Shown here: positions 1 through 64,000 of the stretch, piece after piece | How positions within the stretch are numbered: the stretch's first letter is position 1 | How the letters are laid out: every line of letters starts with the position of its first letter | Source: Gemmatimonadales bacterium | GTDB taxonomy: Bacteria; Gemmatimonadota; Gemmatimonadetes; Longimicrobiales; Gaopeijiaceae | Direction of reading: 5' to 3' | Length of the DNA: 64,000 bases | Assembly (NCBI GenBank): GCA_007695225.1 | Contig: REED01000145.1 | Coordinates: forward strand, 1-64,000 | Notes under the pieces: model-generated | Told to the model about the DNA's origin: nothing | The model's input: the letters and a program-made list of their open reading frames with translations, nothing else | Database searches by the model: none | Made by a program: the position numbers and the translations under genes

Positions 1-1400
1 CCGATGTCCTTCTCGTACTTCTGGGCGAAGATGATGACCAGGGGATAGTACGGGAGGAGGGGGGTCAGGATGTTGGTGAAGGAATCCCCGATCCGGTAGG
101 CGGCCTGGGTCAGCTCCGGCGAATACCCCAGGAGCATGAGCATGGGGACGAAGACCGGGGCCATGATGGCCCACTTCGCCGAAGCGCTCCCGATGAAGAG
201 GTTGATTCCGGCGGAGACCAGTACGAAGGAGACGATGAGGGGAAGACCGGTGAACCCCACCGCCCGGAGGCCGTCCGCCCCCGAGATGGCCAGGATCAGC
301 CCCAGGTTGGACCAGTTGAAGAAAGCGATGAAGTGGGCGGCCACGAAGGCGAGGACGATGTACGCCCCCATGGAGGACATGGTCTCCGAGGTCATGGAGG
401 CCACTTCCTTGTCGTTTCGTACCTTCCCCGTCACGATCCCGTATACCAATCCGGGAAGGAAGAAGACGAAGAGCATGAGCGCCACGATGGAGGAGAGGAG
501 GGGGGTAATCTCTCCCTCCGGCCCCCGGAGAACCCCGTCCTCGGGAATCCCCCACCAGGCAATGACCCCCAGGGTGAGGATCACCGTCACGCCGGCCGCG
601 AAAAGCCCCTTCCGCTCCCGGGGGGTGAGGGGTTCGTCCTCCTCCACCATCACCCCCCCGGTATAGGCTCCGAGCCGGGGCTCCAGGATCCGCTCTGTCA
701 CCAGGGTCGCCCCCAGGGTGAAGACCGGTACCAGCGCCGCCATGAGCCACCAGTTGGCGGTGGGGTCCACCCGATAGGTGGGATCCAGGAGCTGCGCCGC
801 CGGCTCGGTGAATCCGGCCAGGAGCGGGTCCAGGGCCGTGAGGAGGAGGTTGGCGCTGAACCCGCCGGAAACCCCGGCGAAGGCCGCCGCCAGCCCGGCG
901 ATGGGGTGGCGGCCCATCCCGTGGAAGATCACCGCCCCCAGGGGAATGAGGACCACGTAGCCGGCATCCACCGCCAGGGAGGAGAGGAGCCCCCCGAGGA
1001 CCAACGCAGCCGTAACGAGCCATCCCGGTACGCTCCGAACGAACGCCTTCAGGGAGGTCTCGATGAGCCCCGTGCGTTCCGCCACCCCGATCCCGATCAT
1101 CACGACCAGGACCAAGCCCAGGGGTGGGAAGTCGGTGAAGGTGCGGGGCATCTCCACCAGGATCCGCTGGATGCTCTCACCGGTGAGGAGGTTCACCGCC
1201 CGGATCTCCTCTCCGGTACCGGGATGGGTGGCCGAGGCCCCCAGGAGCCAGGCGAACCAGGAGAGAAAGAGGACGAGGCCGATGAAAAGGACGAAGAGGG
1301 TGATGGGATCCGGCAGCCGGTTGCCGGTCCGCTCCACGAAGTTGAGCGTCCGATCCGCCCACCCCGCCAGACCTCGTCGCGTACTGGAATCCTTGGTCAC
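1..1400 (-). CDS. AbgT family transporter, C-terminus cut by window edge
   Basis: This is the N-terminal 466 codons of an integral membrane carrier of the AbgT family, whose characterised members move p-aminobenzoyl-glutamate or export antifolates. The protein shows repeated hydrophobic segments. The last visible part reads AAYRIGDSFTNILTPLLPYY, which matches the conserved AbgT hairpin region, followed by FAQKYEKDIG. The start is a GTG at 1400 with a GGGGAGG ribosome-binding site about 8 nt upstream on the minus strand. The reading frame stays open to the left edge, so the gene is partial. Family assignment is firm. The substrate is not determined by sequence. Confidence 0.9.
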   Translation of the reverse strand, partial: MTKDSSTRRGLAGWADRTLNFVERTGNRLPDPITLFVLFIGLVLFLSWFAWLLGASATHPGTGEEIRAVNLLTGESIQRILVEMPRTFTDFPPLGLVLVVMIGIGVAERTGLIETSLKAFVRSVPGWLVTAALVLGGLLSSLAVDAGYVVLIPLGAVIFHGMGRHPIAGLAAAFAGVSGGFSANLLLTALDPLLAGFTEPAAQLLDPTYRVDPTANWWLMAALVPVFTLGATLVTERILEPRLGAYTGGVMVEEDEPLTPRERKGLFAAGVTVILTLGVIAWWGIPEDGVLRGPEGEITPLLSSIVALMLFVFFLPGLVYGIVTGKVRNDKEVASMTSETMSSMGAYIVLAFVAAHFIAFFNWSNLGLILAISGADGLRAVGFTGLPLIVSFVLVSAGINLFIGSASAKWAIMAPVFVPMLMLLGYSPELTQAAYRIGDSFTNILTPLLPYYPLVIIFAQKYEKDI

Positions 1401-1690
1401 GCCTCGCCTCCCCTTGGGAATCCAGGGAACCCCTTCCGGTATCCGGGTGGGGCGAGATCCATCGCCCGACCCGTGCCTCCCGTGTCCGGCAACAGTGCCC
1501 CAGGAGTCTCGGAAGGACAAGGGGGCCGCCCTTCGCCACCGACGACAGGGTCGGGGGACCCCGATACCGCCCCACGACGGGCTGACGGAAGAAGGTGGTG
1601 GACTCGCACCGCGCTTCGCCTGTAGATTACGCGGTGGAGCAAGAAGTGCATGGAGATGTTCGGTCCGAGCATACAGAATCGGAGGAGGCC

Positions 1691-3319
1691 ATGAGCAAGA
1701 CGACGCGGCAGACCCGGGTGGACGAGAGCCGTCGGAGGTGGCGGATCCCCCCACCCCTCCTCCGGGACGCTGGAGACCCGGGGCCGGAAGGCCTTCAGAT
1801 TCTGGAGGAGTTGCCGACGGAGCTGGGAGGCCTCCTCTGGAAGTCCCTCCGGAGCGTCGTGCTATGGGCCCAGGTTCCCCCCTCGGATCGAAGCGATCTC
1901 TTCGACCCTGAGGCGGGGGAGCGTCGCCGGGCCGAGATTCTCCTGGCCGTCCCGGAGGGGGAGGAGGAACTGGCCAGTCTCCTCGAGGATCTTTCCATGG
2001 TCCTCTTCCATCCGGTCCATGCGGATCCCCCGACCATCGGAATCGCCTGCATGCGGGTCGCCACCTGGGCGGAGGGGAAGGGCCATCGTCGAACCGGTCT
2101 GGAGTTCCTCCAGGCCGCGGCGCTTTCCTGCCCTGCTGACCCCCGCTTCGCCCTGGCCATCGTTCGGTCTGCTCGCGACCTGGCCCACTACTCCCGTGCC
2201 GAAGCCTGGTTCTTCCGGGCGGTGGGCCTCGCCCGTCAGTGCCGGGACTGGGACTCCTATGTCCGGGCCTACCTGGCCCATGGCAAGATGATGCTCCGGA
2301 AGGGGAGTTTCCCCGCCGCGCGACGGAGCGTGCTCAAGGCGCTACGCCGTTCCACCCGGCAGGGTCTGGCGGAAACCCGGGCCATGGCCCTCCACGAACT
2401 CTTCGTCATCGAGGACAACATGGGGCGGCCGGAGGCGGCGCAGCGTCACGCCCTGGAGGCGCTGGAGGCCTACGGTCCGAACCACGTGGAACTTCCCCTC
2501 CTGGTCCATGACCTGGGGTGCTTCTGGCTCCAGCAGGGCCGTTTCTCCGACGCCTTCCAGGTGGTTCAGGAGGTCGTCCCGCAGATCCCCCACCATCTGC
2601 GCGCCATCGCCCTGGGGACGCTGGCCCGGGCGGCCGGAGGTTCGGGAAGGACTCCGGAATTCGAAAACACGCGGAGGGAACTCACCCATCATGCCGATGG
2701 CCCGGGAGTCGCCGAGGCCTGGGTGGAGGTCGCCCGGGGGGCCTTGGCCCTTGGGAAACTGGACGAAGCCCGGTCGGCGGTGCACCGGGCCGAACAGTTG
2801 GCCCGGGAACGTCACGAGGGGAAGATTCGCTTCCTGGCGGAGGCGGTGCGGGAATCCATCGCCGCAGAGGAGCGGGCGCTGGGAGCCCGCAGGGGGACGC
2901 CGACCGCAGCGGACGCAGGGCTCCAGGAGGGCTCCCCCGAGTCCACCCAGGTGCTGCGCCTCCTCCGGGAGCGGGTGGTGGGGGGGGCCCCCGGTTGTGC
3001 CCCGGGGGGCCCCCCCCCAAACGCTGGCGCCTGGACTTGCGTTCTGCCGCGCCGTCAGGAGTTGGGGCCGATGTATCCCCCCCTGTCAGCCATCGGCTCT
3101 CCGGGAGCGCTGATGCCCGTGGCGGCGTCGTCCTGGATCCCGGTGGGGGAAGAGAAGCCGCAGGCCGGAAGGAGGGCGAGGGCGATGACGAGGGCGACAA
3201 CTCGGCTGATGCGCATGACAGAACCTCGGATTCGAAGGGTCCCTGGTGGTTCCCGGATCGCCTCATTGCGACCCGCTACATTGAATCTTTGGTCATTCCA
3301 CCTGCACAACCCAACCTGA
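1691..3319 (+). CDS. TPR-repeat protein, C-terminal end uncertain
   Basis: A soluble helical-repeat protein, probably cytoplasmic because no signal peptide is seen. From about residue 110 to 440 it is a run of helix pairs typical of tetratricopeptide repeats, for example a segment with EAAQRHALEALEAYG. Such domains bind peptides or proteins. I chose the ATG at 1691 because GGAGGAGG lies just upstream; the frame is open further back to 1595. After about position 2985 the frame runs through a GC-only palindrome with G8 and C9 tracts into low-complexity residues, and then lies antisense to a convincing lipoprotein gene (3055-3216). The true end is therefore probably near 3000, or there is a frameshift in the homopolymers. 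Function unknown; neighbouring genes are regulatory. Confidence 0.7.
   Translation: MSKTTRQTRVDESRRRWRIPPPLLRDAGDPGPEGLQILEELPTELGGLLWKSLRSVVLWAQVPPSDRSDLFDPEAGERRRAEILLAVPEGEEELASLLEDLSMVLFHPVHADPPTIGIACMRVATWAEGKGHRRTGLEFLQAAALSCPADPRFALAIVRSARDLAHYSRAEAWFFRAVGLARQCRDWDSYVRAYLAHGKMMLRKGSFPAARRSVLKALRRSTRQGLAETRAMALHELFVIEDNMGRPEAAQRHALEALEAYGPNHVELPLLVHDLGCFWLQQGRFSDAFQVVQEVVPQIPHHLRAIALGTLARAAGGSGRTPEFENTRRELTHHADGPGVAEAWVEVARGALALGKLDEARSAVHRAEQLARERHEGKIRFLAEAVRESIAAEERALGARRGTPTAADAGLQEGSPESTQVLRLLRERVVGGAPGCAPGGPPPNAGAWTCVLPRRQELGPMYPPLSAIGSPGALMPVAASSWIPVGEEKPQAGRRARAMTRATTRLMRMTEPRIRRVPGGSRIASLRPATLNLWSFHLHNPT
2986..3029. terminator. GC-only palindrome with homopolymer tracts
   Basis: Eight G, five C, GG, the loop TTGTG, four C, six G and nine C follow one another. 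They can fold into a stem of about 14 bp with one bulged base. There is no T run, so a rho-independent role is uncertain. It sits at the apparent end of coding sequence of the TPR gene and upstream of the antisense lipoprotein stop, so it could separate two convergent transcripts. Long G and C runs are also where sequencing or replication slippage would alter the reading frame. Confidence 0.45.
3055..3216 (-). CDS. Small lipoprotein, 53 aa
   Basis: The ATG at 3216 opens a 53-residue protein. It has a basic MRISR start, a hydrophobic core, and a textbook lipobox LPAC with the lipidated cysteine near residue 18. The mature part is about 35 residues and ends GGYIGPNS. It would be exported, processed by Lgt (whose gene lies at 5442) and signal peptidase II, and anchored in a membrane. 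It is divergent from the AraC-type regulator at 3353, with a 136-bp AT-richer intergenic region between them. It is convergent with the TPR gene, whose annotated frame overlaps it. No function can be assigned. Reality of the gene rests on the signal sequence. Confidence 0.6.
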   Translation of the reverse strand: MRISRVVALVIALALLPACGFSSPTGIQDDAATGISAPGEPMADRGGYIGPNS

Positions 3320-3352
3320 TTCCGTCAAACTCCGAACACATTTCGTCAATTT

Positions 3353-4171
3353 ATGAAATCCACCCCTCGTCCCCTCCTCCTGCTCCACGCAGATCGAGTC
3401 CTCATGGAGCGGTTGAATCGGATCGCCGGGGACCGGTTCCAGCTCCTCCGGGTCAATAGCTGGGCGGAGCTCTGGGCCGGGGTGGCCGAGGCGCCCCCAG
3501 CCGCGCTTGTCCTGGTGGATCCCTACTTCGGAGAGATGAATGGCCGGGGCCCCTCACCCCATCTCTCCCATCTGCTGAAGGCCTTCCCCTCCGCCACCGT
3601 GGTGGTGGCCACGGAGTCCACCCCATCCCGCTACCCCGACATCCGGCAGATGGGCGAGTGGGGCGTGGCTGAGGTCCTCCAGTTGGACGAGGACACGAGT
3701 CGCGAGTCGGTCCGCAGGCGACTCCTGAGTGCCCGGGGGCAACCCCTCCGTCGTCTCCTGGCCCACGATCCCGGATTCCCCCTCACCGGCCGTGCTCGGG
3801 CGCTGATGGACGCCGCCGTGGAGACTGTGATGATGGGAGGGTATCCCAGGGATCTGGCCAAGACCCTGGGCTTCTCACCATCCACCCTTCTTCGATGGTG
3901 CGAGCGCTCCCAGTTGCCTACCCCCCGCCGACTTCTCCTCTGGATGCGTGTGCTCTTTGCCTCCGCCCTCCTGGATGACCCGGGCCACTCGGTGTTCAGC
4001 GTGGGGCTGGCGTGCGGATATTCGGGCGACCAGGCCCTTCGCCGGGCCATTCGGGCGGTGATTCCCCTCACACCCACCCAGCTCCGTGAGCGGGGCGCCT
4101 TTGAGACGGCTTCCAACGCGTTCTTCCAGGAATTGGCCGCGCTCCGGGACGAGCAGGCGGACCGGAGATAG
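3353..4171 (+). CDS. AraC-type regulator with atypical N-terminal domain
   Basis: A 272-aa DNA-binding protein. Residues 1-125 look like a divergent receiver or ligand domain: LLLLHADRVLMERL is followed by ALVLVDPYFGEM, where receivers carry the phospho-acceptor, but the acidic pocket is incomplete. Residues about 145-250 form the two helix-turn-helix units of AraC/XylS proteins, with YPRDLAKTLGFSPSTLLRWC and SVGLACGYSGDQALRRAIR. It overlaps no gene, and its stop lies 2 bp before the next ATG, so the two are surely co-transcribed. It is divergent from the small lipoprotein gene, a common arrangement for a regulator and its target. The target is inferred, not shown. Confidence 0.8.
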   Translation: MKSTPRPLLLLHADRVLMERLNRIAGDRFQLLRVNSWAELWAGVAEAPPAALVLVDPYFGEMNGRGPSPHLSHLLKAFPSATVVVATESTPSRYPDIRQMGEWGVAEVLQLDEDTSRESVRRRLLSARGQPLRRLLAHDPGFPLTGRARALMDAAVETVMMGGYPRDLAKTLGFSPSTLLRWCERSQLPTPRRLLLWMRVLFASALLDDPGHSVFSVGLACGYSGDQALRRAIRAVIPLTPTQLRERGAFETASNAFFQELAALRDEQADRR

Positions 4172-4173
4172 GG

Positions 4174-5280
4174 ATGCAGCCCCCAGCGCGCCAACGACCC
4201 CTGAAGTCTCCCGGTAGGGAGGAGCTGAACCCTTTCGCCTCGGCTCTCCTGGGCGAGGTTGCGGAGTTCCTCGGGGAACTCTCCAGCCGCCTGGCGCTGG
4301 CACGGGATCAGGCCGGGTCCGGTGGGGTGCCCTCCATCGAACTCCGCCGCCTCCAGCAGGAAGCCGACGACTTCCAGGTCATTCTCTCCATGGCCATGAT
4401 GGAGCCCTCCCCCACGTCACGGGAAGGGGAGGAGCACTTCGCCCTCGGGGCCCTGGTGGAATCCGCAGTGGACCGTTGGATCCCTTCCAGCCCCGGGGTG
4501 CTCACCACCTTCCGGAGCTCACTGCCCCATGGCTCCGTGGTCCGGGGCTCATCGAGCCTCCTGGCCCGAGCGCTCCGCGGACTCCTCAGGAGTTCAGCCA
4601 GGGAAGCCCGATCCAGACTCCGGATTGAGATCCGTCCGGCAGGAGACCCTTCGGCACCCGACCCCCTTACCCGGGCCGAGATCCGGGTCCTTCGTGACGG
4701 CCCCCTTGCCGCGGAGGGATCAGGCGAGGACCCCTCCCTGCTCCTCGCACGCTGGGGGATCCTCCGGCTGGGCGGAACCCTGACGGGTCCCGAACCGGTG
4801 GACACCGGCTCGGGGGAGGCCGTGGCCTTCCGGCTGGAACTCCCGCTGGCCCGCCCCTCTTCCAGGGAGCTCCAGCGAGGACGAAGCTGGCGCCCGAAGG
4901 GGACGGTCCCGGGCCCCCTGGACGGGGCACGGATTGCGGTTGTGGACGATGAGCCGGCCCTGCGCTCCGTTCTGGCTCGCCTCCTGAACCGAGCCGGCGC
5001 CGATGTCTCCACCCTCGCCCCGGAACTGGGCGATCCGGTGGAAGCCCTGGTCCGGAGAATCCTCTCCGACCCCCCCGACCTGGTTCTACTGGACCTGCAC
5101 CTGGGGAGGATATCCGGACGGACGGTCCTGGAGCTTCTCCGGGAACGCTCGGGGCCCTGCGTCATCCTCCTGACCGGAGATCCGGAGCAGGCCCAGGACC
5201 TTTCTTGCCCGGTCATGGCCAAGCCGGTGGACTGGCCAGCGCTCGTGCGACGCATCCAGGAGGTCCTGGCGGAGCGTTGA
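4174..5280 (+). CDS. Degenerate histidine-kinase-like protein with C-terminal receiver
   Basis: A 368-aa protein. Residues about 20-230 resemble a DHp/HATPase pair. The C-terminal ATPase signature is recognisable (RLGGTL, then FRLELPLA), but no H-box histidine or clear N-box is seen, so autokinase activity is doubtful. Residues about 250-365 are a standard receiver domain: IAVVDDEP with the acidic pair, LVLLDLHL with the phospho-acceptor Asp, ILLTGD, and VMAKPVD with the conserved Lys. The gene follows the AraC-type regulator by 2 bp and is probably its signalling partner. It may act as a phosphate sink or scaffold. Confidence 0.75.
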   Translation: MQPPARQRPLKSPGREELNPFASALLGEVAEFLGELSSRLALARDQAGSGGVPSIELRRLQQEADDFQVILSMAMMEPSPTSREGEEHFALGALVESAVDRWIPSSPGVLTTFRSSLPHGSVVRGSSSLLARALRGLLRSSAREARSRLRIEIRPAGDPSAPDPLTRAEIRVLRDGPLAAEGSGEDPSLLLARWGILRLGGTLTGPEPVDTGSGEAVAFRLELPLARPSSRELQRGRSWRPKGTVPGPLDGARIAVVDDEPALRSVLARLLNRAGADVSTLAPELGDPVEALVRRILSDPPDLVLLDLHLGRISGRTVLELLRERSGPCVILLTGDPEQAQDLSCPVMAKPVDWPALVRRIQEVLAER

Positions 5281-5441
5281 GGACATCGGCCGGTGTTGAC
5301 ACGCCGGGGTCCCGGTCCGACCCTTTCGGATGCTTCGGAGGCTCCGATCGCCTCTCACGGATCCGAGCGCCTCCCGCTCCGGCCCCGGACTCCCTTGTCC
5401 GGCGGCCTCCCCATACGTGACCCCCACCTGAGGATCTCACC

Positions 5442-6290
5442 TTGGATCCCATCATTCACAACATCGACCCCTTCCTCTTCCGCATCGGAGAGAGCTTCGG
5501 AGTCCGATGGTACTCCCTCCCCTACATCCTGGGGATGGTCCTGGTCTGGCTCTCGCTGCGGAAAGCGGGGCGGGATCGGTCCATGCCGGGGATGACGGAC
5601 GAACGGGCGGAGAGTTTCGTCCTGCTGGCCATCGTGGGGGCTCTGGTAGGCGCCCGCTTCTTCCACGTGTTCATCTTCGAGTACGACCGATACGGGTTCC
5701 AGCCCCTGGACTGGATCGCGGTATGGCGGGGAGGGCTGGCCTTCCACGGAGGGCTCGCGGGGATTCTCCTGGCCACCTGGTGGTTTTCGCGGAAACACGG
5801 AATCCCCATCTACACCCTCACCGACCGGATCGCGGTCCCCGTAGCGGTGGCGCTGGGGCTGGGGCGGATCGCCAACTTCATCAACGCGGAGATGTACGGA
5901 ACGCCCTACGATGGACCGTTCTGCGTGGACTACTCCCAGAACCAGTACATGGCCCGCCCCCCGGAGGGATGTCGCCACCCCGTGCAGCTCTACGAATCGG
6001 CGAAGAACTTCGGAATGGCCGGACTGCTCTTCCTGGTCCGGGAGCGAATCAAGCCCCCCCCGGGAGTCCTCACCTGGTCCTTCGTGGGACTCTACGGGAT
6101 CATCCGGTTCCTCCTCATGTACCTCCGCGAAGAGCGTACGGTCTGGATGGACCTGACTCTCTCACAGATCTTCTCCGGCATCATGGGGGTCCTGGGGATC
6201 GTGATGCTGGTCGTGGTCCTGAAGTCCGGAGCGTCCGGCCCTGGGGAATCGTCCCCCCACCGCACCCGCCCCCGGAAGAGGAAGGCATGA
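5442..6290 (+). CDS. lgt: Prolipoprotein diacylglyceryl transferase
   Basis: The enzyme transfers diacylglycerol from phosphatidylglycerol to the lipobox cysteine of prolipoproteins in the inner membrane. The 282-aa sequence has the expected membrane segments, the LAFHGGLAG motif near residue 100, and the Lgt signature GRIANFINAEMYG around residue 145. The length is normal for the family. The start is TTG at 5442, with GAGG about 8 nt upstream; no ATG is available before conserved sequence. It supports the several lipoproteins encoded in this window. Confidence 0.95.
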   Translation: MDPIIHNIDPFLFRIGESFGVRWYSLPYILGMVLVWLSLRKAGRDRSMPGMTDERAESFVLLAIVGALVGARFFHVFIFEYDRYGFQPLDWIAVWRGGLAFHGGLAGILLATWWFSRKHGIPIYTLTDRIAVPVAVALGLGRIANFINAEMYGTPYDGPFCVDYSQNQYMARPPEGCRHPVQLYESAKNFGMAGLLFLVRERIKPPPGVLTWSFVGLYGIIRFLLMYLREERTVWMDLTLSQIFSGIMGVLGIVMLVVVLKSGASGPGESSPHRTRPRKRKA

Positions 6291-6313
6291 CCATGAAGAG
6301 GAAGGCATGACCA
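6275..6313 (+). repeat. 19-bp tandem duplication at lgt stop codon
   Basis: The unit GAAGAGGAAGGCATGACCA occurs at 6275-6293 and again at 6295-6313, separated by one T. The first copy contains the last codons and TGA of lgt. The second copy repeats that ending downstream. It looks like a recent slippage or duplication event; no function is evident. The stretch 6314-6408 holds nothing else I can identify. Confidence 0.9.
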
Positions 6314-6408
6314 AAGGGTCCTGACATCCCCCTTCTCCAGACCGTTTCGGAGGCTCCCCTGTCAGCCCCCATCGCAATCCTCAACATTCCCGGTCGTTCC
6401 CCGGATTC

Positions 6409-7788
6409 GTGGCTCCGGCGGTGACCCCTCGCCCCTCCCCCCCGCCTGATTCCGGTCCGGGCAGGCCAGGGGACGCCCGGCCCCCAGGGGCCCTCCATCG
6501 GCACGTGGGACTGCCCGGCGCGGTGCTCATGGGGCTTGGATCCATCGTGGGAACGGGGCTCTTCGTTTCCCTGGGGATCGCGGCCGGCGTGGCGGGATCG
6601 GGGATCCTCCTGGCCCTTCCCCTGGCGGCCATGCTCGCCCTCTTCAACGGCCTCTCCTCGGCTCAGCTTGCCGCCGCCCACCCGGTCAGCGGTGGGACGT
6701 ATGAGTATGGATACCGCTTCCTGAATCCGACCCTGGGCTTCGCCGCAGGGTGGATGTTCCTGCTGGCCAAGGGGGCCTCTGCGGCCACCGCCGCTCTGGG
6801 ACTGGCAGGCTACCTCCTCCTCACCCTGGGGCTCGCGGAAGCAGTGATCCTGCGCGTTGCCCTGGCTGGTGGGATCGTCCTCGTGCTCACGCTCCTGGTG
6901 GCAGGCGGGATCCGCCGGTCCAACCGGGCCAACACCCTGGTGGTGGGAATCACCCTCCTGGTCTTCGCCTTCTTCCTCCTGGCGGGCCTTCCCCAGGCCC
7001 TGACGACCTTCGTGGGCACAGCGCTGGAGGGTGGAGTAGATGGGCCAGCAGCAGGGCTCACTGCCGCCGGCCCCAGCGCCCTCCTCCATGCCACGGCGCT
7101 CCTCTTCGTGGCCTACACCGGGTACGGACGGATCGCCACCCTGGGAGAGGAGGTGAAGGATCCGGCCCGGACCATTCCCCTGGCGATCTGGATCACCCTG
7201 GGGACGGTGGCGTTCCTCTACCTGGGGGTGGCTGCGGTGGCCCTGGGCGCACTGGGTCCCGATGGCTTCGCCCGGGCCACGGCGGAGACGGCAGCCCCCC
7301 TTCAGGCAGTGGCCCGGGAGTTGGGCACCCCCGGCCTCCCCCTCCTCGTGGCCCTGGCCGCCGCCACAGCCATGGTGGGCGTCCTCCTGAACCTCGTCCT
7401 GGGACTCTCCCGGGTGGCGCTGGCCATGGGGCGTCGCGGGGACCTCCCCGGCGTCCTGGCCCGGGTGGAGGCGGAGAGCGGAAGCCCCCGGATCGCCGTG
7501 GCTGCGGTGGGCGCCGGCATCCTGGCCCTGGTCCTCCTGGGGGATGTGCGCACCACCTGGTCCTTCTCGGCCTTCACCGTCCTCATCTACTACGGCATCA
7601 CCAACCTGGCCGCCCTTCGCCTTCCCGTCGAGGCCCGCCGCTACCCCCGTTGGATCCCCAGCCTGGGTCTCGCCGCCTGCCTCTTCCTCGCCTTTCAGGT
7701 GGAGGTCCGGGTGTGGGTGGTGGGAATCGCCATGCTGTCGAGTGGACTCCTGCTCCGGGGGATCTTCCGCGCCCTGGAAAGCCATTGA
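6409..7788 (+). CDS. APC superfamily amino acid permease
   Basis: A 459-aa inner-membrane protein with about 12 hydrophobic segments. It has the amino acid-polyamine-organocation hallmark in helix 1, VLMGLGSIVGTGLFVSLGIA, and the helix 6 region LLFVAYTGYGRIATLGEEVKDPARTIPLAI with the conserved (S/A)YxGxxxxxxxxEExxNPxRxxP pattern. It takes up amino acids or related amines; the substrate cannot be read from sequence. I used the GTG at 6409; a later GTG near residue 31 is possible, because the first 30 residues are proline-rich and poorly conserved. Confidence 0.85.
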   Translation: MAPAVTPRPSPPPDSGPGRPGDARPPGALHRHVGLPGAVLMGLGSIVGTGLFVSLGIAAGVAGSGILLALPLAAMLALFNGLSSAQLAAAHPVSGGTYEYGYRFLNPTLGFAAGWMFLLAKGASAATAALGLAGYLLLTLGLAEAVILRVALAGGIVLVLTLLVAGGIRRSNRANTLVVGITLLVFAFFLLAGLPQALTTFVGTALEGGVDGPAAGLTAAGPSALLHATALLFVAYTGYGRIATLGEEVKDPARTIPLAIWITLGTVAFLYLGVAAVALGALGPDGFARATAETAAPLQAVARELGTPGLPLLVALAAATAMVGVLLNLVLGLSRVALAMGRRGDLPGVLARVEAESGSPRIAVAAVGAGILALVLLGDVRTTWSFSAFTVLIYYGITNLAALRLPVEARRYPRWIPSLGLAACLFLAFQVEVRVWVVGIAMLSSGLLLRGIFRALESH

Positions 7789-7952
7789 CCGACGGCCGCC
7801 TGGAGGGAGGCAGGGAGGGCCGCATGGGTGGAGTCGTCCTGTTTCCTCGTTAGATTCCCTCTCCCGGGGCGCTCCGCTCATGCCTGGAGAAGCGCCCGGA
7901 CGGCGGCCGATGGCCCCCGTCAGCCCTCCACCCCCAACCCCACGCCCCAGCC

Positions 7953-9632
<1,680 letters not shown>

Positions 9633-9642
9633 GGGTTCCCGT

Positions 9643-9667
9643 CGGCTAAGGCCCTCGGCTAAGGCCC
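9643..9667. repeat. Direct tandem repeat of 12-13 bp
   Basis: CGGCTAAGGCCCT at 9643-9655 is followed immediately by CGGCTAAGGCCC at 9656-9667. One copy contains the stop codon (9646-9648) of the minus-strand gene and the other encodes its last residues. The flanks carry GTTCCCG and CGGGAAC, which could close a stem around the repeat and act as a terminator between the two convergent genes. Confidence 0.8.
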
Positions 9668-10491
9668 ACTGACCGGGAACGGGGGGGTAAATCCCCTTTC
9701 TCCAGGCGATCCAGGAGGCCCTCGGAGGCGAGCCGGACCCGTTCCACCTGGTTCCGGAAGGCCCGGCGTCCTGCCGGAATACCACCCGCCGCTCCTCCCG
9801 CCATCCCCAGGGCTCCGGCGGTCACCACACCCAATGGCGGAAGAGAAAGGGCGGTGAGCCCCAGCACGAGCCCCCCGGCTCCGCCGAGGGCGGAAAGCAT
9901 CGTCAGGTATCCTCCTCCGTGCTTGGCCCGGAGGTTCCGGACGTCCAGGGTGAGGGTGACGAGGGAGAAATCGGCCTCCAGGGCCAGCACGGCCACCTCA
10001 ATCTGCCTTGCCTGGGCCAGGTCATATCGGTGGCCCTTCCACTTGAGCCCCCGCTGGAGTTGGGGAAGGAACCCCTCCGCCGGCTCCCAGATCGAGACGC
10101 CGGCCCGGCTTCGGACCGGGTGAAGGCTCTCCCGGTCCCGCAGGTGGAGGGCCAGATCCGCTTCCACCTTTTCCGGGGCTCCGGGGACAACCCGACGAAG
10201 CTGGACCCGCCCCGGCCCGACCACCCGCTGGAGGGGAGAGGGATCCTGCGGGAGCTCCGGTGCCAGGGCATCGGCCCGCACCTCCTCCAGCGCCCTTCGG
10301 ATGTGACGCGTGTCCAGACCCACGTCCTCGCCGATCCGGACCACCTCGGCCTCGGAGAGCACCTCGCCCGGCCCGTCGGAGGCGTGAAACTGGAGCTCCG
10401 CCGCCCGCCGGATGATCCGGTCCAACGCCTTTCGGTCCACACCCCGGTCGAGAGGGCGCGCTGGAACGGGCCGCCCTTCCCCTTCCCTCAC
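9646..10491 (-). CDS. Hypothetical protein with C-terminal membrane hairpin
   Basis: A 281-aa protein of unknown role. Residues about 20-80 form a charged helical domain with LSEAEVVRIGEDVGLDTRHI, a HTH- or SHOCT-like element seen in other uncharacterised proteins. The middle is mixed alpha/beta. Residues about 195-245 are two glycine-rich hydrophobic helices (LTMLSALGGAGGLVLGLTAL and a second), followed by a basic helix and tail. The start is GTG at 10491, which overlaps the stop of the upstream gene as GTGA and has GGAGGCGGG before it, so the pair is translationally coupled. I do not recognise the family. Confidence 0.75.
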   Translation of the reverse strand: MREGEGRPVPARPLDRGVDRKALDRIIRRAAELQFHASDGPGEVLSEAEVVRIGEDVGLDTRHIRRALEEVRADALAPELPQDPSPLQRVVGPGRVQLRRVVPGAPEKVEADLALHLRDRESLHPVRSRAGVSIWEPAEGFLPQLQRGLKWKGHRYDLAQARQIEVAVLALEADFSLVTLTLDVRNLRAKHGGGYLTMLSALGGAGGLVLGLTALSLPPLGVVTAGALGMAGGAAGGIPAGRRAFRNQVERVRLASEGLLDRLEKGDLPPRSRSVGLSRGP

Positions 10492-11288
10492 CCACCCGCC
10501 TCCCGGAGGAGCTTCCGTGCCTCTGCAGCGAAGGCCTGGTCCGACGGCCGGTCCCGGGCCTCGACCACCACGCGGCGGAGTTCCTCCCGGGCCACGGCCC
10601 GGTCCCCTCTTCGCACCAGGAACCGGGCCAGGTCCAGCCGGTAGAGCGGCATATCCGGGCCAAGTTCCACGGCCCTCCGCAGGTGGTCTTCCGCAAGGGG
10701 CCAACTGGCCTCGCCCAGCGCCTCTCCACCTGCGAAGGTCCGGCCCAGGAAGCGGGACATCCCAGGGAGGGCCATGATTTCGTAGTAGAGCCGACCCAGT
10801 GCATTGTGCGCGCCGGGGTGGTTCGGGTCCCGGTCCAGGATTTCCATTGCCCCGCGCCGGATCCGGTCCGCCAGTTCCGAGGCCTCAGCGGGGCCGGCGG
10901 AAAGGGCCTGGCGACCCAGCGTGGCCACCTCCCAGTAGCGGGCCTCCAGCCGGTCGGGGCGGAGCTCCATCCCCCGTGAAGCGAAACCCTCTGCCTTGGC
11001 GTACCAGTCGCCCGGGGAACCCCCGTTCCGATCCTCCTCCGAGATGACACCCAGGGCCACGGCGAAGGAGGCTGCACGCCAGAGGGCCTCATAGTCGCGC
11101 GGATCTTCCGCCAGCATGCCCTCCACAAGCTCCAGGGCGGCCTTGGGGTGTCCTGCCAGGAAGAGGGAATCTGCCTGCTCCAACCCCCAGGCGTCTGAGT
11201 CGGGCCCAGGCGACCCACCGGAAGATCCCTCAGATCCTGCGGAAAAGATCATGGCAAGGGTGAGGGCCAGGGGGAAGAATCCGGTCAT
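10488..11288 (-). CDS. Exported TPR protein
   Basis: A 266-aa protein starting at the ATG at 11288 with a short signal sequence (MTGFFPLALTLAMIFSAGS). Tetratricopeptide-like helix pairs run from about residue 40 to the end, for example the segment with HPGAHNALGRLYYEIMAL and LAEDHLRRAVELGPDM. It probably acts as a periplasmic protein-binding scaffold. It is the first gene of a coupled pair with the membrane protein downstream (GTGA overlap). The frame is open further upstream to 11471, but that part is not protein-like. Confidence 0.75.
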   Translation of the reverse strand: MTGFFPLALTLAMIFSAGSEGSSGGSPGPDSDAWGLEQADSLFLAGHPKAALELVEGMLAEDPRDYEALWRAASFAVALGVISEEDRNGGSPGDWYAKAEGFASRGMELRPDRLEARYWEVATLGRQALSAGPAEASELADRIRRGAMEILDRDPNHPGAHNALGRLYYEIMALPGMSRFLGRTFAGGEALGEASWPLAEDHLRRAVELGPDMPLYRLDLARFLVRRGDRAVAREELRRVVVEARDRPSDQAFAAEARKLLREAGG

Positions 11289-11469
11289 GGGCAAGTGGGA
11301 GAAGCCGAGGTGGACGAGCGGGGAGGGCCGTCGGAAGACGCCCCGCCCATTGGGGAAGGCACGGAGCCGGGACCTGGCTCCAGGGAGGCGGTCCAGGTCC
11401 TCGGATTCTGGTCCCGTCTGGGAATACCTTGAAACGGCTCGGGAGATCCGTGTCGTCCACGGAACGGGC

Positions 11470-11486
11470 ATACCCTGCCAGGGTAT
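11470..11486. promoter_or_regulatory. Probable CsoR operator palindrome
   Basis: ATACCCTGCCAGGGTAT is a perfect 17-bp inverted repeat (8-bp arms, central C). The form TACCC...GGGTA is the known operator type for CsoR-family copper sensors. It lies 118 bp before the csoR-like gene, in the 316-bp region that separates it from the divergent TPR gene, so it could control either side. The rest of 11289-11604 shows no further gene or element I can support. Confidence 0.7.
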
Positions 11487-11604
11487 CGACCCCTTGTAAG
11501 GAAACCGACCTCATGCGTGAGAGCCATGTTGAAGGGAGGCGCCGTCGACGCCGGATCGCCCCCCTCCCCTTCCAGCAGACAGCCCCCTCCCGACCCCCGG
11601 ATCC

Positions 11605-11964
11605 ATGTCCTCCATCGAAGCGGTACCTGAGCCACGGAATGGGGGATCGAAGGAACAGGAGAGTTGCGGCCGGCCCCACCACGCTACCGAGGTGGAACCG
11701 GAGGTCAAGGACCGCAACCTGAAACGCCTTCGACGAATCGAAGGGCAGGTGCGCGGCATTCAACGGATGGTGGAGCAGGAGCGCTACTGCCCCGACATCC
11801 TGGTCCAGATCGCTTCCATCCAGGAGGCCCTCCGGGGCGTGAGCCGGGAGGTGATGCGGAATCACCTTCGGCATTGCGCGGCGGAAGCAGCGAAGGAGGG
11901 GGGAGATGCTGCCGAGGCCATGCAGGGGGAACTCCTGGACCTCATGTACCGGTACCTCTCCTAG
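11605..11964 (+). CDS. csoR: CsoR-family metal-sensing repressor
   Basis: A 119-aa all-helical repressor of the DUF156 family. It keeps the core RLRRIEGQVRGIQRMVEQ and the Cu(I) ligand set C62, H87 and C91 (YCPDILV, then NHLRHC), the C-H-C pattern of CsoR rather than that of FrmR or RcnR. Copper binding would release it from the operator at 11470-11486, so it is likely autoregulated. No copper pump or chaperone gene is adjacent, so its wider regulon must lie elsewhere. A 34-residue N-terminal extension precedes the core; an internal start is possible. Confidence 0.88.
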   Translation: MSSIEAVPEPRNGGSKEQESCGRPHHATEVEPEVKDRNLKRLRRIEGQVRGIQRMVEQERYCPDILVQIASIQEALRGVSREVMRNHLRHCAAEAAKEGGDAAEAMQGELLDLMYRYLS

Positions 11965-12021
11965 AAGGCCGTTGAAGAAGTAGAGGGGCCGCTGAAGAAG
12001 CGAGGGGCCGCTGAGACGAGG
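11964..12021 (+). repeat. Dispersed repeat, tandem decayed copies
   Basis: Directly after the csoR stop come two similar units, GGCCGTTGAAGAAGTAGAGG (11967-11986) and GGCCGCTGAAGAAGCGAGG, and a third shorter one from 12006. They fill the whole gap to the convergent menH stop at 12022. The same core recurs at the ends of unrelated genes near 30.0, 30.1, 44.5, 54.4 and 61.9 kb. Confidence 0.85.
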
Positions 12022-12831
12022 TCAGGGCTCCGCAAGGAAGGGGACGACCGATTCCATCCACGCTCTGGGCGCCTCCAGGTGCACTGCATGCCCGGCGTCA
12101 GGCACCGAGAGATGTCGGACCGTCGGGAGTCGCAAAGCCATCCGCCGGGCCAGTTCTTCGTACTTCGGGTCCAGGGCACCGGTGAGCAGAAGGGTCTCCG
12201 TCCGCACCTCCGGGAGCCGATCCCAGAAGGAGGGCTGGGATCCCGTCCCCATCCCCCGGAGGCATGCGGCCAGGGAGTTGGGGTCGTTCCGCAGCCTGCG
12301 TCGATGGGCATCCCTGAGGACCGTCCCGGGAAGTCGAGCCTGCGAGGCGAAGAGGGGCTGCTCCATCCAGGCGTCGACGAAGCGCTCCATCCCCTCTGAC
12401 TCCAGCCTCCGGGCCAGACCCTCGTCCATGCGGCGGCGGCGGCTCCTCTCCTCCGGCGTGGCCAGCCCGGGCGAGGTGCTCTCCAGCACCAACCGTCGCA
12501 CCCGGTCTGGATGCAGGACGGCCGCCCCCAGGGAAAGGCGTCCGCCCATGGAATACCCCACCCAGTCCGCCGATGCCACGCCCTCCCGGTCCAGGACCTG
12601 CAGGACCTCCGCCAGGACCCCCTCGAAACCGTAGCGGGCCGTGTCGTTGGAACGAGGGGATTCCCCGTGACCCGGGAGGTCCACCGCCAGCACCCTCCTC
12701 TCCCGTGCCAGCCCCACCAGGACCCCCTCCCCCCAGGCCTCGGCGCACCCGGTGAATCCATGCAGAAGCAGGATGGGCGGGCCATTCGCACCTTCCCCGC
12801 CCTTGCGAAGCACCCGAAGCCGGTAGGGCAT
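12022..12831 (-). CDS. menH: MenH-like alpha/beta hydrolase
   Basis: A 269-aa alpha/beta hydrolase. MenH makes 2-succinyl-6-hydroxy-2,4-cyclohexadiene-1-carboxylate in menaquinone synthesis. Visible motifs are the oxyanion strand LLLHGFTG, DLPGHGES, the nucleophile elbow GYSMGG with S94, ESTSPGL after it, the acid region LLLTGALDPKY, and the catalytic His in DAGHAVHLE. The order and spacing match MenH closely. No other men gene is nearby, so another small-substrate hydrolase remains possible. The 3' end abuts the repeat shared with csoR. Confidence 0.8.
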   Translation of the reverse strand: MPYRLRVLRKGGEGANGPPILLLHGFTGCAEAWGEGVLVGLARERRVLAVDLPGHGESPRSNDTARYGFEGVLAEVLQVLDREGVASADWVGYSMGGRLSLGAAVLHPDRVRRLVLESTSPGLATPEERSRRRRMDEGLARRLESEGMERFVDAWMEQPLFASQARLPGTVLRDAHRRRLRNDPNSLAACLRGMGTGSQPSFWDRLPEVRTETLLLTGALDPKYEELARRMALRLPTVRHLSVPDAGHAVHLEAPRAWMESVVPFLAEP

Positions 12832-12847
12832 GGACGATCTCAGGAGG

Positions 12848-14521
12848 TCACCTGGGATCGGCCCGGTGGAAGGTCACGGTCCGGGTGTAGGAGGCGGGAT
12901 AGAGCCCCACCTGCAGAAGATCAGGGCGGAGGGTCCACCGCACGTGGAGGGCGTCGATTCCACCGTCCTCTCCCCGGGTGAACCAGACGAACTTCTCCCG
13001 CTGGGCCGGATTCCTCCAGTGCCCCCGGAAGGTATCGAAATGCCAGTGCTCCAGGTCCAGGGACTGGGTGTCGTCCTCCCAGAAGCGGAGAGCCAGGGCA
13101 CCGTCCTCCAGAACCACCTCGGCCTCGGCGTAGAGGGAATCCAGGAAGAGCCCGGTGTAGGCGTCCAGCGGAAGGGAGGGACTCGTCCCTTCCACCCGGG
13201 CGGCGTGGATGGAATCCCGGCCTGCCGCCACCCGGGCGAACTGGGCCTCGTAGCCGTCCCGGATCATCCGGTCCCAGGGGCGGTCCGGAATCCCCAGGTA
13301 CCGGTCCAGCACCCGGTTGCCCAGCGCCGACATGAAGTTGTTGAAGGTGTTGGTGGTGACGATGACGCCCAGGTTCTCCTCAGGCACCAGAAGGAGCATG
13401 GTATTCATCCCGTCGGTGGCTCCGCCGTGTTGGGAGACGCGCCGGCCCTCGAAGGAGGAGAGCTGCCACCCCAGGCCATAGGAGACCAGTCCCCCGGGAG
13501 GGCCGCCGTCCGGGATCCGATTCTGAGCCCGGTGCATCTCCCGCATGACCTCGGGAGAGAGGAGTCGCACCCCGTCCACCTCTCCGGTCATGCCCAGGTG
13601 AAGTCGCATCCAGGGGATGATCTCGGACACCGAGGTATTGATGGAGGCCGAAGCGCCCACCGCATCGAAGTTGCGACGGGGGATGGGCACCACCTCACCC
13701 CCGATCTCCTGATGCGGCCAGGCGGCGTTCTCGCCCTCCGCGATGGCGGTGACCGAGGTGTTGCTCCGGGTCATCCCCAGGGGGCGGAAGATCCGTTCCG
13801 CGATGAAGTCATCCCAACTCATCCCGCTCACGGCGGCCACTACCTCCCCCGCCACCATATACATGACGTTGGAGTAGACGTAGCCGTTCCGGAAGCTCTG
13901 CTCCGGCTCCAGGTAACGGATCCTGTAGACCAGATCACTTCGGTCCCGGTGAGGGAGCCAGGTGATCCGGTTCCCCGTCATCCGACCCACCCCCACCCGG
14001 TGGCTGAGGAGATCCCGGATGGTGACGGTTTCCGAGACGAAGGGGTTGTAGAGTCGGAACTCCGGGAGGTGCCTCACCACCGGATCGTCCCAATGGAGCC
14101 GCCCTTCGTCCACCAGCATCCCCACTGCCGCCGCCGTGAACGCCTTGGAGACGGAGGCAATCCCGAACAGGGTGTGCTCATCCACAGTGCGGGACTCCTC
14201 CCGGTGGAGGACTCCGTACCCCCGGGCCAGAACCACCTGATCGTCCTTCACCACCGCGATCCCCAGCCCTGGGATTCCCCACTCCGCCATTCCCGCTTCG
14301 ATGAAGTCATCGAGCCCCTGGAGGGGAACTTCCTGAGCCGTTGCGGGGACCGCGACCCCCACGGTCGCCAGCATCCCCGCCAAAAGGAGAAGGCGAACAA
14401 GGCCCCGCGCCCTTGGGGAGGAAATCCAGGGGGCAGGTCCCGAGGTCCCCGGGGCACGACCAGAAGGCGCCGGGGGATACGGAGGCGCGGCTGGGAATCG
14501 GAGCAACGAGACCATGGTCAT
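12848..14521 (-). CDS. Secreted serine hydrolase, class C beta-lactamase fold
   Basis: A 557-aa exported protein with a signal sequence ending near VPATAQ, starting at the ATG at 14521 (another ATG at 14515 is possible). The catalytic domain has SVSK with S123 and K126, the YSN triad motif (GYVYSNVMY), and HGG in QHGGATDG, as in PBP4*/AmpC-type esterases and peptidases. The last about 150 residues form a beta-rich domain like DUF3471. Members of this family hydrolyse D-amino-acid peptides or esters, and a drug-resistance role should not be assumed. A strong stem-loop lies just upstream. Confidence 0.88.
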   Translation of the reverse strand: MTMVSLLRFPAAPPYPPAPSGRAPGTSGPAPWISSPRARGLVRLLLLAGMLATVGVAVPATAQEVPLQGLDDFIEAGMAEWGIPGLGIAVVKDDQVVLARGYGVLHREESRTVDEHTLFGIASVSKAFTAAAVGMLVDEGRLHWDDPVVRHLPEFRLYNPFVSETVTIRDLLSHRVGVGRMTGNRITWLPHRDRSDLVYRIRYLEPEQSFRNGYVYSNVMYMVAGEVVAAVSGMSWDDFIAERIFRPLGMTRSNTSVTAIAEGENAAWPHQEIGGEVVPIPRRNFDAVGASASINTSVSEIIPWMRLHLGMTGEVDGVRLLSPEVMREMHRAQNRIPDGGPPGGLVSYGLGWQLSSFEGRRVSQHGGATDGMNTMLLLVPEENLGVIVTTNTFNNFMSALGNRVLDRYLGIPDRPWDRMIRDGYEAQFARVAAGRDSIHAARVEGTSPSLPLDAYTGLFLDSLYAEAEVVLEDGALALRFWEDDTQSLDLEHWHFDTFRGHWRNPAQREKFVWFTRGEDGGIDALHVRWTLRPDLLQVGLYPASYTRTVTFHRADPR

Positions 14522-14576
14522 GAGGCCACAGAGGTGCAGGGAAGGAGAGGGTCGTTGACGAGGATGGTACAACGAC

Positions 14577-14609
14577 GACGGCCCCGAAGGAAATCCCTTC
14601 GGGGCCGTC
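14577..14609. terminator. Bidirectional stem-loop terminator
   Basis: A perfect 14-bp stem, GACGGCCCCGAAGG against its complement, encloses the five-base loop AAATC. It lies 97 nt after the stop of the minus-strand lipoprotein gene and before the serine hydrolase start, so it should end the lipoprotein transcript. T-rich sequence after the stem is short on both strands. Confidence 0.75.
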
Positions 14610-14705
14610 TTGGCCAACTGCCACCAAAGGGCCTCACCCCCGCGGGGTATTCCCAGTGGACAGCACGGTTATCCGGCCCCCCTTTCCAGGGCGCCGTCCG
14701 TCCAG

Positions 14706-15092
14706 CTAGAAGCTCGTCCGGCGGAAGACGGCAGCGCCGGTGAGGTTGGCGCCGTTCAGGGTGCCCTCCATCCGGAAGTCATGGGTGAACTGCCCCTGGA
14801 ACTGGGCAGTGCCGGTGGGAAAGTTGGAGAACGTCAACTCCAGATTCCCGGCATTGTTGGTGCCGGTCACGCTGAAGCGGGTACCGCCTGCGAACCACCA
14901 CTGCCCCGATACGTTCCCGTTCGGCTGCTGCTCGAGCTCCAGCCGAAGCCCCGAATATGCCTGCTGGAGGGGACCCACCCCGTCCCAGCTGCCCGTGGCA
15001 CTGATGTCCTGGATGTCCGTGCTGCTCTCGCACCCCATGAGGGCGAACAACGCAATCAGCGGAAGTGCGAAGAGGAAACTGCGACGTCGCAT
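14706..15092 (-). CDS. Lipoprotein with beta-rich domain
   Basis: A 128-aa prolipoprotein starting at the ATG at 15092, with GGAGGC upstream. The signal MRRRSFLFALPLIALFALMG is followed by lipid-accepting C21. The mature part is about 105 residues, rich in short beta strands (LRLELEQQPNGNVSGQWWF, then FSVTGTNNAGNLELTF), and suggests a small barrel or lipocalin-like fold. It likely sits in the outer membrane or on the surface. No enzymatic motif is seen. A similar short lipoprotein style recurs at 3055-3216. Confidence 0.8.
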   Translation of the reverse strand: MRRRSFLFALPLIALFALMGCESSTDIQDISATGSWDGVGPLQQAYSGLRLELEQQPNGNVSGQWWFAGGTRFSVTGTNNAGNLELTFSNFPTGTAQFQGQFTHDFRMEGTLNGANLTGAAVFRRTSF

Positions 15093-15274
15093 AGAGCCTC
15101 CATCCTGCTCCGGGTCCCAGAGGAGCGGCGTGGCCACGCCGGTTCCGGGATCGACCTTCAATGACTTTCAGTCTAAGGTCCGGAGCCGGGGCTGTCCATG
15201 CAGTGAATCATGTACCCGGGCAGGGCGCAGGAAGTGCACGGTCTTCGGAAGGTCTTTCGGGAAGGCTTTCGTGG

Positions 15275-15733
15275 CTACCCCCCTTCGTCGTCCGACCTCC
15301 GATCCACCGTCGCCGCCATGACCCCATGTCCCACGGCCCCCAGAGCGAAGAAGAGGAATGCGAAGAGGATGAGTTCATCCACCGGACGCTCCCGACCCGG
15401 CCCGGTGAGGGAGACGGCGAGGGTCAGCAGGACGGAAAGGGCAAGCCCATAGCGGACCCCCCGATAGGCGGGCGCCCCCCGGACCGGCGTGAGCATTAGG
15501 GCCAGGGGGGCAGCCAGGCCACCCGCCACCATGAACGCCCCCCGGAGCTCCTCCTGCCCCAGCGCCACTGCGAGGATGGCTCCCGCAGATCCACCCAGAA
15601 TCGCTTCCATGAGGAGGCGACCGGCAGACCGTTCCACGAATTCCCGGAGCTTTGGGGGATCGGAGTCGGGGACCTCCATCGTCCCCCGGTCCATCCCGCC
15701 ATCCGACTCCTGTTCCCGGCCTCCCTTCCCCAT
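15275..15733 (-). CDS. Small integral membrane protein
   Basis: A 152-aa protein starting at the ATG at 15733, preceded by GGAGGG. After a charged first 45 residues (LREFVERSAGRLLMEAIL) there are four hydrophobic segments. The last (ELILFAFLFFALGAVGHGVM) is followed by a charged tail VDRRSDDEGG. I recognise no family. It is divergent from the methyltransferase at 15928; the 194 bp between them should carry both promoters. Confidence 0.65.
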   Translation of the reverse strand: MGKGGREQESDGGMDRGTMEVPDSDPPKLREFVERSAGRLLMEAILGGSAGAILAVALGQEELRGAFMVAGGLAAPLALMLTPVRGAPAYRGVRYGLALSVLLTLAVSLTGPGRERPVDELILFAFLFFALGAVGHGVMAATVDRRSDDEGG

Positions 15734-15927
15734 TTTCCCTCCTCGCTCTCGCACGCCACCGCCCCCATACGGATCCAAGCCCCTATACTGTGATTGGAGC
15801 GCCGATGCGGCCGGGTCCCCGAATCGCCCTCGGGATCGGGGCCGAGCTCTCCTCGAACCCTCCCCAGAATGTCGGGCGTTCCCGCCCCACTGCCAACGCC
15901 GCCCCCCTCCCCTCACCCCCGAGTCCC

Positions 15928-17184
15928 ATGGCCGTCTTCTCTCATCGCATCTTCGCTGTGGCTCCGCCTGGACTGGAGCCAACCCTGGGGATGGAGCTGG
16001 CGAACCTCGGAATCCCGGCCCGGGTCGAGGAGGGAGGATTCGAATGGACGGGAGGATGGGACCATCTCATCCAGGGACACCTCCATCTCCGCACGGCCAG
16101 CCGGCTCCTGGTCCGGGTGGGAAGCTTTCGGGCCCGAGCCCTGGGGGAACTGGAACGGAAGGGCGGCCAACTCCCGTGGGAGGACCTTCTTCCCTCCCAC
16201 CGGTCCGTTCGATTCCGAATCTCAGCGGGACGGTCCCGAATCTATCATGAGGGGGCTGCGGAGGAGAGGCTCCAGCGGGTGCTGGCCGCCAGGGGCTTTT
16301 CCCTCCATGACTCCGACACCGGGTTGGATGCCCAGGGCTCCGCCTCGGACCCCGGCCCTGAAGCCCTCCCCAGCACCGTCGTGGTAAGGATCTTCCGGGA
16401 TGAGGTCACCGTGTCGGTGGACGCCACGGGGGGACACCTCCACCAGAGGGGGTATCGCCTGGATCCAGGGGCGGCGCCCCTTCGGGAGACCCTGGCCGCC
16501 GGTGCCCTCCTGGCCCTGGGATGGTCACCCACCATCCCCCTCCTGGATCCCTTCGCCGGTGCCGGGACCATCGCCATCGAGGCGGCCCTCCGGGCCATGA
16601 ACATCCCCCCCGCCCTGGCCACGGCGGACCGGGCCCCCCGCCCCTTTGCGTTCCTGGAGTGGCCTGGATTTCCGGCGGATTCCTACCACTCCGCCGCTGC
16701 ACAGGCCCGCGGGCGGATCCTTCCGGCGCCGCCAGCCCCCATCCTGGCCTCAGACCGGGACGCCGGAGCCCTGGACGCTCTTCGCCGGAACGCGGAGCGG
16801 GCCGGCGTGCTGGAGCACCTGCAGGTGGAGCAGGCACCTCTCTCCCGGGCTTCGGACCCAGGTCCGGGAGGCTGGGTGGTGACGAACCCCCCCTATGGCG
16901 CCCGCCTGGGGGAACGAAAGGCCCTCCGCCCCCTCTACCGGGCGCTGGGACGGCGGATGGGTCAGGAATGGGCAGGTCGGCGGCTGGCCCTCTTCACGGC
17001 CGATCCCGTTCTGGAGCGGGAACTGCGCCTGGACCTGGAAGAGATCTTCTCCAGCCGGAATGGCGGCATCCGGGTCCGGCTCATGGCCATGCCTAACCCG
17101 GCGCCCCGACCCCCATCTCCGCCAAACGGGCCGCGGCCCCCAGCCCCGCCGTCCGACCCGTGGCCCAGGCCCAGGCAAAGTTGA
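15928..17184 (+). CDS. RlmL-type rRNA N2-guanine methyltransferase
   Basis: A 418-aa protein. Residues 1-160 form a THUMP-like RNA-binding module beginning VFSHRIFAVAPPGLEP. The Rossmann methyltransferase domain follows, with motif I in PLLDPFAGAGTIAIEAA, the acidic motif in ILASDRDAGALDALRRN, and the catalytic NPPY in VVTNPPYGARLGE. This set is typical of the RlmL/YcbY and Trm14 group that modifies guanines in 23S rRNA or tRNA. The last 30 residues are a proline-rich tail that overlaps the convergent flavoprotein gene by 92 bp, so the tail may be a late extension. Confidence 0.82.
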   Translation: MAVFSHRIFAVAPPGLEPTLGMELANLGIPARVEEGGFEWTGGWDHLIQGHLHLRTASRLLVRVGSFRARALGELERKGGQLPWEDLLPSHRSVRFRISAGRSRIYHEGAAEERLQRVLAARGFSLHDSDTGLDAQGSASDPGPEALPSTVVVRIFRDEVTVSVDATGGHLHQRGYRLDPGAAPLRETLAAGALLALGWSPTIPLLDPFAGAGTIAIEAALRAMNIPPALATADRAPRPFAFLEWPGFPADSYHSAAAQARGRILPAPPAPILASDRDAGALDALRRNAERAGVLEHLQVEQAPLSRASDPGPGGWVVTNPPYGARLGERKALRPLYRALGRRMGQEWAGRRLALFTADPVLERELRLDLEEIFSSRNGGIRVRLMAMPNPAPRPPSPPNGPRPPAPPSDPWPRPRQS

Positions 17185-18388
17185 ATCCACCAATGGGGCC
17201 GAACGCATCCAGGAGTTCTCCGCAGAGGAAGAGCCCGGGGCACAACCGGCTCTCCAGGGTGCGCGGCTCCACCTCGGCCAGGGAAACGCCACCCCCGGTC
17301 ACCTCGGCCTTCTTGTAGCCTTCGTCTCCCGTCCACGGAAGGGGATAGGCGCCCAGCGCCGCGGCCAGTCGACGACGCTCCTCCCGGGAGAGGCGGGCCG
17401 GTGATCGGTCCACCGGAACCTCCGCCTCCTCCAGGAGCCGGTCCGCCAGGCGCTGGGGCAGCTGCTCCCTCAGAATGGCCGCCATGGTGCTCCCTCCCCG
17501 GACCCGGGCCGCCTCCTGGAACCGTTGATTCCAGACCTCCTCCGTGTCATGGGTCCACCGGACGATGAGCTCTGCGGGGTGCTTGGTTCCCCGGGAGCGC
17601 ACCGCAAAGTGGGAGAGATCCAGCACCGTGGGTCCCGAGTAGCCTCGATGGGTGAAGAGGAAGCCTCCACGGGTTTCGGGCTTTCCCGGCTCTGCGGGGG
17701 CCGTAAGGGTCAGATCCAGGGAGACGCCCGCCAACTCCCGGTGGAGGGGCGGATCGGCCAGGAGGGGGGTGAGCGCCGGGTACAGGGGGTGAAGTGTGTG
17801 CCCCAGCCCCTCCAGGAGGCGGAGCCCGGTCCCATCACTTCCGGTGGCCGGGACCGATAGCCCCCCCGTGGCCAGGAGGACCACCCGGGAATGGAACCCA
17901 CCGCCCCCTTCCAACGAAATCCGCCAGCTCCCGTCCTCTCCCGGAGCCAGCCCCGCAAGCGAGGTCTCGAAGAGGATACGGACGCCAGCCCTCCGGGCCC
18001 GGTCCACCAGGGCATCCCGCACATCCCGGGCCCGGTCCGAGACCGGGAAGAGCTTTCCCGTCTCTTCCTCCAGCTTGAGGGGGATCCCCAGGTCGTCCTC
18101 GAAGAAGCGCCGCTGGGCGGCCAGCGGCCAGGCGAGGAGGAGTTTCTTCAGGGTGTGGGGAGAGGAATCGGTGAAGTACCAACGGGGATCCAGTCGAGAG
18201 GGAAGGACGTTGCACCGACCGCCCCCGCTGATGAGGATCTTGCGCCCTCCGTCCCGGCTTCGCTCCAGGAGAAGGATGCGGGTCCCTGGCGGGGTCGCCT
18301 CTCCTGCGGCGATGGCCGCCATGAGCCCGGCGGCACCGGCACCCACCACCACCAGGTCCATGGCGTCCCCCGATCCTTCCCCCGCCAT
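17093..18388 (-). CDS. HI0933/BaiN-family FAD-dependent oxidoreductase
   Basis: A 431-aa flavoprotein. The dinucleotide-binding motif VVVGAGAAGLMAAIAAGE is at the N-terminus, followed by KILISGGGRCNVLPS, the hallmark of the HI0933 (YhiN/BaiN) family. Further conserved blocks are ETGKLFPVSDRA, LATGGLSVPATGSDG, and the C-terminal GELLDAFGPIGGFNFAWAWATG that closes the FAD site. Members reduce steroid or other unsaturated substrates, but most are uncharacterised. Start codons at 18388 and 18361 are both possible. The 3' end overlaps the methyltransferase gene tail-to-tail by 92 bp. Confidence 0.88.
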   Translation of the reverse strand: MAGEGSGDAMDLVVVGAGAAGLMAAIAAGEATPPGTRILLLERSRDGGRKILISGGGRCNVLPSRLDPRWYFTDSSPHTLKKLLLAWPLAAQRRFFEDDLGIPLKLEEETGKLFPVSDRARDVRDALVDRARRAGVRILFETSLAGLAPGEDGSWRISLEGGGGFHSRVVLLATGGLSVPATGSDGTGLRLLEGLGHTLHPLYPALTPLLADPPLHRELAGVSLDLTLTAPAEPGKPETRGGFLFTHRGYSGPTVLDLSHFAVRSRGTKHPAELIVRWTHDTEEVWNQRFQEAARVRGGSTMAAILREQLPQRLADRLLEEAEVPVDRSPARLSREERRRLAAALGAYPLPWTGDEGYKKAEVTGGGVSLAEVEPRTLESRLCPGLFLCGELLDAFGPIGGFNFAWAWATGRTAGLGAAARLAEMGVGAPG

Positions 18389-18597
18389 TGCTCGACTCCC
18401 ATCCACCTGATCGGTCACGCTGACTCCCTGGCTCGTTGGCTGGAACGGGCCTCCGCCCGCGTTCCCCTCATCGGGAAATATGTGACTTCTCATGCACTCA
18501 GGCGTAGGATGAAGGGTGCGACGCTTCGCTTCCCGCTCCTGAGGGCGGGGGCCGAGACAGCGTATCACCCCGAATTCCCTGAACAAGGAGGCCCCTG

Positions 18598-19113
18598 ATT
18601 TCCAGGACGAGAGTAAACGACGACATCCGCATCAGCCCCGTTCGACTCATCGACGCCGACGGCGAGCAGGTAGGCATCGTCTCCCTCGATGATGCGAAGA
18701 GCCGAGCTGCCGAGGCCGAACTGGACCTGGTGGAAGTGGCAGCCCAGGCCCGACCCCCGGTGGTCAAGATCATGGACTGGGGACGGCACCAGTACGAGGA
18801 GCAGAAGAAGGCCCGGGAGGCCCGGAAGAAGCAGCACACCATGGAAGTCAAAGAGGTGCAGCTGCGTCCCCGCACCGACGATCACGACTTCGAGGTGAAG
18901 CTGAAGCGGGCACGGCGCTTCCTGAACGAAGGCAACGCGGTTCGGCTGGTCCTTCGATTCCGCGGCCGGGAACTCCGCCGCCCCGAGGTGGGGGTGGAGA
19001 CCCTGGAACGGATGATGGATGCCACCCGGGATCTGGCCAAGGTCGAGGCCCTCTCCAAGAACATCGAAGGGCGACGCCTCACGGCCCTCCTGGAACCCCA
19101 GACCACGAACTGA
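18598..19113 (+). CDS. infC: Translation initiation factor IF-3, ATT start
   Basis: A 171-aa protein that keeps 30S subunits free and checks the start codon-initiator tRNA pairing. The N-terminal part reads VNDDIRISPVRLIDADGEQ and the C-terminal domain carries VKEVQLRPRTDDHDFEVKLK and RLVLRFRGRE. The start is ATT at 18598 with AAGGAGG six bases upstream. IF-3 itself discriminates against this rare codon, giving the well-known autoregulation of infC. A gene finder using ATG only would start at 18730 and lose 44 residues. Unusually, rpmI and rplT do not follow; the next gene is convergent. Confidence 0.96.
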   Translation: MSRTRVNDDIRISPVRLIDADGEQVGIVSLDDAKSRAAEAELDLVEVAAQARPPVVKIMDWGRHQYEEQKKAREARKKQHTMEVKEVQLRPRTDDHDFEVKLKRARRFLNEGNAVRLVLRFRGRELRRPEVGVETLERMMDATRDLAKVEALSKNIEGRRLTALLEPQTTN

Positions 19114-19131
19114 GGGTCAGGGCAGGAGGGG

Positions 19132-19995
19132 TCAGACCAGCGCCTCGATCCGGGCCAGGGTCCCGGGAGCACTCCGAAGGTCCAGATTGCAGAGGTAGAC
19201 CTTCTCCACCCCCCGCTCGCGAAGGGCCCTAAGGGTCCGGGCACATACCTCCTCCGGGGCGGCCCCGGAGGAGAATTCCCGGGTGAGCGCCTCCGTCGGG
19301 ACGGGTAGGAATTCCCCCAGTCGCTCCAGGGTCCGTGGGTTGGCGCTCCGGTAGTAGAAGACCCCGAAGAGGCCCGGCATGGTCACGCCGGCCCCCTGCA
19401 CCACCTCCAGGAAGCGGTCCACCGCCGGAAGGTGATGGTGGGAAACCACCTGGGTGAGGAAGTAGTCCGCTGCGACCCCCTCATCCGTCAGGTATCCCAC
19501 CTGGGTTTCGGGATCTGCCAGGGGATTGGTCCAGACACCCAGGGGAAGCCCTGGCGTACCCTCTCGGATTTGTGCCCGGAGATCCCGGGAACGGGGGAGA
19601 CACCGGGGCGTCCCGCCCGCCTCATCTCCTCCCGTCACCGTCAGTCCCCCCATCCCGTGTCCCCGGGTGCGCCGGGCGAAGTAGGTGCAGTAGTCCAGGG
19701 AATGGCGCAGCGTCAGGAAGGGCACCACCCCCGACAGATCGGCACCTGGCCCCAGGTTGTCCACCAGGTGCCGGAGGCTCTCCTCCTCCCGCGTCCCCAC
19801 TGCGTCATCGGTGAAGAGGACGAATCGATCCTCCCGGAGGAGCCGCCGAACCGAATGCCGGAGGTCGATCCACGCCTCCACCGACGCACCCATCCCCAGC
19901 GCCGCCGGGGGTGGACGGAGCTCCACCGCCCGGATGGCCCCCGGGGAGCGGAGTGCCTGGAGGAACCGATCGGTCTGGGAAGGCCCGGGATTCAT
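19132..19995 (-). CDS. MetF-like (methylenetetrahydrofolate reductase family) protein
   Basis: A 287-aa TIM-barrel protein resembling the MTHFR fold. It has AVELRPPP at the first strand, where MetF has the catalytic Glu region, then LTVTGGDEAG, and DYFLTQVVSHHHL near residue 178, equivalent to the FAD-contact segment of MetF. It is shorter and more divergent than the MTHFR half of the neighbouring fusion, so it may act on another folate or be a regulatory paralogue. It overlaps the upstream gene by an ATGA and is the last gene of the metH operon. Confidence 0.65.
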   Translation of the reverse strand: MNPGPSQTDRFLQALRSPGAIRAVELRPPPAALGMGASVEAWIDLRHSVRRLLREDRFVLFTDDAVGTREEESLRHLVDNLGPGADLSGVVPFLTLRHSLDYCTYFARRTRGHGMGGLTVTGGDEAGGTPRCLPRSRDLRAQIREGTPGLPLGVWTNPLADPETQVGYLTDEGVAADYFLTQVVSHHHLPAVDRFLEVVQGAGVTMPGLFGVFYYRSANPRTLERLGEFLPVPTEALTREFSSGAAPEEVCARTLRALRERGVEKVYLCNLDLRSAPGTLARIEALV

Positions 19996-22015
19996 CCGGA
20001 AGGGGTGTTCCGGAGGAGGGCCCGGGCTTCCTCGATAACCCGGAGGGCCAGGTCCACACGTCCCCGGGGGGCGCTCACATGCACGCCCCGGATCCGGGGG
20101 AGGACGGCTTCCAGGGCCTCCACCGCAATCCGGACCCCTTCCGAGGCCGCCCCCTCCGGTCCGCCGGACGCTTCCGCCTCCCGCATCCGCTCCAGCGCCG
20201 CAGGGGGAAGGGACACACCCGGGACCTCATTGGCCAGGAACTCGGCGTTCCTCAGCGAGGAGAGGGGCCAGAGCCCGGCCAATATGGGGAGGTCCCCCAC
20301 CGACGGGGTGCGTTCCGCCGCTTCGTCCAGGAATGAGACGAGGGCGGTCGGGTCGAAGATGGGCTGGGTGACGGCGAACTCGGCCCCGGCCTCCACCTTC
20401 CAGTGGAAGCGGTTCTGTTCCCGTTCCCGGTCGGCGGCTCCCTGGTTCAGGACCACACCCACGACGAACCGGGTGGGTGGGTCCATGGCATGCCCCCCGG
20501 GGTCTCTCCCCCGGTTGAGGCGAGCCAGAACGTTGGTAAGACCGATGGAGTCGATGTCGAAGATGGTGGTGTGGTCCGGATAGGGACCCATGGGGGAGAG
20601 GTCGCCGCTCACCACCAGCACGTTCCGGAGGCCCGAGGCAGCCGCGCCCAGGAGGTCCGAGATCATCCCCAACATGTTCCGGTCCCGACAGGTATAGTGG
20701 GCCAGGACCTCCATCCCCGTCTCCCGGGTGACCAGGAGGGCCGCCGGGAGCGCCGCCATTCGGGAGAGTCCCCGGGGCACATCCGGGAGGGTCACCAGGT
20801 CCACCCCGGCCATGCGTACCTCCCGGGCTTCGGCCAGGAGCCCGGCGGCATTCCACCCACGTGGGGGGACCAGCTCCAGAGAGGTGACGAAGGTCCCTTC
20901 CGCCAGCTTCCGCCCCAGGGGAGAGCGCTCCCGGAGCGGGATGGGGTCCTGCATTTCGGGAATGGCAGGGGAATCCGAGCCAGGGGCAGAACGCTGAGGG
21001 GGGCCGCCTTCCCCATCGACCCCGGCCGTACCCTTCGTCCCCGTTTTCGGCCCGACCTCGGCCAGCGCCTCCGCCATCTTCCGGATGTGCTCCGGGGTGG
21101 TACCGCAGCATCCACCGACGAAACGGACCCCCGCCTCCACCATTCGCCGTGCATACCGGGCCATGTACTCCGGACTGGCCAGGTACATCTTCCGATCCCC
21201 CACGGTCCGGGGGAACCCGGCGTTGGGCTGGGCCAAAAGGGGAAGGCGGGTCACCTCCGCCATTCGCTCCACCGCCTCCAGGATCTCGGCGGGCCCCACG
21301 GAGCAGTTCACGCCCACGGCGTCGGCGCCCCATTCCTCCAGCTTCCGGGCCACCGCCTCCACGTCGGTCCCGTAGGCCGTCCGTCCGCCCTCGTCGATGG
21401 TGACCTGGGCCATCACCGGAAGGGAGGACCGGGCCTTCACCGCCCGCAAGGCCTGGCGGAGTTCCCCGGGGTCCTGGAATGTCTCCAGGAGGAACCCGTC
21501 CACCCCCCCTTCCAGCAGCCCGTCCACCTGACGGCCGAAGAGGGCCTCGGCTTCCGCCTCGGCGGTGGGACCCCATGGCTCGATGCGGATTCCCAGGGGA
21601 CCCACGGCACCCAGGACCAGGATCCCGGGGACACCGGCCGCCCGGGCAGCGGCCCGGGCTCGCTCCACCGCCGCGCGATTGATGGCCTCGGTCTGATCCT
21701 CCAGACCAAAGCTGGAGAGCTTTACCGGGTTCGCACCGAAGGTGTTGGTTTCCAGGATCCGGGCGCCGGCCTCCACGTACTCCCGGTGGATGGCCTCCAC
21801 CAGCGCCGGCTCGGTGAGGCTGAGTTCGTCGTAGCAGACGTTGAGGAAGAAGCCCCGGTCGTAGAGGAGCGTCCCCATGGCGCCGTCCATGAGGTGGACG
21901 GCGTCGTCGGCAAGGAGATCCCTCAGGGACGGGGAAGCGGCGGAGACCCCGGGCACCGAGGGCGGCGGGAGCGGCGGGGGCGTTCCCGGCGGGGGCGTGC
22001 TGCCAGGCGGGGCTC

Positions 22016-22019
<4 letters not shown>
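19992..22019 (-). CDS. Bifunctional homocysteine S-methyltransferase / MTHFR
   Basis: A 675-aa fusion of the YitJ type. Residues about 30-330 form the zinc homocysteine methyltransferase barrel, with [25 protein letters not shown], and the zinc pair in [13 protein letters not shown]. Residues about 375-670 form 5,10-methylenetetrahydrofolate reductase: [27 protein letters not shown], and [10 protein letters not shown]. It would both make 5-methyl-THF and use methyl donors to form methionine. It overlaps metH upstream and the MetF-like gene downstream by ATGA each, so all three are one translationally coupled unit. The first about 28 residues are proline-rich and probably disordered. Confidence 0.9.
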
Positions 22020-25840
<3,821 letters not shown>

Positions 25841-25881
25841 GGGAGGCAGGGCCTGGCCTTCTCTGGCACTTCCCCGACGGC

Positions 25882-25900
25882 AAAGGTCCCTGATGGGACC
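25882..25900 (-). promoter_or_regulatory. Possible expression-platform hairpin in metH leader
   Basis: Between the SAM-II-like aptamer and the metH start, GGTCCC and GGGACC form a six-base stem with the loop ATCA, followed by only TTT on the minus strand. A second small stem, GCCAC with GTGGC, shares bases with the 3' end of the aptamer and could compete with it. These could be the switching part of the leader. They are weak as terminators, and translation control remains possible. Confidence 0.35.
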
Positions 25901-25962
25901 GGGTGGGCGGCGTCGGGCGGAGGGACGAACGGGTCTCCGCCACGATGGGCACGCCGGGGAGT

Positions 25963-26016
25963 GGCTTTTTAGCGGTTCGGTTACCCGGGTCGCAATACGC
26001 CGCAAATCACCCCGAG
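25963..26016 (-). ncRNA. SAM-II-like riboswitch upstream of metH
   Basis: Read on the minus strand, the order is P1 CTCGGG (26016-26011), the loop with TGATTT and CGTATTGC, P1' CCCGGG, then TAACCGAACC and GCTAAAAAG. The six-base P1 pairs fully (one U-G). The blocks TGATTT, CGTATTGC and GCTAAAAAG are those of the SAM-II (SAM-alpha, RF00521) aptamer, and the spacings are similar. In addition, GCGG in the loop can pair with CCGC before TAAAAAG to form the pseudoknot. The element ends 122 nt before the metH ATG. Its first strand lies inside the 3' end of the upstream gene, whose TGA stop is part of the conserved TGATTT. Confidence 0.82.
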
Positions 26017-26510
26017 CTCAAGGGCTCGTGACCAACAGAGAAGAGAAACCCTTCCGGCCCGCCAGGGTTCCGGCGCGGCGTTGGGGGGCGGGAAGGGCCG
26101 GCCCCTCTGGGGAGCGGGGAGGCGGCGTCGGGGAGCGGGTAGGCCGTCCCCGAGCCCGCGAGTCGCTGGAGCCCTTCCGGAAAGCGAAGGTGGGGGATAC
26201 CGCTCCCTTTCAGACGGGCGCGGAAGGCGTCGGTGCAGGTGATGACCAGGGGAGTCGCCGCAGCCCACTCCACGGCCGCGTCGCCTTCCACGTCCAGGTA
26301 GTGGACCCCCGGAAAGAGTCCGGATTCCCCCCCGATCCCATACCGCCGCACGGTGGGGTCCAGGAGCCGATTCACCCGCCACCGGAGCTTCCAGGGGAGG
26401 GCGAGGCCCATGGGAGCCTCCCCCGAGGCTCGGTAGACGACGTCCAGGATGGCGCGCAGGCGTGAGTCTCCCAGGGCTTCAGAGATCTCCACCAGTCCGC
26501 CATGGGACAT
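26007..26510 (-). CDS. Hypothetical protein, 167 aa
   Basis: An unrecognised protein starting at the ATG at 26510 with GAGGTG seven bases upstream. The first 105 residues look like a folded alpha/beta domain ([20 protein letters not shown], then [20 protein letters not shown] and [15 protein letters not shown]). The last about 45 residues are proline- and glycine-rich. The stop codon lies within the SAM-II-like element. It is in the same direction as the CnoX-like gene upstream (111-bp gap) and metH downstream, and may be expressed from the thioredoxin promoter. Confidence 0.6.
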
Positions 26511-26621
26511 GGGAAACACCTCGGGGATCCGGGATGGGGGGAGGGCGGACGAAACGCCAGGCTCGATGTCCCAGAGGAGTGCAAGTTCGATACCAGCTTC
26601 CCCGACCAGGGGGAGACGGTT

Positions 26622-27461
26622 CTAGACGTAGAGCGCCCGGCTGACCTCTCCACGAAACCGGGCCACAAGGGGGTGGTCCTGCCCCAGGTGATGGAAGATC
26701 GCCACACAGGCTTCCCGCACGCGGGGGTCGGCCTTCGCCCCCTCCTCCCGGAGGATGGAGATGAGTGCCTCCAGCGCTCCCTGGAATTCCCTCTCCCGCA
26801 GGAGTTGCACCGCAGCCGCGACGGAGTGGGGAGCCTCCGTCCCATCCTCCCCCGGCGAGGGTTCTTCCTGCGAGGGGTCTTCCTGGAAGAGGCGCCCGAG
26901 GCTCCGGACCGCCTGCACCGCCTCCGGGGGGAATCCCCTGGGCTCCAGCCTCTCCGTAAGCGTCATGGCCCGTTCCGGTTCGGAGAAAACGAGAAGACGG
27001 GCCAGCCGGAACCGGAGCCCCGGATCCCCCGGGGTTCCTTCAAGGAGCGCTTCCAGCGCATTGGCCGCCGCCTCCTCCTCTCCCTTGGCGATGAGCTCCT
27101 CCACCCTGGCAAGTTCAGCCGCCCGCTCCCGGTCCCCCTCCTGCGGCAGGGCCTCGTCCAACCAGCGCTGGATCGCCGATTCGGGGAGTGCTCCCATGAA
27201 GCCATCCACCGACTCTCCATCCACAAACAGCCTCACGTCGGGGATGCCGCGGATGCCGTAGGCCGCCGCCAGATCAGGATGGGCCTCGGTATCCACCTTG
27301 GCCAGCTTCCACCGACCGTCGGCCCCGGCCGCCATACGCTCCAGGACCGGGCCCAGGATGCGACAAGGGCCACACCACTCCGCCCAGAAGTCCACCACCA
27401 CCGGGGTCTGGTGACTGGCCCGGATCACTTCCTCCTGAAAGTCCTGGACATCGAACGCCAT
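26622..27461 (-). CDS. CnoX/YbbN-like thioredoxin with TPR domain
   Basis: A 279-aa protein. Residues 1-108 form a thioredoxin domain with an intact redox pair in FWAEWCGPCRILGPVL and the cis-proline loop GIRGIPDVRLF. Residues about 125-279 form TPR-like helix pairs, as in E. coli CnoX (YbbN), a chaperedoxin that protects unfolding proteins from oxidation and hands them to GroEL. E. coli CnoX has an SxxC site, whereas this protein keeps WCGPC and so should be a real reductase, as reported for other CnoX groups. The start is the ATG at 27461. Confidence 0.85.
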   Translation of the reverse strand: MAFDVQDFQEEVIRASHQTPVVVDFWAEWCGPCRILGPVLERMAAGADGRWKLAKVDTEAHPDLAAAYGIRGIPDVRLFVDGESVDGFMGALPESAIQRWLDEALPQEGDRERAAELARVEELIAKGEEEAAANALEALLEGTPGDPGLRFRLARLLVFSEPERAMTLTERLEPRGFPPEAVQAVRSLGRLFQEDPSQEEPSPGEDGTEAPHSVAAAVQLLREREFQGALEALISILREEGAKADPRVREACVAIFHHLGQDHPLVARFRGEVSRALYV

Positions 27462-27560
27462 GGGGTACCTCGCTGAAGAGTCTGAAGGAATCCGTAAGGA
27501 GTCTGCAGGGAGTCTCTCGGGGTGGACCGCTCGCGGTTCGCATTGGGGCGAGGGGCCGGG

Positions 27561-27589
27561 TTGACGAACCGGGATCCCCCGGGTTAGCG
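27561..27589 (+). promoter_or_regulatory. Candidate promoter of attenuated operon
   Basis: TTGACG (27561-27566) and TTAGCG (27584-27589) are separated by 17 bp. The -35 is good and the -10 is poor. If used, transcription would start at about 27596-27600, placing the leader ATG at or near the 5' end of the mRNA, so the leader peptide could be translated leaderlessly; no SD precedes that ATG. Minus-strand promoters for the thioredoxin gene should also lie in 27462-27560, where I see nothing specific. Confidence 0.4.
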
Positions 27590-27599
27590 TCGTCCCACG

Positions 27600-27725
27600 A
27601 TGAAAAATGTCAGGAAGTGCGCTCAGGTGGTACCGAGCCTCGCCCCCTCCATGTGTTGTTGCATGTGTCCGACTCTCCCCTGGGAGAGGCGGCGGGGCGC
27701 TTTTGCGCACTTGAGGGAGTCATGA
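27600..27725 (+). CDS. Cysteine-rich leader peptide, 41 aa
   Basis: A short ORF from ATG 27600 to TGA 27725. Its centre, residues 17-25, is SMCCCMCPT, encoded by ATG TGT TGT TGC ATG TGT at 27651-27668; a further Cys is at residue 7. The peptide has no signal sequence and an ordinary charged tail. An internal GTG at 27627 with AGGAAG upstream is an alternative start that still includes the Cys run. The codon cluster is placed just before a hairpin that can be exchanged with the antiterminator described below. I read it as the sensor of a cysteine (possibly also methionine) attenuator. A ribosomally made, modified peptide is a less likely alternative. Confidence 0.7.
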   Translation: MKNVRKCAQVVPSLAPSMCCCMCPTLPWERRRGAFAHLRES

Positions 27726-27791
27726 TCTAGGCCTTTTCCGGGTCCCTCCCGATGTCCCCGACCTCCTCTCCCCACGGAGAGGGGGTTTTTT
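27673..27791 (+). promoter_or_regulatory. Transcription attenuator with mutually exclusive hairpins
   Basis: There are four segments. Segment 1, CTCTCC (27673-27678), pairs with segment 2, GGAGAG (27683-27688), leaving the loop CCTG. Segment 2 extended, GGGAGAGG (27682-27689), is also perfectly complementary to segment 3, CCTCTCCC (27765-27772). Segment 3 as part of 27762-27771 pairs with segment 4 (27776-27785) in a 10-bp stem with a 4-base loop, followed by six Ts (27786-27791): a strong rho-independent terminator. A ribosome stalled at the Cys codons would cover segment 1 and free segment 2 to pair with 3, allowing read-through. With ample Cys-tRNA, 1:2 forms and 3:4 terminates. Confidence 0.8.
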
Positions 27792-27840
27792 CGTATACCC
27801 GTTCCCCTGCAGCGTCCCCCCGGCAAGGAAGGAAGAATCC

Positions 27841-28947
27841 ATGTCCGCTCCCGTCATCAACGATTCCCGCACCACCGAGCCCGACCCGACCCCCATCGGC
27901 ATCTTCTACGAGCACAACGACTGGTTCCGTCCGCTCTTCACCGAGCTGGACCGAAGGGGCATCCCCTACCGCAAACTCCCTGCAAGCGACCAGCACTTCG
28001 ACCCCTCGGAGGCCATTTCTCCCTTTTCCCTCCTCCTGAACCGGATGAGTCCCTCCGCCTACCTCCGGGGCGGAACCACGGCCATCCACTATACCTCCCA
28101 GTACCTCCGCCACCTGGAGCGGCTGGGCGTCCGGGTCATCAACGGATCTACGGCCTGGAGCCTGGAGATCTCGAAGTCGGCTCAGCTGACACTCCTGGAG
28201 GAATTGGGGCTCCCCTATCCCCGGGCTCGGGTCATCCATGACGGAGCCCACGCACCCCGGGCCGCTGCTGGACTCCGTTTCCCGGTGGTGGTGAAGCCGA
28301 ATGTGGGGGGGAGCGGAGCGGGGGTGACCCGCTTCGAGACGCCGGAGGGGCTCCAGGCGGCGGCGGAGGCGGGGACCCTGGAGCTTGGGATCGACGGGAC
28401 CGCTCTGGTGCAGGAGTTCATCCCGGCCCGGGACGGCCGGATCGTGCGGGTGGAGGTTTTGAATGGGGAGTATCTCTACGCCATCCGGATCTACACCCCC
28501 GGGGACCAGTTCAACCTCTGCCCCGCCGACGTCTGCCAGGGGACCGACGGTGCCCGCCTTGAGCGCTCCGCGTGCGCGGTGGACGCCCCGGAAAACGATC
28601 TCCGGGTGGAGGGCTACGACCCTCCGGAGAAGGTGAAGACGGCGGTGGAGACCATCACCCGGGCTGCGGGGATCGAGATCGGGGGGGTTGAATACCTCAT
28701 CGATGACCGGGACGGGCAACTCTACTACTACGACGTGAACGCCCTCTCCAATTTCGTGGCTGACGCCCCCCGCGTGGTGGGCTTCGACGCCTTCGCACGC
28801 CTGGTGGACTGGCTGGAGGCGGAGCTGGGGGCCGTTGGCGCCGGAGGCTCGGCCACCGCCGACACCACCTCCGAAGGGGCACCGGGTACCGAGGGAATGC
28901 CCCCCGGAACCGTTCCCTCTCCCACCCTGGCGGGGGAGGTGGCCTGA
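27841..28947 (+). CDS. ATP-grasp ligase, RimK-like
   Basis: A 368-aa ATP-grasp enzyme that would join a carboxylate to an amine or thiol by an acyl-phosphate. The lid and ATP site are visible in PVVVKPNVGGSGAGVTRF (near residue 145) and ALVQEFIPARDGR. The metal-binding end reads GGVEYLIDDRDGQ and YYYDVNALSNF. A CPADVC pair near residue 225 is unusual. The last about 40 residues are low complexity. The gene follows the attenuator terminator by 50 bp, and its TGA overlaps the ATG of the next gene by one base, so the two are coupled. Its substrate is not known. The context suggests use in sulfur-limited growth. Confidence 0.8.
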   Translation: MSAPVINDSRTTEPDPTPIGIFYEHNDWFRPLFTELDRRGIPYRKLPASDQHFDPSEAISPFSLLLNRMSPSAYLRGGTTAIHYTSQYLRHLERLGVRVINGSTAWSLEISKSAQLTLLEELGLPYPRARVIHDGAHAPRAAAGLRFPVVVKPNVGGSGAGVTRFETPEGLQAAAEAGTLELGIDGTALVQEFIPARDGRIVRVEVLNGEYLYAIRIYTPGDQFNLCPADVCQGTDGARLERSACAVDAPENDLRVEGYDPPEKVKTAVETITRAAGIEIGGVEYLIDDRDGQLYYYDVNALSNFVADAPRVVGFDAFARLVDWLEAELGAVGAGGSATADTTSEGAPGTEGMPPGTVPSPTLAGEVA

Positions 28948-29999
28948 TGCGCTTCGGCTACTGGCTCCCCATGTTTGGCGGTTGGCTCCGGAACGTGGAC
29001 GACGAGGGGATGGAAGCGTCCTGGGAGTACGTGAGCCGCCTGGCGCGCAGAAGCGAGGAAATCGGCTTTGACCTGACCCTCCTGGCCGAGCTCAACCTCA
29101 ATGACATCAAGGGGATGGATGCTCCCTCCCTGGACGCATGGAGCACGGCGGCGGCGCTGGCGGCGGTGACCCGGCGCCTGGAACTCATGGTGGCGGTGCG
29201 CCCCACCTTCCACCCTCCTGCCCTCCTGGCGAAACAGGTCGCCAACATCGACCGGATCAGCGGGGGGCGCCTGTCGCTGAATGTGGTCTCCTCGTGGTGG
29301 GCCACGGAGGCCCGGAAGTATGGCGTCACCTTCGACGAGCACGACCGGCGCTACGACCGCACTCGCGAATGGCTTGAGGTGGTCAGCGGGATGTGGACGG
29401 AGCCCACCTTCTCCTTCCAGGGAGAGTTCTACCAGGTGGAGGAGGCGATCCTGGAACCCAAGCCGCTGCGGCGGCCCCGCCCCACCCTCTACGCCGGTGG
29501 GGAATCCCCGGCGGGTAAGTCGCTCATCGCCGAGAAGTGTGACGCCTGGCTCACCCATGGTGGCCCCCCCGACGAGGTGGGTGGGAAGGTGGCGGAAATG
29601 CGGGAACGGAGGGCCGCATTGGACCTCCCGGCCATGGAGTACGGCGCTGCGGGCTACGCCATCGTCCGGTCCACCGAGGCCGAGGCCCTCCGGGAGGTGG
29701 AGCGGATCACCGACGTCCGCCAGTCGGCTCGAGGCTACGCGAACTACCAGGACTGGATCGGGAACACGAAGATGGACCGGAAGGTGAGCCTGGAGGACTA
29801 CTCGGTCTCCAACCGGGGACTCCGGAGTGGGCTGGTGGGAACCCCGGAACAGGTGGCGGAACAGATCCGGGCCTTCGAGGCTGCCGGCGTGGGGCTGCTC
29901 CTGCTCCAGTTCAGCCCCCAACTCGAGGAGATGGAACGCTTCGCCGAAGAGGTGATCCCCCTGGTGGATACGGCGTCCCGCCCGGCCCTCACGGTGTGA
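28947..29999 (+). CDS. LLM-class flavin-dependent monooxygenase, SfnG-like
   Basis: A 350-aa luciferase-fold barrel. The N-terminus RFGYWLPMFGGWLRNV and the blocks PALLAKQVANIDRISGGRL, NVVSSWW and EHDRRYDRTREWLEVVSGMW follow the pattern of SfnG (dimethylsulfone monooxygenase) and SsuD (alkanesulfonate monooxygenase). These use FMNH2 and O2 to cleave C-S bonds and release sulfite. A flavin reductase partner is not encoded nearby. It is translationally coupled to the ATP-grasp gene (TGATG) and lies behind the cysteine attenuator, consistent with scavenging organic sulfur. The exact sulfone or sulfonate is not determined. Confidence 0.8.
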   Translation: MRFGYWLPMFGGWLRNVDDEGMEASWEYVSRLARRSEEIGFDLTLLAELNLNDIKGMDAPSLDAWSTAAALAAVTRRLELMVAVRPTFHPPALLAKQVANIDRISGGRLSLNVVSSWWATEARKYGVTFDEHDRRYDRTREWLEVVSGMWTEPTFSFQGEFYQVEEAILEPKPLRRPRPTLYAGGESPAGKSLIAEKCDAWLTHGGPPDEVGGKVAEMRERRAALDLPAMEYGAAGYAIVRSTEAEALREVERITDVRQSARGYANYQDWIGNTKMDRKVSLEDYSVSNRGLRSGLVGTPEQVAEQIRAFEAAGVGLLLLQFSPQLEEMERFAEEVIPLVDTASRPALTV

Positions 30000-30010
30000 G
30001 GCCGGAGGTG

Positions 30011-30037
30011 GAAGACCGTCGAAGAGGCAGATAGGCC
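30011..30037 (+). repeat. Dispersed repeat, divergent copy
   Basis: GAAGACCGTCGAAGAGGCAG followed by ATAGGCC, starting 11 bp after the SfnG-like stop, is a degraded copy of the gene-end repeat. Its first seven bases AAGACCG can also pair with CGGTCTT at 30047-30053 to make a stem that may end the operon. Confidence 0.6.
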
Positions 30038-30115
30038 GCCCGGAAGGCGGTCTTGGCTGGTCTGGTCGAGGCGGATCGCCGCCTTGGATGTGGCTCCGTG
30101 GCCGCTCCCAGGTGT

Positions 30116-30145
30116 GGCTCCCTCTACTTCTTCAACGGCCTTCTA
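30116..30145 (-). repeat. Dispersed repeat, near-perfect copy
   Basis: On the minus strand the metalloprotease stop TAG is followed at once by AAGGCCGTTGAAGAAGTAGA and GGGAGCC. Over 23 bases this matches the copy after csoR at 11964, including the stop-codon context, although the two genes are unrelated. Confidence 0.9.
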
Positions 30146-32629
30146 TGGTTCCAGGATGGCATCGATTCGCGCCGCCATGTCCTCGAGGTGGAGGCGGCTG
30201 GCCGGGTCGACGGTGCGCCCCACCGCCCCTTGGATCTGACTCCGCACGGCTACCAGCTGCCCCCGGGCCTGGGGCACGATGTCCGTCCGGACCGCGTCCT
30301 CGTGCTCCATGAGCCACTCCATGCGCTCCAGGTAGGCCCGCTGGAGATTCCGACGGAAGGGGTCGATGGGCGCCCCCGCGGCCAGCTCCCGCCAGACGGC
30401 GGTGCGCAGGTCGTCCATCAGCTCGGTCAGGGGATAGGGATCGTCCACCCCCAGCGCCTCCTGCTCGATAACGCGCTTCATTCGGTCCACGTTCAGGACC
30501 TGGTTCAGTCCGCCCACCTGGAGCTGCCGGATCCGGTCCGGGGTGCCCTGGTTCTGGATGCGCCAGAGGATCTCTCCGTCCAGCATCCACTCCGGGGTCC
30601 TGAACACCTGGCGGTCCAGGTAATCCATGGCTCTCCTCTGCCTTTCGCCGGCGATGGGGGTGAAGGGGCGCCCGGGCTGGCCCTGCGCCATCCGGGTCCA
30701 GTCCACCCCACCCAGATTCGCCGCCACGTGCCCCACATAGCGGCTCCACTGCCCCAGCACCTGGCCGTAGAGTTCCTGGAGTTGGCTGTAGTCCTCCCCT
30801 TCCTGGAAGGTCCACTCCCGAAGGCCCTCCATGGTCCGCTTCAAGTTCTCCACCCCCAGGTCCGAAGCCCGCATGGCGTCGTCCCCCAGCGCCTCCGTAA
30901 GGGAGCCCGGGTCGGTCTGGGTGGGATCGCCGAAGCGGTAACGGGGATCGTCCTCCCGTTCCCGGATCCACGCGTTCAGCGTTTCCTTCTCCTCCTCCGG
31001 GGTGCGGGCATCAGGGATCCATCGATGTCCCCACTCGACGGACCAACGGTCGTAGACCCCGATGCGGGGAAGAAAACAGGTGTCATCGCCGGGCTGGGCC
31101 ACGTAGTTGAAACGGGCGTAGTCCATGATGGAAGTGGAGGTCCCGTTCTCGCAGACCCACCGGGTGCGGAGGGAGTCCACCGGAATGGCCGAGTGCCCCT
31201 TCATGTTGTGGGGGAGCCCCAGGGTGTGTCCCACCTCGTGGGCGGAGACGAAGCGGATGAGCTCCCCCATGACCGCGTCGTCGAAGGCCACGCCCCGGGC
31301 CTCGGGATTCGCCGCCGCCGTCTGGACGAAATACCAGTTTCGCAGGAGGTTCATGACGTTGTGGTGCCACTGGATGTGGGTCCCCAGGATCTCCCCCGTG
31401 CGGGGATCGAAGAAGCGGGGCCCCGAGGCGTTCTGCACCGGTGAGGCGAGGTAGCGGATGATGTTGTACCGGGCGTCGGCCGGGTCGAACTCCGGATCCT
31501 CCTCCGGGGTGGGCGGGTCCTTGGCCACGATGGCGTTCCGGAACCCTGCCGCCTCATAGGCTTCTTGCCAGTCGTCCACCCCCTGCTTCAGGTACGGCCT
31601 CCACTTCTCCGGGGTGGCCGGGTCGATGTAGAAGACGATGGGCTCCACCGGATCCACAAGGTCTCCCCGGAGGTACGCGGCGGTATCCGAGGGCTCGAGG
31701 CGGAACCGCTGGATGTACCGGCGCTCCTCAAGGCGCTGTGCGTCGATCCCGAAGTCGTTCATCTGGACGGAGAAGTACCCCACCCGCTCATCCCACAACC
31801 GGGGCATCATGGGCTCGTCGGGGAGGATCATGAGGGAGTGGCCGAATTCCACCGAGAGAGTCCGCCCGGCCTGATTCGACGGGGGGTTCTGGGCCTCGTA
31901 GGTCACCACTCGGCGAACCTCGATGTTCTCGGGGAAGCTCCTCATGGACTCGATGAAGGTCCGGGGAGGATCCAGCCGCCGAACATCGTACTGGCGGCGC
32001 CGCTGTTGGCTCAACCCGATGATGGCGGCGTCGGAGACGAAGAATTCGGACACGTCCACCACCACGGCCTCTCCCTGGACACCCTCCTCCTCCGAGGCAA
32101 GGGCTCGGATGGCGAAGGTGGCCAGGACCGGCTCGAAGTTGGAGTTCCGCACCGCCTCGTAAATGGGGAGGGTATCAGAGGCCACATTCTGGAAACTTAC
32201 CTGTCGGAGGAGGATCTGGTCGTTCCTCCGTTCCCACCGGACCACTTCCGTCGTCTGGCGATGCCCCCCAAATCCCATTCCCGCCGCGGTCCGGGCCACC
32301 CGGGTGATAAGAATCATCTCCCGATCCAGGAGGGCGATCGGGATCTCGTAGAGCCACTGATCCCCCACCTGGTGCACCGTGAAGAGCCCCTCGTCGGAGA
32401 TCGCAGTATCGGGAACCACCTCCGCGTATGGCCGGATCCCATTGGCATTCCGGGAGGGCGCCGCAGAGGGCCGATCCGGGGAGGCCTGGGTCTCGGCCGA
32501 GGGCACCGGAGCAGGGGGCGGGGCCACTTCTCCCCGACTGCACCCGGGAAGGAAGAGGAAGATGAGAAGTGGAAGGGGAAAGGCGAGTCGGGCAGGAGTT
32601 CCCAGCGAGGCAATCCAGCGTGCTTCCAT
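30143..32629 (-). CDS. Zinc metalloprotease lipoprotein (DUF4953/DUF5117 type)
   Basis: An 828-aa exported protein. From the ATG at 32629 (GGAGGA eight bases upstream) it has a long signal with a lipobox FLPGC near residue 29. The centre carries a metzincin-like zinc site HEVGHTLGLPHN at residues 464-475 (H464, E465, H468, H474), followed by a downstream Met-turn-like SIMDYARFNY. The flanking regions are the large beta-rich DUF5117-like and C-terminal DUF4953-like domains, and the length is normal for this family. It likely sits in the outer membrane or periplasm and digests proteins. The role in nutrition is inferred. Confidence 0.88.
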   Translation of the reverse strand: MEARWIASLGTPARLAFPLPLLIFLFLPGCSRGEVAPPPAPVPSAETQASPDRPSAAPSRNANGIRPYAEVVPDTAISDEGLFTVHQVGDQWLYEIPIALLDREMILITRVARTAAGMGFGGHRQTTEVVRWERRNDQILLRQVSFQNVASDTLPIYEAVRNSNFEPVLATFAIRALASEEEGVQGEAVVVDVSEFFVSDAAIIGLSQQRRRQYDVRRLDPPRTFIESMRSFPENIEVRRVVTYEAQNPPSNQAGRTLSVEFGHSLMILPDEPMMPRLWDERVGYFSVQMNDFGIDAQRLEERRYIQRFRLEPSDTAAYLRGDLVDPVEPIVFYIDPATPEKWRPYLKQGVDDWQEAYEAAGFRNAIVAKDPPTPEEDPEFDPADARYNIIRYLASPVQNASGPRFFDPRTGEILGTHIQWHHNVMNLLRNWYFVQTAAANPEARGVAFDDAVMGELIRFVSAHEVGHTLGLPHNMKGHSAIPVDSLRTRWVCENGTSTSIMDYARFNYVAQPGDDTCFLPRIGVYDRWSVEWGHRWIPDARTPEEEKETLNAWIREREDDPRYRFGDPTQTDPGSLTEALGDDAMRASDLGVENLKRTMEGLREWTFQEGEDYSQLQELYGQVLGQWSRYVGHVAANLGGVDWTRMAQGQPGRPFTPIAGERQRRAMDYLDRQVFRTPEWMLDGEILWRIQNQGTPDRIRQLQVGGLNQVLNVDRMKRVIEQEALGVDDPYPLTELMDDLRTAVWRELAAGAPIDPFRRNLQRAYLERMEWLMEHEDAVRTDIVPQARGQLVAVRSQIQGAVGRTVDPASRLHLEDMAARIDAILEP

Positions 32630-32931
32630 GGGAGGGATCCTCCGGAAAGAGGGCGGAATCGGGGTCAGGCACACCGACAGGAGCACCGGAACATCGAGGT
32701 CCGGGCGGCTGGAACGGTGATAAGAAAGCTGTTCAGAGGGGGCGGAGGGGACAAGGGATCGGCCCGGAGCGATGCGCGCACATCCTGCAGGTATCACAGG
32801 AGTTCCTTGCTCCAACGGGGCTCTCCGGGAGGTGGGGATACGGCGCCCATGGGCACCGCTACACCGGGGTGGGGCGTTCCCGTCTTCCCCCTTGTTCTCA
32901 ACGCTCTCTTCCCTCCCCAGGCGTTGGACCA

Positions 32932-32980
32932 CCGGTCTCGGCACGGTTCCTGTACATCCAGACTGTGTCTCCGAGACCGG
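32932..32980. other. Long inverted repeat in intergenic region
   Basis: CCGGTCTCGG (32932-32941) and its exact complement CCGAGACCGG (32971-32980) are separated by 29 bases. The 10-bp perfect stem could form in RNA from either strand. It lies about 300 bp upstream of the metalloprotease start and before the broken outer-membrane-protein gene. The remainder of 32630-33060 holds no gene I can support. Confidence 0.6.
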
Positions 32981-33070
32981 GATCTCCGGGCGCACGGAAT
33001 CGCCAGGAGAACCGTTGTCTCCCAGGGGAAAGGACGTCGACCAACCCATCTCCTTATCGAGGAGGACATA

Positions 33071-33392
33071 GTTAGCAAAATTCTGGTTCTATTTATCCTT
33101 TCCATGGCCCCCGCCCTTTTTCAACTCAGGCGCTCTCCGCCCAGGTGGGGGTGGCCGGTGAGGGCCGGGTGGGGGTCACCGTTCCCACCGGAGACCTTTC
33201 CGGCGAGGGCGCCGAGGCGGGGCTGGCACTGGGCGCGGAACCCCAGGAGCAACGGGCTCAACGATCGACATGCCCATCCGACCGCAGTTCTGCCCGGTCC
33301 CCAACCTTGGCTTCGTGAGCCACAGCGCAGGGTCTGGATTCACCGCTTCGTACTTCACCTTCGGAGTGGGGCTCCACTATCACTTCAACTGA
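33071..33392 (+). pseudogene. Broken outer-membrane beta-barrel gene
   Basis: Pieces of a porin-like small OMP are readable in different frames. A hydrophobic leader (KILVLFILSMAPALF) follows a good AGGAGG but lacks an ATG, GTG or TTG. After a one-base shift in CCCTTTTTC come the signal end LSAQ and the strand VGVAGEGRVGVTVPTGDL. The third frame ends GFTASYFTFGVGLHYHFN and a stop, a classic C-terminal beta-signature with terminal aromatic residues. About 100 codons remain where such proteins usually have 160-200, so an internal deletion is likely as well as the frameshift and lost start. Sequencing error cannot explain all three. Confidence 0.7.
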
Positions 33393-33422
33393 TCCCCCCG
33401 TCCCTCTTCACGCCCCCCACCT

Positions 33423-33455
33423 CCGGCGGACCCGAGTTCTCTTCGGGTCCGCCGG
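33423..33455. terminator. Stem-loop terminator after OMP pseudogene
   Basis: CCGGCGGACCCGA pairs perfectly with TCGGGTCCGCCGG (13 bp) around a 7-base loop, 30 bp after the pseudogene stop. It probably ended the original OMP transcript and insulates the amidohydrolase pair. Confidence 0.75.
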
Positions 33456-33642
33456 GGTCGTTCAGGAGGGAGGGTCCGGAGGGAAGTCGGGGAAGTAGAG
33501 GGAAACTCTTGCGCCGACCTCCCCACCCCCGGCAAGCTTCCTTTCTCCGTAGTCCCAGCCGTCCCGGTGAACAGGGCCGTGCCGCTACGCCTTCCCCACC
33601 CGGAAAGCCTGCGGGACCTCCGTCCTTCCGGTGCCACCACCC

Positions 33643-34977
33643 ATGAGGATCCCGTCCATGGGCATACGCCCCGTCTGGTCCGCCTTCCCCTTTCTGTTTC
33701 CCCTGGCCTTCCTGGCCATGCTCACCCTCCCCCCGGGGCCGATCGCCGCCCAGGAGGAGCTCCATGCCTTCGTCGGCGCTCACCTTCTCCCCATCGTGGG
33801 CCCGGAGGTCGAGGACGGCGTGCTCCTGGTGCGGGGCACTCGCATCGAGGCGATGGGGCCGCGATCCGAGGTGGCGATCCCCACCGACGCTCAGCTCCAT
33901 GACCTCACCGGGCGCTGGCTCATGCCGGGACTGGTGGATACGCACTCCCACCTGGGAAGGGGAGACGGCGGAGACCGGTCCTCCCCCCTGCACCCCGACG
34001 TCAGGATCCTGGACGCCCTGGACGCCCGGGACCCCGGCTTTCGCAAGGCGCTGGCGGGGGGAATCACCACCGTCAACGTCATGCCTGGGTCCGGCCTCCT
34101 CATCAGCGGCCAGACGGCCTACCTGAAGCTCCGGGGCGGCCGGACGATCTACGACCTCCTCTTCTGTGGGGATCCCCTCACCGAGGTCTGCGGCGGCCTC
34201 AAGATGGCCAACGGGACCAACCCCATTGGATCGGCCCCCATGCCCGGGACCCGGGCTCGCTCGGCGGCCCTGGTTCGGGCCGAGTTCCTGAAGGCTCGCG
34301 AATACCGAAACCGTCTCCAGGCGGCCGGGGACGATCCGTCCCAGCAGCCGGCCCGGGACCTCAAGATGGAGACGCTGGTGGAAGTGCTGGAGGGCCGGCG
34401 GATCGTCCACAACCACACCCACCGACACGACGACGTCCTCACCGCCCTCCGGCTTCGGGAGGAATTCGGCTACACGGTGGTCCTGCACCACGTCAGCGAT
34501 GCCCACCTGGTGGCCGACGAGATCGCTGCCGCAGGGGTGGCCTCGTCCATCGTGGCGCCGGACAGTCCCGGGGGGAAGGAGGAGGCTCTCCGATCCGGCT
34601 TCGCCGCCGGGGCCGCGCTGGAACGGGCCGGAGCCGCCGTGGGGTTCCACTCCGACGACAGCATTACCGACTCCCGCTTGTTCCGTCGCCTGGGGGGGAT
34701 GTCGGTCCGCTACGGGATGTCCCGGGAAGGGGCCCTGGCCGGGCTCACCCTGGCCGGCGCCCAGATGCTGGGGCTGGAGGACCGGGTGGGCTCCCTGGAA
34801 CCGGGGAAGGACGCCGATTTCATCATCCTGAACGGGGACCCCCTGAGCGTCTACTCCCACGTGGAGGAGACCTGGGTGGAGGGTCGGAAGGTCTTTGACC
34901 GGAGTCGTCCCGTGGACCGGGCCTACGCCGAGGGCGGGCCGGACGCCAGCCGTCCCTACCCGGAGGGCCACCGATGA
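33643..34977 (+). CDS. Exported amidohydrolase
   Basis: A 444-aa member of the metal-dependent amidohydrolase superfamily with a signal sequence ending near GPIAAQ. The active-site motifs are present: LMPGLVDTHSHLG (the HxH pair), VHNHTHRHDD, VVLHHVSDAH, and VGFHSDDS with the general-base Asp region. The closing GSLEPGKDADFIILNGDP is typical of imidazolonepropionase/prolidase-like amidohydrolases. It should hydrolyse cyclic amides or dipeptides in the periplasm. Starts at 33643 (ATG) and 33658 are both possible. The gene overlaps the following paralogue by ATGA. Confidence 0.88.
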   Translation: MRIPSMGIRPVWSAFPFLFPLAFLAMLTLPPGPIAAQEELHAFVGAHLLPIVGPEVEDGVLLVRGTRIEAMGPRSEVAIPTDAQLHDLTGRWLMPGLVDTHSHLGRGDGGDRSSPLHPDVRILDALDARDPGFRKALAGGITTVNVMPGSGLLISGQTAYLKLRGGRTIYDLLFCGDPLTEVCGGLKMANGTNPIGSAPMPGTRARSAALVRAEFLKAREYRNRLQAAGDDPSQQPARDLKMETLVEVLEGRRIVHNHTHRHDDVLTALRLREEFGYTVVLHHVSDAHLVADEIAAAGVASSIVAPDSPGGKEEALRSGFAAGAALERAGAAVGFHSDDSITDSRLFRRLGGMSVRYGMSREGALAGLTLAGAQMLGLEDRVGSLEPGKDADFIILNGDPLSVYSHVEETWVEGRKVFDRSRPVDRAYAEGGPDASRPYPEGHR

Positions 34978-36281
34978 ACCGGCCCACTCCCCTCCGCCGA
35001 CCGGTCCCCTTCGCCGCCCTTCTTCCGGCCCTGGGGCTCAACATGGGTGTGGCGCCGGCTGGGGCCCTGGCCGGCCTTCTCCTGGGCTCTCTCCTGGCGT
35101 CTCCCGCAGAGGCCCAGGTCGCGGTCCGGGGCGGCACCGTCCACACCGTTTCCGGCGAGGCCATCTCCGACGGGGTGGTGCTCATCGGAGCCGACGGACG
35201 AATCACCCAGGTGGGACCGGCCGCGTCGGTGACCATCCCCCAGGGCGTCACCGTCCTGGAGGCGGCGGTGGTCACCCCCGGCCTGGTGGATGCCCGGAGC
35301 GTCGTGGGGCTCTCTGGGATCCTGGGAAGTGAGCTCCCCTCGGATCAGGACCACATCGAACTCTCCTCCGCCATCCAGCCGGAACTCCGGGCGCTGGATG
35401 CCTACAACGCCAGGGATCCCCTGGTGGAGTGGATCCGTGACCTGGGCACCACCACCCTTCATACGGGCCACGGCCCGGGAGCCCTCATCTCCGGCCAGAC
35501 CATGGTGGTGAAGACCCGGGGACTGACGGTGGACGCCGCCCTGGTGGAGCCCCTGGTGGCCTTCGCCGGCACCCTGGGCCCCGAGGTCTCCCGTGGGGGG
35601 GGCGGATGGCCTGGTACCCGGGCTCGGGGCGTGACCATGCTTCGGAGCTTCCTCCTGAGGGGCCAGGCGGCCCTGGATCGGGAGGGCCGGGAAGGAGGCG
35701 GGGCCGGTGCTCCGGTGGAGTCGGACCTGGCCCTCCGGGAGGCGGTTCGGATCCTCCGAGGAGAGGTTCCCCTCCTCATCACCGCCCACCAGGTGCCGGA
35801 GATCATGGCGGCCCTCCGACTCCAGCGGGAGTTCGGATTCCGCCTCATCCTGGACGGGGCGGCGGAAGCCTACCTGGTCCTGGACGAGATCCGGGAGGCG
35901 GGCGTTCCCGTCATCCTCCACCCCACCATGGCCCGCCATCAGGGTCCTCTGGTGAACGCCTCGTTCATGACGGCGCAGCGACTGGCGGAGGCGGGAATCC
36001 CCTTCGCCATCCCCAGCGGCAATGAACCCTACTTCCCCAAGACCCGGGTCGTCCTCATGGAAGGAGCCATGGCCGCCGGATACGGCCTCTCCTTCCAGCG
36101 CACCCTGCAGGCCATCACCCTGGATCCGGCCCGGATCCTCGGCCTGGACCAACGGGTGGGCTCCCTGGAGCCGGGGAAGGACGGAGACCTGGTCCTTTTC
36201 GACGGGGACCCGTTCGAGTACGCGACCCGGGTATGCGGAGTGATCATCGAGGGAGAGGTGGTGAGCCGGGAGTGCCGCTAG
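34974..36281 (+). CDS. Amidohydrolase paralogue lacking metal ligands
   Basis: A 435-aa exported paralogue of the preceding gene, coupled by an ATGA overlap. The scaffold is intact, with a signal sequence ending SPAEAQ, ALISGQTMVVK, and GSLEPGKDGDLVLFDGDP. However, the HxH motif is replaced by GLVDARSVVG, and the HSDDS site by AIPSGNEP. Some His positions remain (ITAHQVPE, VILHPTMA). It is probably an inactive partner that forms a heteromer with the first amidohydrolase, or has a different chemistry. Such active/inactive pairs are known in this superfamily in several phyla. Confidence 0.8.
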   Translation: MNRPTPLRRPVPFAALLPALGLNMGVAPAGALAGLLLGSLLASPAEAQVAVRGGTVHTVSGEAISDGVVLIGADGRITQVGPAASVTIPQGVTVLEAAVVTPGLVDARSVVGLSGILGSELPSDQDHIELSSAIQPELRALDAYNARDPLVEWIRDLGTTTLHTGHGPGALISGQTMVVKTRGLTVDAALVEPLVAFAGTLGPEVSRGGGGWPGTRARGVTMLRSFLLRGQAALDREGREGGGAGAPVESDLALREAVRILRGEVPLLITAHQVPEIMAALRLQREFGFRLILDGAAEAYLVLDEIREAGVPVILHPTMARHQGPLVNASFMTAQRLAEAGIPFAIPSGNEPYFPKTRVVLMEGAMAAGYGLSFQRTLQAITLDPARILGLDQRVGSLEPGKDGDLVLFDGDPFEYATRVCGVIIEGEVVSRECR

Positions 36282-37459
36282 AAGGGGGCGTGCCGCGAGA
36301 ACGGGGGGAGCGGCTGGCGGAGATCGACTGGCTCCGGGTGGGGGCCATCTTCCTCGTGTTCCTGATCCACGTGGCCCAGATCTTCAGCCCCATCGAGGAC
36401 TGGCACATCGCCAGCCCCGAAACCAGTTGGTGGCTCGGGCACTTCACCATCTTCCTGGGGCCCTGGATCATGCCCCTCTTCATGCTCCTGGCCGGCGCCG
36501 CCGCCTGGTTCGCCCGCCGGCGTCGGGACGACCGGGACTACCTCCGGGTGAGGGTCGGCCGCCTCCTGGTGCCCCTGGTGGCCGGCACCCTCATCCTGAT
36601 CCCCCCCCAGGTCTACCTCCGCCGCCGTTTCCGGGGGGAGTTCGAGGGATCGTTCGTCGAGTTCTTCCCACGGTTCTTCGACGGCGTCTTCCCGGAGGGG
36701 AACTTCTCCTATGGCCACCTCTGGTTCATCGCCTACCTTCTCACCTACATGGTCGTGGCCCTTCCCGTCTTCCGTGCCCTGGAGAGAGAAGGCGGACGTC
36801 GACTCCTGGCCCGGATGGCGGACTGGATGGAGCGACCCGGCGGAGTCTTCCTCCCAGCGGTGCTCCTGGTGGCGGGACAGCTCCTCCTCAGGGATCGCTT
36901 CACCCAGACCACGGGAGCCCTCATCGGGGACTGGGCCACCCACGCCTGGCTCTTCACGGTCTTCATCCTCGGCTACGCCCTCCTGGCGGAGGGTCGCCTC
37001 ATGGAGGTCCTGGAGCGCCAGTGGCCCCTGGCCCTGGTCCCCGGCATCCTCCTCTCCGGGGGGATGGCGCTCTGGGCCTCTGCCGGAGATGTCTACACCC
37101 GCTTCCCCGGAGACTGGACCACACCGGGCTACTTCATCTTCTGGTCGGCGTTCGGGCTCCTGTGCTGGTGCTGGCTCGCCGTGGCCCTGGGGGCCGCCCG
37201 CAGGGTCCTCCGGCGGGAGACGGCCTTCCTCCGCTGGGCCAATCCCCGGGTCTACCCCTTCTACATCTTCCACCAGACCGTCATCGTGGTGGCGGCCTAT
37301 TACCTGGTGGAGCTGCCCCTGGGGGTCCATCTCCGCTTCTTCCTCATCGGACTGGTCTCGCTGGTCGGGATCCTGGCCACCATGGAGATCGTGCGAAGGC
37401 TTCCCGGCGTCCGGAATCTCGTGGGACTCCAGCCCCGCCTGCCCCCTCCGGGGAGGTGA
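36272..37459 (+). CDS. Acyltransferase 3 family membrane protein
   Basis: A 395-aa integral membrane protein with about 10 hydrophobic segments. The family signature is at the start, EIDWLRVGAIFLVFLIHVAQ, with the conserved His in the first helix, followed by LLAGAAAWFARRRR with the usual Arg cluster. Near the C-terminus is NPRVYPFYIFHQTVIVVAAYY. These enzymes move acyl groups onto extracytoplasmic carbohydrates or other acceptors. The start is uncertain: GTG at 36272 overlaps the previous gene by 10 bp, and a GTG at 36290 is also possible. It is likely co-transcribed with the amidohydrolase pair. Confidence 0.82.
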   Translation: MPLEGGVPRERGERLAEIDWLRVGAIFLVFLIHVAQIFSPIEDWHIASPETSWWLGHFTIFLGPWIMPLFMLLAGAAAWFARRRRDDRDYLRVRVGRLLVPLVAGTLILIPPQVYLRRRFRGEFEGSFVEFFPRFFDGVFPEGNFSYGHLWFIAYLLTYMVVALPVFRALEREGGRRLLARMADWMERPGGVFLPAVLLVAGQLLLRDRFTQTTGALIGDWATHAWLFTVFILGYALLAEGRLMEVLERQWPLALVPGILLSGGMALWASAGDVYTRFPGDWTTPGYFIFWSAFGLLCWCWLAVALGAARRVLRRETAFLRWANPRVYPFYIFHQTVIVVAAYYLVELPLGVHLRFFLIGLVSLVGILATMEIVRRLPGVRNLVGLQPRLPPPGR

Positions 37460-37472
37460 GGGCGCCGGCCTT

Positions 37473-37913
37473 CTAGCGTTTCCTTCCCCCTCCACCGCGC
37501 CGCTTCGCCAGGACATGATCCACGCTGTAGCGCCCCGGTCCCACCGCCATCAATCCGACGAAGAAGAAGAAGTTCTTGAGGGAGTGGGCGGCCGTCCCCT
37601 GGCCGGTGACCCAGTGATTGGCCGTGGCCACCACCATGGTGAGGGCCAGGAAGAAGCTGGCCGGGCGGAAGAAGAGTCCGGCGGCGAAGAGAAGGGCGCC
37701 CACGGACTCCGCGAAGGCTGCCAGGAACCCCCAGAGCTCCGGCATGGGCAGGAAGCCCAGCCCTACACTGGACATGGCCCCCCCAAGCCCGGCCCACCGC
37801 TCCGGACCGCCAATGAGCTTGGGCCACCCATGATACCAGAAGAACCCGATTCCCACCCCCAGACGCAGGACCAGCAGGGCCGCATCACGGTACCGGTCCA
37901 AAGCATTCCACAT
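37473..37913 (-). CDS. DoxX family membrane protein
   Basis: A 146-aa protein with four hydrophobic helices. The pattern LLVLRLGVGIGFFWYHGWPKL at the start, the FAESVGALLFAAGLFFRPAS segment in the second and third helices, and ANHWVTGQG before the last helix are those of the DoxX/SURF4-like group. Roles proposed for relatives include thiosulfate:quinone oxidation and redox-stress complexes; nothing here fixes one. It starts at the ATG at 37913 and ends 13 bp from the convergent acyltransferase gene. The terminal GGGGRKR is basic. Confidence 0.82.
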   Translation of the reverse strand: MWNALDRYRDAALLVLRLGVGIGFFWYHGWPKLIGGPERWAGLGGAMSSVGLGFLPMPELWGFLAAFAESVGALLFAAGLFFRPASFFLALTMVVATANHWVTGQGTAAHSLKNFFFFVGLMAVGPGRYSVDHVLAKRRGGGGRKR

Positions 37914-38133
37914 CGTCTCTCTCCCATCGCGCTCAAGAAAAACAGGAAGGACCGGAAACGCCTTGCCCCGACGTTCCGGCCCCAGAGAAAACCCGGACGA
38001 AAGCTCCGTCCGGCACCCGCCCGGCACCCGCACCCGAGCCGGGGTTAATACCCGGCAGCGCCCGGAGGGTTGCCGTCATGGAAGGGGCCCGCTCTGCGCG
38101 AGCCCCCTTCGAAGTGGGAAGCCCCCACCCCGG

Positions 38134-39969
38134 TCAGAAGGGAAAGAAGATGGGAATGATGAACGTGGCAGCGGCCAGGAGCAGAAGATTCAAGGGGCCG
38201 CCGACCCGAAGATAGTCGGTGAACCGATACCCTCCCGGGCCGTAGATGAAGGTGTTCGTCTGGTACCCAATGGGGGTCATGAAGGAGTTGGAAGCAGCCA
38301 GCATGACGGCGATCACGAAGGGAAGGGGTGAGACCCCCAGGCTGATTCCGGTGGCGACGGCGATGGGTGTGAGTACCACCGCCGAAGCGTTGTTGCTGAT
38401 GAGTTCGGTAAGGAGAGACGTCAGGAGGTAGAAGGCCGCCAGCATTCCCAGGAGTCCCAGGGGGGCGGTGAGGCCCAGCATCCCGTTCGCCAGGAAGGTG
38501 GCGGTCCCGGTGTTCTGCATGGCGATCCCCAGGGGGATGATGGAGCCCAGGAGGACCAGGACCATCCAGTCCACCTCCTCATAGGCCCCCTCGGGCGTGA
38601 TGCATCCGGTGACGAACATGGCGATCACACCCAGGACTGCGGAGACGAGGATGGGGAAAACGTCAAAGGCCGCCAGAAGGATGACAGCGGCCATGATGGG
38701 GAGGGCAATCTTCATCTTCCCGGTCCGCCGGATCGGAAGCTTCACCCCCCCCAGGAGAGTGAACTCACCCCGCTGGTGAAGTTCCTCGAGAGCTCGGTCT
38801 GAACCCCTCACCAGGAGGATATCCCCCGCTTCCAGCACCATGGCACTCATGGGCTCGTGCTGAAGTTCACCGTGGCGCTGGATGGCCAGCACCGCCATCC
38901 GGTAGCGAGCCCGGAAGCCGATGTCCCGAAGGGTTCGGCCGATGAACCGGGAACGGGGGGGAACGATGATCTCCGCCAGGCGGCGTTCCTCGCCAAACTC
39001 GTCGCCGCCGGGGTCGTCGCGATGGGCCGAGACGCTTTTCGTTTCATCCCCGGCCTCGGGCTGGGTGGATGCCATGCGGAAATAGCCCTCCTCCTCTACC
39101 CGGGCGATGGTGGCGGCGGGGCCCTGCACCAGGAGTAGATCACCGGCATGGATCCGGGAGGCTCCGGTGGGAAAGGTCACCGGCTGATCCTCCCGCTGGA
39201 TCGCCACCACCTCCAGACCGTAAACCTCGGAAAACCGGAGTTCCATGAGGGATCGTCCCACCAGGGGACTCTCCTCCTTCACCCAGAGCCCCGTCAGGTA
39301 TTGGCGGAGCTCCTCGAAGCTCAGGGGGTCCTGGGCGGCCTCTCGCGTCGGGGCGAGCCAGCGGCCCACCGTGAGGAGGTAACCCACGCCGATGAGCATC
39401 AGGAAGAACGCCGGCGGCGTGATCTCGAAAAGCCGGATCCGATCCATCCCCAGGTCCAGGACGAGCCCCGCCACCAGGAGATTGGTACTGGTCCCGATCA
39501 GGGTCAGCGTCCCCCCCAACTGGCTCCCGAAGGAAAGGGGCATGAGGAGCCGGGAGGGGGCCTGTCCGGTGTCCCGGGCGATCCCGAGGATCACCGGCAT
39601 GAGGACGATGACCACAGGCGTGTTGTTCAGGAAGGCACTCACCGGAATGGCCACAAGGAGCGTGAGGACAATGAGGCGAAGCTCACTCTTCCCCGCCAAT
39701 CGGGCCATCAGTCGGGCCAGGGCGTCGATGACCCCGGTTCGGATAAGGGCGCCGGAGAGGACGAACATGGCGGCCACGGTGATCATGGCCTCGTTGGCGA
39801 ATCCGCTGATCCCCTCCCGGGGGGTGACGAGCCCCGTGACCATGAGAGCCGCCATCACGGTGATTCCCACCACGTCCACCCGGAAGCGGTTCCAGATGAA
39901 GAGGAGGAGGGCCCCGGCCGTGACGGCCAGGGTCAGGACGATCTCTCCGGTAAGCCCCGGTTCCGACAT
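38134..39969 (-). CDS. SLC13-family transporter with two RCK_C domains
   Basis: A 611-aa inner-membrane carrier of the divalent anion:Na+ symporter superfamily. The two membrane halves contain SAFLNNTPVVIVLMPVI and TELISNNASAVVLTPIA, the paired SNT/NNT hairpin motifs that bind substrate and sodium. Between them, residues about 205-385 hold two TrkA-C (RCK_C) domains, each ending in a G-D-x-L-L-V-x-G strand (AGDLLLVQGP and AGDILLVRGS). This architecture is common in sulfate or dicarboxylate importers of bacteria. The substrate cannot be decided here; sulfate would fit the sulfur theme. Confidence 0.88.
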   Translation of the reverse strand: MSEPGLTGEIVLTLAVTAGALLLFIWNRFRVDVVGITVMAALMVTGLVTPREGISGFANEAMITVAAMFVLSGALIRTGVIDALARLMARLAGKSELRLIVLTLLVAIPVSAFLNNTPVVIVLMPVILGIARDTGQAPSRLLMPLSFGSQLGGTLTLIGTSTNLLVAGLVLDLGMDRIRLFEITPPAFFLMLIGVGYLLTVGRWLAPTREAAQDPLSFEELRQYLTGLWVKEESPLVGRSLMELRFSEVYGLEVVAIQREDQPVTFPTGASRIHAGDLLLVQGPAATIARVEEEGYFRMASTQPEAGDETKSVSAHRDDPGGDEFGEERRLAEIIVPPRSRFIGRTLRDIGFRARYRMAVLAIQRHGELQHEPMSAMVLEAGDILLVRGSDRALEELHQRGEFTLLGGVKLPIRRTGKMKIALPIMAAVILLAAFDVFPILVSAVLGVIAMFVTGCITPEGAYEEVDWMVLVLLGSIIPLGIAMQNTGTATFLANGMLGLTAPLGLLGMLAAFYLLTSLLTELISNNASAVVLTPIAVATGISLGVSPLPFVIAVMLAASNSFMTPIGYQTNTFIYGPGGYRFTDYLRVGGPLNLLLLAAATFIIPIFFPF

Positions 39970-40199
39970 GGCATTCTCCGGAGAAAGCGGAAACGTGGGG
40001 ACGATGGGTCTCAGCCAGGGGAAGGGGGGCACCCTCCTTCCGCACCTCTCCCGCTCCGGGAGCCCGTCCGCCTGGGCATCCCCGGGGGTGCCGACAGGCC
40101 CGTCAATCTAGATCGGGAAGAGCCTCGGAGTAAGTCAATGTGGCTCCCCGGAGCTCGGACGAAGCATCCGGCCCCGGAGGAAAGAGGGACCTACACCTG

Positions 40200-41327
40200 T
40201 CAGGAAGAGGCGCCTTCCTCCACCACCCGTGCCAGCCCCTCCACCGCCTCCGGGGAATGGGCTGGAAAGTTGGCGATGCGCACGAGCTGTTCCTTCAGGG
40301 GTCCGTACCCGGAACTCACCTCGAATCTCCGGGCCTGGAGACGCGTCCTCTCCCGGGTCCCTCCATCCTCTCCGGGAACACGGAAGACCAGGACGGTCCG
40401 GGAGCGATCCTCTTCCCGGGTGGGAAAGGGGGCCCAGCCGGCCCGGGAGGCGGCCTGGTGGATCCGCTCCGCCGAGGCTTGGGCGTCATGCCGCAACGCG
40501 TCGAGCCCCCGCTCCAGGAACGCCCGGGCCACATCGCCCAGGAGACGGATCCCCAGCATGTTGGGGGTGGGGCCCGTCTCGTCCCGGTCCGCCGCTGCGG
40601 CCAGCGCCGGGATGTGCATGTAGCCCCCCACCGGAACCCCCGATCGCTGCCGCTCCCGGACCCGCTCCACCAGCCGGGGGGAAACCACCAGGACGCCCAG
40701 CCCCGCCGGGAGGCCGAAGAGCTTCTGGACCGAGAAGAAGGCGCCATCCACCGCCGAGAGATCCAGGGGGGCGGTGGGAGCGGCGGTGACCGTGTCCACC
40801 ACCGTGAGGTGGCGGGGGTGACGTCGAGCCAGGTCTGCGATCCCCCGGGGGTCCAGCGCCACTCCGGTGGAGGTCTCGTTCTGGGTCACCGCCAGGAGGT
40901 CGAAGCGCTCCGGAACCGTGACGTCGGAGAGCCGGAACCCCTCGCCCCCCTCCACCTCCAGCCCGTCCGCCCCACCCCCGAGATTCGCGGAAACCGCCTG
41001 GAATCGCCTGGAAAAGGCGCCGTTCACCAGGTGGAAGGAGCGGCGGGAGGCAGGACCTCCCCCTCCCACCAGCCCCTGGGCCAGCCGCTCCATGGCCTCG
41101 GTGGCCGAGCCCAGGAAGAGGACACGGTGGTCCCGGGGAATCTCCAGCACCGCGCGCAACGCCTCGACGGTCCCCCCCACCTCCCGTCGGAAGGCGTCGC
41201 TCCGGTGACTCCAGGAGGGAAGCCCCTCGGCCAACGCCTGCCGGATGCCCTCGGGCACCACGGGGTGAAGTTGGGAGGGGCCCACACCGAAGTACCACCG
41301 GCCCGGGAGTCCCTCCACCGGCTCCAT
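40200..41327 (-). CDS. serC: Phosphoserine aminotransferase
   Basis: A 375-aa class V PLP aminotransferase catalysing step two of serine synthesis, 3-phosphohydroxypyruvate to phosphoserine. It begins with the phosphate loop FGVGPSQLHPVV, has the substrate-binding WSHRS, the cofactor Asp in LTVVDTVTAAPT, and the Schiff-base Lys in GAFFSVQKLFGLP. The form is closer to the archaeal/actinobacterial SerC type than to E. coli SerC. Its ATG overlaps the serA stop by one base, so the two are translationally coupled. The position after serB and serA supports the pathway call. Confidence 0.9.
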   Translation of the reverse strand: MEPVEGLPGRWYFGVGPSQLHPVVPEGIRQALAEGLPSWSHRSDAFRREVGGTVEALRAVLEIPRDHRVLFLGSATEAMERLAQGLVGGGGPASRRSFHLVNGAFSRRFQAVSANLGGGADGLEVEGGEGFRLSDVTVPERFDLLAVTQNETSTGVALDPRGIADLARRHPRHLTVVDTVTAAPTAPLDLSAVDGAFFSVQKLFGLPAGLGVLVVSPRLVERVRERQRSGVPVGGYMHIPALAAAADRDETGPTPNMLGIRLLGDVARAFLERGLDALRHDAQASAERIHQAASRAGWAPFPTREEDRSRTVLVFRVPGEDGGTRERTRLQARRFEVSSGYGPLKEQLVRIANFPAHSPEAVEGLARVVEEGASS

Positions 41328-42556
41328 CAGTAGAGGACCCGGACCCGGATCGTCCCGGGGATCTGGTGGAGCTCCGACACCACCTCCTCGTCATAGTCCC
41401 GCCCGATGTCGGTGATGACGTAGCCGATGTCCTCGCTGGTCTTCAGGTACTGGCCGGTGATGTTCAGGCCCCGCTCCGCCATGGTCCGGTTCAGGCGAGC
41501 CAGGATCCCCGGCTCGTTCCGGTGGACATGGACCACTCGGTGCGACTCCCGGAACTCGGGAAGCTGGAGGTTCGGAAAGTTCACCGAAAGCGTGGTGGTC
41601 CCCTTCTCGAGAAAATCCAGGAGCTTCTCAGGCACGAAGGTGCCGATGTTCTCCTGGGCCTCCTGGGTGCTCCCCCCGATGTGGGGGGTGAGGATGACGT
41701 TGGGAAGACCGCGGAGGGGAGACTCGAAGGCGCTCCCATCCTCCTTGGGCTCGGTGGGGAAGACATCGATGGCGGCCCCCTTCAGGTGTCCCGACTCCAG
41801 CACGGCCCGGAGGGCCTCCAGGTCCACAACGAAGCCCCGGCTGAGGTTGATGAAGACGGCGCCAGGCTTCATCCGGGCCAGCTCATGGGCTCCGATGATC
41901 CCCTCGTTCCCGGGGCTCCCATCCACGTGGACCGTCACCACGTCAGAGGTCTCAAGGAGCTCGTCCAGCGACCGGCAGATCCGGGCATTCCCCAGGGCCA
42001 GCTTCTCGGAGATGTCGTAGTAGTGCACCTCCATCCCCAACCCCTCCGCCAGGACCGAGAGCTGGGCCCCGATGTTCCCGTACCCCACGATCCCCAGGCG
42101 CTTCCCCCGGAGCTCCCGGGCGCCGGGGCTGCTCTTCTCCCAGACCCCCCGGTGAAGGAGGGTGTTCTTCCGGGGAATGTCCCGGATGAGGAGGATCATC
42201 GCCCCCAGCGCCATCTCCACCACGCTCCGGGTGTTGGCGAAGGGAGCGTTGAACACCGCCACCCCCCGCTCGGAGCACGCCTTCAGGTCGATCTGGTTCG
42301 TCCCGATGCAGAAGGCGCCGATGGCGCTCAGTCCGGAGGTGCTCTCCATGACCTTCCGGGTGAGCTGCGTCTTGGACCGGATTCCGAGGATGGTCACCCC
42401 CTGGAGGCGGACGATGAGCTCCTCCTCGGAAAGGCTCGATGCCACCTCGTCCACATGGTAACCGGCCTTCCGGAAGCGTTCCGCTGCAGCGGGGTGGATG
42501 CGCTCCAGGAGGAGGACGCGGGCCGAGGGATCGGGGGAGCGTTGGACGGGGATCAA
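41327..42556 (-). CDS. serA: D-3-phosphoglycerate dehydrogenase
   Basis: A 409-aa NAD-dependent dehydrogenase that opens serine synthesis. The N-terminal half holds the substrate domain with FCIGTNQIDLKACSERG. The nucleotide-binding motif is KRLGIVGYGNIGAQL, the catalytic Arg is in FINLSRGFVVD, and the His in ILTPHIGGST. Residues about 330-409 are an ACT domain (VHVHRNEPGILARLNRTMAE), the serine feedback site. Length equals the E. coli type. The start is TTG at 42556; no better start is near. It lies between serB upstream and serC downstream in one operon. Confidence 0.95.
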   Translation of the reverse strand: MIPVQRSPDPSARVLLLERIHPAAAERFRKAGYHVDEVASSLSEEELIVRLQGVTILGIRSKTQLTRKVMESTSGLSAIGAFCIGTNQIDLKACSERGVAVFNAPFANTRSVVEMALGAMILLIRDIPRKNTLLHRGVWEKSSPGARELRGKRLGIVGYGNIGAQLSVLAEGLGMEVHYYDISEKLALGNARICRSLDELLETSDVVTVHVDGSPGNEGIIGAHELARMKPGAVFINLSRGFVVDLEALRAVLESGHLKGAAIDVFPTEPKEDGSAFESPLRGLPNVILTPHIGGSTQEAQENIGTFVPEKLLDFLEKGTTTLSVNFPNLQLPEFRESHRVVHVHRNEPGILARLNRTMAERGLNITGQYLKTSEDIGYVITDIGRDYDEEVVSELHQIPGTIRVRVLY

Positions 42557-42584
42557 GGGAGTGCCTTGTAGAGGAGGTTGAGGA

Positions 42585-43259
42585 TCAACTGTGATTGGAA
42601 AGGAGCTCCAGGAGCTCCTCCATGGAGTGAACCACCTGGTCGGCCCGGGAGGTAACCGAAGAACGGGTGCGATTCTCCGCGAAGGCCACGAAGGTGGAGA
42701 CCAGTCCGAGCTCCCTCACCTCCAGATCCGTGGCTCCATCCCCCACCATCCAGGTCTTCGCCGGATCCAGGCCCATTTCCTCTACGGCAAGGGGCTTTCC
42801 GCCTCGGGCCAGCGGCGTCTCCGGATCCAGACCCAGAACCGCGCCATCGGCAGCGTACCGGAACCGATGGGCGTGAATCCGGGACGGCGGGATCCCCAGC
42901 GTCGTCGCCGCGGGCTCGATGAGTTCCCGGAACCCCCCGGACAGGACGTGGATCCCATGCCTCTCAGCCCGCTCCCGAAAGAACCCCCGGTTCCGCTCCA
43001 CCGATGGCGAGAGGCGGGAAGCCAATTCCGCACCCACTTCCTCCACCAGGGACCGATGGGCCACGAGGTGTTCCAGTCTTCGGGCCAGGGAATCCTCGAA
43101 ACGCAGCTCGCCGGCCATCCCCTGATCGGTGAGTTCCTGGAAGGCCCTGACCCGTTCCTCCCGATCCGGTGCATCCCGGAGGGAGCGCTGGAAGAGGATG
43201 TCGAGCCCCTCGTCCTGAATGAGGGTGGAATCGAAGTCGAAGAGTAGGACCGGGCTCAT
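42585..43259 (-). CDS. serB: Phosphoserine phosphatase, HAD family
   Basis: A 224-aa HAD hydrolase, the last step of serine synthesis. The nucleophile motif is LLFDFDSTLIQDEG (the first Asp attacks phosphate), motif II is HVLSGGFRELI, the Lys is in GGKPLAVEEM, and the metal motif is WMVGDGATDLEV. These match SerB more than other HAD enzymes. It is the first gene of the operon serB-serA-serC, 28 bp before serA. The promoter should lie in the 194-bp divergent region shared with prmA. Confidence 0.9.
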   Translation of the reverse strand: MSPVLLFDFDSTLIQDEGLDILFQRSLRDAPDREERVRAFQELTDQGMAGELRFEDSLARRLEHLVAHRSLVEEVGAELASRLSPSVERNRGFFRERAERHGIHVLSGGFRELIEPAATTLGIPPSRIHAHRFRYAADGAVLGLDPETPLARGGKPLAVEEMGLDPAKTWMVGDGATDLEVRELGLVSTFVAFAENRTRSSVTSRADQVVHSMEELLELLSNHS

Positions 43260-43453
43260 GGGATCGGACGTCTGTCACCCGGTCAGCACCGGGGTTCGGG
43301 GATGGCCCGACACTACGGGAATCCGCCGGAGGATAGGATGGAATTGGGCCGTTGAAGACCCTTACCTAAACAGGTTCGGAGGTCCGGGTCCAGTCTCCCC
43401 TCGCCAGTGTGTGCTTCAGGGACCCTCCCTGCATCGAATCGGTACGGTTTGGA

Positions 43454-44461
43454 ATGGCGAAAGATCCTGGACCGGAGCCAGGGGCGGAGGCCACCGGCCC
43501 TCCGCCTCCACCTCCCCGATGGTGTGTCCTCTTCGTGGACCTTCCACCCCATGGGGAGGAATATCTCCTGGTGGAGACCCTCCGGCGGCTTGGGGCCCGG
43601 TCGGTGGAGCGGAGGGGGGAACAGGCCCGGGCCCTCTTCCCTGATCCCGGGGAGATCGGACACTTCCTGGAGGAGGTAAGGGCAGCCCTTCGTGCCTCCA
43701 TCCCTTCCACCGGATCCTCCCGTTCCCCTGGCCGCTCCCTGAGTTGGGCCTGGGAATCCCATGCCGACTGGACCCGGAGATGGCGCGAGGCCCATCCCCC
43801 TCGCCTGGTGGGACGGCGGTTTCGGGTGATGGCCGTGGGGGCGGAGGACAAAGGCCAGGCCGAGGGGGCTGGAGAGGCGGTGGATGGCAGGAAGGCGGCG
43901 GGTGGGGCGCCCCGCATCCCCCTCCTCCTGACTCCGGGCGTGGGATTCGGCACCGGGGAGCACCCCACCACCCGGGCCTGCATGACTCTCCTGGAGGACC
44001 AGGTGAGGCCCGGGAATCGGATCGCCGACGTGGGCTCCGGATCGGGGATCCTGGCGGTGGCCGCTGCACTGCTGAGCGCCACGTCCGTGGAAGCCTTCGA
44101 GCTGGATCCCGCCGCCGCAGCGTCGGCCCGTGTGAACGCGAGGGTGAATCGTGTGGGGGACAGGGTGACGGTCCAGGCCCTCAGGGTGGAGGCGGACACG
44201 CCACTGTCAGGGGCGCCCTTCCACGGGATCGTGGCCAATCTGGAGTCCCCCCTTCTCCTCCCCCTCCTTTCCACCCTGATCGGAGCGCTCCATTCCGGGG
44301 GGTGGCTCATGACCTCGGGAACCCTGGCCTCGGAACGGGACCGTCTCATCCAACAATGCGCGGCCCTGGGACTTGGGCTCCGCACCAGTTTGTGGGAGGA
44401 GGGCTGGTGGAGCGCCGTCTTCTCGCACCTCCGGGAACGGGGGGCGACGGACGGGGGTTGA
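43454..44461 (+). CDS. prmA: Ribosomal protein L11 methyltransferase
   Basis: A 335-aa SAM-dependent methyltransferase. The PrmA signature is clear: LTPGVGFGTGEHPTTRACM (near residue 165), then motif I IADVGSGSGILAVAAALL, and the substrate motif at VANLESPLL, where most PrmA have NIL. The N-terminal substrate-recognition domain (CVLFVDLPPHGEEYLLVETL) is present. It trimethylates L11. The N-terminus is uncertain: I prefer ATG 43454, although the frame is open from 43409. A copy of the gene-end repeat lies 60 bp after the stop. Confidence 0.88.
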   Translation: MAKDPGPEPGAEATGPPPPPPRWCVLFVDLPPHGEEYLLVETLRRLGARSVERRGEQARALFPDPGEIGHFLEEVRAALRASIPSTGSSRSPGRSLSWAWESHADWTRRWREAHPPRLVGRRFRVMAVGAEDKGQAEGAGEAVDGRKAAGGAPRIPLLLTPGVGFGTGEHPTTRACMTLLEDQVRPGNRIADVGSGSGILAVAAALLSATSVEAFELDPAAAASARVNARVNRVGDRVTVQALRVEADTPLSGAPFHGIVANLESPLLLPLLSTLIGALHSGGWLMTSGTLASERDRLIQQCAALGLGLRTSLWEEGWWSAVFSHLRERGATDGG

Positions 44462-44520
44462 AACCGGGCCGGGACTCTCGCATCTGCGGCCTTCGCCCTA
44501 TGTTCTCCGAGGGCGTCCTG

Positions 44521-44547
44521 GAAGCCCGTTGAAGAAGTAGGTGGGCC
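44521..44547 (+). repeat. Dispersed repeat between prmA and kinase gene
   Basis: GAAGCCCGTTGAAGAAGTAG followed by GTGGGCC is a copy of the repeat seen at csoR and the metalloprotease. It differs by two substitutions in the first 20 bases. It is 60 bp after prmA and 81 bp before the kinase ATG. Confidence 0.85.
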
Positions 44548-44627
44548 ACGGGAAGAGGGTTTGCGCGCCCCGTGCACCTCGGTTCCCGTTGCGTCTCGAC
44601 GTCATATCCCGCATCGCCACGGTTCGA

Positions 44628-46505
44628 ATGTCCGCTGAAGCGCCCCAGGAACTCCCCGAGATCCCCGAGCTGGAGGGTGACTACGAGCTCATCCGGGAGT
44701 TGGGCCGGGGGGGAACGGCAGTGGTGTACCTGGCCCGGGAACGGGATGTGGAGCGCTACGTGGCCATCAAGCTCATGCACCCCGGATACCTGCAGGACGA
44801 AGACGCAGTGGCCAGGCTCATGCGTGAGGCCCGGACGGTGGCTCGGCTCCAGCACCCGAACATCGTCATGCTCCTGGGGGTGCGACGCCTGGGGGAGCGG
44901 GGGTATGCCCTGATCCTGCAGTACGTTCCAGGCACCACCGTGAAGGAGCGCATTCGACAGGACGGCCCCCTCCCCATTCCCATGGCGGAACGGATCCTCA
45001 CCGACCTGGGAAGCGCCCTCCAGTACGCCCATCGCCACCGCATCGTCCACCGGGACATCAAGCCCGAGAACGTATTCCTGGACGCGGACACGGGGGTGTC
45101 CCGACTGGCGGATTTCGGCATCGCCCGAATCTGGGACACCGACTCGGGCCTCACCCTTCCGGGGACAGCCATCGGCACCCCCACATACATGTCGCCGGAG
45201 CAGGTAGACGGACGGAATCTGGACGGGCGAAGCGATCTCTACAGCGTGGGGCTGGTGGCGTGGGAGATGCTGACCGGGCAGCCGCCCTGGGCCGGCGAGA
45301 CCCTCTACAAGATCGTCTACAAGCAGAAGCACGAGGAACTCCCCCTGTTGGAGGAGTTGCGTCCCGAGGTTCCCCACTACATCCGGGTGGCCATCGAGAA
45401 GGCGCTGAAGAAGAACCCCAATGACCGCTGGCGGGATGCCGGCGAATTCCTGGCCGCACTGCAGAACCCCTACGCCCACCTGGCTCGACCCACGGCAAAG
45501 GGAAGGCTACCGCCCGGCCCCTCTCCCCTGGGACCCGTCAGCGATGCGGCTCTGGAGGATGCGAAGACCATCCTCTTCAATCGGGAAGCGATGGAGCGGG
45601 CGGGTCGCAAGGATCCCGGTGTAGACGAGGACGGAGGTGCCAGGAGTCGGGGGGCCTCTCCACCTCCACCCCGGCCGGCCACCGTACGGGGGAGCAGCGG
45701 GGCGCAGGCGCCCAGCTGGCTCGTGGCCGTGGAGCAGGGCGTGGTTGACCGGGCCGATTCGGGGAGACAGCTCCATCTCGCCGGTGGCGCGACCAGGGCC
45801 GAGACAGGCGCCACCTCGAACTGGCTGTTGGGAAAGAGTCCCTTGGGCAAGAGGGCGCGCGGGGAGGGAGCCTCGCAGGCGAGAGGCTCCCACGTCGATC
45901 GCCTGCTTCTTGGACTCCGCCGGCGTCCGGGCCGGACCCTGGCAGCCTTCCTGGCCGTCTCGGGCGCCGCCGTGCTCCTCTTCCTGCTCCTCTCCTGGGC
46001 CCGCCCTTCCGCCCTCCCCAGTGGGAGTGAATCCGACGGGCCCCCTCGGTCCCCCTTCACCGAAGCCTTTTCCCCGGCGACGGAAGGCGAAGCCGTGCCC
46101 TCCGTCCCCGACCTCCCCGGGGCACCGGAAGAGGCGGGCTCTCCGTCCCCCTCGACCACCACCCCCTCCCCTCCATCCGCACCTGCCGCCATCGAGGATG
46201 AGGCGGATGGGGCCCGACGGGGTGTGGCCGGAACCACCCTCCCGGAGCGGGTCGTGGTCCGGGTGGTGGATGGAAGTGGCGACGGGCTGGGTGGAGTGGA
46301 TGTCCGGTGGGAGATCCTGTCGGGTGGTGGGGCACTGGAGCGGGCGGCAGGACGAACCGGACCCCAGGGGACGGCGTCCAACGCCTGGACTCTGGGAGGC
46401 GCCGCAGGGGTTCAGGCGTTGCGGGTCCGGGTGGTGGGTTCCACGTCGGAAGCCGGAAGCGTCGACGCCATCGTCACCGCCGAGGCGGCTCCGCCCCCTG
46501 ATTGA
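44628..46505 (+). CDS. Membrane Ser/Thr protein kinase with extracytoplasmic Ig-like domain
   Basis: A 625-aa PknB-type kinase. The cytoplasmic catalytic domain (residues about 18-285) is complete: GRGGTAVVYLA glycine loop, K48 in VAIKLM, catalytic D143 in HRDIKPEN, DFGIAR, and GTPTYMSPEQV. A linker of about 150 low-complexity residues leads to one membrane helix (about 437-460), then a Ser/Pro-rich spacer. A final domain of about 75 residues (VVRVVDGSGDGLGGVDVRWE, then ALRVRVVGS) resembles bacterial Ig-like (Big_1) domains instead of the PASTA domains of classic PknB. It probably senses an envelope ligand. Confidence 0.9.
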   Translation: MSAEAPQELPEIPELEGDYELIRELGRGGTAVVYLARERDVERYVAIKLMHPGYLQDEDAVARLMREARTVARLQHPNIVMLLGVRRLGERGYALILQYVPGTTVKERIRQDGPLPIPMAERILTDLGSALQYAHRHRIVHRDIKPENVFLDADTGVSRLADFGIARIWDTDSGLTLPGTAIGTPTYMSPEQVDGRNLDGRSDLYSVGLVAWEMLTGQPPWAGETLYKIVYKQKHEELPLLEELRPEVPHYIRVAIEKALKKNPNDRWRDAGEFLAALQNPYAHLARPTAKGRLPPGPSPLGPVSDAALEDAKTILFNREAMERAGRKDPGVDEDGGARSRGASPPPPRPATVRGSSGAQAPSWLVAVEQGVVDRADSGRQLHLAGGATRAETGATSNWLLGKSPLGKRARGEGASQARGSHVDRLLLGLRRRPGRTLAAFLAVSGAAVLLFLLLSWARPSALPSGSESDGPPRSPFTEAFSPATEGEAVPSVPDLPGAPEEAGSPSPSTTTPSPPSAPAAIEDEADGARRGVAGTTLPERVVVRVVDGSGDGLGGVDVRWEILSGGGALERAAGRTGPQGTASNAWTLGGAAGVQALRVRVVGSTSEAGSVDAIVTAEAAPPPD

Positions 46506-46522
46506 ATCAGGCTCCTACAAAA

Positions 46523-46552
46523 CCGCCCCCCCGGCTGGAGCCGGGGGGGCGG
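46523..46552. terminator. Bidirectional terminator between kinase and csp
   Basis: CCGCCCCCCCGGCT pairs perfectly with AGCCGGGGGGGCGG (14 bp) around GG. On the minus strand it is followed by TTTTG, which suits the convergent cold-shock gene. On the plus strand it follows the kinase stop by 17 bp. Confidence 0.85.
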
Positions 46553-46580
46553 CGGAATTCCCCTGCTGGGGAGTTCGAAC

Positions 46581-46787
46581 TCAGAGACGACTGACGTTCT
46601 CTGCGGCCGGACCCTTCGGGCCCTGAACCACCTCGAACTCCACCCGGTCGCCCTCGTTCAACGACTTGAATCCCTCACCCTGGATTGCGGAGTGATGGAC
46701 GAAGCAGTCCTTGCTCCCATCCTCCGGGGTGATGAATCCGAAGCCCTTGTCATCGTTGAACCACTTCACGGTGCCGGTGATACGCAT
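46581..46787 (-). CDS. Cold-shock domain protein
   Basis: A 68-aa CspA-type protein that binds single-stranded RNA and DNA and melts RNA structure. Both RNP motifs are intact: GFGFITP (RNP1, K-G-F-G-F-I) and CFVHHSAI (RNP2). The start is [15 protein letters not shown] after MRI, and the end [14 protein letters not shown] is typical. It starts at the ATG at 46787. The untranslated stretch up to 47052 contains AT-richer promoter-like sequence shared with the divergent methyltransferase; a long structured 5' leader, as in other csp genes, is possible. Confidence 0.95.
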
Positions 46788-47052
46788 GTGCCGGTACTCC
46801 CTATGCTGATCTGGTGCGCTCGGGGCCCGGTATCTCCGTACCACTCGATCTCACCTTTGCTGAACGACGATCCACCCAACCTGGACTGTGTCCGGATGGA
46901 TGAACCTATTGTCAGAATCGCAACAACAAGGCGGTTTCGCAAGGGTTACGTACCTATTCGGCAGGCTGTATCGTGGGCCACGTGCTCGGTTGCATGAGCT
47001 GGGTACACGGCGACAGAATCCTCCCCCCCCTTTTCCCACGGCCCCGGGCTCC

Positions 47053-47673
47053 ATGCCGCCAGCGCTCTTCCGCAATCTTGACCTGGATGGATCCACCTTC
47101 CGCCAACTCAACCTGGACCATCCCCAGGTGGAGGCCCGCATCCTTGAGGAGATGTCCTCGGGGGTGAAGGTGTATTACGACCGGGATTGGCCCTTCACCC
47201 GTAAGTTCTGCCGCTTCCTCCTGGCCCACCCGGAGCTCCTGCTCCATCGTCGGGTCCTTGTGGCAGGGGCGGGACTTGGAATGGAAACGGTGGTCGCGGG
47301 GCGGCTTGCCGAGCGGCTGTGGATCAACGATATGGCTCCTGCAGCGCTGGAACTCCAGCAACTCCAGCTCCAGGAGAACGGCATCATCGGGGTGGAGAAC
47401 CTGGACGGATCCTTCGGAGACCTGGAACTCCCCCCGTCGGTGGATCTGGTCATGGGGTGTTTCGTCGTCTATGATCAGGAGACCGCTACCGCCATGGAGT
47501 CCCTCCTGCGCCACACCCATGACCGGGGGGTGCCCGCCCTCCTGGCCGACCTGGACATCGGCGGGCACTTCTCCCGAATCCTGGATCGGTGCGATGGCCC
47601 GGTCCGCGACATCGGCGTCGGGACCGAATCCCTTTCCGGCGGGGCACCCATCCGCGTGGTCCAGGTGGGGTGA
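47053..47673 (+). CDS. Class I SAM-dependent protein methyltransferase-like protein
   Basis: A 206-aa Rossmann methyltransferase. The sequence KVYYDRDWPFTRKFCRFLL before motif I, RVLVAGAGLGMETVVAGRLA as motif I, WINDMAPAALELQQLQ as the acidic motif, and VDLVMGCFVVYDQE in place of the usual D-x-V-x-x-x-D match the METTL20/ETFBKMT and Methyltransf_16 group, which modifies lysines in electron-transfer flavoprotein beta or other proteins. The start ATG is at 47053; the frame is open back to 46888. The substrate is not determined. Confidence 0.7.
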   Translation: MPPALFRNLDLDGSTFRQLNLDHPQVEARILEEMSSGVKVYYDRDWPFTRKFCRFLLAHPELLLHRRVLVAGAGLGMETVVAGRLAERLWINDMAPAALELQQLQLQENGIIGVENLDGSFGDLELPPSVDLVMGCFVVYDQETATAMESLLRHTHDRGVPALLADLDIGGHFSRILDRCDGPVRDIGVGTESLSGGAPIRVVQVG

Positions 47674-47724
47674 CCGGTCTCAGCGCTCCCCCGGCAGCAT
47701 TCTCCCGGCGGACCCCTTCCCTCG

Positions 47725-49092
47725 TCAGGCAGGCGCTCGGTCCTCCGCCTTCTTCGATGGCGGCCGGTCAGCTGCGGAAGGCTTCCGCAGAGGGCGGGCC
47801 CGCTCCCGGGCCCGGTCCAGAAGGTCCCGGACCCCACCCGCCCAGGCCTCGGAGAAACGGGCCCGGTCCCGCATCCACAGCTCGACGCTCCGGATCGAGC
47901 CCGAGATCCCGGCCATCTCGTCGGCTACCGCCGCCACCAGGATATGGGGGGCCAAGGGAAGCCCGGCCAGCTCCTCCGGCGGCACCTCGGCCTCGAATCG
48001 ACGGGTGAGGAGATGGATGCTCTCCCGATCCAGGATCCGGAGCCGTTCCTCTCGGAAAACCCTCGCCACTCCTAGCAGGACGCCGTAGCCTTCGGCCCGC
48101 TCCGGCCGCACGGCCACCAACTCCCGGTGAAGTTCCTCCAGGTGAAGTTCCAGGAGCCACCGGGGCATCCCCCGGGTCGCCAGGAAGCGCCCCAGCCATC
48201 GGAGCTGGTGCTCCGCCACGGCTCCTGATTCCCCGGCCAGCGTCACGATCCAGGCACTGTCGCTGCGGGTGAAGCGCCGTCCCCGGGAGCCATACCGACG
48301 TTCATAGTAGGGAAATCGCGCCCAGGAGGCGGCCCCCGCCCGAAGGGCGGCCTGGATCTCCCTGGGATCCTGAGGGATCCGGTGGGTCCCAGCCTCCCGG
48401 TTCAGGACCGGGGTCAGGAGCCCGGAGCCCGGAGGAAATTCCGGCTCCAGGGCCTGGAAGATCTCCATTATGGCACGGAATGCCTCCCGAGCCCCTTCCA
48501 GCACCGATTCCTCCGCCTCCTCCCCCGCTACTCCCGTCTCCATCCGGCGGGCGAAGCGCTTCCAGCGATCCCGGGCGGGCTTCTCACCCCCACCGGACAG
48601 GAAGGCCAGCCCCCCCCCTTCCCCCAGTCCCAGGGCCTCTCCCACAGGCTTCCGCAGGGTCAGCCCTCCCATGGCCGCTCCCTGCAGTACGTAGAGCCAG
48701 CCAAGGAGCGTCAGCGGGTCCCCCCGAGCCCGGATGCGAGCCTCCTCGCCCGCAAGGATGGCCATGAGCTCCCCCCGCCCCACCGGCGCATAGCCTGCGG
48801 GATCCAGACGGCCCAGATCCTTCCGGAGGGCTGGTAGGCGTGCCAGGTCCCGCCCCCACACCTGTTCGACCACAGGATCCCGGCATCCCGCCAGGGTCCC
48901 CTCCAGCGCTTCGTGGAGAAAGGCCATGGCCCGGAGGAATTCGCAGTAGGAAAGCGGGGTCACCCCTCCGGCACGGAGGGTCTTGCTGAAGGGGAGAGAC
49001 TCCAGGCTGACATGCGCGCCCCGGGTCGCCTGGCGAAGGCGGTCCATGATCCCAGCCTGCGGCTGGGAGTCGGGGGCGCGTGGGTGGTTCAT
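47725..49092 (-). CDS. Heme-oxygenase-like protein fused to a second helical domain
   Basis: A 455-aa protein. Residues about 15-200 resemble bacterial heme oxygenase: LRQATRGAHVSLESLPF with the proximal heme ligand H27, and LGWLYVLQGAAMGGLTL, equivalent to the glycine-rich distal helix. Heme oxygenase opens heme to biliverdin, CO and Fe(II). Residues about 250-430 are an additional alpha-helical domain (RYGSRGRRFTRSDSAWIVTL, LATRGMPRWLLELHLEEL) of unknown function. No bacteriophytochrome lies next to it. The start is the ATG at 49092; a TTG at 49098 is also in frame. The C-terminus is basic and disordered. Confidence 0.75.
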   Translation of the reverse strand: MNHPRAPDSQPQAGIMDRLRQATRGAHVSLESLPFSKTLRAGGVTPLSYCEFLRAMAFLHEALEGTLAGCRDPVVEQVWGRDLARLPALRKDLGRLDPAGYAPVGRGELMAILAGEEARIRARGDPLTLLGWLYVLQGAAMGGLTLRKPVGEALGLGEGGGLAFLSGGGEKPARDRWKRFARRMETGVAGEEAEESVLEGAREAFRAIMEIFQALEPEFPPGSGLLTPVLNREAGTHRIPQDPREIQAALRAGAASWARFPYYERRYGSRGRRFTRSDSAWIVTLAGESGAVAEHQLRWLGRFLATRGMPRWLLELHLEELHRELVAVRPERAEGYGVLLGVARVFREERLRILDRESIHLLTRRFEAEVPPEELAGLPLAPHILVAAVADEMAGISGSIRSVELWMRDRARFSEAWAGGVRDLLDRARERARPLRKPSAADRPPSKKAEDRAPA

Positions 49093-49272
49093 GACCAAAG
49101 CCGTGGGGTGCGGAGACTGTGCGGGGTCGCCGTGATCCTGGTCAGAACTCCTAATCTCCAGAGGCCGTTCGCGACAGGGGGGCGCTCCTGCGGCCGCCCC
49201 GTCAGGGCCCGGCAGCTCGGGCGGACACGTCGAGTTCCTGAACCCTGCCTCTCACACCGCCTCGATGCTGCT

Positions 49273-50706
49273 TCACGAACGAAGCGCCCGCATCCGAGTC
49301 GTGACGTCCAGGAAGTTGATATCCAGGGTGAACACCCGTTCATACCACTCCCGGGCCTCGTCGATCCGCCCCAGCTCCTCACACGCCCTCCCCATGAAGT
49401 AGTAGATGCCAAGGAGATCATCCTCCACTTGCACCGGGAGTTCCAGGCTGGGGCTCATCTTCTCCAGGGCGGCCACGGGCTCTCCCTTGTCCAGGTGGCA
49501 ACGTCCCAGCATCTCGAAGGCCGGAAGGTGGTCCGAATCGGCCTGCACCGCCTTTTCGAACAGGACGATGGCGTCGTCCAGGAGTCCCATTTCCCGGTTT
49601 GCCACGCCCAGGTCGTAGTGGCCCCGTGCTTCCATCTCGTCGGGACGATGCGCCGTCTTGTCCTTGAATCGAGAGAGGAGCTGGGTGAAGTCGGAGCCCG
49701 GGGCGGCGGCCGGAGGTGCGCCGGCGCTCGTTCGACCCATGGACTCATCCAGGATGAGTGCCCCCAGGTCCACATGGGGCGGGGGGGGTGCGTCCGGTGT
49801 CGGAGGGCCATCCGTGGGAATCCCGGCGGGGCGAGAAGTCTCCTCTTCTTTGGGGCGCGAGGCCTCGAGCCGGACCGCCTCCTCATCCTGTCGCGCCTCT
49901 TCCTCTCCGGTGACCGCGGCCCCGGCACGAGCCCGGGCTTCCTCCTCACTCGCCTTCCGACGCGTGAGTTCCTTGTCCAGGATCCGGGCCCAGACCCCGC
50001 CCTCGGCCTTTCGCGCTTCCTCGGCACCGACCTTCGCCCCGGGGGGGGCCTGAACCATCGCCGCGCCTTCATCTTCCTCGGGAGGGAGGAGGCCCAGGTC
50101 CGCTCCCGGGTCCAACTCCAGAATCCGGGGGCGGATCTGGTCCAGCGTTTCCCGGTTCCGCTCCCAGAGGGCCCGCCAGTACCCCTCCCTCAGGTAGACC
50201 AGCGCTTTTTCCCTGCGGCCCTCCTCCACCATTCGCTCCGCCAGGAACAGGCGGGTCTCCAGGTCGGATGGGACCCAACTCACCAGCTCCTCCATGGCCC
50301 GCAGCGCCTCTGCCTGGTCCCCCCGCACCCCCACCATCTCGGCATAGGTCAGGAAATGCTTCCGGGCGTAGATGAGGAGCCCCTGTCGAGCCCGGATCTG
50401 CCCCATCCGGAGATAGATCTCCTCCCGCTCGGGAGAATAGCGGACGATTTTGCGACAAACGGCCAGGGCGCTGTCCGACTGACCCTCCAGGAGATGGGTC
50501 TCGATGGCCTGCTCCCACCGCTTCACCGCCGCCTCCACGTCGTCGGTACGGACAAGGAGGTCCCCAACCCGACTGAGGAGTGCCGCGTCAGGGGTTCCTC
50601 TCCGCGCCCGCTCCTCCACCACCTCGACGTAGAGCCCCAGGGCTTCCCTCCAGTTCTCCGCTTCTTCCAGGCGGCGGGCCTGCTCGGTGAGATGCTCGAT
50701 ATCCAT
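49273..50706 (-). CDS. TPR protein with central disordered region
   Basis: A 477-aa protein. N-terminal TPR-like helices run from residue 1 to about 205 (LTEQARRLEEAENWREALGL), then a long Ala/Glu/Pro-rich disordered segment (about 210-340), and a second TPR block (about 360-475) with YDLGVANREMGLLDDAIVLF. It is cytoplasmic, with no signal sequence. The style is similar to TPR scaffolds around type IV pili or gliding systems, but no partner gene is nearby. Upstream, 101 bp separates it from the speA stop. Confidence 0.75.
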   Translation of the reverse strand: MDIEHLTEQARRLEEAENWREALGLYVEVVEERARRGTPDAALLSRVGDLLVRTDDVEAAVKRWEQAIETHLLEGQSDSALAVCRKIVRYSPEREEIYLRMGQIRARQGLLIYARKHFLTYAEMVGVRGDQAEALRAMEELVSWVPSDLETRLFLAERMVEEGRREKALVYLREGYWRALWERNRETLDQIRPRILELDPGADLGLLPPEEDEGAAMVQAPPGAKVGAEEARKAEGGVWARILDKELTRRKASEEEARARAGAAVTGEEEARQDEEAVRLEASRPKEEETSRPAGIPTDGPPTPDAPPPPHVDLGALILDESMGRTSAGAPPAAAPGSDFTQLLSRFKDKTAHRPDEMEARGHYDLGVANREMGLLDDAIVLFEKAVQADSDHLPAFEMLGRCHLDKGEPVAALEKMSPSLELPVQVEDDLLGIYYFMGRACEELGRIDEAREWYERVFTLDINFLDVTTRMRALRS

Positions 50707-50807
50707 GGACTCTCGTTCCTGGTTGGCCGTTTGGGCGGAAAGCGAAACTCGGGACCTCGGTACCCGGGGACGCTTCGGGGAGACGCCCCCTACGCCACAG
50801 CCGGTTC

Positions 50808-52766
50808 TTAGACCCCCGACTCCTCGAGATACGTGTAGCCCGCGAGCCCGGCAATGTAATCAGCCACGAAGGTGTTGGCTTCAACGCGAGTCAGGCCCTC
50901 GGCATTCTGGACCTTCCGGCGGAAGTTCTTGATGAGGGTCTGGCTGTCGAACTGGACATAGTTCAGCACCTCGGTGACGGTGTCCCCATGAACGATGTGC
51001 GTGACTTCGTACCCCTTTCCCTCCGCCAGGTGGAGGTGGACTGCGTTGGTGTCCCCAAAGAGGTTGTGGAGGTCCCCCAGGATCTCCTGATAGGCCCCGG
51101 TGAGGAAGATCCCCAGGATGTAGGGCTCCCCCTTCTGGAAGGAATGGAGGGCCAGACTGGGCTCTGCCGTCCCCTGCCCCACGAAGTGCTCGATCTTCCC
51201 ATCCGAGTCGCAGGTCACGTCCTGTAGCGTTCCCCGCCGGGTGGGCTTCTCGTCCAGGCGATGGACGGGCATGATGGGAAAGAGCTGGTCGATGGCCCAG
51301 GAATCCGGAAGCGACTGGAAGAGGGAGAAGTTGCAGAAGTACCGGTCGATGAGAATGGCGTCCAGCTCGGGCAGGATGTCGTCATACTCCTCCGGGTCCT
51401 GTTGGGCCAACTCCGCCACCCGGTTCATGATGGCCAGGTGCAGTCGCTCCGAGAGGGCCCGCTCCGGGAGCGAGAGGACCCCGCTGTTGAAGAGGGACCG
51501 CATCTGCACCCGGGCGTACGAGGCGTCGTGGTAGACCTCCCGGAGGGATCGCTCGTCCATGCTCTCCAGGGTAGAGGCCAATTCGCGGACAAGGTTGTGC
51601 ATCCCCTCAGGGACGCCTTCGGGGGCCTCCACCGTCTGGGTCTCCAGGTCGATGACATTCACCAGGAGGAGGGCGTGATGGGCCGTAAGCGCCCGGCCCG
51701 ATTCGGAGATGATGTGGGGGTGGGGCAGGTCATTCTGGCGGCAGGCTTCCGCCAGACCGTAGACGATGTCGTTGGCGTATTCCTGGATGCTGTAATTCAC
51801 GCTGGCCTGGGTGGCGGAAAGGCTCCCGTCATAGTCCACGCCCAATCCCCCACCCACGTCCACATGGGTGATGTCCAGCCCCAGCTTCCGGAACTCCACG
51901 TAATACCTGGCCACTTCGGTCATGGCGTGCTTGATGTTGCGCACGTCGGGGATCTGGGACCCCAGGTGGAAGTGCATCATCTTGAGGATGTCGGTGCGCC
52001 CTGCCGCCCGGAGCTTCTCCACCACCCGCATGAGCTCCAGCGCTGAGAGTCCGAACTTGCTCTTTTCGCCTGCCGTGTCGGACCACCGCCCGGCACCGGA
52101 TGAGGTGAGCTTGATGCGGATCCCCGCCGTGGGCTGCACTCCCAGGTCATCGGCCACCTTCAGGAGGAGGTCCACCTCGGAGATCTTCTCGATGACGATG
52201 AGGACCTGGTGCCCCAGCTTCTGCCCCATGAGGGCCAGATAGAGGTATTCCTCGTCCTTGTAGCCGTTGCAGACGATCAAATGGTCGGCCGAGTCGGTGA
52301 GGGCCAGGACGGCCTGGAGTTCCGGCTTGCTCCCCACCTCGAGTCCAACGCCGTGGGCATCGCCGTACTCCACCAGTTCCTCCACCACGTGGCGCTGCTG
52401 ATTCACCTTGATGGGATAGACCAGGGTGTAGCCCCCGTCGTACTCGAACTCCTCCATGGCCCGTGCGAAGCGCCGGGTAAGGGTCTCGATCCGGGTACGT
52501 AGGATGTCGGGAAAGCGGAGGAGGAGGGGAAGGCTGACCCCCTGTGCCTCCAGATCCGTGGCGATCTCAAAGAGATCGAGGCCGCGATCCGGATCCCTCG
52601 ACGGGTGCACCGAGACGTTGCCCTTCGCGTTCACCCGGAAATAGCCCACACCCCACCCTTCGATGTTGTAGAGATCCCGGGCATCCTCCAGGCTCCAGGG
52701 CCGGGGTTGAGGGGTGACTTCGGCAGGGGCGTGGGGGGCCGACTCGGTAGCGGGGGTAGGGGGCAT
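50808..52766 (-). CDS. speA: Biosynthetic arginine decarboxylase
   Basis: A 652-aa PLP enzyme of the alanine-racemase fold that converts arginine to agmatine for polyamine synthesis. The PLP Lys is in TLVYPIKVNQQRHVVEEL. Other marks are ADHLIVCNGYKDEEYL, HFHLGSQI, THVDVGGGLGVDY, and IISESGRALTAHHALL, all typical of SpeA. Length matches E. coli SpeA. The start is the ATG at 52766, and a leader of 26 proline-rich residues precedes the conserved WSLEDARDLYNIEGWGVGYF. It is divergent from the GntR regulator at 53095, which may control it. Confidence 0.95.
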   Translation of the reverse strand: MPPTPATESAPHAPAEVTPQPRPWSLEDARDLYNIEGWGVGYFRVNAKGNVSVHPSRDPDRGLDLFEIATDLEAQGVSLPLLLRFPDILRTRIETLTRRFARAMEEFEYDGGYTLVYPIKVNQQRHVVEELVEYGDAHGVGLEVGSKPELQAVLALTDSADHLIVCNGYKDEEYLYLALMGQKLGHQVLIVIEKISEVDLLLKVADDLGVQPTAGIRIKLTSSGAGRWSDTAGEKSKFGLSALELMRVVEKLRAAGRTDILKMMHFHLGSQIPDVRNIKHAMTEVARYYVEFRKLGLDITHVDVGGGLGVDYDGSLSATQASVNYSIQEYANDIVYGLAEACRQNDLPHPHIISESGRALTAHHALLLVNVIDLETQTVEAPEGVPEGMHNLVRELASTLESMDERSLREVYHDASYARVQMRSLFNSGVLSLPERALSERLHLAIMNRVAELAQQDPEEYDDILPELDAILIDRYFCNFSLFQSLPDSWAIDQLFPIMPVHRLDEKPTRRGTLQDVTCDSDGKIEHFVGQGTAEPSLALHSFQKGEPYILGIFLTGAYQEILGDLHNLFGDTNAVHLHLAEGKGYEVTHIVHGDTVTEVLNYVQFDSQTLIKNFRRKVQNAEGLTRVEANTFVADYIAGLAGYTYLEESGV

Positions 52767-52975
52767 GGCGGGACTCGGGTCAGAAGGGGCCGACGCGGGA
52801 GTCGGGAAAGAGGCGATGGATCGCCCCCTTCCCGGAATCGGAACAGGGACGGATGGGCCGGGACAACGGAAGGCCCGGGACAGATAACGGTTCTTCAGGC
52901 AACGGGTACCCTCCGCCGGTGGCACAGGTCCCTCCCAATGAGGTCTCGGCACCTGGAATGGCGCCATAGGTTGTA

Positions 52976-53001
52976 CTTACAGGTAAAGACAAGTAAATTG
53001 G
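52976..53001. promoter_or_regulatory. Possible GntR operator between speA and gntR
   Basis: The region has TACTT and AAGTA as an inverted repeat with a 12-bp gap, within a short AT-rich patch of an otherwise GC-rich 328-bp divergent region (52767-53094). GntR/HutC regulators often bind such palindromes. I saw no other element in this gap. Confidence 0.4.
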
Positions 53002-53094
53002 AGGGAACGGATTGAAGAAATCGTATCGCCTGTGCTGCATCCCGTGAGCTCCGTCCCGCTGAGCTTCATCCCTTGAGCCCCGTCTCCTGAGCCC

Positions 53095-53916
53095 ATGTCC
53101 ATCCCGCTCCGTCCCGGCATCCCCCTGCATGAGCAGATCTCCTCGTGGCTTCGGGAGGAGATCGACTCGGGCACCCTCCCCCCCGACGCCCAGCTCCCCT
53201 CGGAGCACGATCTCTGCCAGCAATTCGGCGTGAGTCGGGTGACCGTCCGCCGGGCGCTCCAGACCCTGGAGGCCGACGGACTCATCTTCCGGCGTCAGGG
53301 GCTGGGTTCCTTCGTGTGCGACCGTCGGATGGCCCAGGGTCTGGTCCGCCTCACCGACTTCGCCCAGGACATGGCCCGGGCGGGCCTTCAAGCCTCCTCC
53401 AGGGTCCTCCACCAGGAGAACGAACCCGCCGCCGCCCCCATCGCCGAGCGCCTGGCGTTGGCCCCCGGATCGCCGGTGCTGCGACTGGACCGACTTCGGC
53501 TCGGGAACGGGGAGCCCCTCGCCCTCGACCGGACCTGGATCCCTCCCTACTATGCCCAGCTCGTGGATGGACACGACCTGGCGCGGGAGACCCTCTATCG
53601 GGTCCTGGAGCGGCAGTATGGGATCCCAGCCCTCTCCGGCCGGTATCGGATCACCGCCGGCACCGCCGACGAAGAGACGGCCCACCTCCTCCAGGTCGCT
53701 CCCGGGGACCCGCTCCTCGTCATCGAACGGACCACCCGGACCGTGGGAGAGAAGCCCGTCTATTTCCAGCGTCGTTTCTATCGGAGCGACCGGATGGCCT
53801 ACGAGCTGGAACTGGCCCGGGACCCGGCCCGCTCCGAGTCGGGGAGTGAGGCCACCGAGGGGATGCCCCTCAGGGACTTCGAAGCCGTCTTCCACACCCC
53901 CTCCCGGGCCTCCTGA
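53095..53916 (+). CDS. GntR/HutC-family transcription regulator
   Basis: A 273-aa regulator. The winged HTH occupies residues 1-75 (PLHEQISSWLREEIDSGTL, then GVSRVTVRRALQTLEADGLI), and the UTRA ligand domain residues about 90-250 (VLRLDRLRLGNGEPLALDRT and VYFQRRFYRSDRMAYEL). UTRA domains sense small metabolites such as sugars, histidine derivatives or amino-sugar phosphates. It is divergent from speA, so agmatine or arginine is a reasonable but unproven ligand. The gene ends 40 bp before the convergent rhodanese gene. Confidence 0.9.
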   Translation: MSIPLRPGIPLHEQISSWLREEIDSGTLPPDAQLPSEHDLCQQFGVSRVTVRRALQTLEADGLIFRRQGLGSFVCDRRMAQGLVRLTDFAQDMARAGLQASSRVLHQENEPAAAPIAERLALAPGSPVLRLDRLRLGNGEPLALDRTWIPPYYAQLVDGHDLARETLYRVLERQYGIPALSGRYRITAGTADEETAHLLQVAPGDPLLVIERTTRTVGEKPVYFQRRFYRSDRMAYELELARDPARSESGSEATEGMPLRDFEAVFHTPSRAS

Positions 53917-53955
53917 GTTCCTGGCGCTCCTTCATGGCGCTCCGTGGGGACCAGG

Positions 53956-54333
53956 TCAGGAGGCGGCAGGAGCTCCTGCCCGGGCCAGTTCCTCGAAGGC
54001 CCCCACATTGTAGGCCTGGGTATACCCATTTTCCCGGAGGAGCCGGGCAGCCGTGCCGCTCCGGTTTCCACTCCGGCAGTAAAGATACACCGGCGCTTCC
54101 CGGTCCAGTCCCAGGCGCTCCACGCCCTCCAGGAAGTCATCGCCCATGATGTCGAGGTTTTTCGCCCCCACCAGGTGTCCCTGGGAGAACTCCCCAGGGG
54201 TTCGGACATCGAGAATGGGCGCATCCGGGGACCGACGCCGGAGGAACTCCCCCGCATCCAATTCAACCGGTGAGGAGGAAGGGGGTTGGCTGGAAGGCAA
54301 CTCGCGGGACCGAAAACGGGAGAGTAATGACAT
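53956..54333 (-). CDS. Single-domain rhodanese
   Basis: A 125-aa sulfurtransferase. The active-site loop is YLYCRSGNRSG with the persulfide cysteine, after LDVRTPGEFSQGHLVGAKNL, the typical rhodanese CH2A/CH2B signature. No signal peptide is evident. It is the last gene of the minus-strand sulfur/anion cluster (two YeeE/YedE proteins, persulfide dioxygenase-rhodanese, SulP, carbonic-anhydrase-like protein), which suggests persulfide handling. The gap to the upstream gene is only 24 bp and includes a TAG from the repeat. Confidence 0.9.
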   Translation of the reverse strand: MSLLSRFRSRELPSSQPPSSSPVELDAGEFLRRRSPDAPILDVRTPGEFSQGHLVGAKNLDIMGDDFLEGVERLGLDREAPVYLYCRSGNRSGTAARLLRENGYTQAYNVGAFEELARAGAPAAS

Positions 54334-54357
54334 GGCTCTTGGGTTCCTCAGGTCTAT

Positions 54358-55377
54358 CTAGAAGGCTGTTGAAGGAGTAGAGGGGACGGCGGGAACCCTT
54401 CCCTGCAGGGTGACGGTGACATCCATGGGAAGGCCCGAGTCATCGGCTTCCACGGAGACATCAAAAACGGGAAGGCCCGGCGCCAGGCGCTCGAGCGTGG
54501 ACTGCAACTGGAGTTCTCCCAGGCGCTGCTGGGCCTGGATGCATCCTGGAATGCCGACCTCGGGGATGAGCCCCGCTGTTGCCAGGAAGTCCGCGTGAAG
54601 GGCATGAAGCCAGGCCACCGCGTCCGGGTGGTAGACGAAGAGTTCCGTCGCCCCATGGCGGGGGCAGGTGGTGACAAGGCCCTCGGATCCTGGAGCCGCC
54701 CGGATCCGGGCCACCGCCATTTCCTGGTGGGGGCCTCCCAGAATGTCCAGGATCAACCGCGCGTCTCCTGCCCAGAGCCGGAGATAGAAGTTGCGGAGTA
54801 CTTCTTCCACGAGAGCCCTGCGAACCTGGTAGGTGCCCGGCTCTTCCAGGAGGAGGCGAAGGTGGCCGCACCCCACGTGGCCGGGCTGAAGCAGCACCTC
54901 CAGAAGTCGTGTCTGGTCCGCTCCGGCCGGAGCCGGATTTCGGATCAGGGCATCCACGTCCCGGATCTCCCGTCCGAGAGCAGCGGCCAGTCGTTCCTGG
55001 GCCTCCCGATCGGTGTGGAGGTAAAAGGACCCGAAATGATCCAGATAGCGGAGGAATAGCACCTCGACCTCCTCGGGGCGGAATGGCCGCCCTGCGCTGG
55101 CCTCCCAGGTTGCCAGCAGCAGGATCAGGAGCCCCGCGTTCCCCCCGGGGGCACCGGCTACACATTCGGAGTGCCGTCCATCGACACACCCCACCCAGAC
55201 ATCTGCCGAGAGGGAATCCAGCGAAAGGGCGCGGGCCTGGGGCAGCATCCTCCGAAAATGCGCCGCCAGGCTCTCCTCCGTGGGAGCCTCCGCCTCCGCG
55301 GGTGCCATGGGCGCCCCGATGGGCGGCTGCCGGGTCCCGACGTCGTCCGTGCCGGTGGGGCTGTCCGGCCCGTTCAT
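54358..55377 (-). CDS. Putative zinc protein with carbonic-anhydrase-like motifs
   Basis: A 339-aa protein I do not recognise as a named family. Two motifs stand out: C64-V-D66-G-R68 in VGCVDGRHSECVAGAPGGNAG, and H167-x-x-C170 in PGHVGCGH. Beta-carbonic anhydrases bind zinc through Cys, His and Cys, with a CxDxR dyad and an HxxC pair, and DabA proteins use similar ligands. Spacing here (about 100 residues) is longer than in beta enzymes. The start overlaps the stop of the SulP gene (ATGA), so both proteins are made together. SulP-carbonic anhydrase pairing is known for bicarbonate uptake. Function is an inference. The C-terminus is encoded by a copy of the dispersed repeat. Confidence 0.6.
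   Translation of the reverse strand: MNGPDSPTGTDDVGTRQPPIGAPMAPAEAEAPTEESLAAHFRRMLPQARALSLDSLSADVWVGCVDGRHSECVAGAPGGNAGLLILLLATWEASAGRPFRPEEVEVLFLRYLDHFGSFYLHTDREAQERLAAALGREIRDVDALIRNPAPAGADQTRLLEVLLQPGHVGCGHLRLLLEEPGTYQVRRALVEEVLRNFYLRLWAGDARLILDILGGPHQEMAVARIRAAPGSEGLVTTCPRHGATELFVYHPDAVAWLHALHADFLATAGLIPEVGIPGCIQAQQRLGELQLQSTLERLAPGLPVFDVSVEADDSGLPMDVTVTLQGRVPAVPSTPSTAF
54361..54389 (+). repeat. Dispersed repeat overlapping a gene end
   Basis: GAAGGCTGTTGAAGGAGTAG followed by AGGGGACGG is a plus-strand copy of the gene-end repeat, with two changes from the csoR copy in the first 20 bases. Here it lies antisense inside the 3' end of the minus-strand gene and encodes its last residues (STPSTAF). 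Confidence 0.8.
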
Positions 55378-57185
55378 CGGTCCAGCGCCGGTTCCAGGGG
55401 TGCATCCTCCACTCCCGGGGTGGCCTGTCGACGGCTCGAAGGCCCGAAGGGGCCCGCCTCGGCTCCGCCACCTCCGGCCACCGGGCCGGGGGTATCCCCT
55501 GCGGGGGAGGGGCCGCCTCCTTGCGCAACCTCCACGGCCTCGCTCACCTCGTAGAAGAAGTGGTCCTCGCCGATCCGCTTCCGGAGAGAGGCGCGACGGA
55601 AGCGGTCCATGACCGGGCCCTTCACCCCCGCGAAATACACTTCCACCCCGAGGCCCCGCAGGTATCCCAGCAATTCCTCAAGGTGGTGGAGGGCCGTGGA
55701 GTCCACCCCGTTCACCGCGTGGAAGTCGAACACCAGGGCCCGGGGGGTGACCGCTCCCTCCACCAGCCCCCGCACCTGGTCCCTCAGGAACTCCACGTTC
55801 GCGAAGCATAGGGCTGCGTCCAGTCGGTAGATGGTGATCCCCTCCGGAGGGCGGGCATCCGGATGTCGTGAAAGGTTGCGGAAAGTGTCGGTTCCCGGGA
55901 GGCGTCCCAGAACCGCTGCGTGGGGCCGGGAGGTCTTGTAGACCAGCGCCCCCAGCGAGGCCAGAACCCCCACCAGTATGCCCTCCTCGATTCCCAGCCC
56001 CAGGGTGGCGGCAAAGGTCACCATCATCATAGCGAAGTCCTGGCGATCCACCCTCCAGAGATGGAGGGCCTCCCGCCAGTTCACGAGATTCGCCACTGCA
56101 ACCATGACGATGGCGGCCAAGACGGCGTTGGGGAGGGTCCGGAAGAGCCCCGTCAGGAGAAGGAGCGTGACGGCAATGATCCCGGCGCTCACCAGGCTCG
56201 CCATCGTGGTCCGGGCTCCGGCCTGGTCGTTCACCGCCGTCCGGGAAAACCCTCCAGTGGTGGGAAATGCCCGGAAGAAGGCCCCCACCAGGTTGGCGGT
56301 TCCCAGAGCCACCAGCTCCTGGTTCGGGTCCACGTCGTGCTTGTTCTTCGCGGCGTAGACCTTTGCCACGGCAATGGATTCCATGAACCCCACCAGGGCG
56401 ATGGTGAGCGCCACCGGGAGGAGGGCCCACATGGCCCCTGTGTCCAGCGCCGGGACCGTGGGAAGTGGAAGCCCGCCGGGCACATCCCCCACGATGCGGA
56501 GCCCCGCCCCGTCCAGCCCCATGAAGCCGGCCACGGCGGTAAAGAGGGCCACCACCACCAGAGCGCCCGGGAAGGTCCGGCGCCACCGCTTGAGTCCAAC
56601 CAGGAGGAGGATCGCCCCAATCCCCACCCCGAGCGTCAATCCGTGGACGGAGTTCAGTTCCCCTGCCAGTCCCAGGAGGATCTCGTGGACCTGATTCGAG
56701 GAGGGAAGGTCGATTCCGACCAGATGTCGAAGCTGGCTGGCCCCGATGATGAGGGCCGCCGCGCTCGTGAACCCGGCCAGGACGGGATGGGAGAGGAAGT
56801 TGGTGAGGAAGCCGAAGCGCAGGAGCCCCATCGCCAACTGGAGGACCCCCACCATGAGGGCCAGGAGGAGGGCGAGCTCGATGTACCGCTGGGGGTCGCC
56901 CCCGGCCAGGGGCCCGACCCCCGCCGCCACCAGGAGGGAGATCATGGCCACGGGTCCCACCGCCAGCTGCCGGGAGGTCCCCATGAGGGCGTAGACCACC
57001 AGTGGGACCAGGGAGGCGTAGAGGCCGTAGATGGGCGGCATCCCCGCGATGAGCGCGTAGGCCATCCCCTGGGGGATGAGCATCACCCCGACGGTGAGGC
57101 CGGCGGAGAGGTCGGAACCCAGGCGCTTCCGGTCGTACTCCCGGAGTTGAAGCGCGATTGGGAAGATTCGATGGAGCAGGGACAT
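55374..57185 (-). CDS. SulP-family anion transporter with STAS domain
   Basis: A 603-aa inner-membrane transporter for sulfate, bicarbonate or related anions. The N-terminal 430 residues carry 12-14 helices with MLIPQGMAYALIAGMPPIYG (the helix 1-2 signature) and GFTSAAALIIGASQL. The central FPTTGGFSRTAVNDQAGARTT is highly conserved in SulP. Residues about 455-560 are a STAS domain (ALVFDFHAVNGVDSTALHHL). A proline-rich tail follows. It is coupled to the carbonic-anhydrase-like gene, pointing to bicarbonate uptake, while the sulfur neighbours point to sulfate; both remain open. Confidence 0.92.
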   Translation of the reverse strand: MSLLHRIFPIALQLREYDRKRLGSDLSAGLTVGVMLIPQGMAYALIAGMPPIYGLYASLVPLVVYALMGTSRQLAVGPVAMISLLVAAGVGPLAGGDPQRYIELALLLALMVGVLQLAMGLLRFGFLTNFLSHPVLAGFTSAAALIIGASQLRHLVGIDLPSSNQVHEILLGLAGELNSVHGLTLGVGIGAILLLVGLKRWRRTFPGALVVVALFTAVAGFMGLDGAGLRIVGDVPGGLPLPTVPALDTGAMWALLPVALTIALVGFMESIAVAKVYAAKNKHDVDPNQELVALGTANLVGAFFRAFPTTGGFSRTAVNDQAGARTTMASLVSAGIIAVTLLLLTGLFRTLPNAVLAAIVMVAVANLVNWREALHLWRVDRQDFAMMMVTFAATLGLGIEEGILVGVLASLGALVYKTSRPHAAVLGRLPGTDTFRNLSRHPDARPPEGITIYRLDAALCFANVEFLRDQVRGLVEGAVTPRALVFDFHAVNGVDSTALHHLEELLGYLRGLGVEVYFAGVKGPVMDRFRRASLRKRIGEDHFFYEVSEAVEVAQGGGPSPAGDTPGPVAGGGGAEAGPFGPSSRRQATPGVEDAPLEPALDR

Positions 57186-57278
57186 GGATCGACGTGTCCA
57201 GACGGAAGGAAGAACCGGGGAAGTGAGGAGAGCCAGGGAGGCGGGGAGAACCCCCGCCCCCTGGTCTCATCACCCCGG

Positions 57279-58736
57279 TCAGGCCGGGACCGTGGCCTGT
57301 TCGGTGACCACTTCACCCACCTCGCGGTAGTCGCTGAAGGGCCCGTCCACGTAGGTCACGTCGAACCCTTCCCGGGCCAGAAATGCAGCCGCGGCGGCCG
57401 ACCGACCCCCGGTGACGCAGTGCACCACCAGGCGCTTGCCCTGGGGGATGCGATCCCTCACGAAGGAGGGGAGCCGGGTATAGGACGCGCTGATGGCCCC
57501 GGGAACGTGCCCCGATGCGAACTCGGCGGCGAACCGGACATCCACCACCGCCACGTCCTCGCGGTCCTTCAACTCCACCACGTCGGCGAAAGTGGCCTGA
57601 TCGATGGTCTCGCTCTTCCCGCCGCCATCGAAGTACCGGGTGAGGGTCTCAGGCGTGACGAAGGCCACAAGGTTGTCGTAGCCGATGCGGACCAGGTCCC
57701 GCACCGCCTCTTCCACCGCGGCCTCCTCGATGATGAGGAGAATGGGCTTGGTCTCGTCCTCCACCAGCGACCCCACCACCATGTTGAAGCTCTTGTTCAT
57801 GGGGGCGTAGAGGGCGCCGGGGACGTGGCGAGCCATGAAGGCAGAGCGATCGAGGCGGGTGTCCACCACCAGGACCTCACCCTTCTCCACGGTCCGCTCC
57901 AGTTCCGCCGCAGTGAACTTCTGCGGCTGGGGAAGGGCACCGAGGATGGGGACTCCATGGTTGTTGTCCCGCTTCATCCGGGCGAAGTACGTCTGGGGCT
58001 CGGGCTGCCCCGCCAGAATGGCGTCCACGAAAGCATCTTCCCCATCGGCGGCGACACTCAAGGAAGCGTTGTAGAGCTTCTCGTACCCCACCGTGGTCTG
58101 GGGAACGGCCCCAAGGGCCTTTCCGCAGGTGGAGCCGGCGCCGTGGGCGGGCCAGACCTGGACGTAGTCCTGCAGGTCGGTGAACCGGGGAAGGGAGGAG
58201 AAGAGCTGCCGAGCCGACGGCTCCTGCACACCGTGCATGCCCGCCGCCTGCTCCAGGAGGTCCGGCCGCCCCAGGTCACCCACGAAGACGAAGTCCCCCG
58301 TGGCGATCCCGATGGGCGTGGACGCTCCGCCTCCCCGGTCGATGAGGACGTAGCTCAGGTGCTCCGGGGTGTGGCCCGGGGTGTGGACGGCCCGGACCTC
58401 GATGCCCCCCACCTGGAAGGTGTCCCCGTGCTTCAGGAAGCCGACGTCGTAGTCCCCGCCCCGAGCCCAGTCGCTGGCCCACTCCTCCCCGCCCTCGTCG
58501 GAGAGATAGGTGCGGGTCCCGAAGCGCTCGGCGAACTCCCGGGCTCCGGAGAGGAAGTCGGCGTGGATGTGGGTCTCGGCCACGGCGGTGATCCGCAGAC
58601 CCTCGGACTCGGCGGCCTCCACATAGCGGTCAATGTCCCGTTCGGGGTCGATGATCAGGGCCTCACCGGACTTCTGGCAACCGACGAGGTAGGCGTACTG
58701 GGCGAGCTTCGGGTCGAAAAATTGGCGGAAAAGCAT
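57279..58736 (-). CDS. Metallo-beta-lactamase persulfide dioxygenase-rhodanese fusion
   Basis: A 485-aa protein. Residues 1-240 form an MBL-fold dioxygenase with a mononuclear iron site (TAVAETHIHADFLSGAREF, including H56, H58 and D60, then VHTPGHTPEHLSY and GDFVFVGDLGRPDLL), the ETHE1/PDO class that oxidises glutathione or other persulfides to sulfite. Two rhodanese domains follow: the first (about 275-365) lacks the active cysteine, while the second (about 385-480) has VVHCVTGGRSA. CstB and BlhR-like fusions have the same plan. It sits next to YeeE/YedE transporters in a probable sulfide-detoxification operon. Confidence 0.9.
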   Translation of the reverse strand: MLFRQFFDPKLAQYAYLVGCQKSGEALIIDPERDIDRYVEAAESEGLRITAVAETHIHADFLSGAREFAERFGTRTYLSDEGGEEWASDWARGGDYDVGFLKHGDTFQVGGIEVRAVHTPGHTPEHLSYVLIDRGGGASTPIGIATGDFVFVGDLGRPDLLEQAAGMHGVQEPSARQLFSSLPRFTDLQDYVQVWPAHGAGSTCGKALGAVPQTTVGYEKLYNASLSVAADGEDAFVDAILAGQPEPQTYFARMKRDNNHGVPILGALPQPQKFTAAELERTVEKGEVLVVDTRLDRSAFMARHVPGALYAPMNKSFNMVVGSLVEDETKPILLIIEEAAVEEAVRDLVRIGYDNLVAFVTPETLTRYFDGGGKSETIDQATFADVVELKDREDVAVVDVRFAAEFASGHVPGAISASYTRLPSFVRDRIPQGKRLVVHCVTGGRSAAAAAFLAREGFDVTYVDGPFSDYREVGEVVTEQATVPA

Positions 58737-58885
58737 GGTTATCTCTCAGTGTTTCGGGTCCGGGTGTCCGGGCCGGTCTGGCCCGGCTGCTTCGTTTCAA
58801 TTGTGCTGCGGGTTGAGCGTCGGTGGTCTGGAGCGTCCCTGCCCGGGATATCGGGGTCTTCGGGTCCCATGCAACGGGATTCGTG

Positions 58886-59446
58886 TCAGTGGGGCAGTCG
58901 CGTCCTCAGCGCCGCGTAGGCCCAAGTGCCCGCCAGGGCAGAAGCCAGCGCCACCAGCAGGACGGTGATCCCCGCTCCCAGGAGGGCGAAGATGGGCCCA
59001 GGGCACGCCCCCAGCAGGGCCCACCCCATCCCGAAGAGGGTGCCCCCGATCCAATACCGGGCGCCGGGAATCCGGCTGTCCCCCCAGTCCTTCGGGGAGA
59101 GGCGGATGGGCTCACCGTGGATCGTCTTCACCTCCATCCGCTTGATCACCTGCACCGACAGGGCGGCTACCGCCACTGCAGTTCCGATGATTCCATACAT
59201 GTGAAAGCTCTGGAATCGGAACATCTCCTGGATGCGGAACCAGGAAACCACCTCGGCCTGGACAAAGACCACCCCCAGGTAGGCACCCAGGAGCAGGTAG
59301 CCCAGGAGAGCCAGGGGCCGATTGCCCTCGGCCCGGGCCTTCGCCTGGGTATCGGGCGAAACCTGCTCCGTATCCAGGCATTCGAAGTCCGGGGGACCCT
59401 GGTCCCCTGCGGCCCCTTTCCTCGTGCTATCGCGCGTCGTCTTCAT
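58886..59446 (-). CDS. YeeE/YedE-family sulfur transport protein, second subunit
   Basis: A 186-aa membrane protein with a soluble first 45 residues and four hydrophobic helices. The family signature WIGGTLFGMGWALLGACPGP carries the conserved cysteine in a G-A-C-P-G-P loop. Together with the gene upstream it forms the split YeeE/YedE (PmpAB-like) pair thought to move thiosulfate- or persulfide-type sulfur. It starts at the ATG at 59446, 54 bp after the other half, and is followed by the persulfide dioxygenase fusion. Confidence 0.88.
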   Translation of the reverse strand: MKTTRDSTRKGAAGDQGPPDFECLDTEQVSPDTQAKARAEGNRPLALLGYLLLGAYLGVVFVQAEVVSWFRIQEMFRFQSFHMYGIIGTAVAVAALSVQVIKRMEVKTIHGEPIRLSPKDWGDSRIPGARYWIGGTLFGMGWALLGACPGPIFALLGAGITVLLVALASALAGTWAYAALRTRLPH

Positions 59447-59500
59447 GGCTCGCTCTCGTCTCGGTTCGATGCGTCGGGCTCCGGCCGTCGGGGTCCGGAG

Positions 59501-60085
59501 TCAGCCCAGGAGCAGGGGGAGGATGCCGAAGGTCACCAGCAGGCCACCGGCGAAGAATCCCAGTACCGCCACCAGCGAGGGAAGCTGGAGATCCGCCAGG
59601 CCGGAGATGGCGTGTCCGCTGGTGCATCCACCGGCATAGCGGGCTCCGAACCCCACCAGGAACCCCCCCAGGACGACGACCACGAAGCCGGCCGGTGTGA
59701 AAAGGCTGGACCAGGTGAAGAGATCTGCCGGCACCAGGCCGGAGAAGTCCTGGATCCCCAATGCAGCCAGGTCGCTTCGGGTGGCCTCGGAAATGGACTG
59801 CCCGGCGTCGGGCATCCCCAGGAGGGTCACCGCCAGGAAGCCGCCCAGCGCCACGCCGAAGACGAAGAAGAGGTTCCATCCCCCGGACTTCTTCCAGTCG
59901 TAGCGAAGGAAGGAGGGCTTCAGCCCCTCGGGGGCCGGCAGTGCAGCGCACATGTGCCGCAGATTGGCGGAGATCCCGAACACCTTCCCGCCCACCAGAA
60001 GGAGGATGGGAACGACCAGCCCGATAAGGGGACCGGCCACGTACCAGGGCCAGGGTGCTGCCAGGGATTCAAGCATGGTTTCCAT
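59501..60085 (-). CDS. YeeE/YedE-family sulfur transport protein, first subunit
   Basis: A 194-aa membrane protein with about five hydrophobic helices. The characteristic loop is FGARYAGGCTSGHAISGLA, with the conserved Cys that relays sulfur in YeeE. The short proteins of this class work in pairs. The start is the ATG at 60085 (a second ATG at 60076). The first gene of the minus-strand cluster, it lies 33 bp downstream of a short palindrome that may be its operator. Confidence 0.88.
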   Translation of the reverse strand: METMLESLAAPWPWYVAGPLIGLVVPILLLVGGKVFGISANLRHMCAALPAPEGLKPSFLRYDWKKSGGWNLFFVFGVALGGFLAVTLLGMPDAGQSISEATRSDLAALGIQDFSGLVPADLFTWSSLFTPAGFVVVVLGGFLVGFGARYAGGCTSGHAISGLADLQLPSLVAVLGFFAGGLLVTFGILPLLLG

Positions 60086-60117
60086 TCCCGGAGTCCTCAG
60101 GATTCATCTTGTTGCTA

Positions 60118-60131
60118 CTTGTTAATACAAG
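60118..60131. promoter_or_regulatory. Palindrome upstream of sulfur cluster
   Basis: CTTGTTAATACAAG is a 14-bp inverted repeat (five-base arms, TAAT centre) in the AT-rich leader of the YeeE/YedE operon. It resembles targets of small ArsR- or CsoR-type persulfide sensors that commonly control such operons, but no regulator gene of that type is adjacent. On the minus strand, TATTAA within it could serve as a -10. Confidence 0.45.
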
Positions 60132-60288
60132 CAGGCGACGAATCAATGGTAACACGATTCTGAGCCGGGTCAAGAACCTTGGGTTTCGGGGAGTCGGGGC
60201 TCAGGGGGTCAGCCGAAGCATGACCCTCTGGGTCGAAGCGCCCAGGGCCCCTGCGTTCCGAGTGGAAGTGACTTGGACATGGGCGTCC

Positions 60289-60400
60289 GGTACACATATA
60301 CTTACCGGCAGGTATACCGCCGCATGGGCATAGCTATAGATAAGTATACCTATGTGCAGGTGTACTCACGCGTAGGTATGAACATCCGGGAGTTCCAACT
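60289..60400. promoter_or_regulatory. AT-rich array of GGTATAC-like palindromes
   Basis: In about 110 bp upstream of the AAA ATPase gene, related words recur: TATACTTACC, AGGTATACC (with the palindrome GGTATACC), AAGTATACCT, AGGTGTACT and AGGTATGAAC. TATACTTA and TAAGTATA also form an inverted pair. Base composition is far lower in GC than the rest of the window. It could be an operator array or the edge of an imported segment. The remaining 60132-60288 shows nothing I can identify. Confidence 0.6.
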
Positions 60401-60439
60401 CCACCCAGGAATGGACGGCGGATTGCTCCGAGGAAACGA

Positions 60440-61897
60440 ATGACGACCAACGAAGCCATCATCGACCGGGAGGAGGAGGTTGCGCGCCTCCGGCAGCTTG
60501 CTGACAGCGGTGAGTTGAAGCTCGGCCTGCTGTACGGCCGCCGCCGCGTCGGCAAGACGTACCTGCTGACTCATCTCTGGGACCCGAAGAGGGCCTTCTA
60601 TTTCACGGCTTCGGCTACGACCCCCGAGCTGAACCGGCGTGCCCTCATCGAGGAGGCCGCGAGCTGGTGCGGAGAGGATCTGCGCCCGGAGGACAACCCG
60701 ACCTGGCGCAATGTCTTCCGCACCCTCCTTTCGCTCGCGCCCGAGCGCGACATCGTGGTGATCATCGACGAGTTTCAGTATCTCGCCAACGGGGATGAGG
60801 GCCTGCGAGAGGTGGCCTCGGAACTCAACGCCGTGTGGGAGGGCCGCCGTTTTCGGGCGGGCGGGCTCCTGTTGATGATCTCGGGCTCCGCGATCCGAAC
60901 GCTTGAGGCCCTCAAGGACGGGGGCTCGCCCCTCTACGGCCGCCTCGCCTGGTCAGCCCAGCTCTTCCCTTTCGACTACTACGACGCTGGCCGGATGGTA
61001 GAGGGGTACGGCCCGCTCGAGCGGATTCACACGTATGCCGCCTTTGGCGGCGTCCCTAAGTACCTGCGGCCGGTCAACACGAAGCGTCCGGTCCAGGACA
61101 ATGTCATCGATCTTCTCCTGTCCCCGACGGGGGAGGTGCGCCTTCAGGTCGAAACCGCACTCGCACAGGAGGAGGGGTTGCATAACCTCACGCGCTATCA
61201 GGCGATCCTGACGGCCGTGGGGATCGGGCGGAGAACGGTGGGTGAAATCGCCGCGGCGCTCAGCACCAACGTGGACTCGAACTTTCGCAGGATGATCGAA
61301 CGGCTCACGGACATGGGCTACCTGGAAGCGGAGCGCAACTTCGAGGAGACCGGAACCCATGCGTTCCGATACCGCGTGGGCGATCCTGCGTTCCGGATGT
61401 ACTACGGGCTCGTCCTCCCCAATGAGTCCGCCATTGCGCGGGTCGGACCTGCCACCGTGTGGCGCGAGCGACTGGCGACGATTCAGTTCCCGGTCTACGT
61501 CGGGCAACACGTCTTCGAGGACGTCGTGCACCAGGCGTACGCTCGCTTCCAGAACGAAAGGGACCTCCCGCTCGTCGGGTCGTGGGGCCGGTGGGAAGGG
61601 AAAGATCGCACGGGAAAGGCGCTGGAGTTGGACATCGTCGCGCGCCTGCTCGACGGTGCGATGATGACGGGTTCAGCGAAGATCCGGAAACGCGCCGCCG
61701 ACGCAACGGTCTTCCTCCGGCACCTGCGGGACCTCGAGCGGCTGGCGGAGAGCGGGAAGGGCTGGGCCAGAGAGGCCATGAGGAAGGACGCACCCAAGCT
61801 GTTCGTGTCGGCTTCCGGGTTCAAGGATTCCTTTGCGGCGGCCGTGAAGGACTCAGGGCATCGAGTCATTCAATGGGCGCTGGAGGATCTCTTCTGA
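60440..61897 (+). CDS. AAA ATPase with DUF234-type nuclease-like C-terminus
   Basis: A 485-aa ATP-binding protein of the archaeal-type ATPase/DUF234 family. Walker A is GRRRVGKTYLL (residues about 33-43), Walker B is IVVIIDEFQYLAN, and a sensor follows in LLLMISGSAIRTLE. A winged helix (ILTAVGIGRRTVGEIAAAL) precedes a C-terminal region with the KDRTGKALELDIVARL pattern of the DUF234 nuclease-like fold. Such proteins are common in archaea and scattered in bacteria, often as lone mobile genes of unknown function. Codon use is less extreme in GC than neighbours, and the gene is flanked by AT-rich DNA, suggesting import. Its 3' end overlaps convergent glpX by 45 bp. Confidence 0.88.
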   Translation: MTTNEAIIDREEEVARLRQLADSGELKLGLLYGRRRVGKTYLLTHLWDPKRAFYFTASATTPELNRRALIEEAASWCGEDLRPEDNPTWRNVFRTLLSLAPERDIVVIIDEFQYLANGDEGLREVASELNAVWEGRRFRAGGLLLMISGSAIRTLEALKDGGSPLYGRLAWSAQLFPFDYYDAGRMVEGYGPLERIHTYAAFGGVPKYLRPVNTKRPVQDNVIDLLLSPTGEVRLQVETALAQEEGLHNLTRYQAILTAVGIGRRTVGEIAAALSTNVDSNFRRMIERLTDMGYLEAERNFEETGTHAFRYRVGDPAFRMYYGLVLPNESAIARVGPATVWRERLATIQFPVYVGQHVFEDVVHQAYARFQNERDLPLVGSWGRWEGKDRTGKALELDIVARLLDGAMMTGSAKIRKRAADATVFLRHLRDLERLAESGKGWAREAMRKDAPKLFVSASGFKDSFAAAVKDSGHRVIQWALEDLF

Positions 61898-63004
61898 AAG
61901 GCCGTCGAAGCCGATTCCGGGGACCAGCCCGGGACCCTCAGTGCCACTCCCCATGGCCTTCCGGAAGATGTGGTCCGGATCCAGGCGGTGGGTTCCCCGA
62001 ATGTGACGGATGGAGCCGGAGGCGGCACGGATCACCAGGCTCTCCGTGGTGACTCCCACCCTCCGGTCATAGCGCACACCCTCCAGAAAGGGCCCGCCGG
62101 TGATGGAGGTGGCGGCAAAGAACGCGTCGGGATCGGCGATGAGGTCGTCGGGGCCCAGGACCCGGTCCAGGGGTTCCCCTTCCGGGAGCTCCGCCTCGAT
62201 GCGGGCACGCTCCTCGGCTCCCTGGGGCGCCCGCACCCCCTGGATCCCGCCTCCCAGGGCCTTCACCGCCGCCGCCGCGATCACCCCCTCCGGCGTCCCG
62301 CCGATCCCCATGAGGAGGTCGATCCCCGTGCCCGGGTAGGCGGCCAGGAGGGCGCCCATGACGTCCCCGTCGGTGTGGAGGGACACCCGGGCACCGGCCT
62401 CCCGGATCTCCCGGACCAACTCCACGTGACGAGGCTTGTCCAGGACGAAGACGGTGAGGTGCTCCACCGGCCGTCCCTGGGCCTCCGCCACCCGTTGCAG
62501 GTTCTCGGTGGGGGAGAGGGTGATGTCGATGGCGTCCCGGGCGGACCGCTCCACCACCAGCTTGTTCATGTAGAAGGAGGGGCCGGGGTCCCACATGGCG
62601 CCGGCGGGGGCGGCGGCGATGACGGCAATGGCGTTGGAAAGGCCCAGGGCCAGGAGCCGTGTTCCTTCCACCGGATCCACCGCGAGGTCCAACGCCGGCG
62701 CCTCGCCGCTCCCCACCTCCTCACCATTGTAGAGCATGGGGGCCTCGTCCTTCTCTCCTTCGCCGATGACCACCCGACCCGCCATGGCCACCGTGTCCAG
62801 GACGGTGCGCATGGCATCCACCGCCGCCTGGTCCCCGGCCTTGGGGTCTCCGCGTCCCATATAGGGGGCCGACGACAGTGCGGCGGCCTCGGTGACCCGC
62901 ACCAGCTCCATCCCCAGGTTCCGGTGGATCCGTCCAGCCGGAGCACTCCGTCCCAGGGAGGGCTCCGCTGGGCCCTCGGCCGCCGCGCCTTCACTGGTGG
63001 TCAC
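61853..63004 (-). CDS. glpX: Class II fructose-1,6-bisphosphatase
   Basis: A 383-aa gluconeogenic enzyme of the GlpX type. The metal and substrate motifs are GRVVIGEGEKDEAPMLYNGE, LAVDPVEGT, and GIGGTPEGVIAAAAVKALGG. It starts with GTG at 63004, two bases after the stop of the aldolase gene, so the two form a gluconeogenesis operon. Most GlpX proteins end shortly after the segment corresponding to IRHIRGTHRLDPDH; here about 35 more residues (ending RPLNDSMP) extend into the convergent ATPase gene, suggesting that the original stop was lost when that gene arrived. Confidence 0.93.
   Translation of the reverse strand: MTTSEGAAAEGPAEPSLGRSAPAGRIHRNLGMELVRVTEAAALSSAPYMGRGDPKAGDQAAVDAMRTVLDTVAMAGRVVIGEGEKDEAPMLYNGEEVGSGEAPALDLAVDPVEGTRLLALGLSNAIAVIAAAPAGAMWDPGPSFYMNKLVVERSARDAIDITLSPTENLQRVAEAQGRPVEHLTVFVLDKPRHVELVREIREAGARVSLHTDGDVMGALLAAYPGTGIDLLMGIGGTPEGVIAAAAVKALGGGIQGVRAPQGAEERARIEAELPEGEPLDRVLGPDDLIADPDAFFAATSITGGPFLEGVRYDRRVGVTTESLVIRAASGSIRHIRGTHRLDPDHIFRKAMGSGTEGPGLVPGIGFDGLSEEILQRPLNDSMP
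61895..61918 (+). repeat. Dispersed repeat fragment at ATPase stop
   Basis: The ATPase stop TGA is followed by AAGGCCGTCGAAG, a partial copy of the gene-end repeat (12 of 13 bases match the csoR copy). On the other strand it encodes the GFDGL of the glpX tail. Confidence 0.55.
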
Positions 63005-63006
63005 GC

Positions 63007-63990
63007 TCAGGCCCCGGATCCAGCCGCGGCTGCAGCCTGGGTGGTCACCGCCCTCCGCACCTCATCCACCTTCCCTGTGGACTGGAGCTTGTCCGACTTG
63101 TGCTGGATGAACCGGGCGTATTCCTCCATGAAGATCTTCCCCGGAGTCCGGAAGTCGAAGTTCTCGGGGTGATCCCGGAAGTGCTCCCGGTGGACCCGTG
63201 TCCAGACCAGGCGACCGTCGGTGTCGATGTTCACCTTCGTCACCCCCAGGGGGACGGCTCGGGCAAACTGCTCCTCGTCCACCCCCTTGGCCGAGGGGTC
63301 CAGGGTGCCTCCGGCGGCGTTGATCCGCTCCACCTCCTCCCGGGGGACCGAGCTCGAGCCGTGCATCACCAGGGGAAACCCGGGAATCCGGCGATGGATC
63401 TCCTCCACCCGCCCGAAATGGATCCCCTGCCCCCCGCTGAACTTGTAGGCGCCATGGCTCGTCCCGATGGCCACGGCCAGGCTGTCGCACCCCGACTCCC
63501 GGACGAAGGCCTCCGCCTCTTCCGGGTCGGTGAGCTTCGCGTGCTTCTCGTCCACCTGGATATCCTCCTCCACGCCCCCCAGCATCCCAAGCTCCGCCTC
63601 CACGCTGATCCCCACGGCGTGGGCCCGTTCCACCACCCGCCGCGTCGTCGCCACATTCTCCTCGAAGGGGTCATGGGACGCATCGATCATCACCGAGCTG
63701 TAGAAGCCTGAATCGATGGCGTCGTAGCAGGTGGCCTCATCCCCGTGATCCAGGTGCACTGCGAAGACGGCCTCGGGATACTCCTCTTCCGCCGCCCGGA
63801 GGATGGCTTCCAGCATCCGGACCCCTGCATAGGCCCGGGCGCCCTTGGAGAGCTGGACGATGAAGGGCGCCCGCGCCCGCTGGTGACCCTCGAAGAGACC
63901 CCGGGCCTGCTCCATGTTGTTGATGTTGTAGGCCCCCACGGCGAACCGGCCGTAGGCCACCTCGAAGAGCTGGCGGGTGGTGACGATCAT
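63007..63990 (-). CDS. fba: Class II fructose-1,6-bisphosphate aldolase
   Basis: A 327-aa zinc aldolase. The zinc ligand region is AVHLDHGDEATCYDAIDSGF with the HLDHG motif, then MIDASHDPFEENV, EAELGMLGG, the second metal-binding His in IGTSHGAYK, and the phosphate-binding HGSSSVP and KVNIDTDGRL. It is the typical FbaA/GatY fold and length. The start ATG is at 63990. It is followed at once by glpX, so the pair makes fructose-1,6-bisphosphate and then removes its 1-phosphate in gluconeogenesis. Confidence 0.95.
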   Translation of the reverse strand: MIVTTRQLFEVAYGRFAVGAYNINNMEQARGLFEGHQRARAPFIVQLSKGARAYAGVRMLEAILRAAEEEYPEAVFAVHLDHGDEATCYDAIDSGFYSSVMIDASHDPFEENVATTRRVVERAHAVGISVEAELGMLGGVEEDIQVDEKHAKLTDPEEAEAFVRESGCDSLAVAIGTSHGAYKFSGGQGIHFGRVEEIHRRIPGFPLVMHGSSSVPREEVERINAAGGTLDPSAKGVDEEQFARAVPLGVTKVNIDTDGRLVWTRVHREHFRDHPENFDFRTPGKIFMEEYARFIQHKSDKLQSTGKVDEVRRAVTTQAAAAAGSGA

Positions 63991-64000
63991 GGATTCTGGC

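Follow-up and report, generated by a model that had tools for sequence, protein, structure and literature searches.

The window, i.e., the whole stretch of 64,000 nucleotides that was analysed, carries on its plus strand a two-gene operon for a RimK-like ATP-grasp ligase and a luciferase-like (LLM) flavin monooxygenase, preceded by a predicted promoter and a leader ORF with a run of Cys and Met codons (Table 1). The leader sequence starts MKNVRKCAQVVPSLAPSMCCCMC and has a T-tailed hairpin downstream. The two structural genes overlap by one base. The ATP-grasp protein matches the Pfam RimK domain and scores 71.9 bits against TIGR00768 (RimK alpha-L-glutamate ligase), below the cut-off of 143.4. 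The profiles nearest to the LLM protein are SfnG and SsuD, with scores below both cut-offs, and its best NCBIfam profile is TIGR04021 (SfnG dimethylsulfone monooxygenase) at 245.3 bits against a cut-off of 382.95. The name "SfnG-like" given in the preliminary description is therefore right as to the nearest profile but loose as a label: the protein shares the Bac_luciferase family with the SfnG, SsuD, and MsuD monooxygenases and differs from SfnG in falling below the cut-off. The closest solved chain is 3rao, an LLM protein of no assigned role.

Table 1. Positions of the features in the window.
Feature	Coordinates	Strand	Details
Predicted promoter	27561..27590	+	TTGACG 27561-27566, spacer 18 nt, TAGCGT 27585-27590
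Leader ORF, 41 codons	27600..27725	+	Probably no 5' UTR, or one of a few nt
Sensor codons M C C C M C	27651..27668	+	ATG TGT TGT TGC ATG TGT
Element matched by covariance models R1/R2	27657..27796	+	Window sequence belongs to both training sets
Hairpin 1:2	27673..27688	+	CTCTCC 27673-27678 with GGAGAG 27683-27688; conserved in alignments A1/A2
Region 2, antiterminator 5' strand	27681..27701	+	Pairs with 27753-27772
Region 3, antiterminator 3' strand	27753..27772	+	Takes in the terminator 5' arm
Intrinsic terminator	27760..27791	+	Stem 27760-27787, core 27762-27785 (10 bp, one G-U), T6 27786-27791
RimK-like ATP-grasp ligase gene, regulated gene 1	27841..28947	+	PF08443
LLM flavin monooxygenase gene, regulated gene 2	28947..29999	+	PF00296

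A gap of 9 nt separates the predicted promoter from the leader ATG in the window, and no Shine-Dalgarno-like stretch is found between the predicted -10 box and this ATG. In six relatives (L007, L008, L009, L011, L012, and L015) a promoter of the form TTGAC-17/18-TAxxxT ends 5-6 nt upstream of the leader ATG, and judged from these sequences the leader ORF is therefore probably leaderless or nearly so. The divergent neighbour (26622-27461) encodes a thioredoxin with a TPR domain, so that the terminator can serve only plus-strand transcripts that start upstream of the leader. On the minus strand at 19992-26005 there are putative genes for MetH-like homocysteine methyltransferases, one of them apparently a fusion with a MetF-like part, which places the operon near methionine genes.

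Predicted Alternative Structures in the Leader Transcript

The preliminary description had reported the 41-codon leader with its sensor codons, a hairpin right after them and a 10-bp terminator with six Ts whose arm is shared with the pairing of regions 2 and 3. On re-reading, the coordinates of leader and terminator are exact, the shared arm included, and the hairpin is verified base for base. The pairing of regions 2 and 3 had been given as eight bases. These eight are indeed perfect, GGGAGAGG at 27682-27689 being the exact complement of CCTCTCCC at 27765-27772, but the length was understated as the duplex reaches 17 bp with an energy of -31.4 kcal/mol (duplex folding). The leader stop codon (27723-27725) lies past region 2 and 34 nt upstream of the terminator, and 49 nt separate the end of the terminator from the ATG of the ATP-grasp gene. 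The element matched no family among the Rfam 15 covariance models at the gathering score, and no SAM riboswitch was found in the window by the Rfam search.

Averaged over 34 loci, pairing between the terminator arm and the segment behind the Cys codons has an energy of -26.1 kcal/mol, compared with -20.35 (sd 0.54) when region 2 is shuffled; the loci compared are related and these figures are not independent trials. Swapping arms between sequence types weakens the 2:3 pairing, a test that is only partly informative between loci because close relatives have the same arm sequence. Within the closest clade no compensatory changes were found in the 2:3 helix, as the helix is nearly invariant. The nascent chain was also folded, with the RNA cut where the terminator 5' arm ends. 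In the window, sequestration of that arm was then 0.83 for a stalled ribosome, 0.50 without any ribosome, and 0.16 for a ribosome standing on the stop codon, and the corresponding medians for the 34 loci were 0.76, 0.53, and 0.36. As in classical attenuators, an antiterminator that excludes the terminator and is exposed by a stalled ribosome is found in silico, while folding of the full-length RNA at equilibrium with varied ribosome positions showed no switch in most loci, the terminator being favoured in every state. Since equilibrium folding yields the terminator regardless of stalling, antitermination would have to be kinetic.

Occurrence of the Element Before Orthologous and Other Genes

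With the ATP-grasp protein as query, whole genomes of the same order yielded 30 distinct loci, and 48 named contigs were obtained that partly coincide with these and are mostly of Gemmatimonadota, Acidobacteriota, and Bacteroidota. Almost everywhere the ATP-grasp and LLM genes are neighbours in a two-gene operon. Upstream of the orthologous pair, 29 of the 30 loci from this Gemmatimonadota order have a short Cys-rich ORF and, behind it, a T-tailed hairpin; this counts L019, where the element lies further upstream and was recovered as L121. The sole exception, L017, is without the combination. Alignment of related upstream regions, proposed in the preliminary description as a check, shows that all three features are kept: the run of Cys codons, the complementarity of regions 2 and 3, and the hairpin with its T tail. 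The same plan is found in four Acidobacteriota (L054, L057, L058, and L062), in which the arms GAGCGG/CCGCTC replace GGGAGAGG/CCTCTCCC without loss of complementarity between region 2 and the terminator arm. The leader is missing from most Acidobacteriota orthologues, and no Cys leader accompanies the ATP-grasp loci of other phyla (e.g., L068-L070). Six Bacteroidota (L048, L049, L050, L055, L056, and L064) have a SAM-I riboswitch and, after it, a short ORF that ends in 3-7 Cys codons about 250-350 nt upstream of the ATP-grasp gene, and no recognised terminator was found behind the Cys run in these six. The orthologous pair is under a SAM-II riboswitch in L010 and L013 and under SAM-I in other relatives.

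The element is not peculiar to this gene pair. Covariance model R1 was built from ten leaders of the ATP-grasp/LLM operon only, with R2 as its refinement; as R1 includes the Cys codons it is biased to Cys leaders, but it is unbiased as to the downstream gene. R1 detected two further elements in the window's own genome (E 4e-9 and 6e-8), one with the leader ACCPCCRCG upstream of an SDF-family symporter (PF00375) and one with the leader MMMCCRTMC upstream of a TonB-dependent receptor. Weak own-genome matches of R1/R2 at L087, L090, L200, and L201 turned out on inspection not to be Cys leaders, and those numbered L130 and later were left out of the counts. In relatives, Cys leaders matched by R1/R2 lie upstream of metY (O-acetylhomoserine sulfhydrylase), cysI (sulfite reductase), and cysC (APS kinase), as well as before TauE/SafE permeases, the same SDF symporter and a methionine importer. 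With matches assigned by gene, at least two Cys codons are present in the run of 28 of the 31 that belong to sulfur assimilation or transport, against 1 of the 13 before His, Leu, aromatic or Thr genes. The element described before the ATP-grasp/LLM pair is thus there, but as one of a set that other sulfur genes have as well. At L086 (G000:C21:29290-29434) of the window's own genome, a TonB-dependent receptor stands behind a Cys/Met leader and is a candidate organic-sulfur importer.

Elements of the same shape occur with other codon runs. The window's own genome has a His leader (MRSLFSVHHHANHHAPRT...) and terminator upstream of hisG (L199:98-227, in G000:C148), and elsewhere in the Gemmatimonadota there are Leu leaders before leuA (L155, L163, and L185), a Thr/Ile leader upstream of homoserine kinase (L182), and aromatic leaders upstream of DAHP synthase and prephenate dehydratase (L166 and L193). 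Met-run leaders (e.g., MMMMMMRMT and TMRMTMRMTMRMT) are found at L149, L153, L158, L161, L171, and L113, with homoserine dehydrogenase (hom) and metX behind them, except that no gene was assigned at L158; all of them are candidate methionine-sensing attenuators. With such elements in front of hisG, leuA, metX, and hom, the codons of the leader follow the pathway of the genes. For the regulon, the amino acid that is read fits the pathway that the controlled genes serve, while for the ATP-grasp/LLM operon this holds only via regulon membership and riboswitch association. A SAM-II riboswitch (RF00521) stands directly before a Cys or Met leader at L010, L013, L113, L118, L122, L123, and L126, a tandem that may sense SAM and an amino acid together. 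At L156 a leader MCMCMCCM lies upstream of a threonine-synthase-like PLP enzyme, which suggests a sulfur role for that enzyme.

Probable Attenuation and Its Rival Explanations

It is highly probable that the element is a ribosome-mediated transcription attenuator that senses charged tRNA-Cys and probably tRNA-Met too. As in the classical systems, a leader ORF with a codon run is followed by an apparent intrinsic terminator between leader ORF and gene, and the his/trp-type logic claimed for the locus is supported by conservation in relatives and by recurrence before recognised sulfur genes. When cysteine is ample, the ribosome would pass the Cys codons and region 2 and reach the stop at 27725; region 2 would then be covered or back in hairpin 1:2, hairpin 3:4 (27760-27787) would fold, and transcription would end at about 27791. 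The manner in which region 2 is kept busy after release of the ribosome is one that we infer, the stop codon lying beyond region 2. When Cys-tRNA is short, the ribosome would stall at 27654-27668 and cover region 1, region 2 would pair with region 3, the terminator would be blocked and the ATP-grasp/LLM operon transcribed. The operon would thereby be part of a sulfur-starvation regulon. The most likely task of its enzymes would be to free the sulfur of an organic sulfur compound, and the ligase would modify either the substrate or the product; such ligase-assisted oxidation in sulfur salvage is a guess from regulation and enzyme family.

The locus had been described as tuned to cysteine. The Cys run is conserved, but Met codons are enriched as well, and both amino acids together may be the signal: across 27 leaders, the ten-codon stretch up to and including the last Cys contains on average 3.9 Cys and 2.0 Met, compared with 0.2-0.4 of each per ten codons in the flanks of the same ORFs, and TGT (52) and TGC (54) occur in nearly equal numbers. 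That Met is interspersed with Cys suggests a joint Cys/Met sensor. A variant of the attenuator in which methionine is sensed as much as cysteine, both being integrated through the mixed codons, would agree with the five- to seven-fold enrichment of Met codons in the run and with the gradation among leaders, those of metX/hom being mostly pure Met, those of metY mixed and those of cysI/SDF nearly pure Cys. Equal weight is nevertheless rather doubtful, as Cys outnumbers Met two to one across the leaders of the operon and four to two in the window.

Attenuation by a stalled ribosome has to be weighed against readings in which the hairpin or the codons play another part. The Cys codons might affect how translation of the operon is initiated, or affect Rho, with the hairpin being incidental. 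Actinobacterial cys leaders are without terminators (PMC1262725), mycobacterial poly-Cys leaderless short ORFs act as attenuators (Canestrari 2020, as cited in PMC13236596), and the window's leader is probably leaderless as well. This is nonetheless unlikely here: a T-tailed GC-rich hairpin lies between leader and gene in nearly all loci, the terminator 5' arm is exactly what complements region 2, and the alternative structures do not take in the ribosome-binding region of the operon itself (about 27824-27840). It is very improbable that the nascent M/C-rich peptide is itself the sensor and stalls the ribosome, e.g., by binding copper or another metal, given that the same architecture occurs with His, Leu, Met or Phe codons before matching biosynthesis genes and that sulfur genes, not metal genes, lie downstream. 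The Cys run, decoded just before region 1, would moreover still sit in the exit tunnel, even if MCCCMC and MCMCCCMC look like metal-binding motifs and a copper-responsive upstream ORF has been reported (PMC9426467).

An ordinary terminator beside a chance Cys-rich frame, with no regulation at all, is scarcely credible. T-tailed hairpins alone do occur at the shuffle rate (3 found and 3.1 expected from shuffles in 6 kb) and the folding energy of the leader is ordinary (MFE z -1.4). A Cys cluster with a strong T-tailed hairpin after it was however found in none of 550 control windows (450 nt, non-overlapping, taken on both strands from the same genomes after masking of the target loci), and chance would also have to account for the conservation of Cys run, pairing, and terminator in 29 of 30 loci and their recurrence before other sulfur genes.

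Relation to Known Leaders and Meaning for the Gemmatimonadota

With the trp, his, and leu attenuators of the Enterobacteria the window shares a leader ORF with a run of the sensed codons, a U-tailed terminator before the structural genes and mutually exclusive 1:2, 2:3, and 3:4 pairings; it differs from them in its Cys (with Met) codons, in a stop codon beyond region 2 (unlike trp), in an ORF that is probably leaderless, and in the small operon controlled. The preliminary description took a terminator-based Cys attenuator before this gene pair to be new. Operon and phylum appear to be new, but attenuation of this kind has already been proposed for the uORFC-8-2 motif before cysS in Rhodobacterales (PMC8632094). 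That motif likewise has a uORF with tandem Cys codons, two stems, a U run, and a proposed Cys-tRNA-responsive read-through, while it belongs to the Alphaproteobacteria, precedes cysS only and has two Cys codons inside the first stem (PMC8632094). The actinobacterial and mycobacterial leaders resemble the window in being short Cys-run ORFs before sulfur genes, the mycobacterial ones leaderless too, but they have no conserved terminator hairpin and a translational or Rho mechanism has been proposed for them (PMC1262725; Canestrari 2020, as cited in PMC13236596). SAM-I and SAM-II riboswitches (RF00162 and RF00521) control sulfur and methionine genes and stand in tandem with a Cys leader in Bacteroidota and some Gemmatimonadota relatives, whereas the window's own element has no recognised aptamer. 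Leader-peptide systems were known only from Proteobacteria and Actinobacteria according to a survey of 2010, which added the Firmicutes (PMC2965389). No report of attenuators in Gemmatimonadetes, or of leaders with "methionine codons", was found in the literature searched, which covered few subscription papers. The kind is thus known, and within the searchable literature the phylum, the regulon, and the operon appear new.

A wider reading, which may as easily prove wrong as right, is that the Gemmatimonadota use one modular attenuator with swappable sensor codons in a phylum-wide sulfur regulon. Near-pure Cys leaders would serve sulfate- and cystine-type genes, Cys/Met leaders metY and the ATP-grasp/LLM operon, and Met leaders metX and hom, the leader ORFs often being leaderless and some being stacked behind SAM riboswitches. 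If the stacked arrangement is true, one leader region would integrate two amino acids and SAM. The mixed Cys/Met leaders allow a direct test of whether one leader peptide reads two amino acids. With a widely conserved two-gene operon placed in the sulfur-starvation response, the range of substrates to consider for it would narrow to organic sulfur compounds. Classical attenuation very probably operates as a mode of regulation in the phylum, with leader codons from which the pathway of the downstream genes can be predicted.
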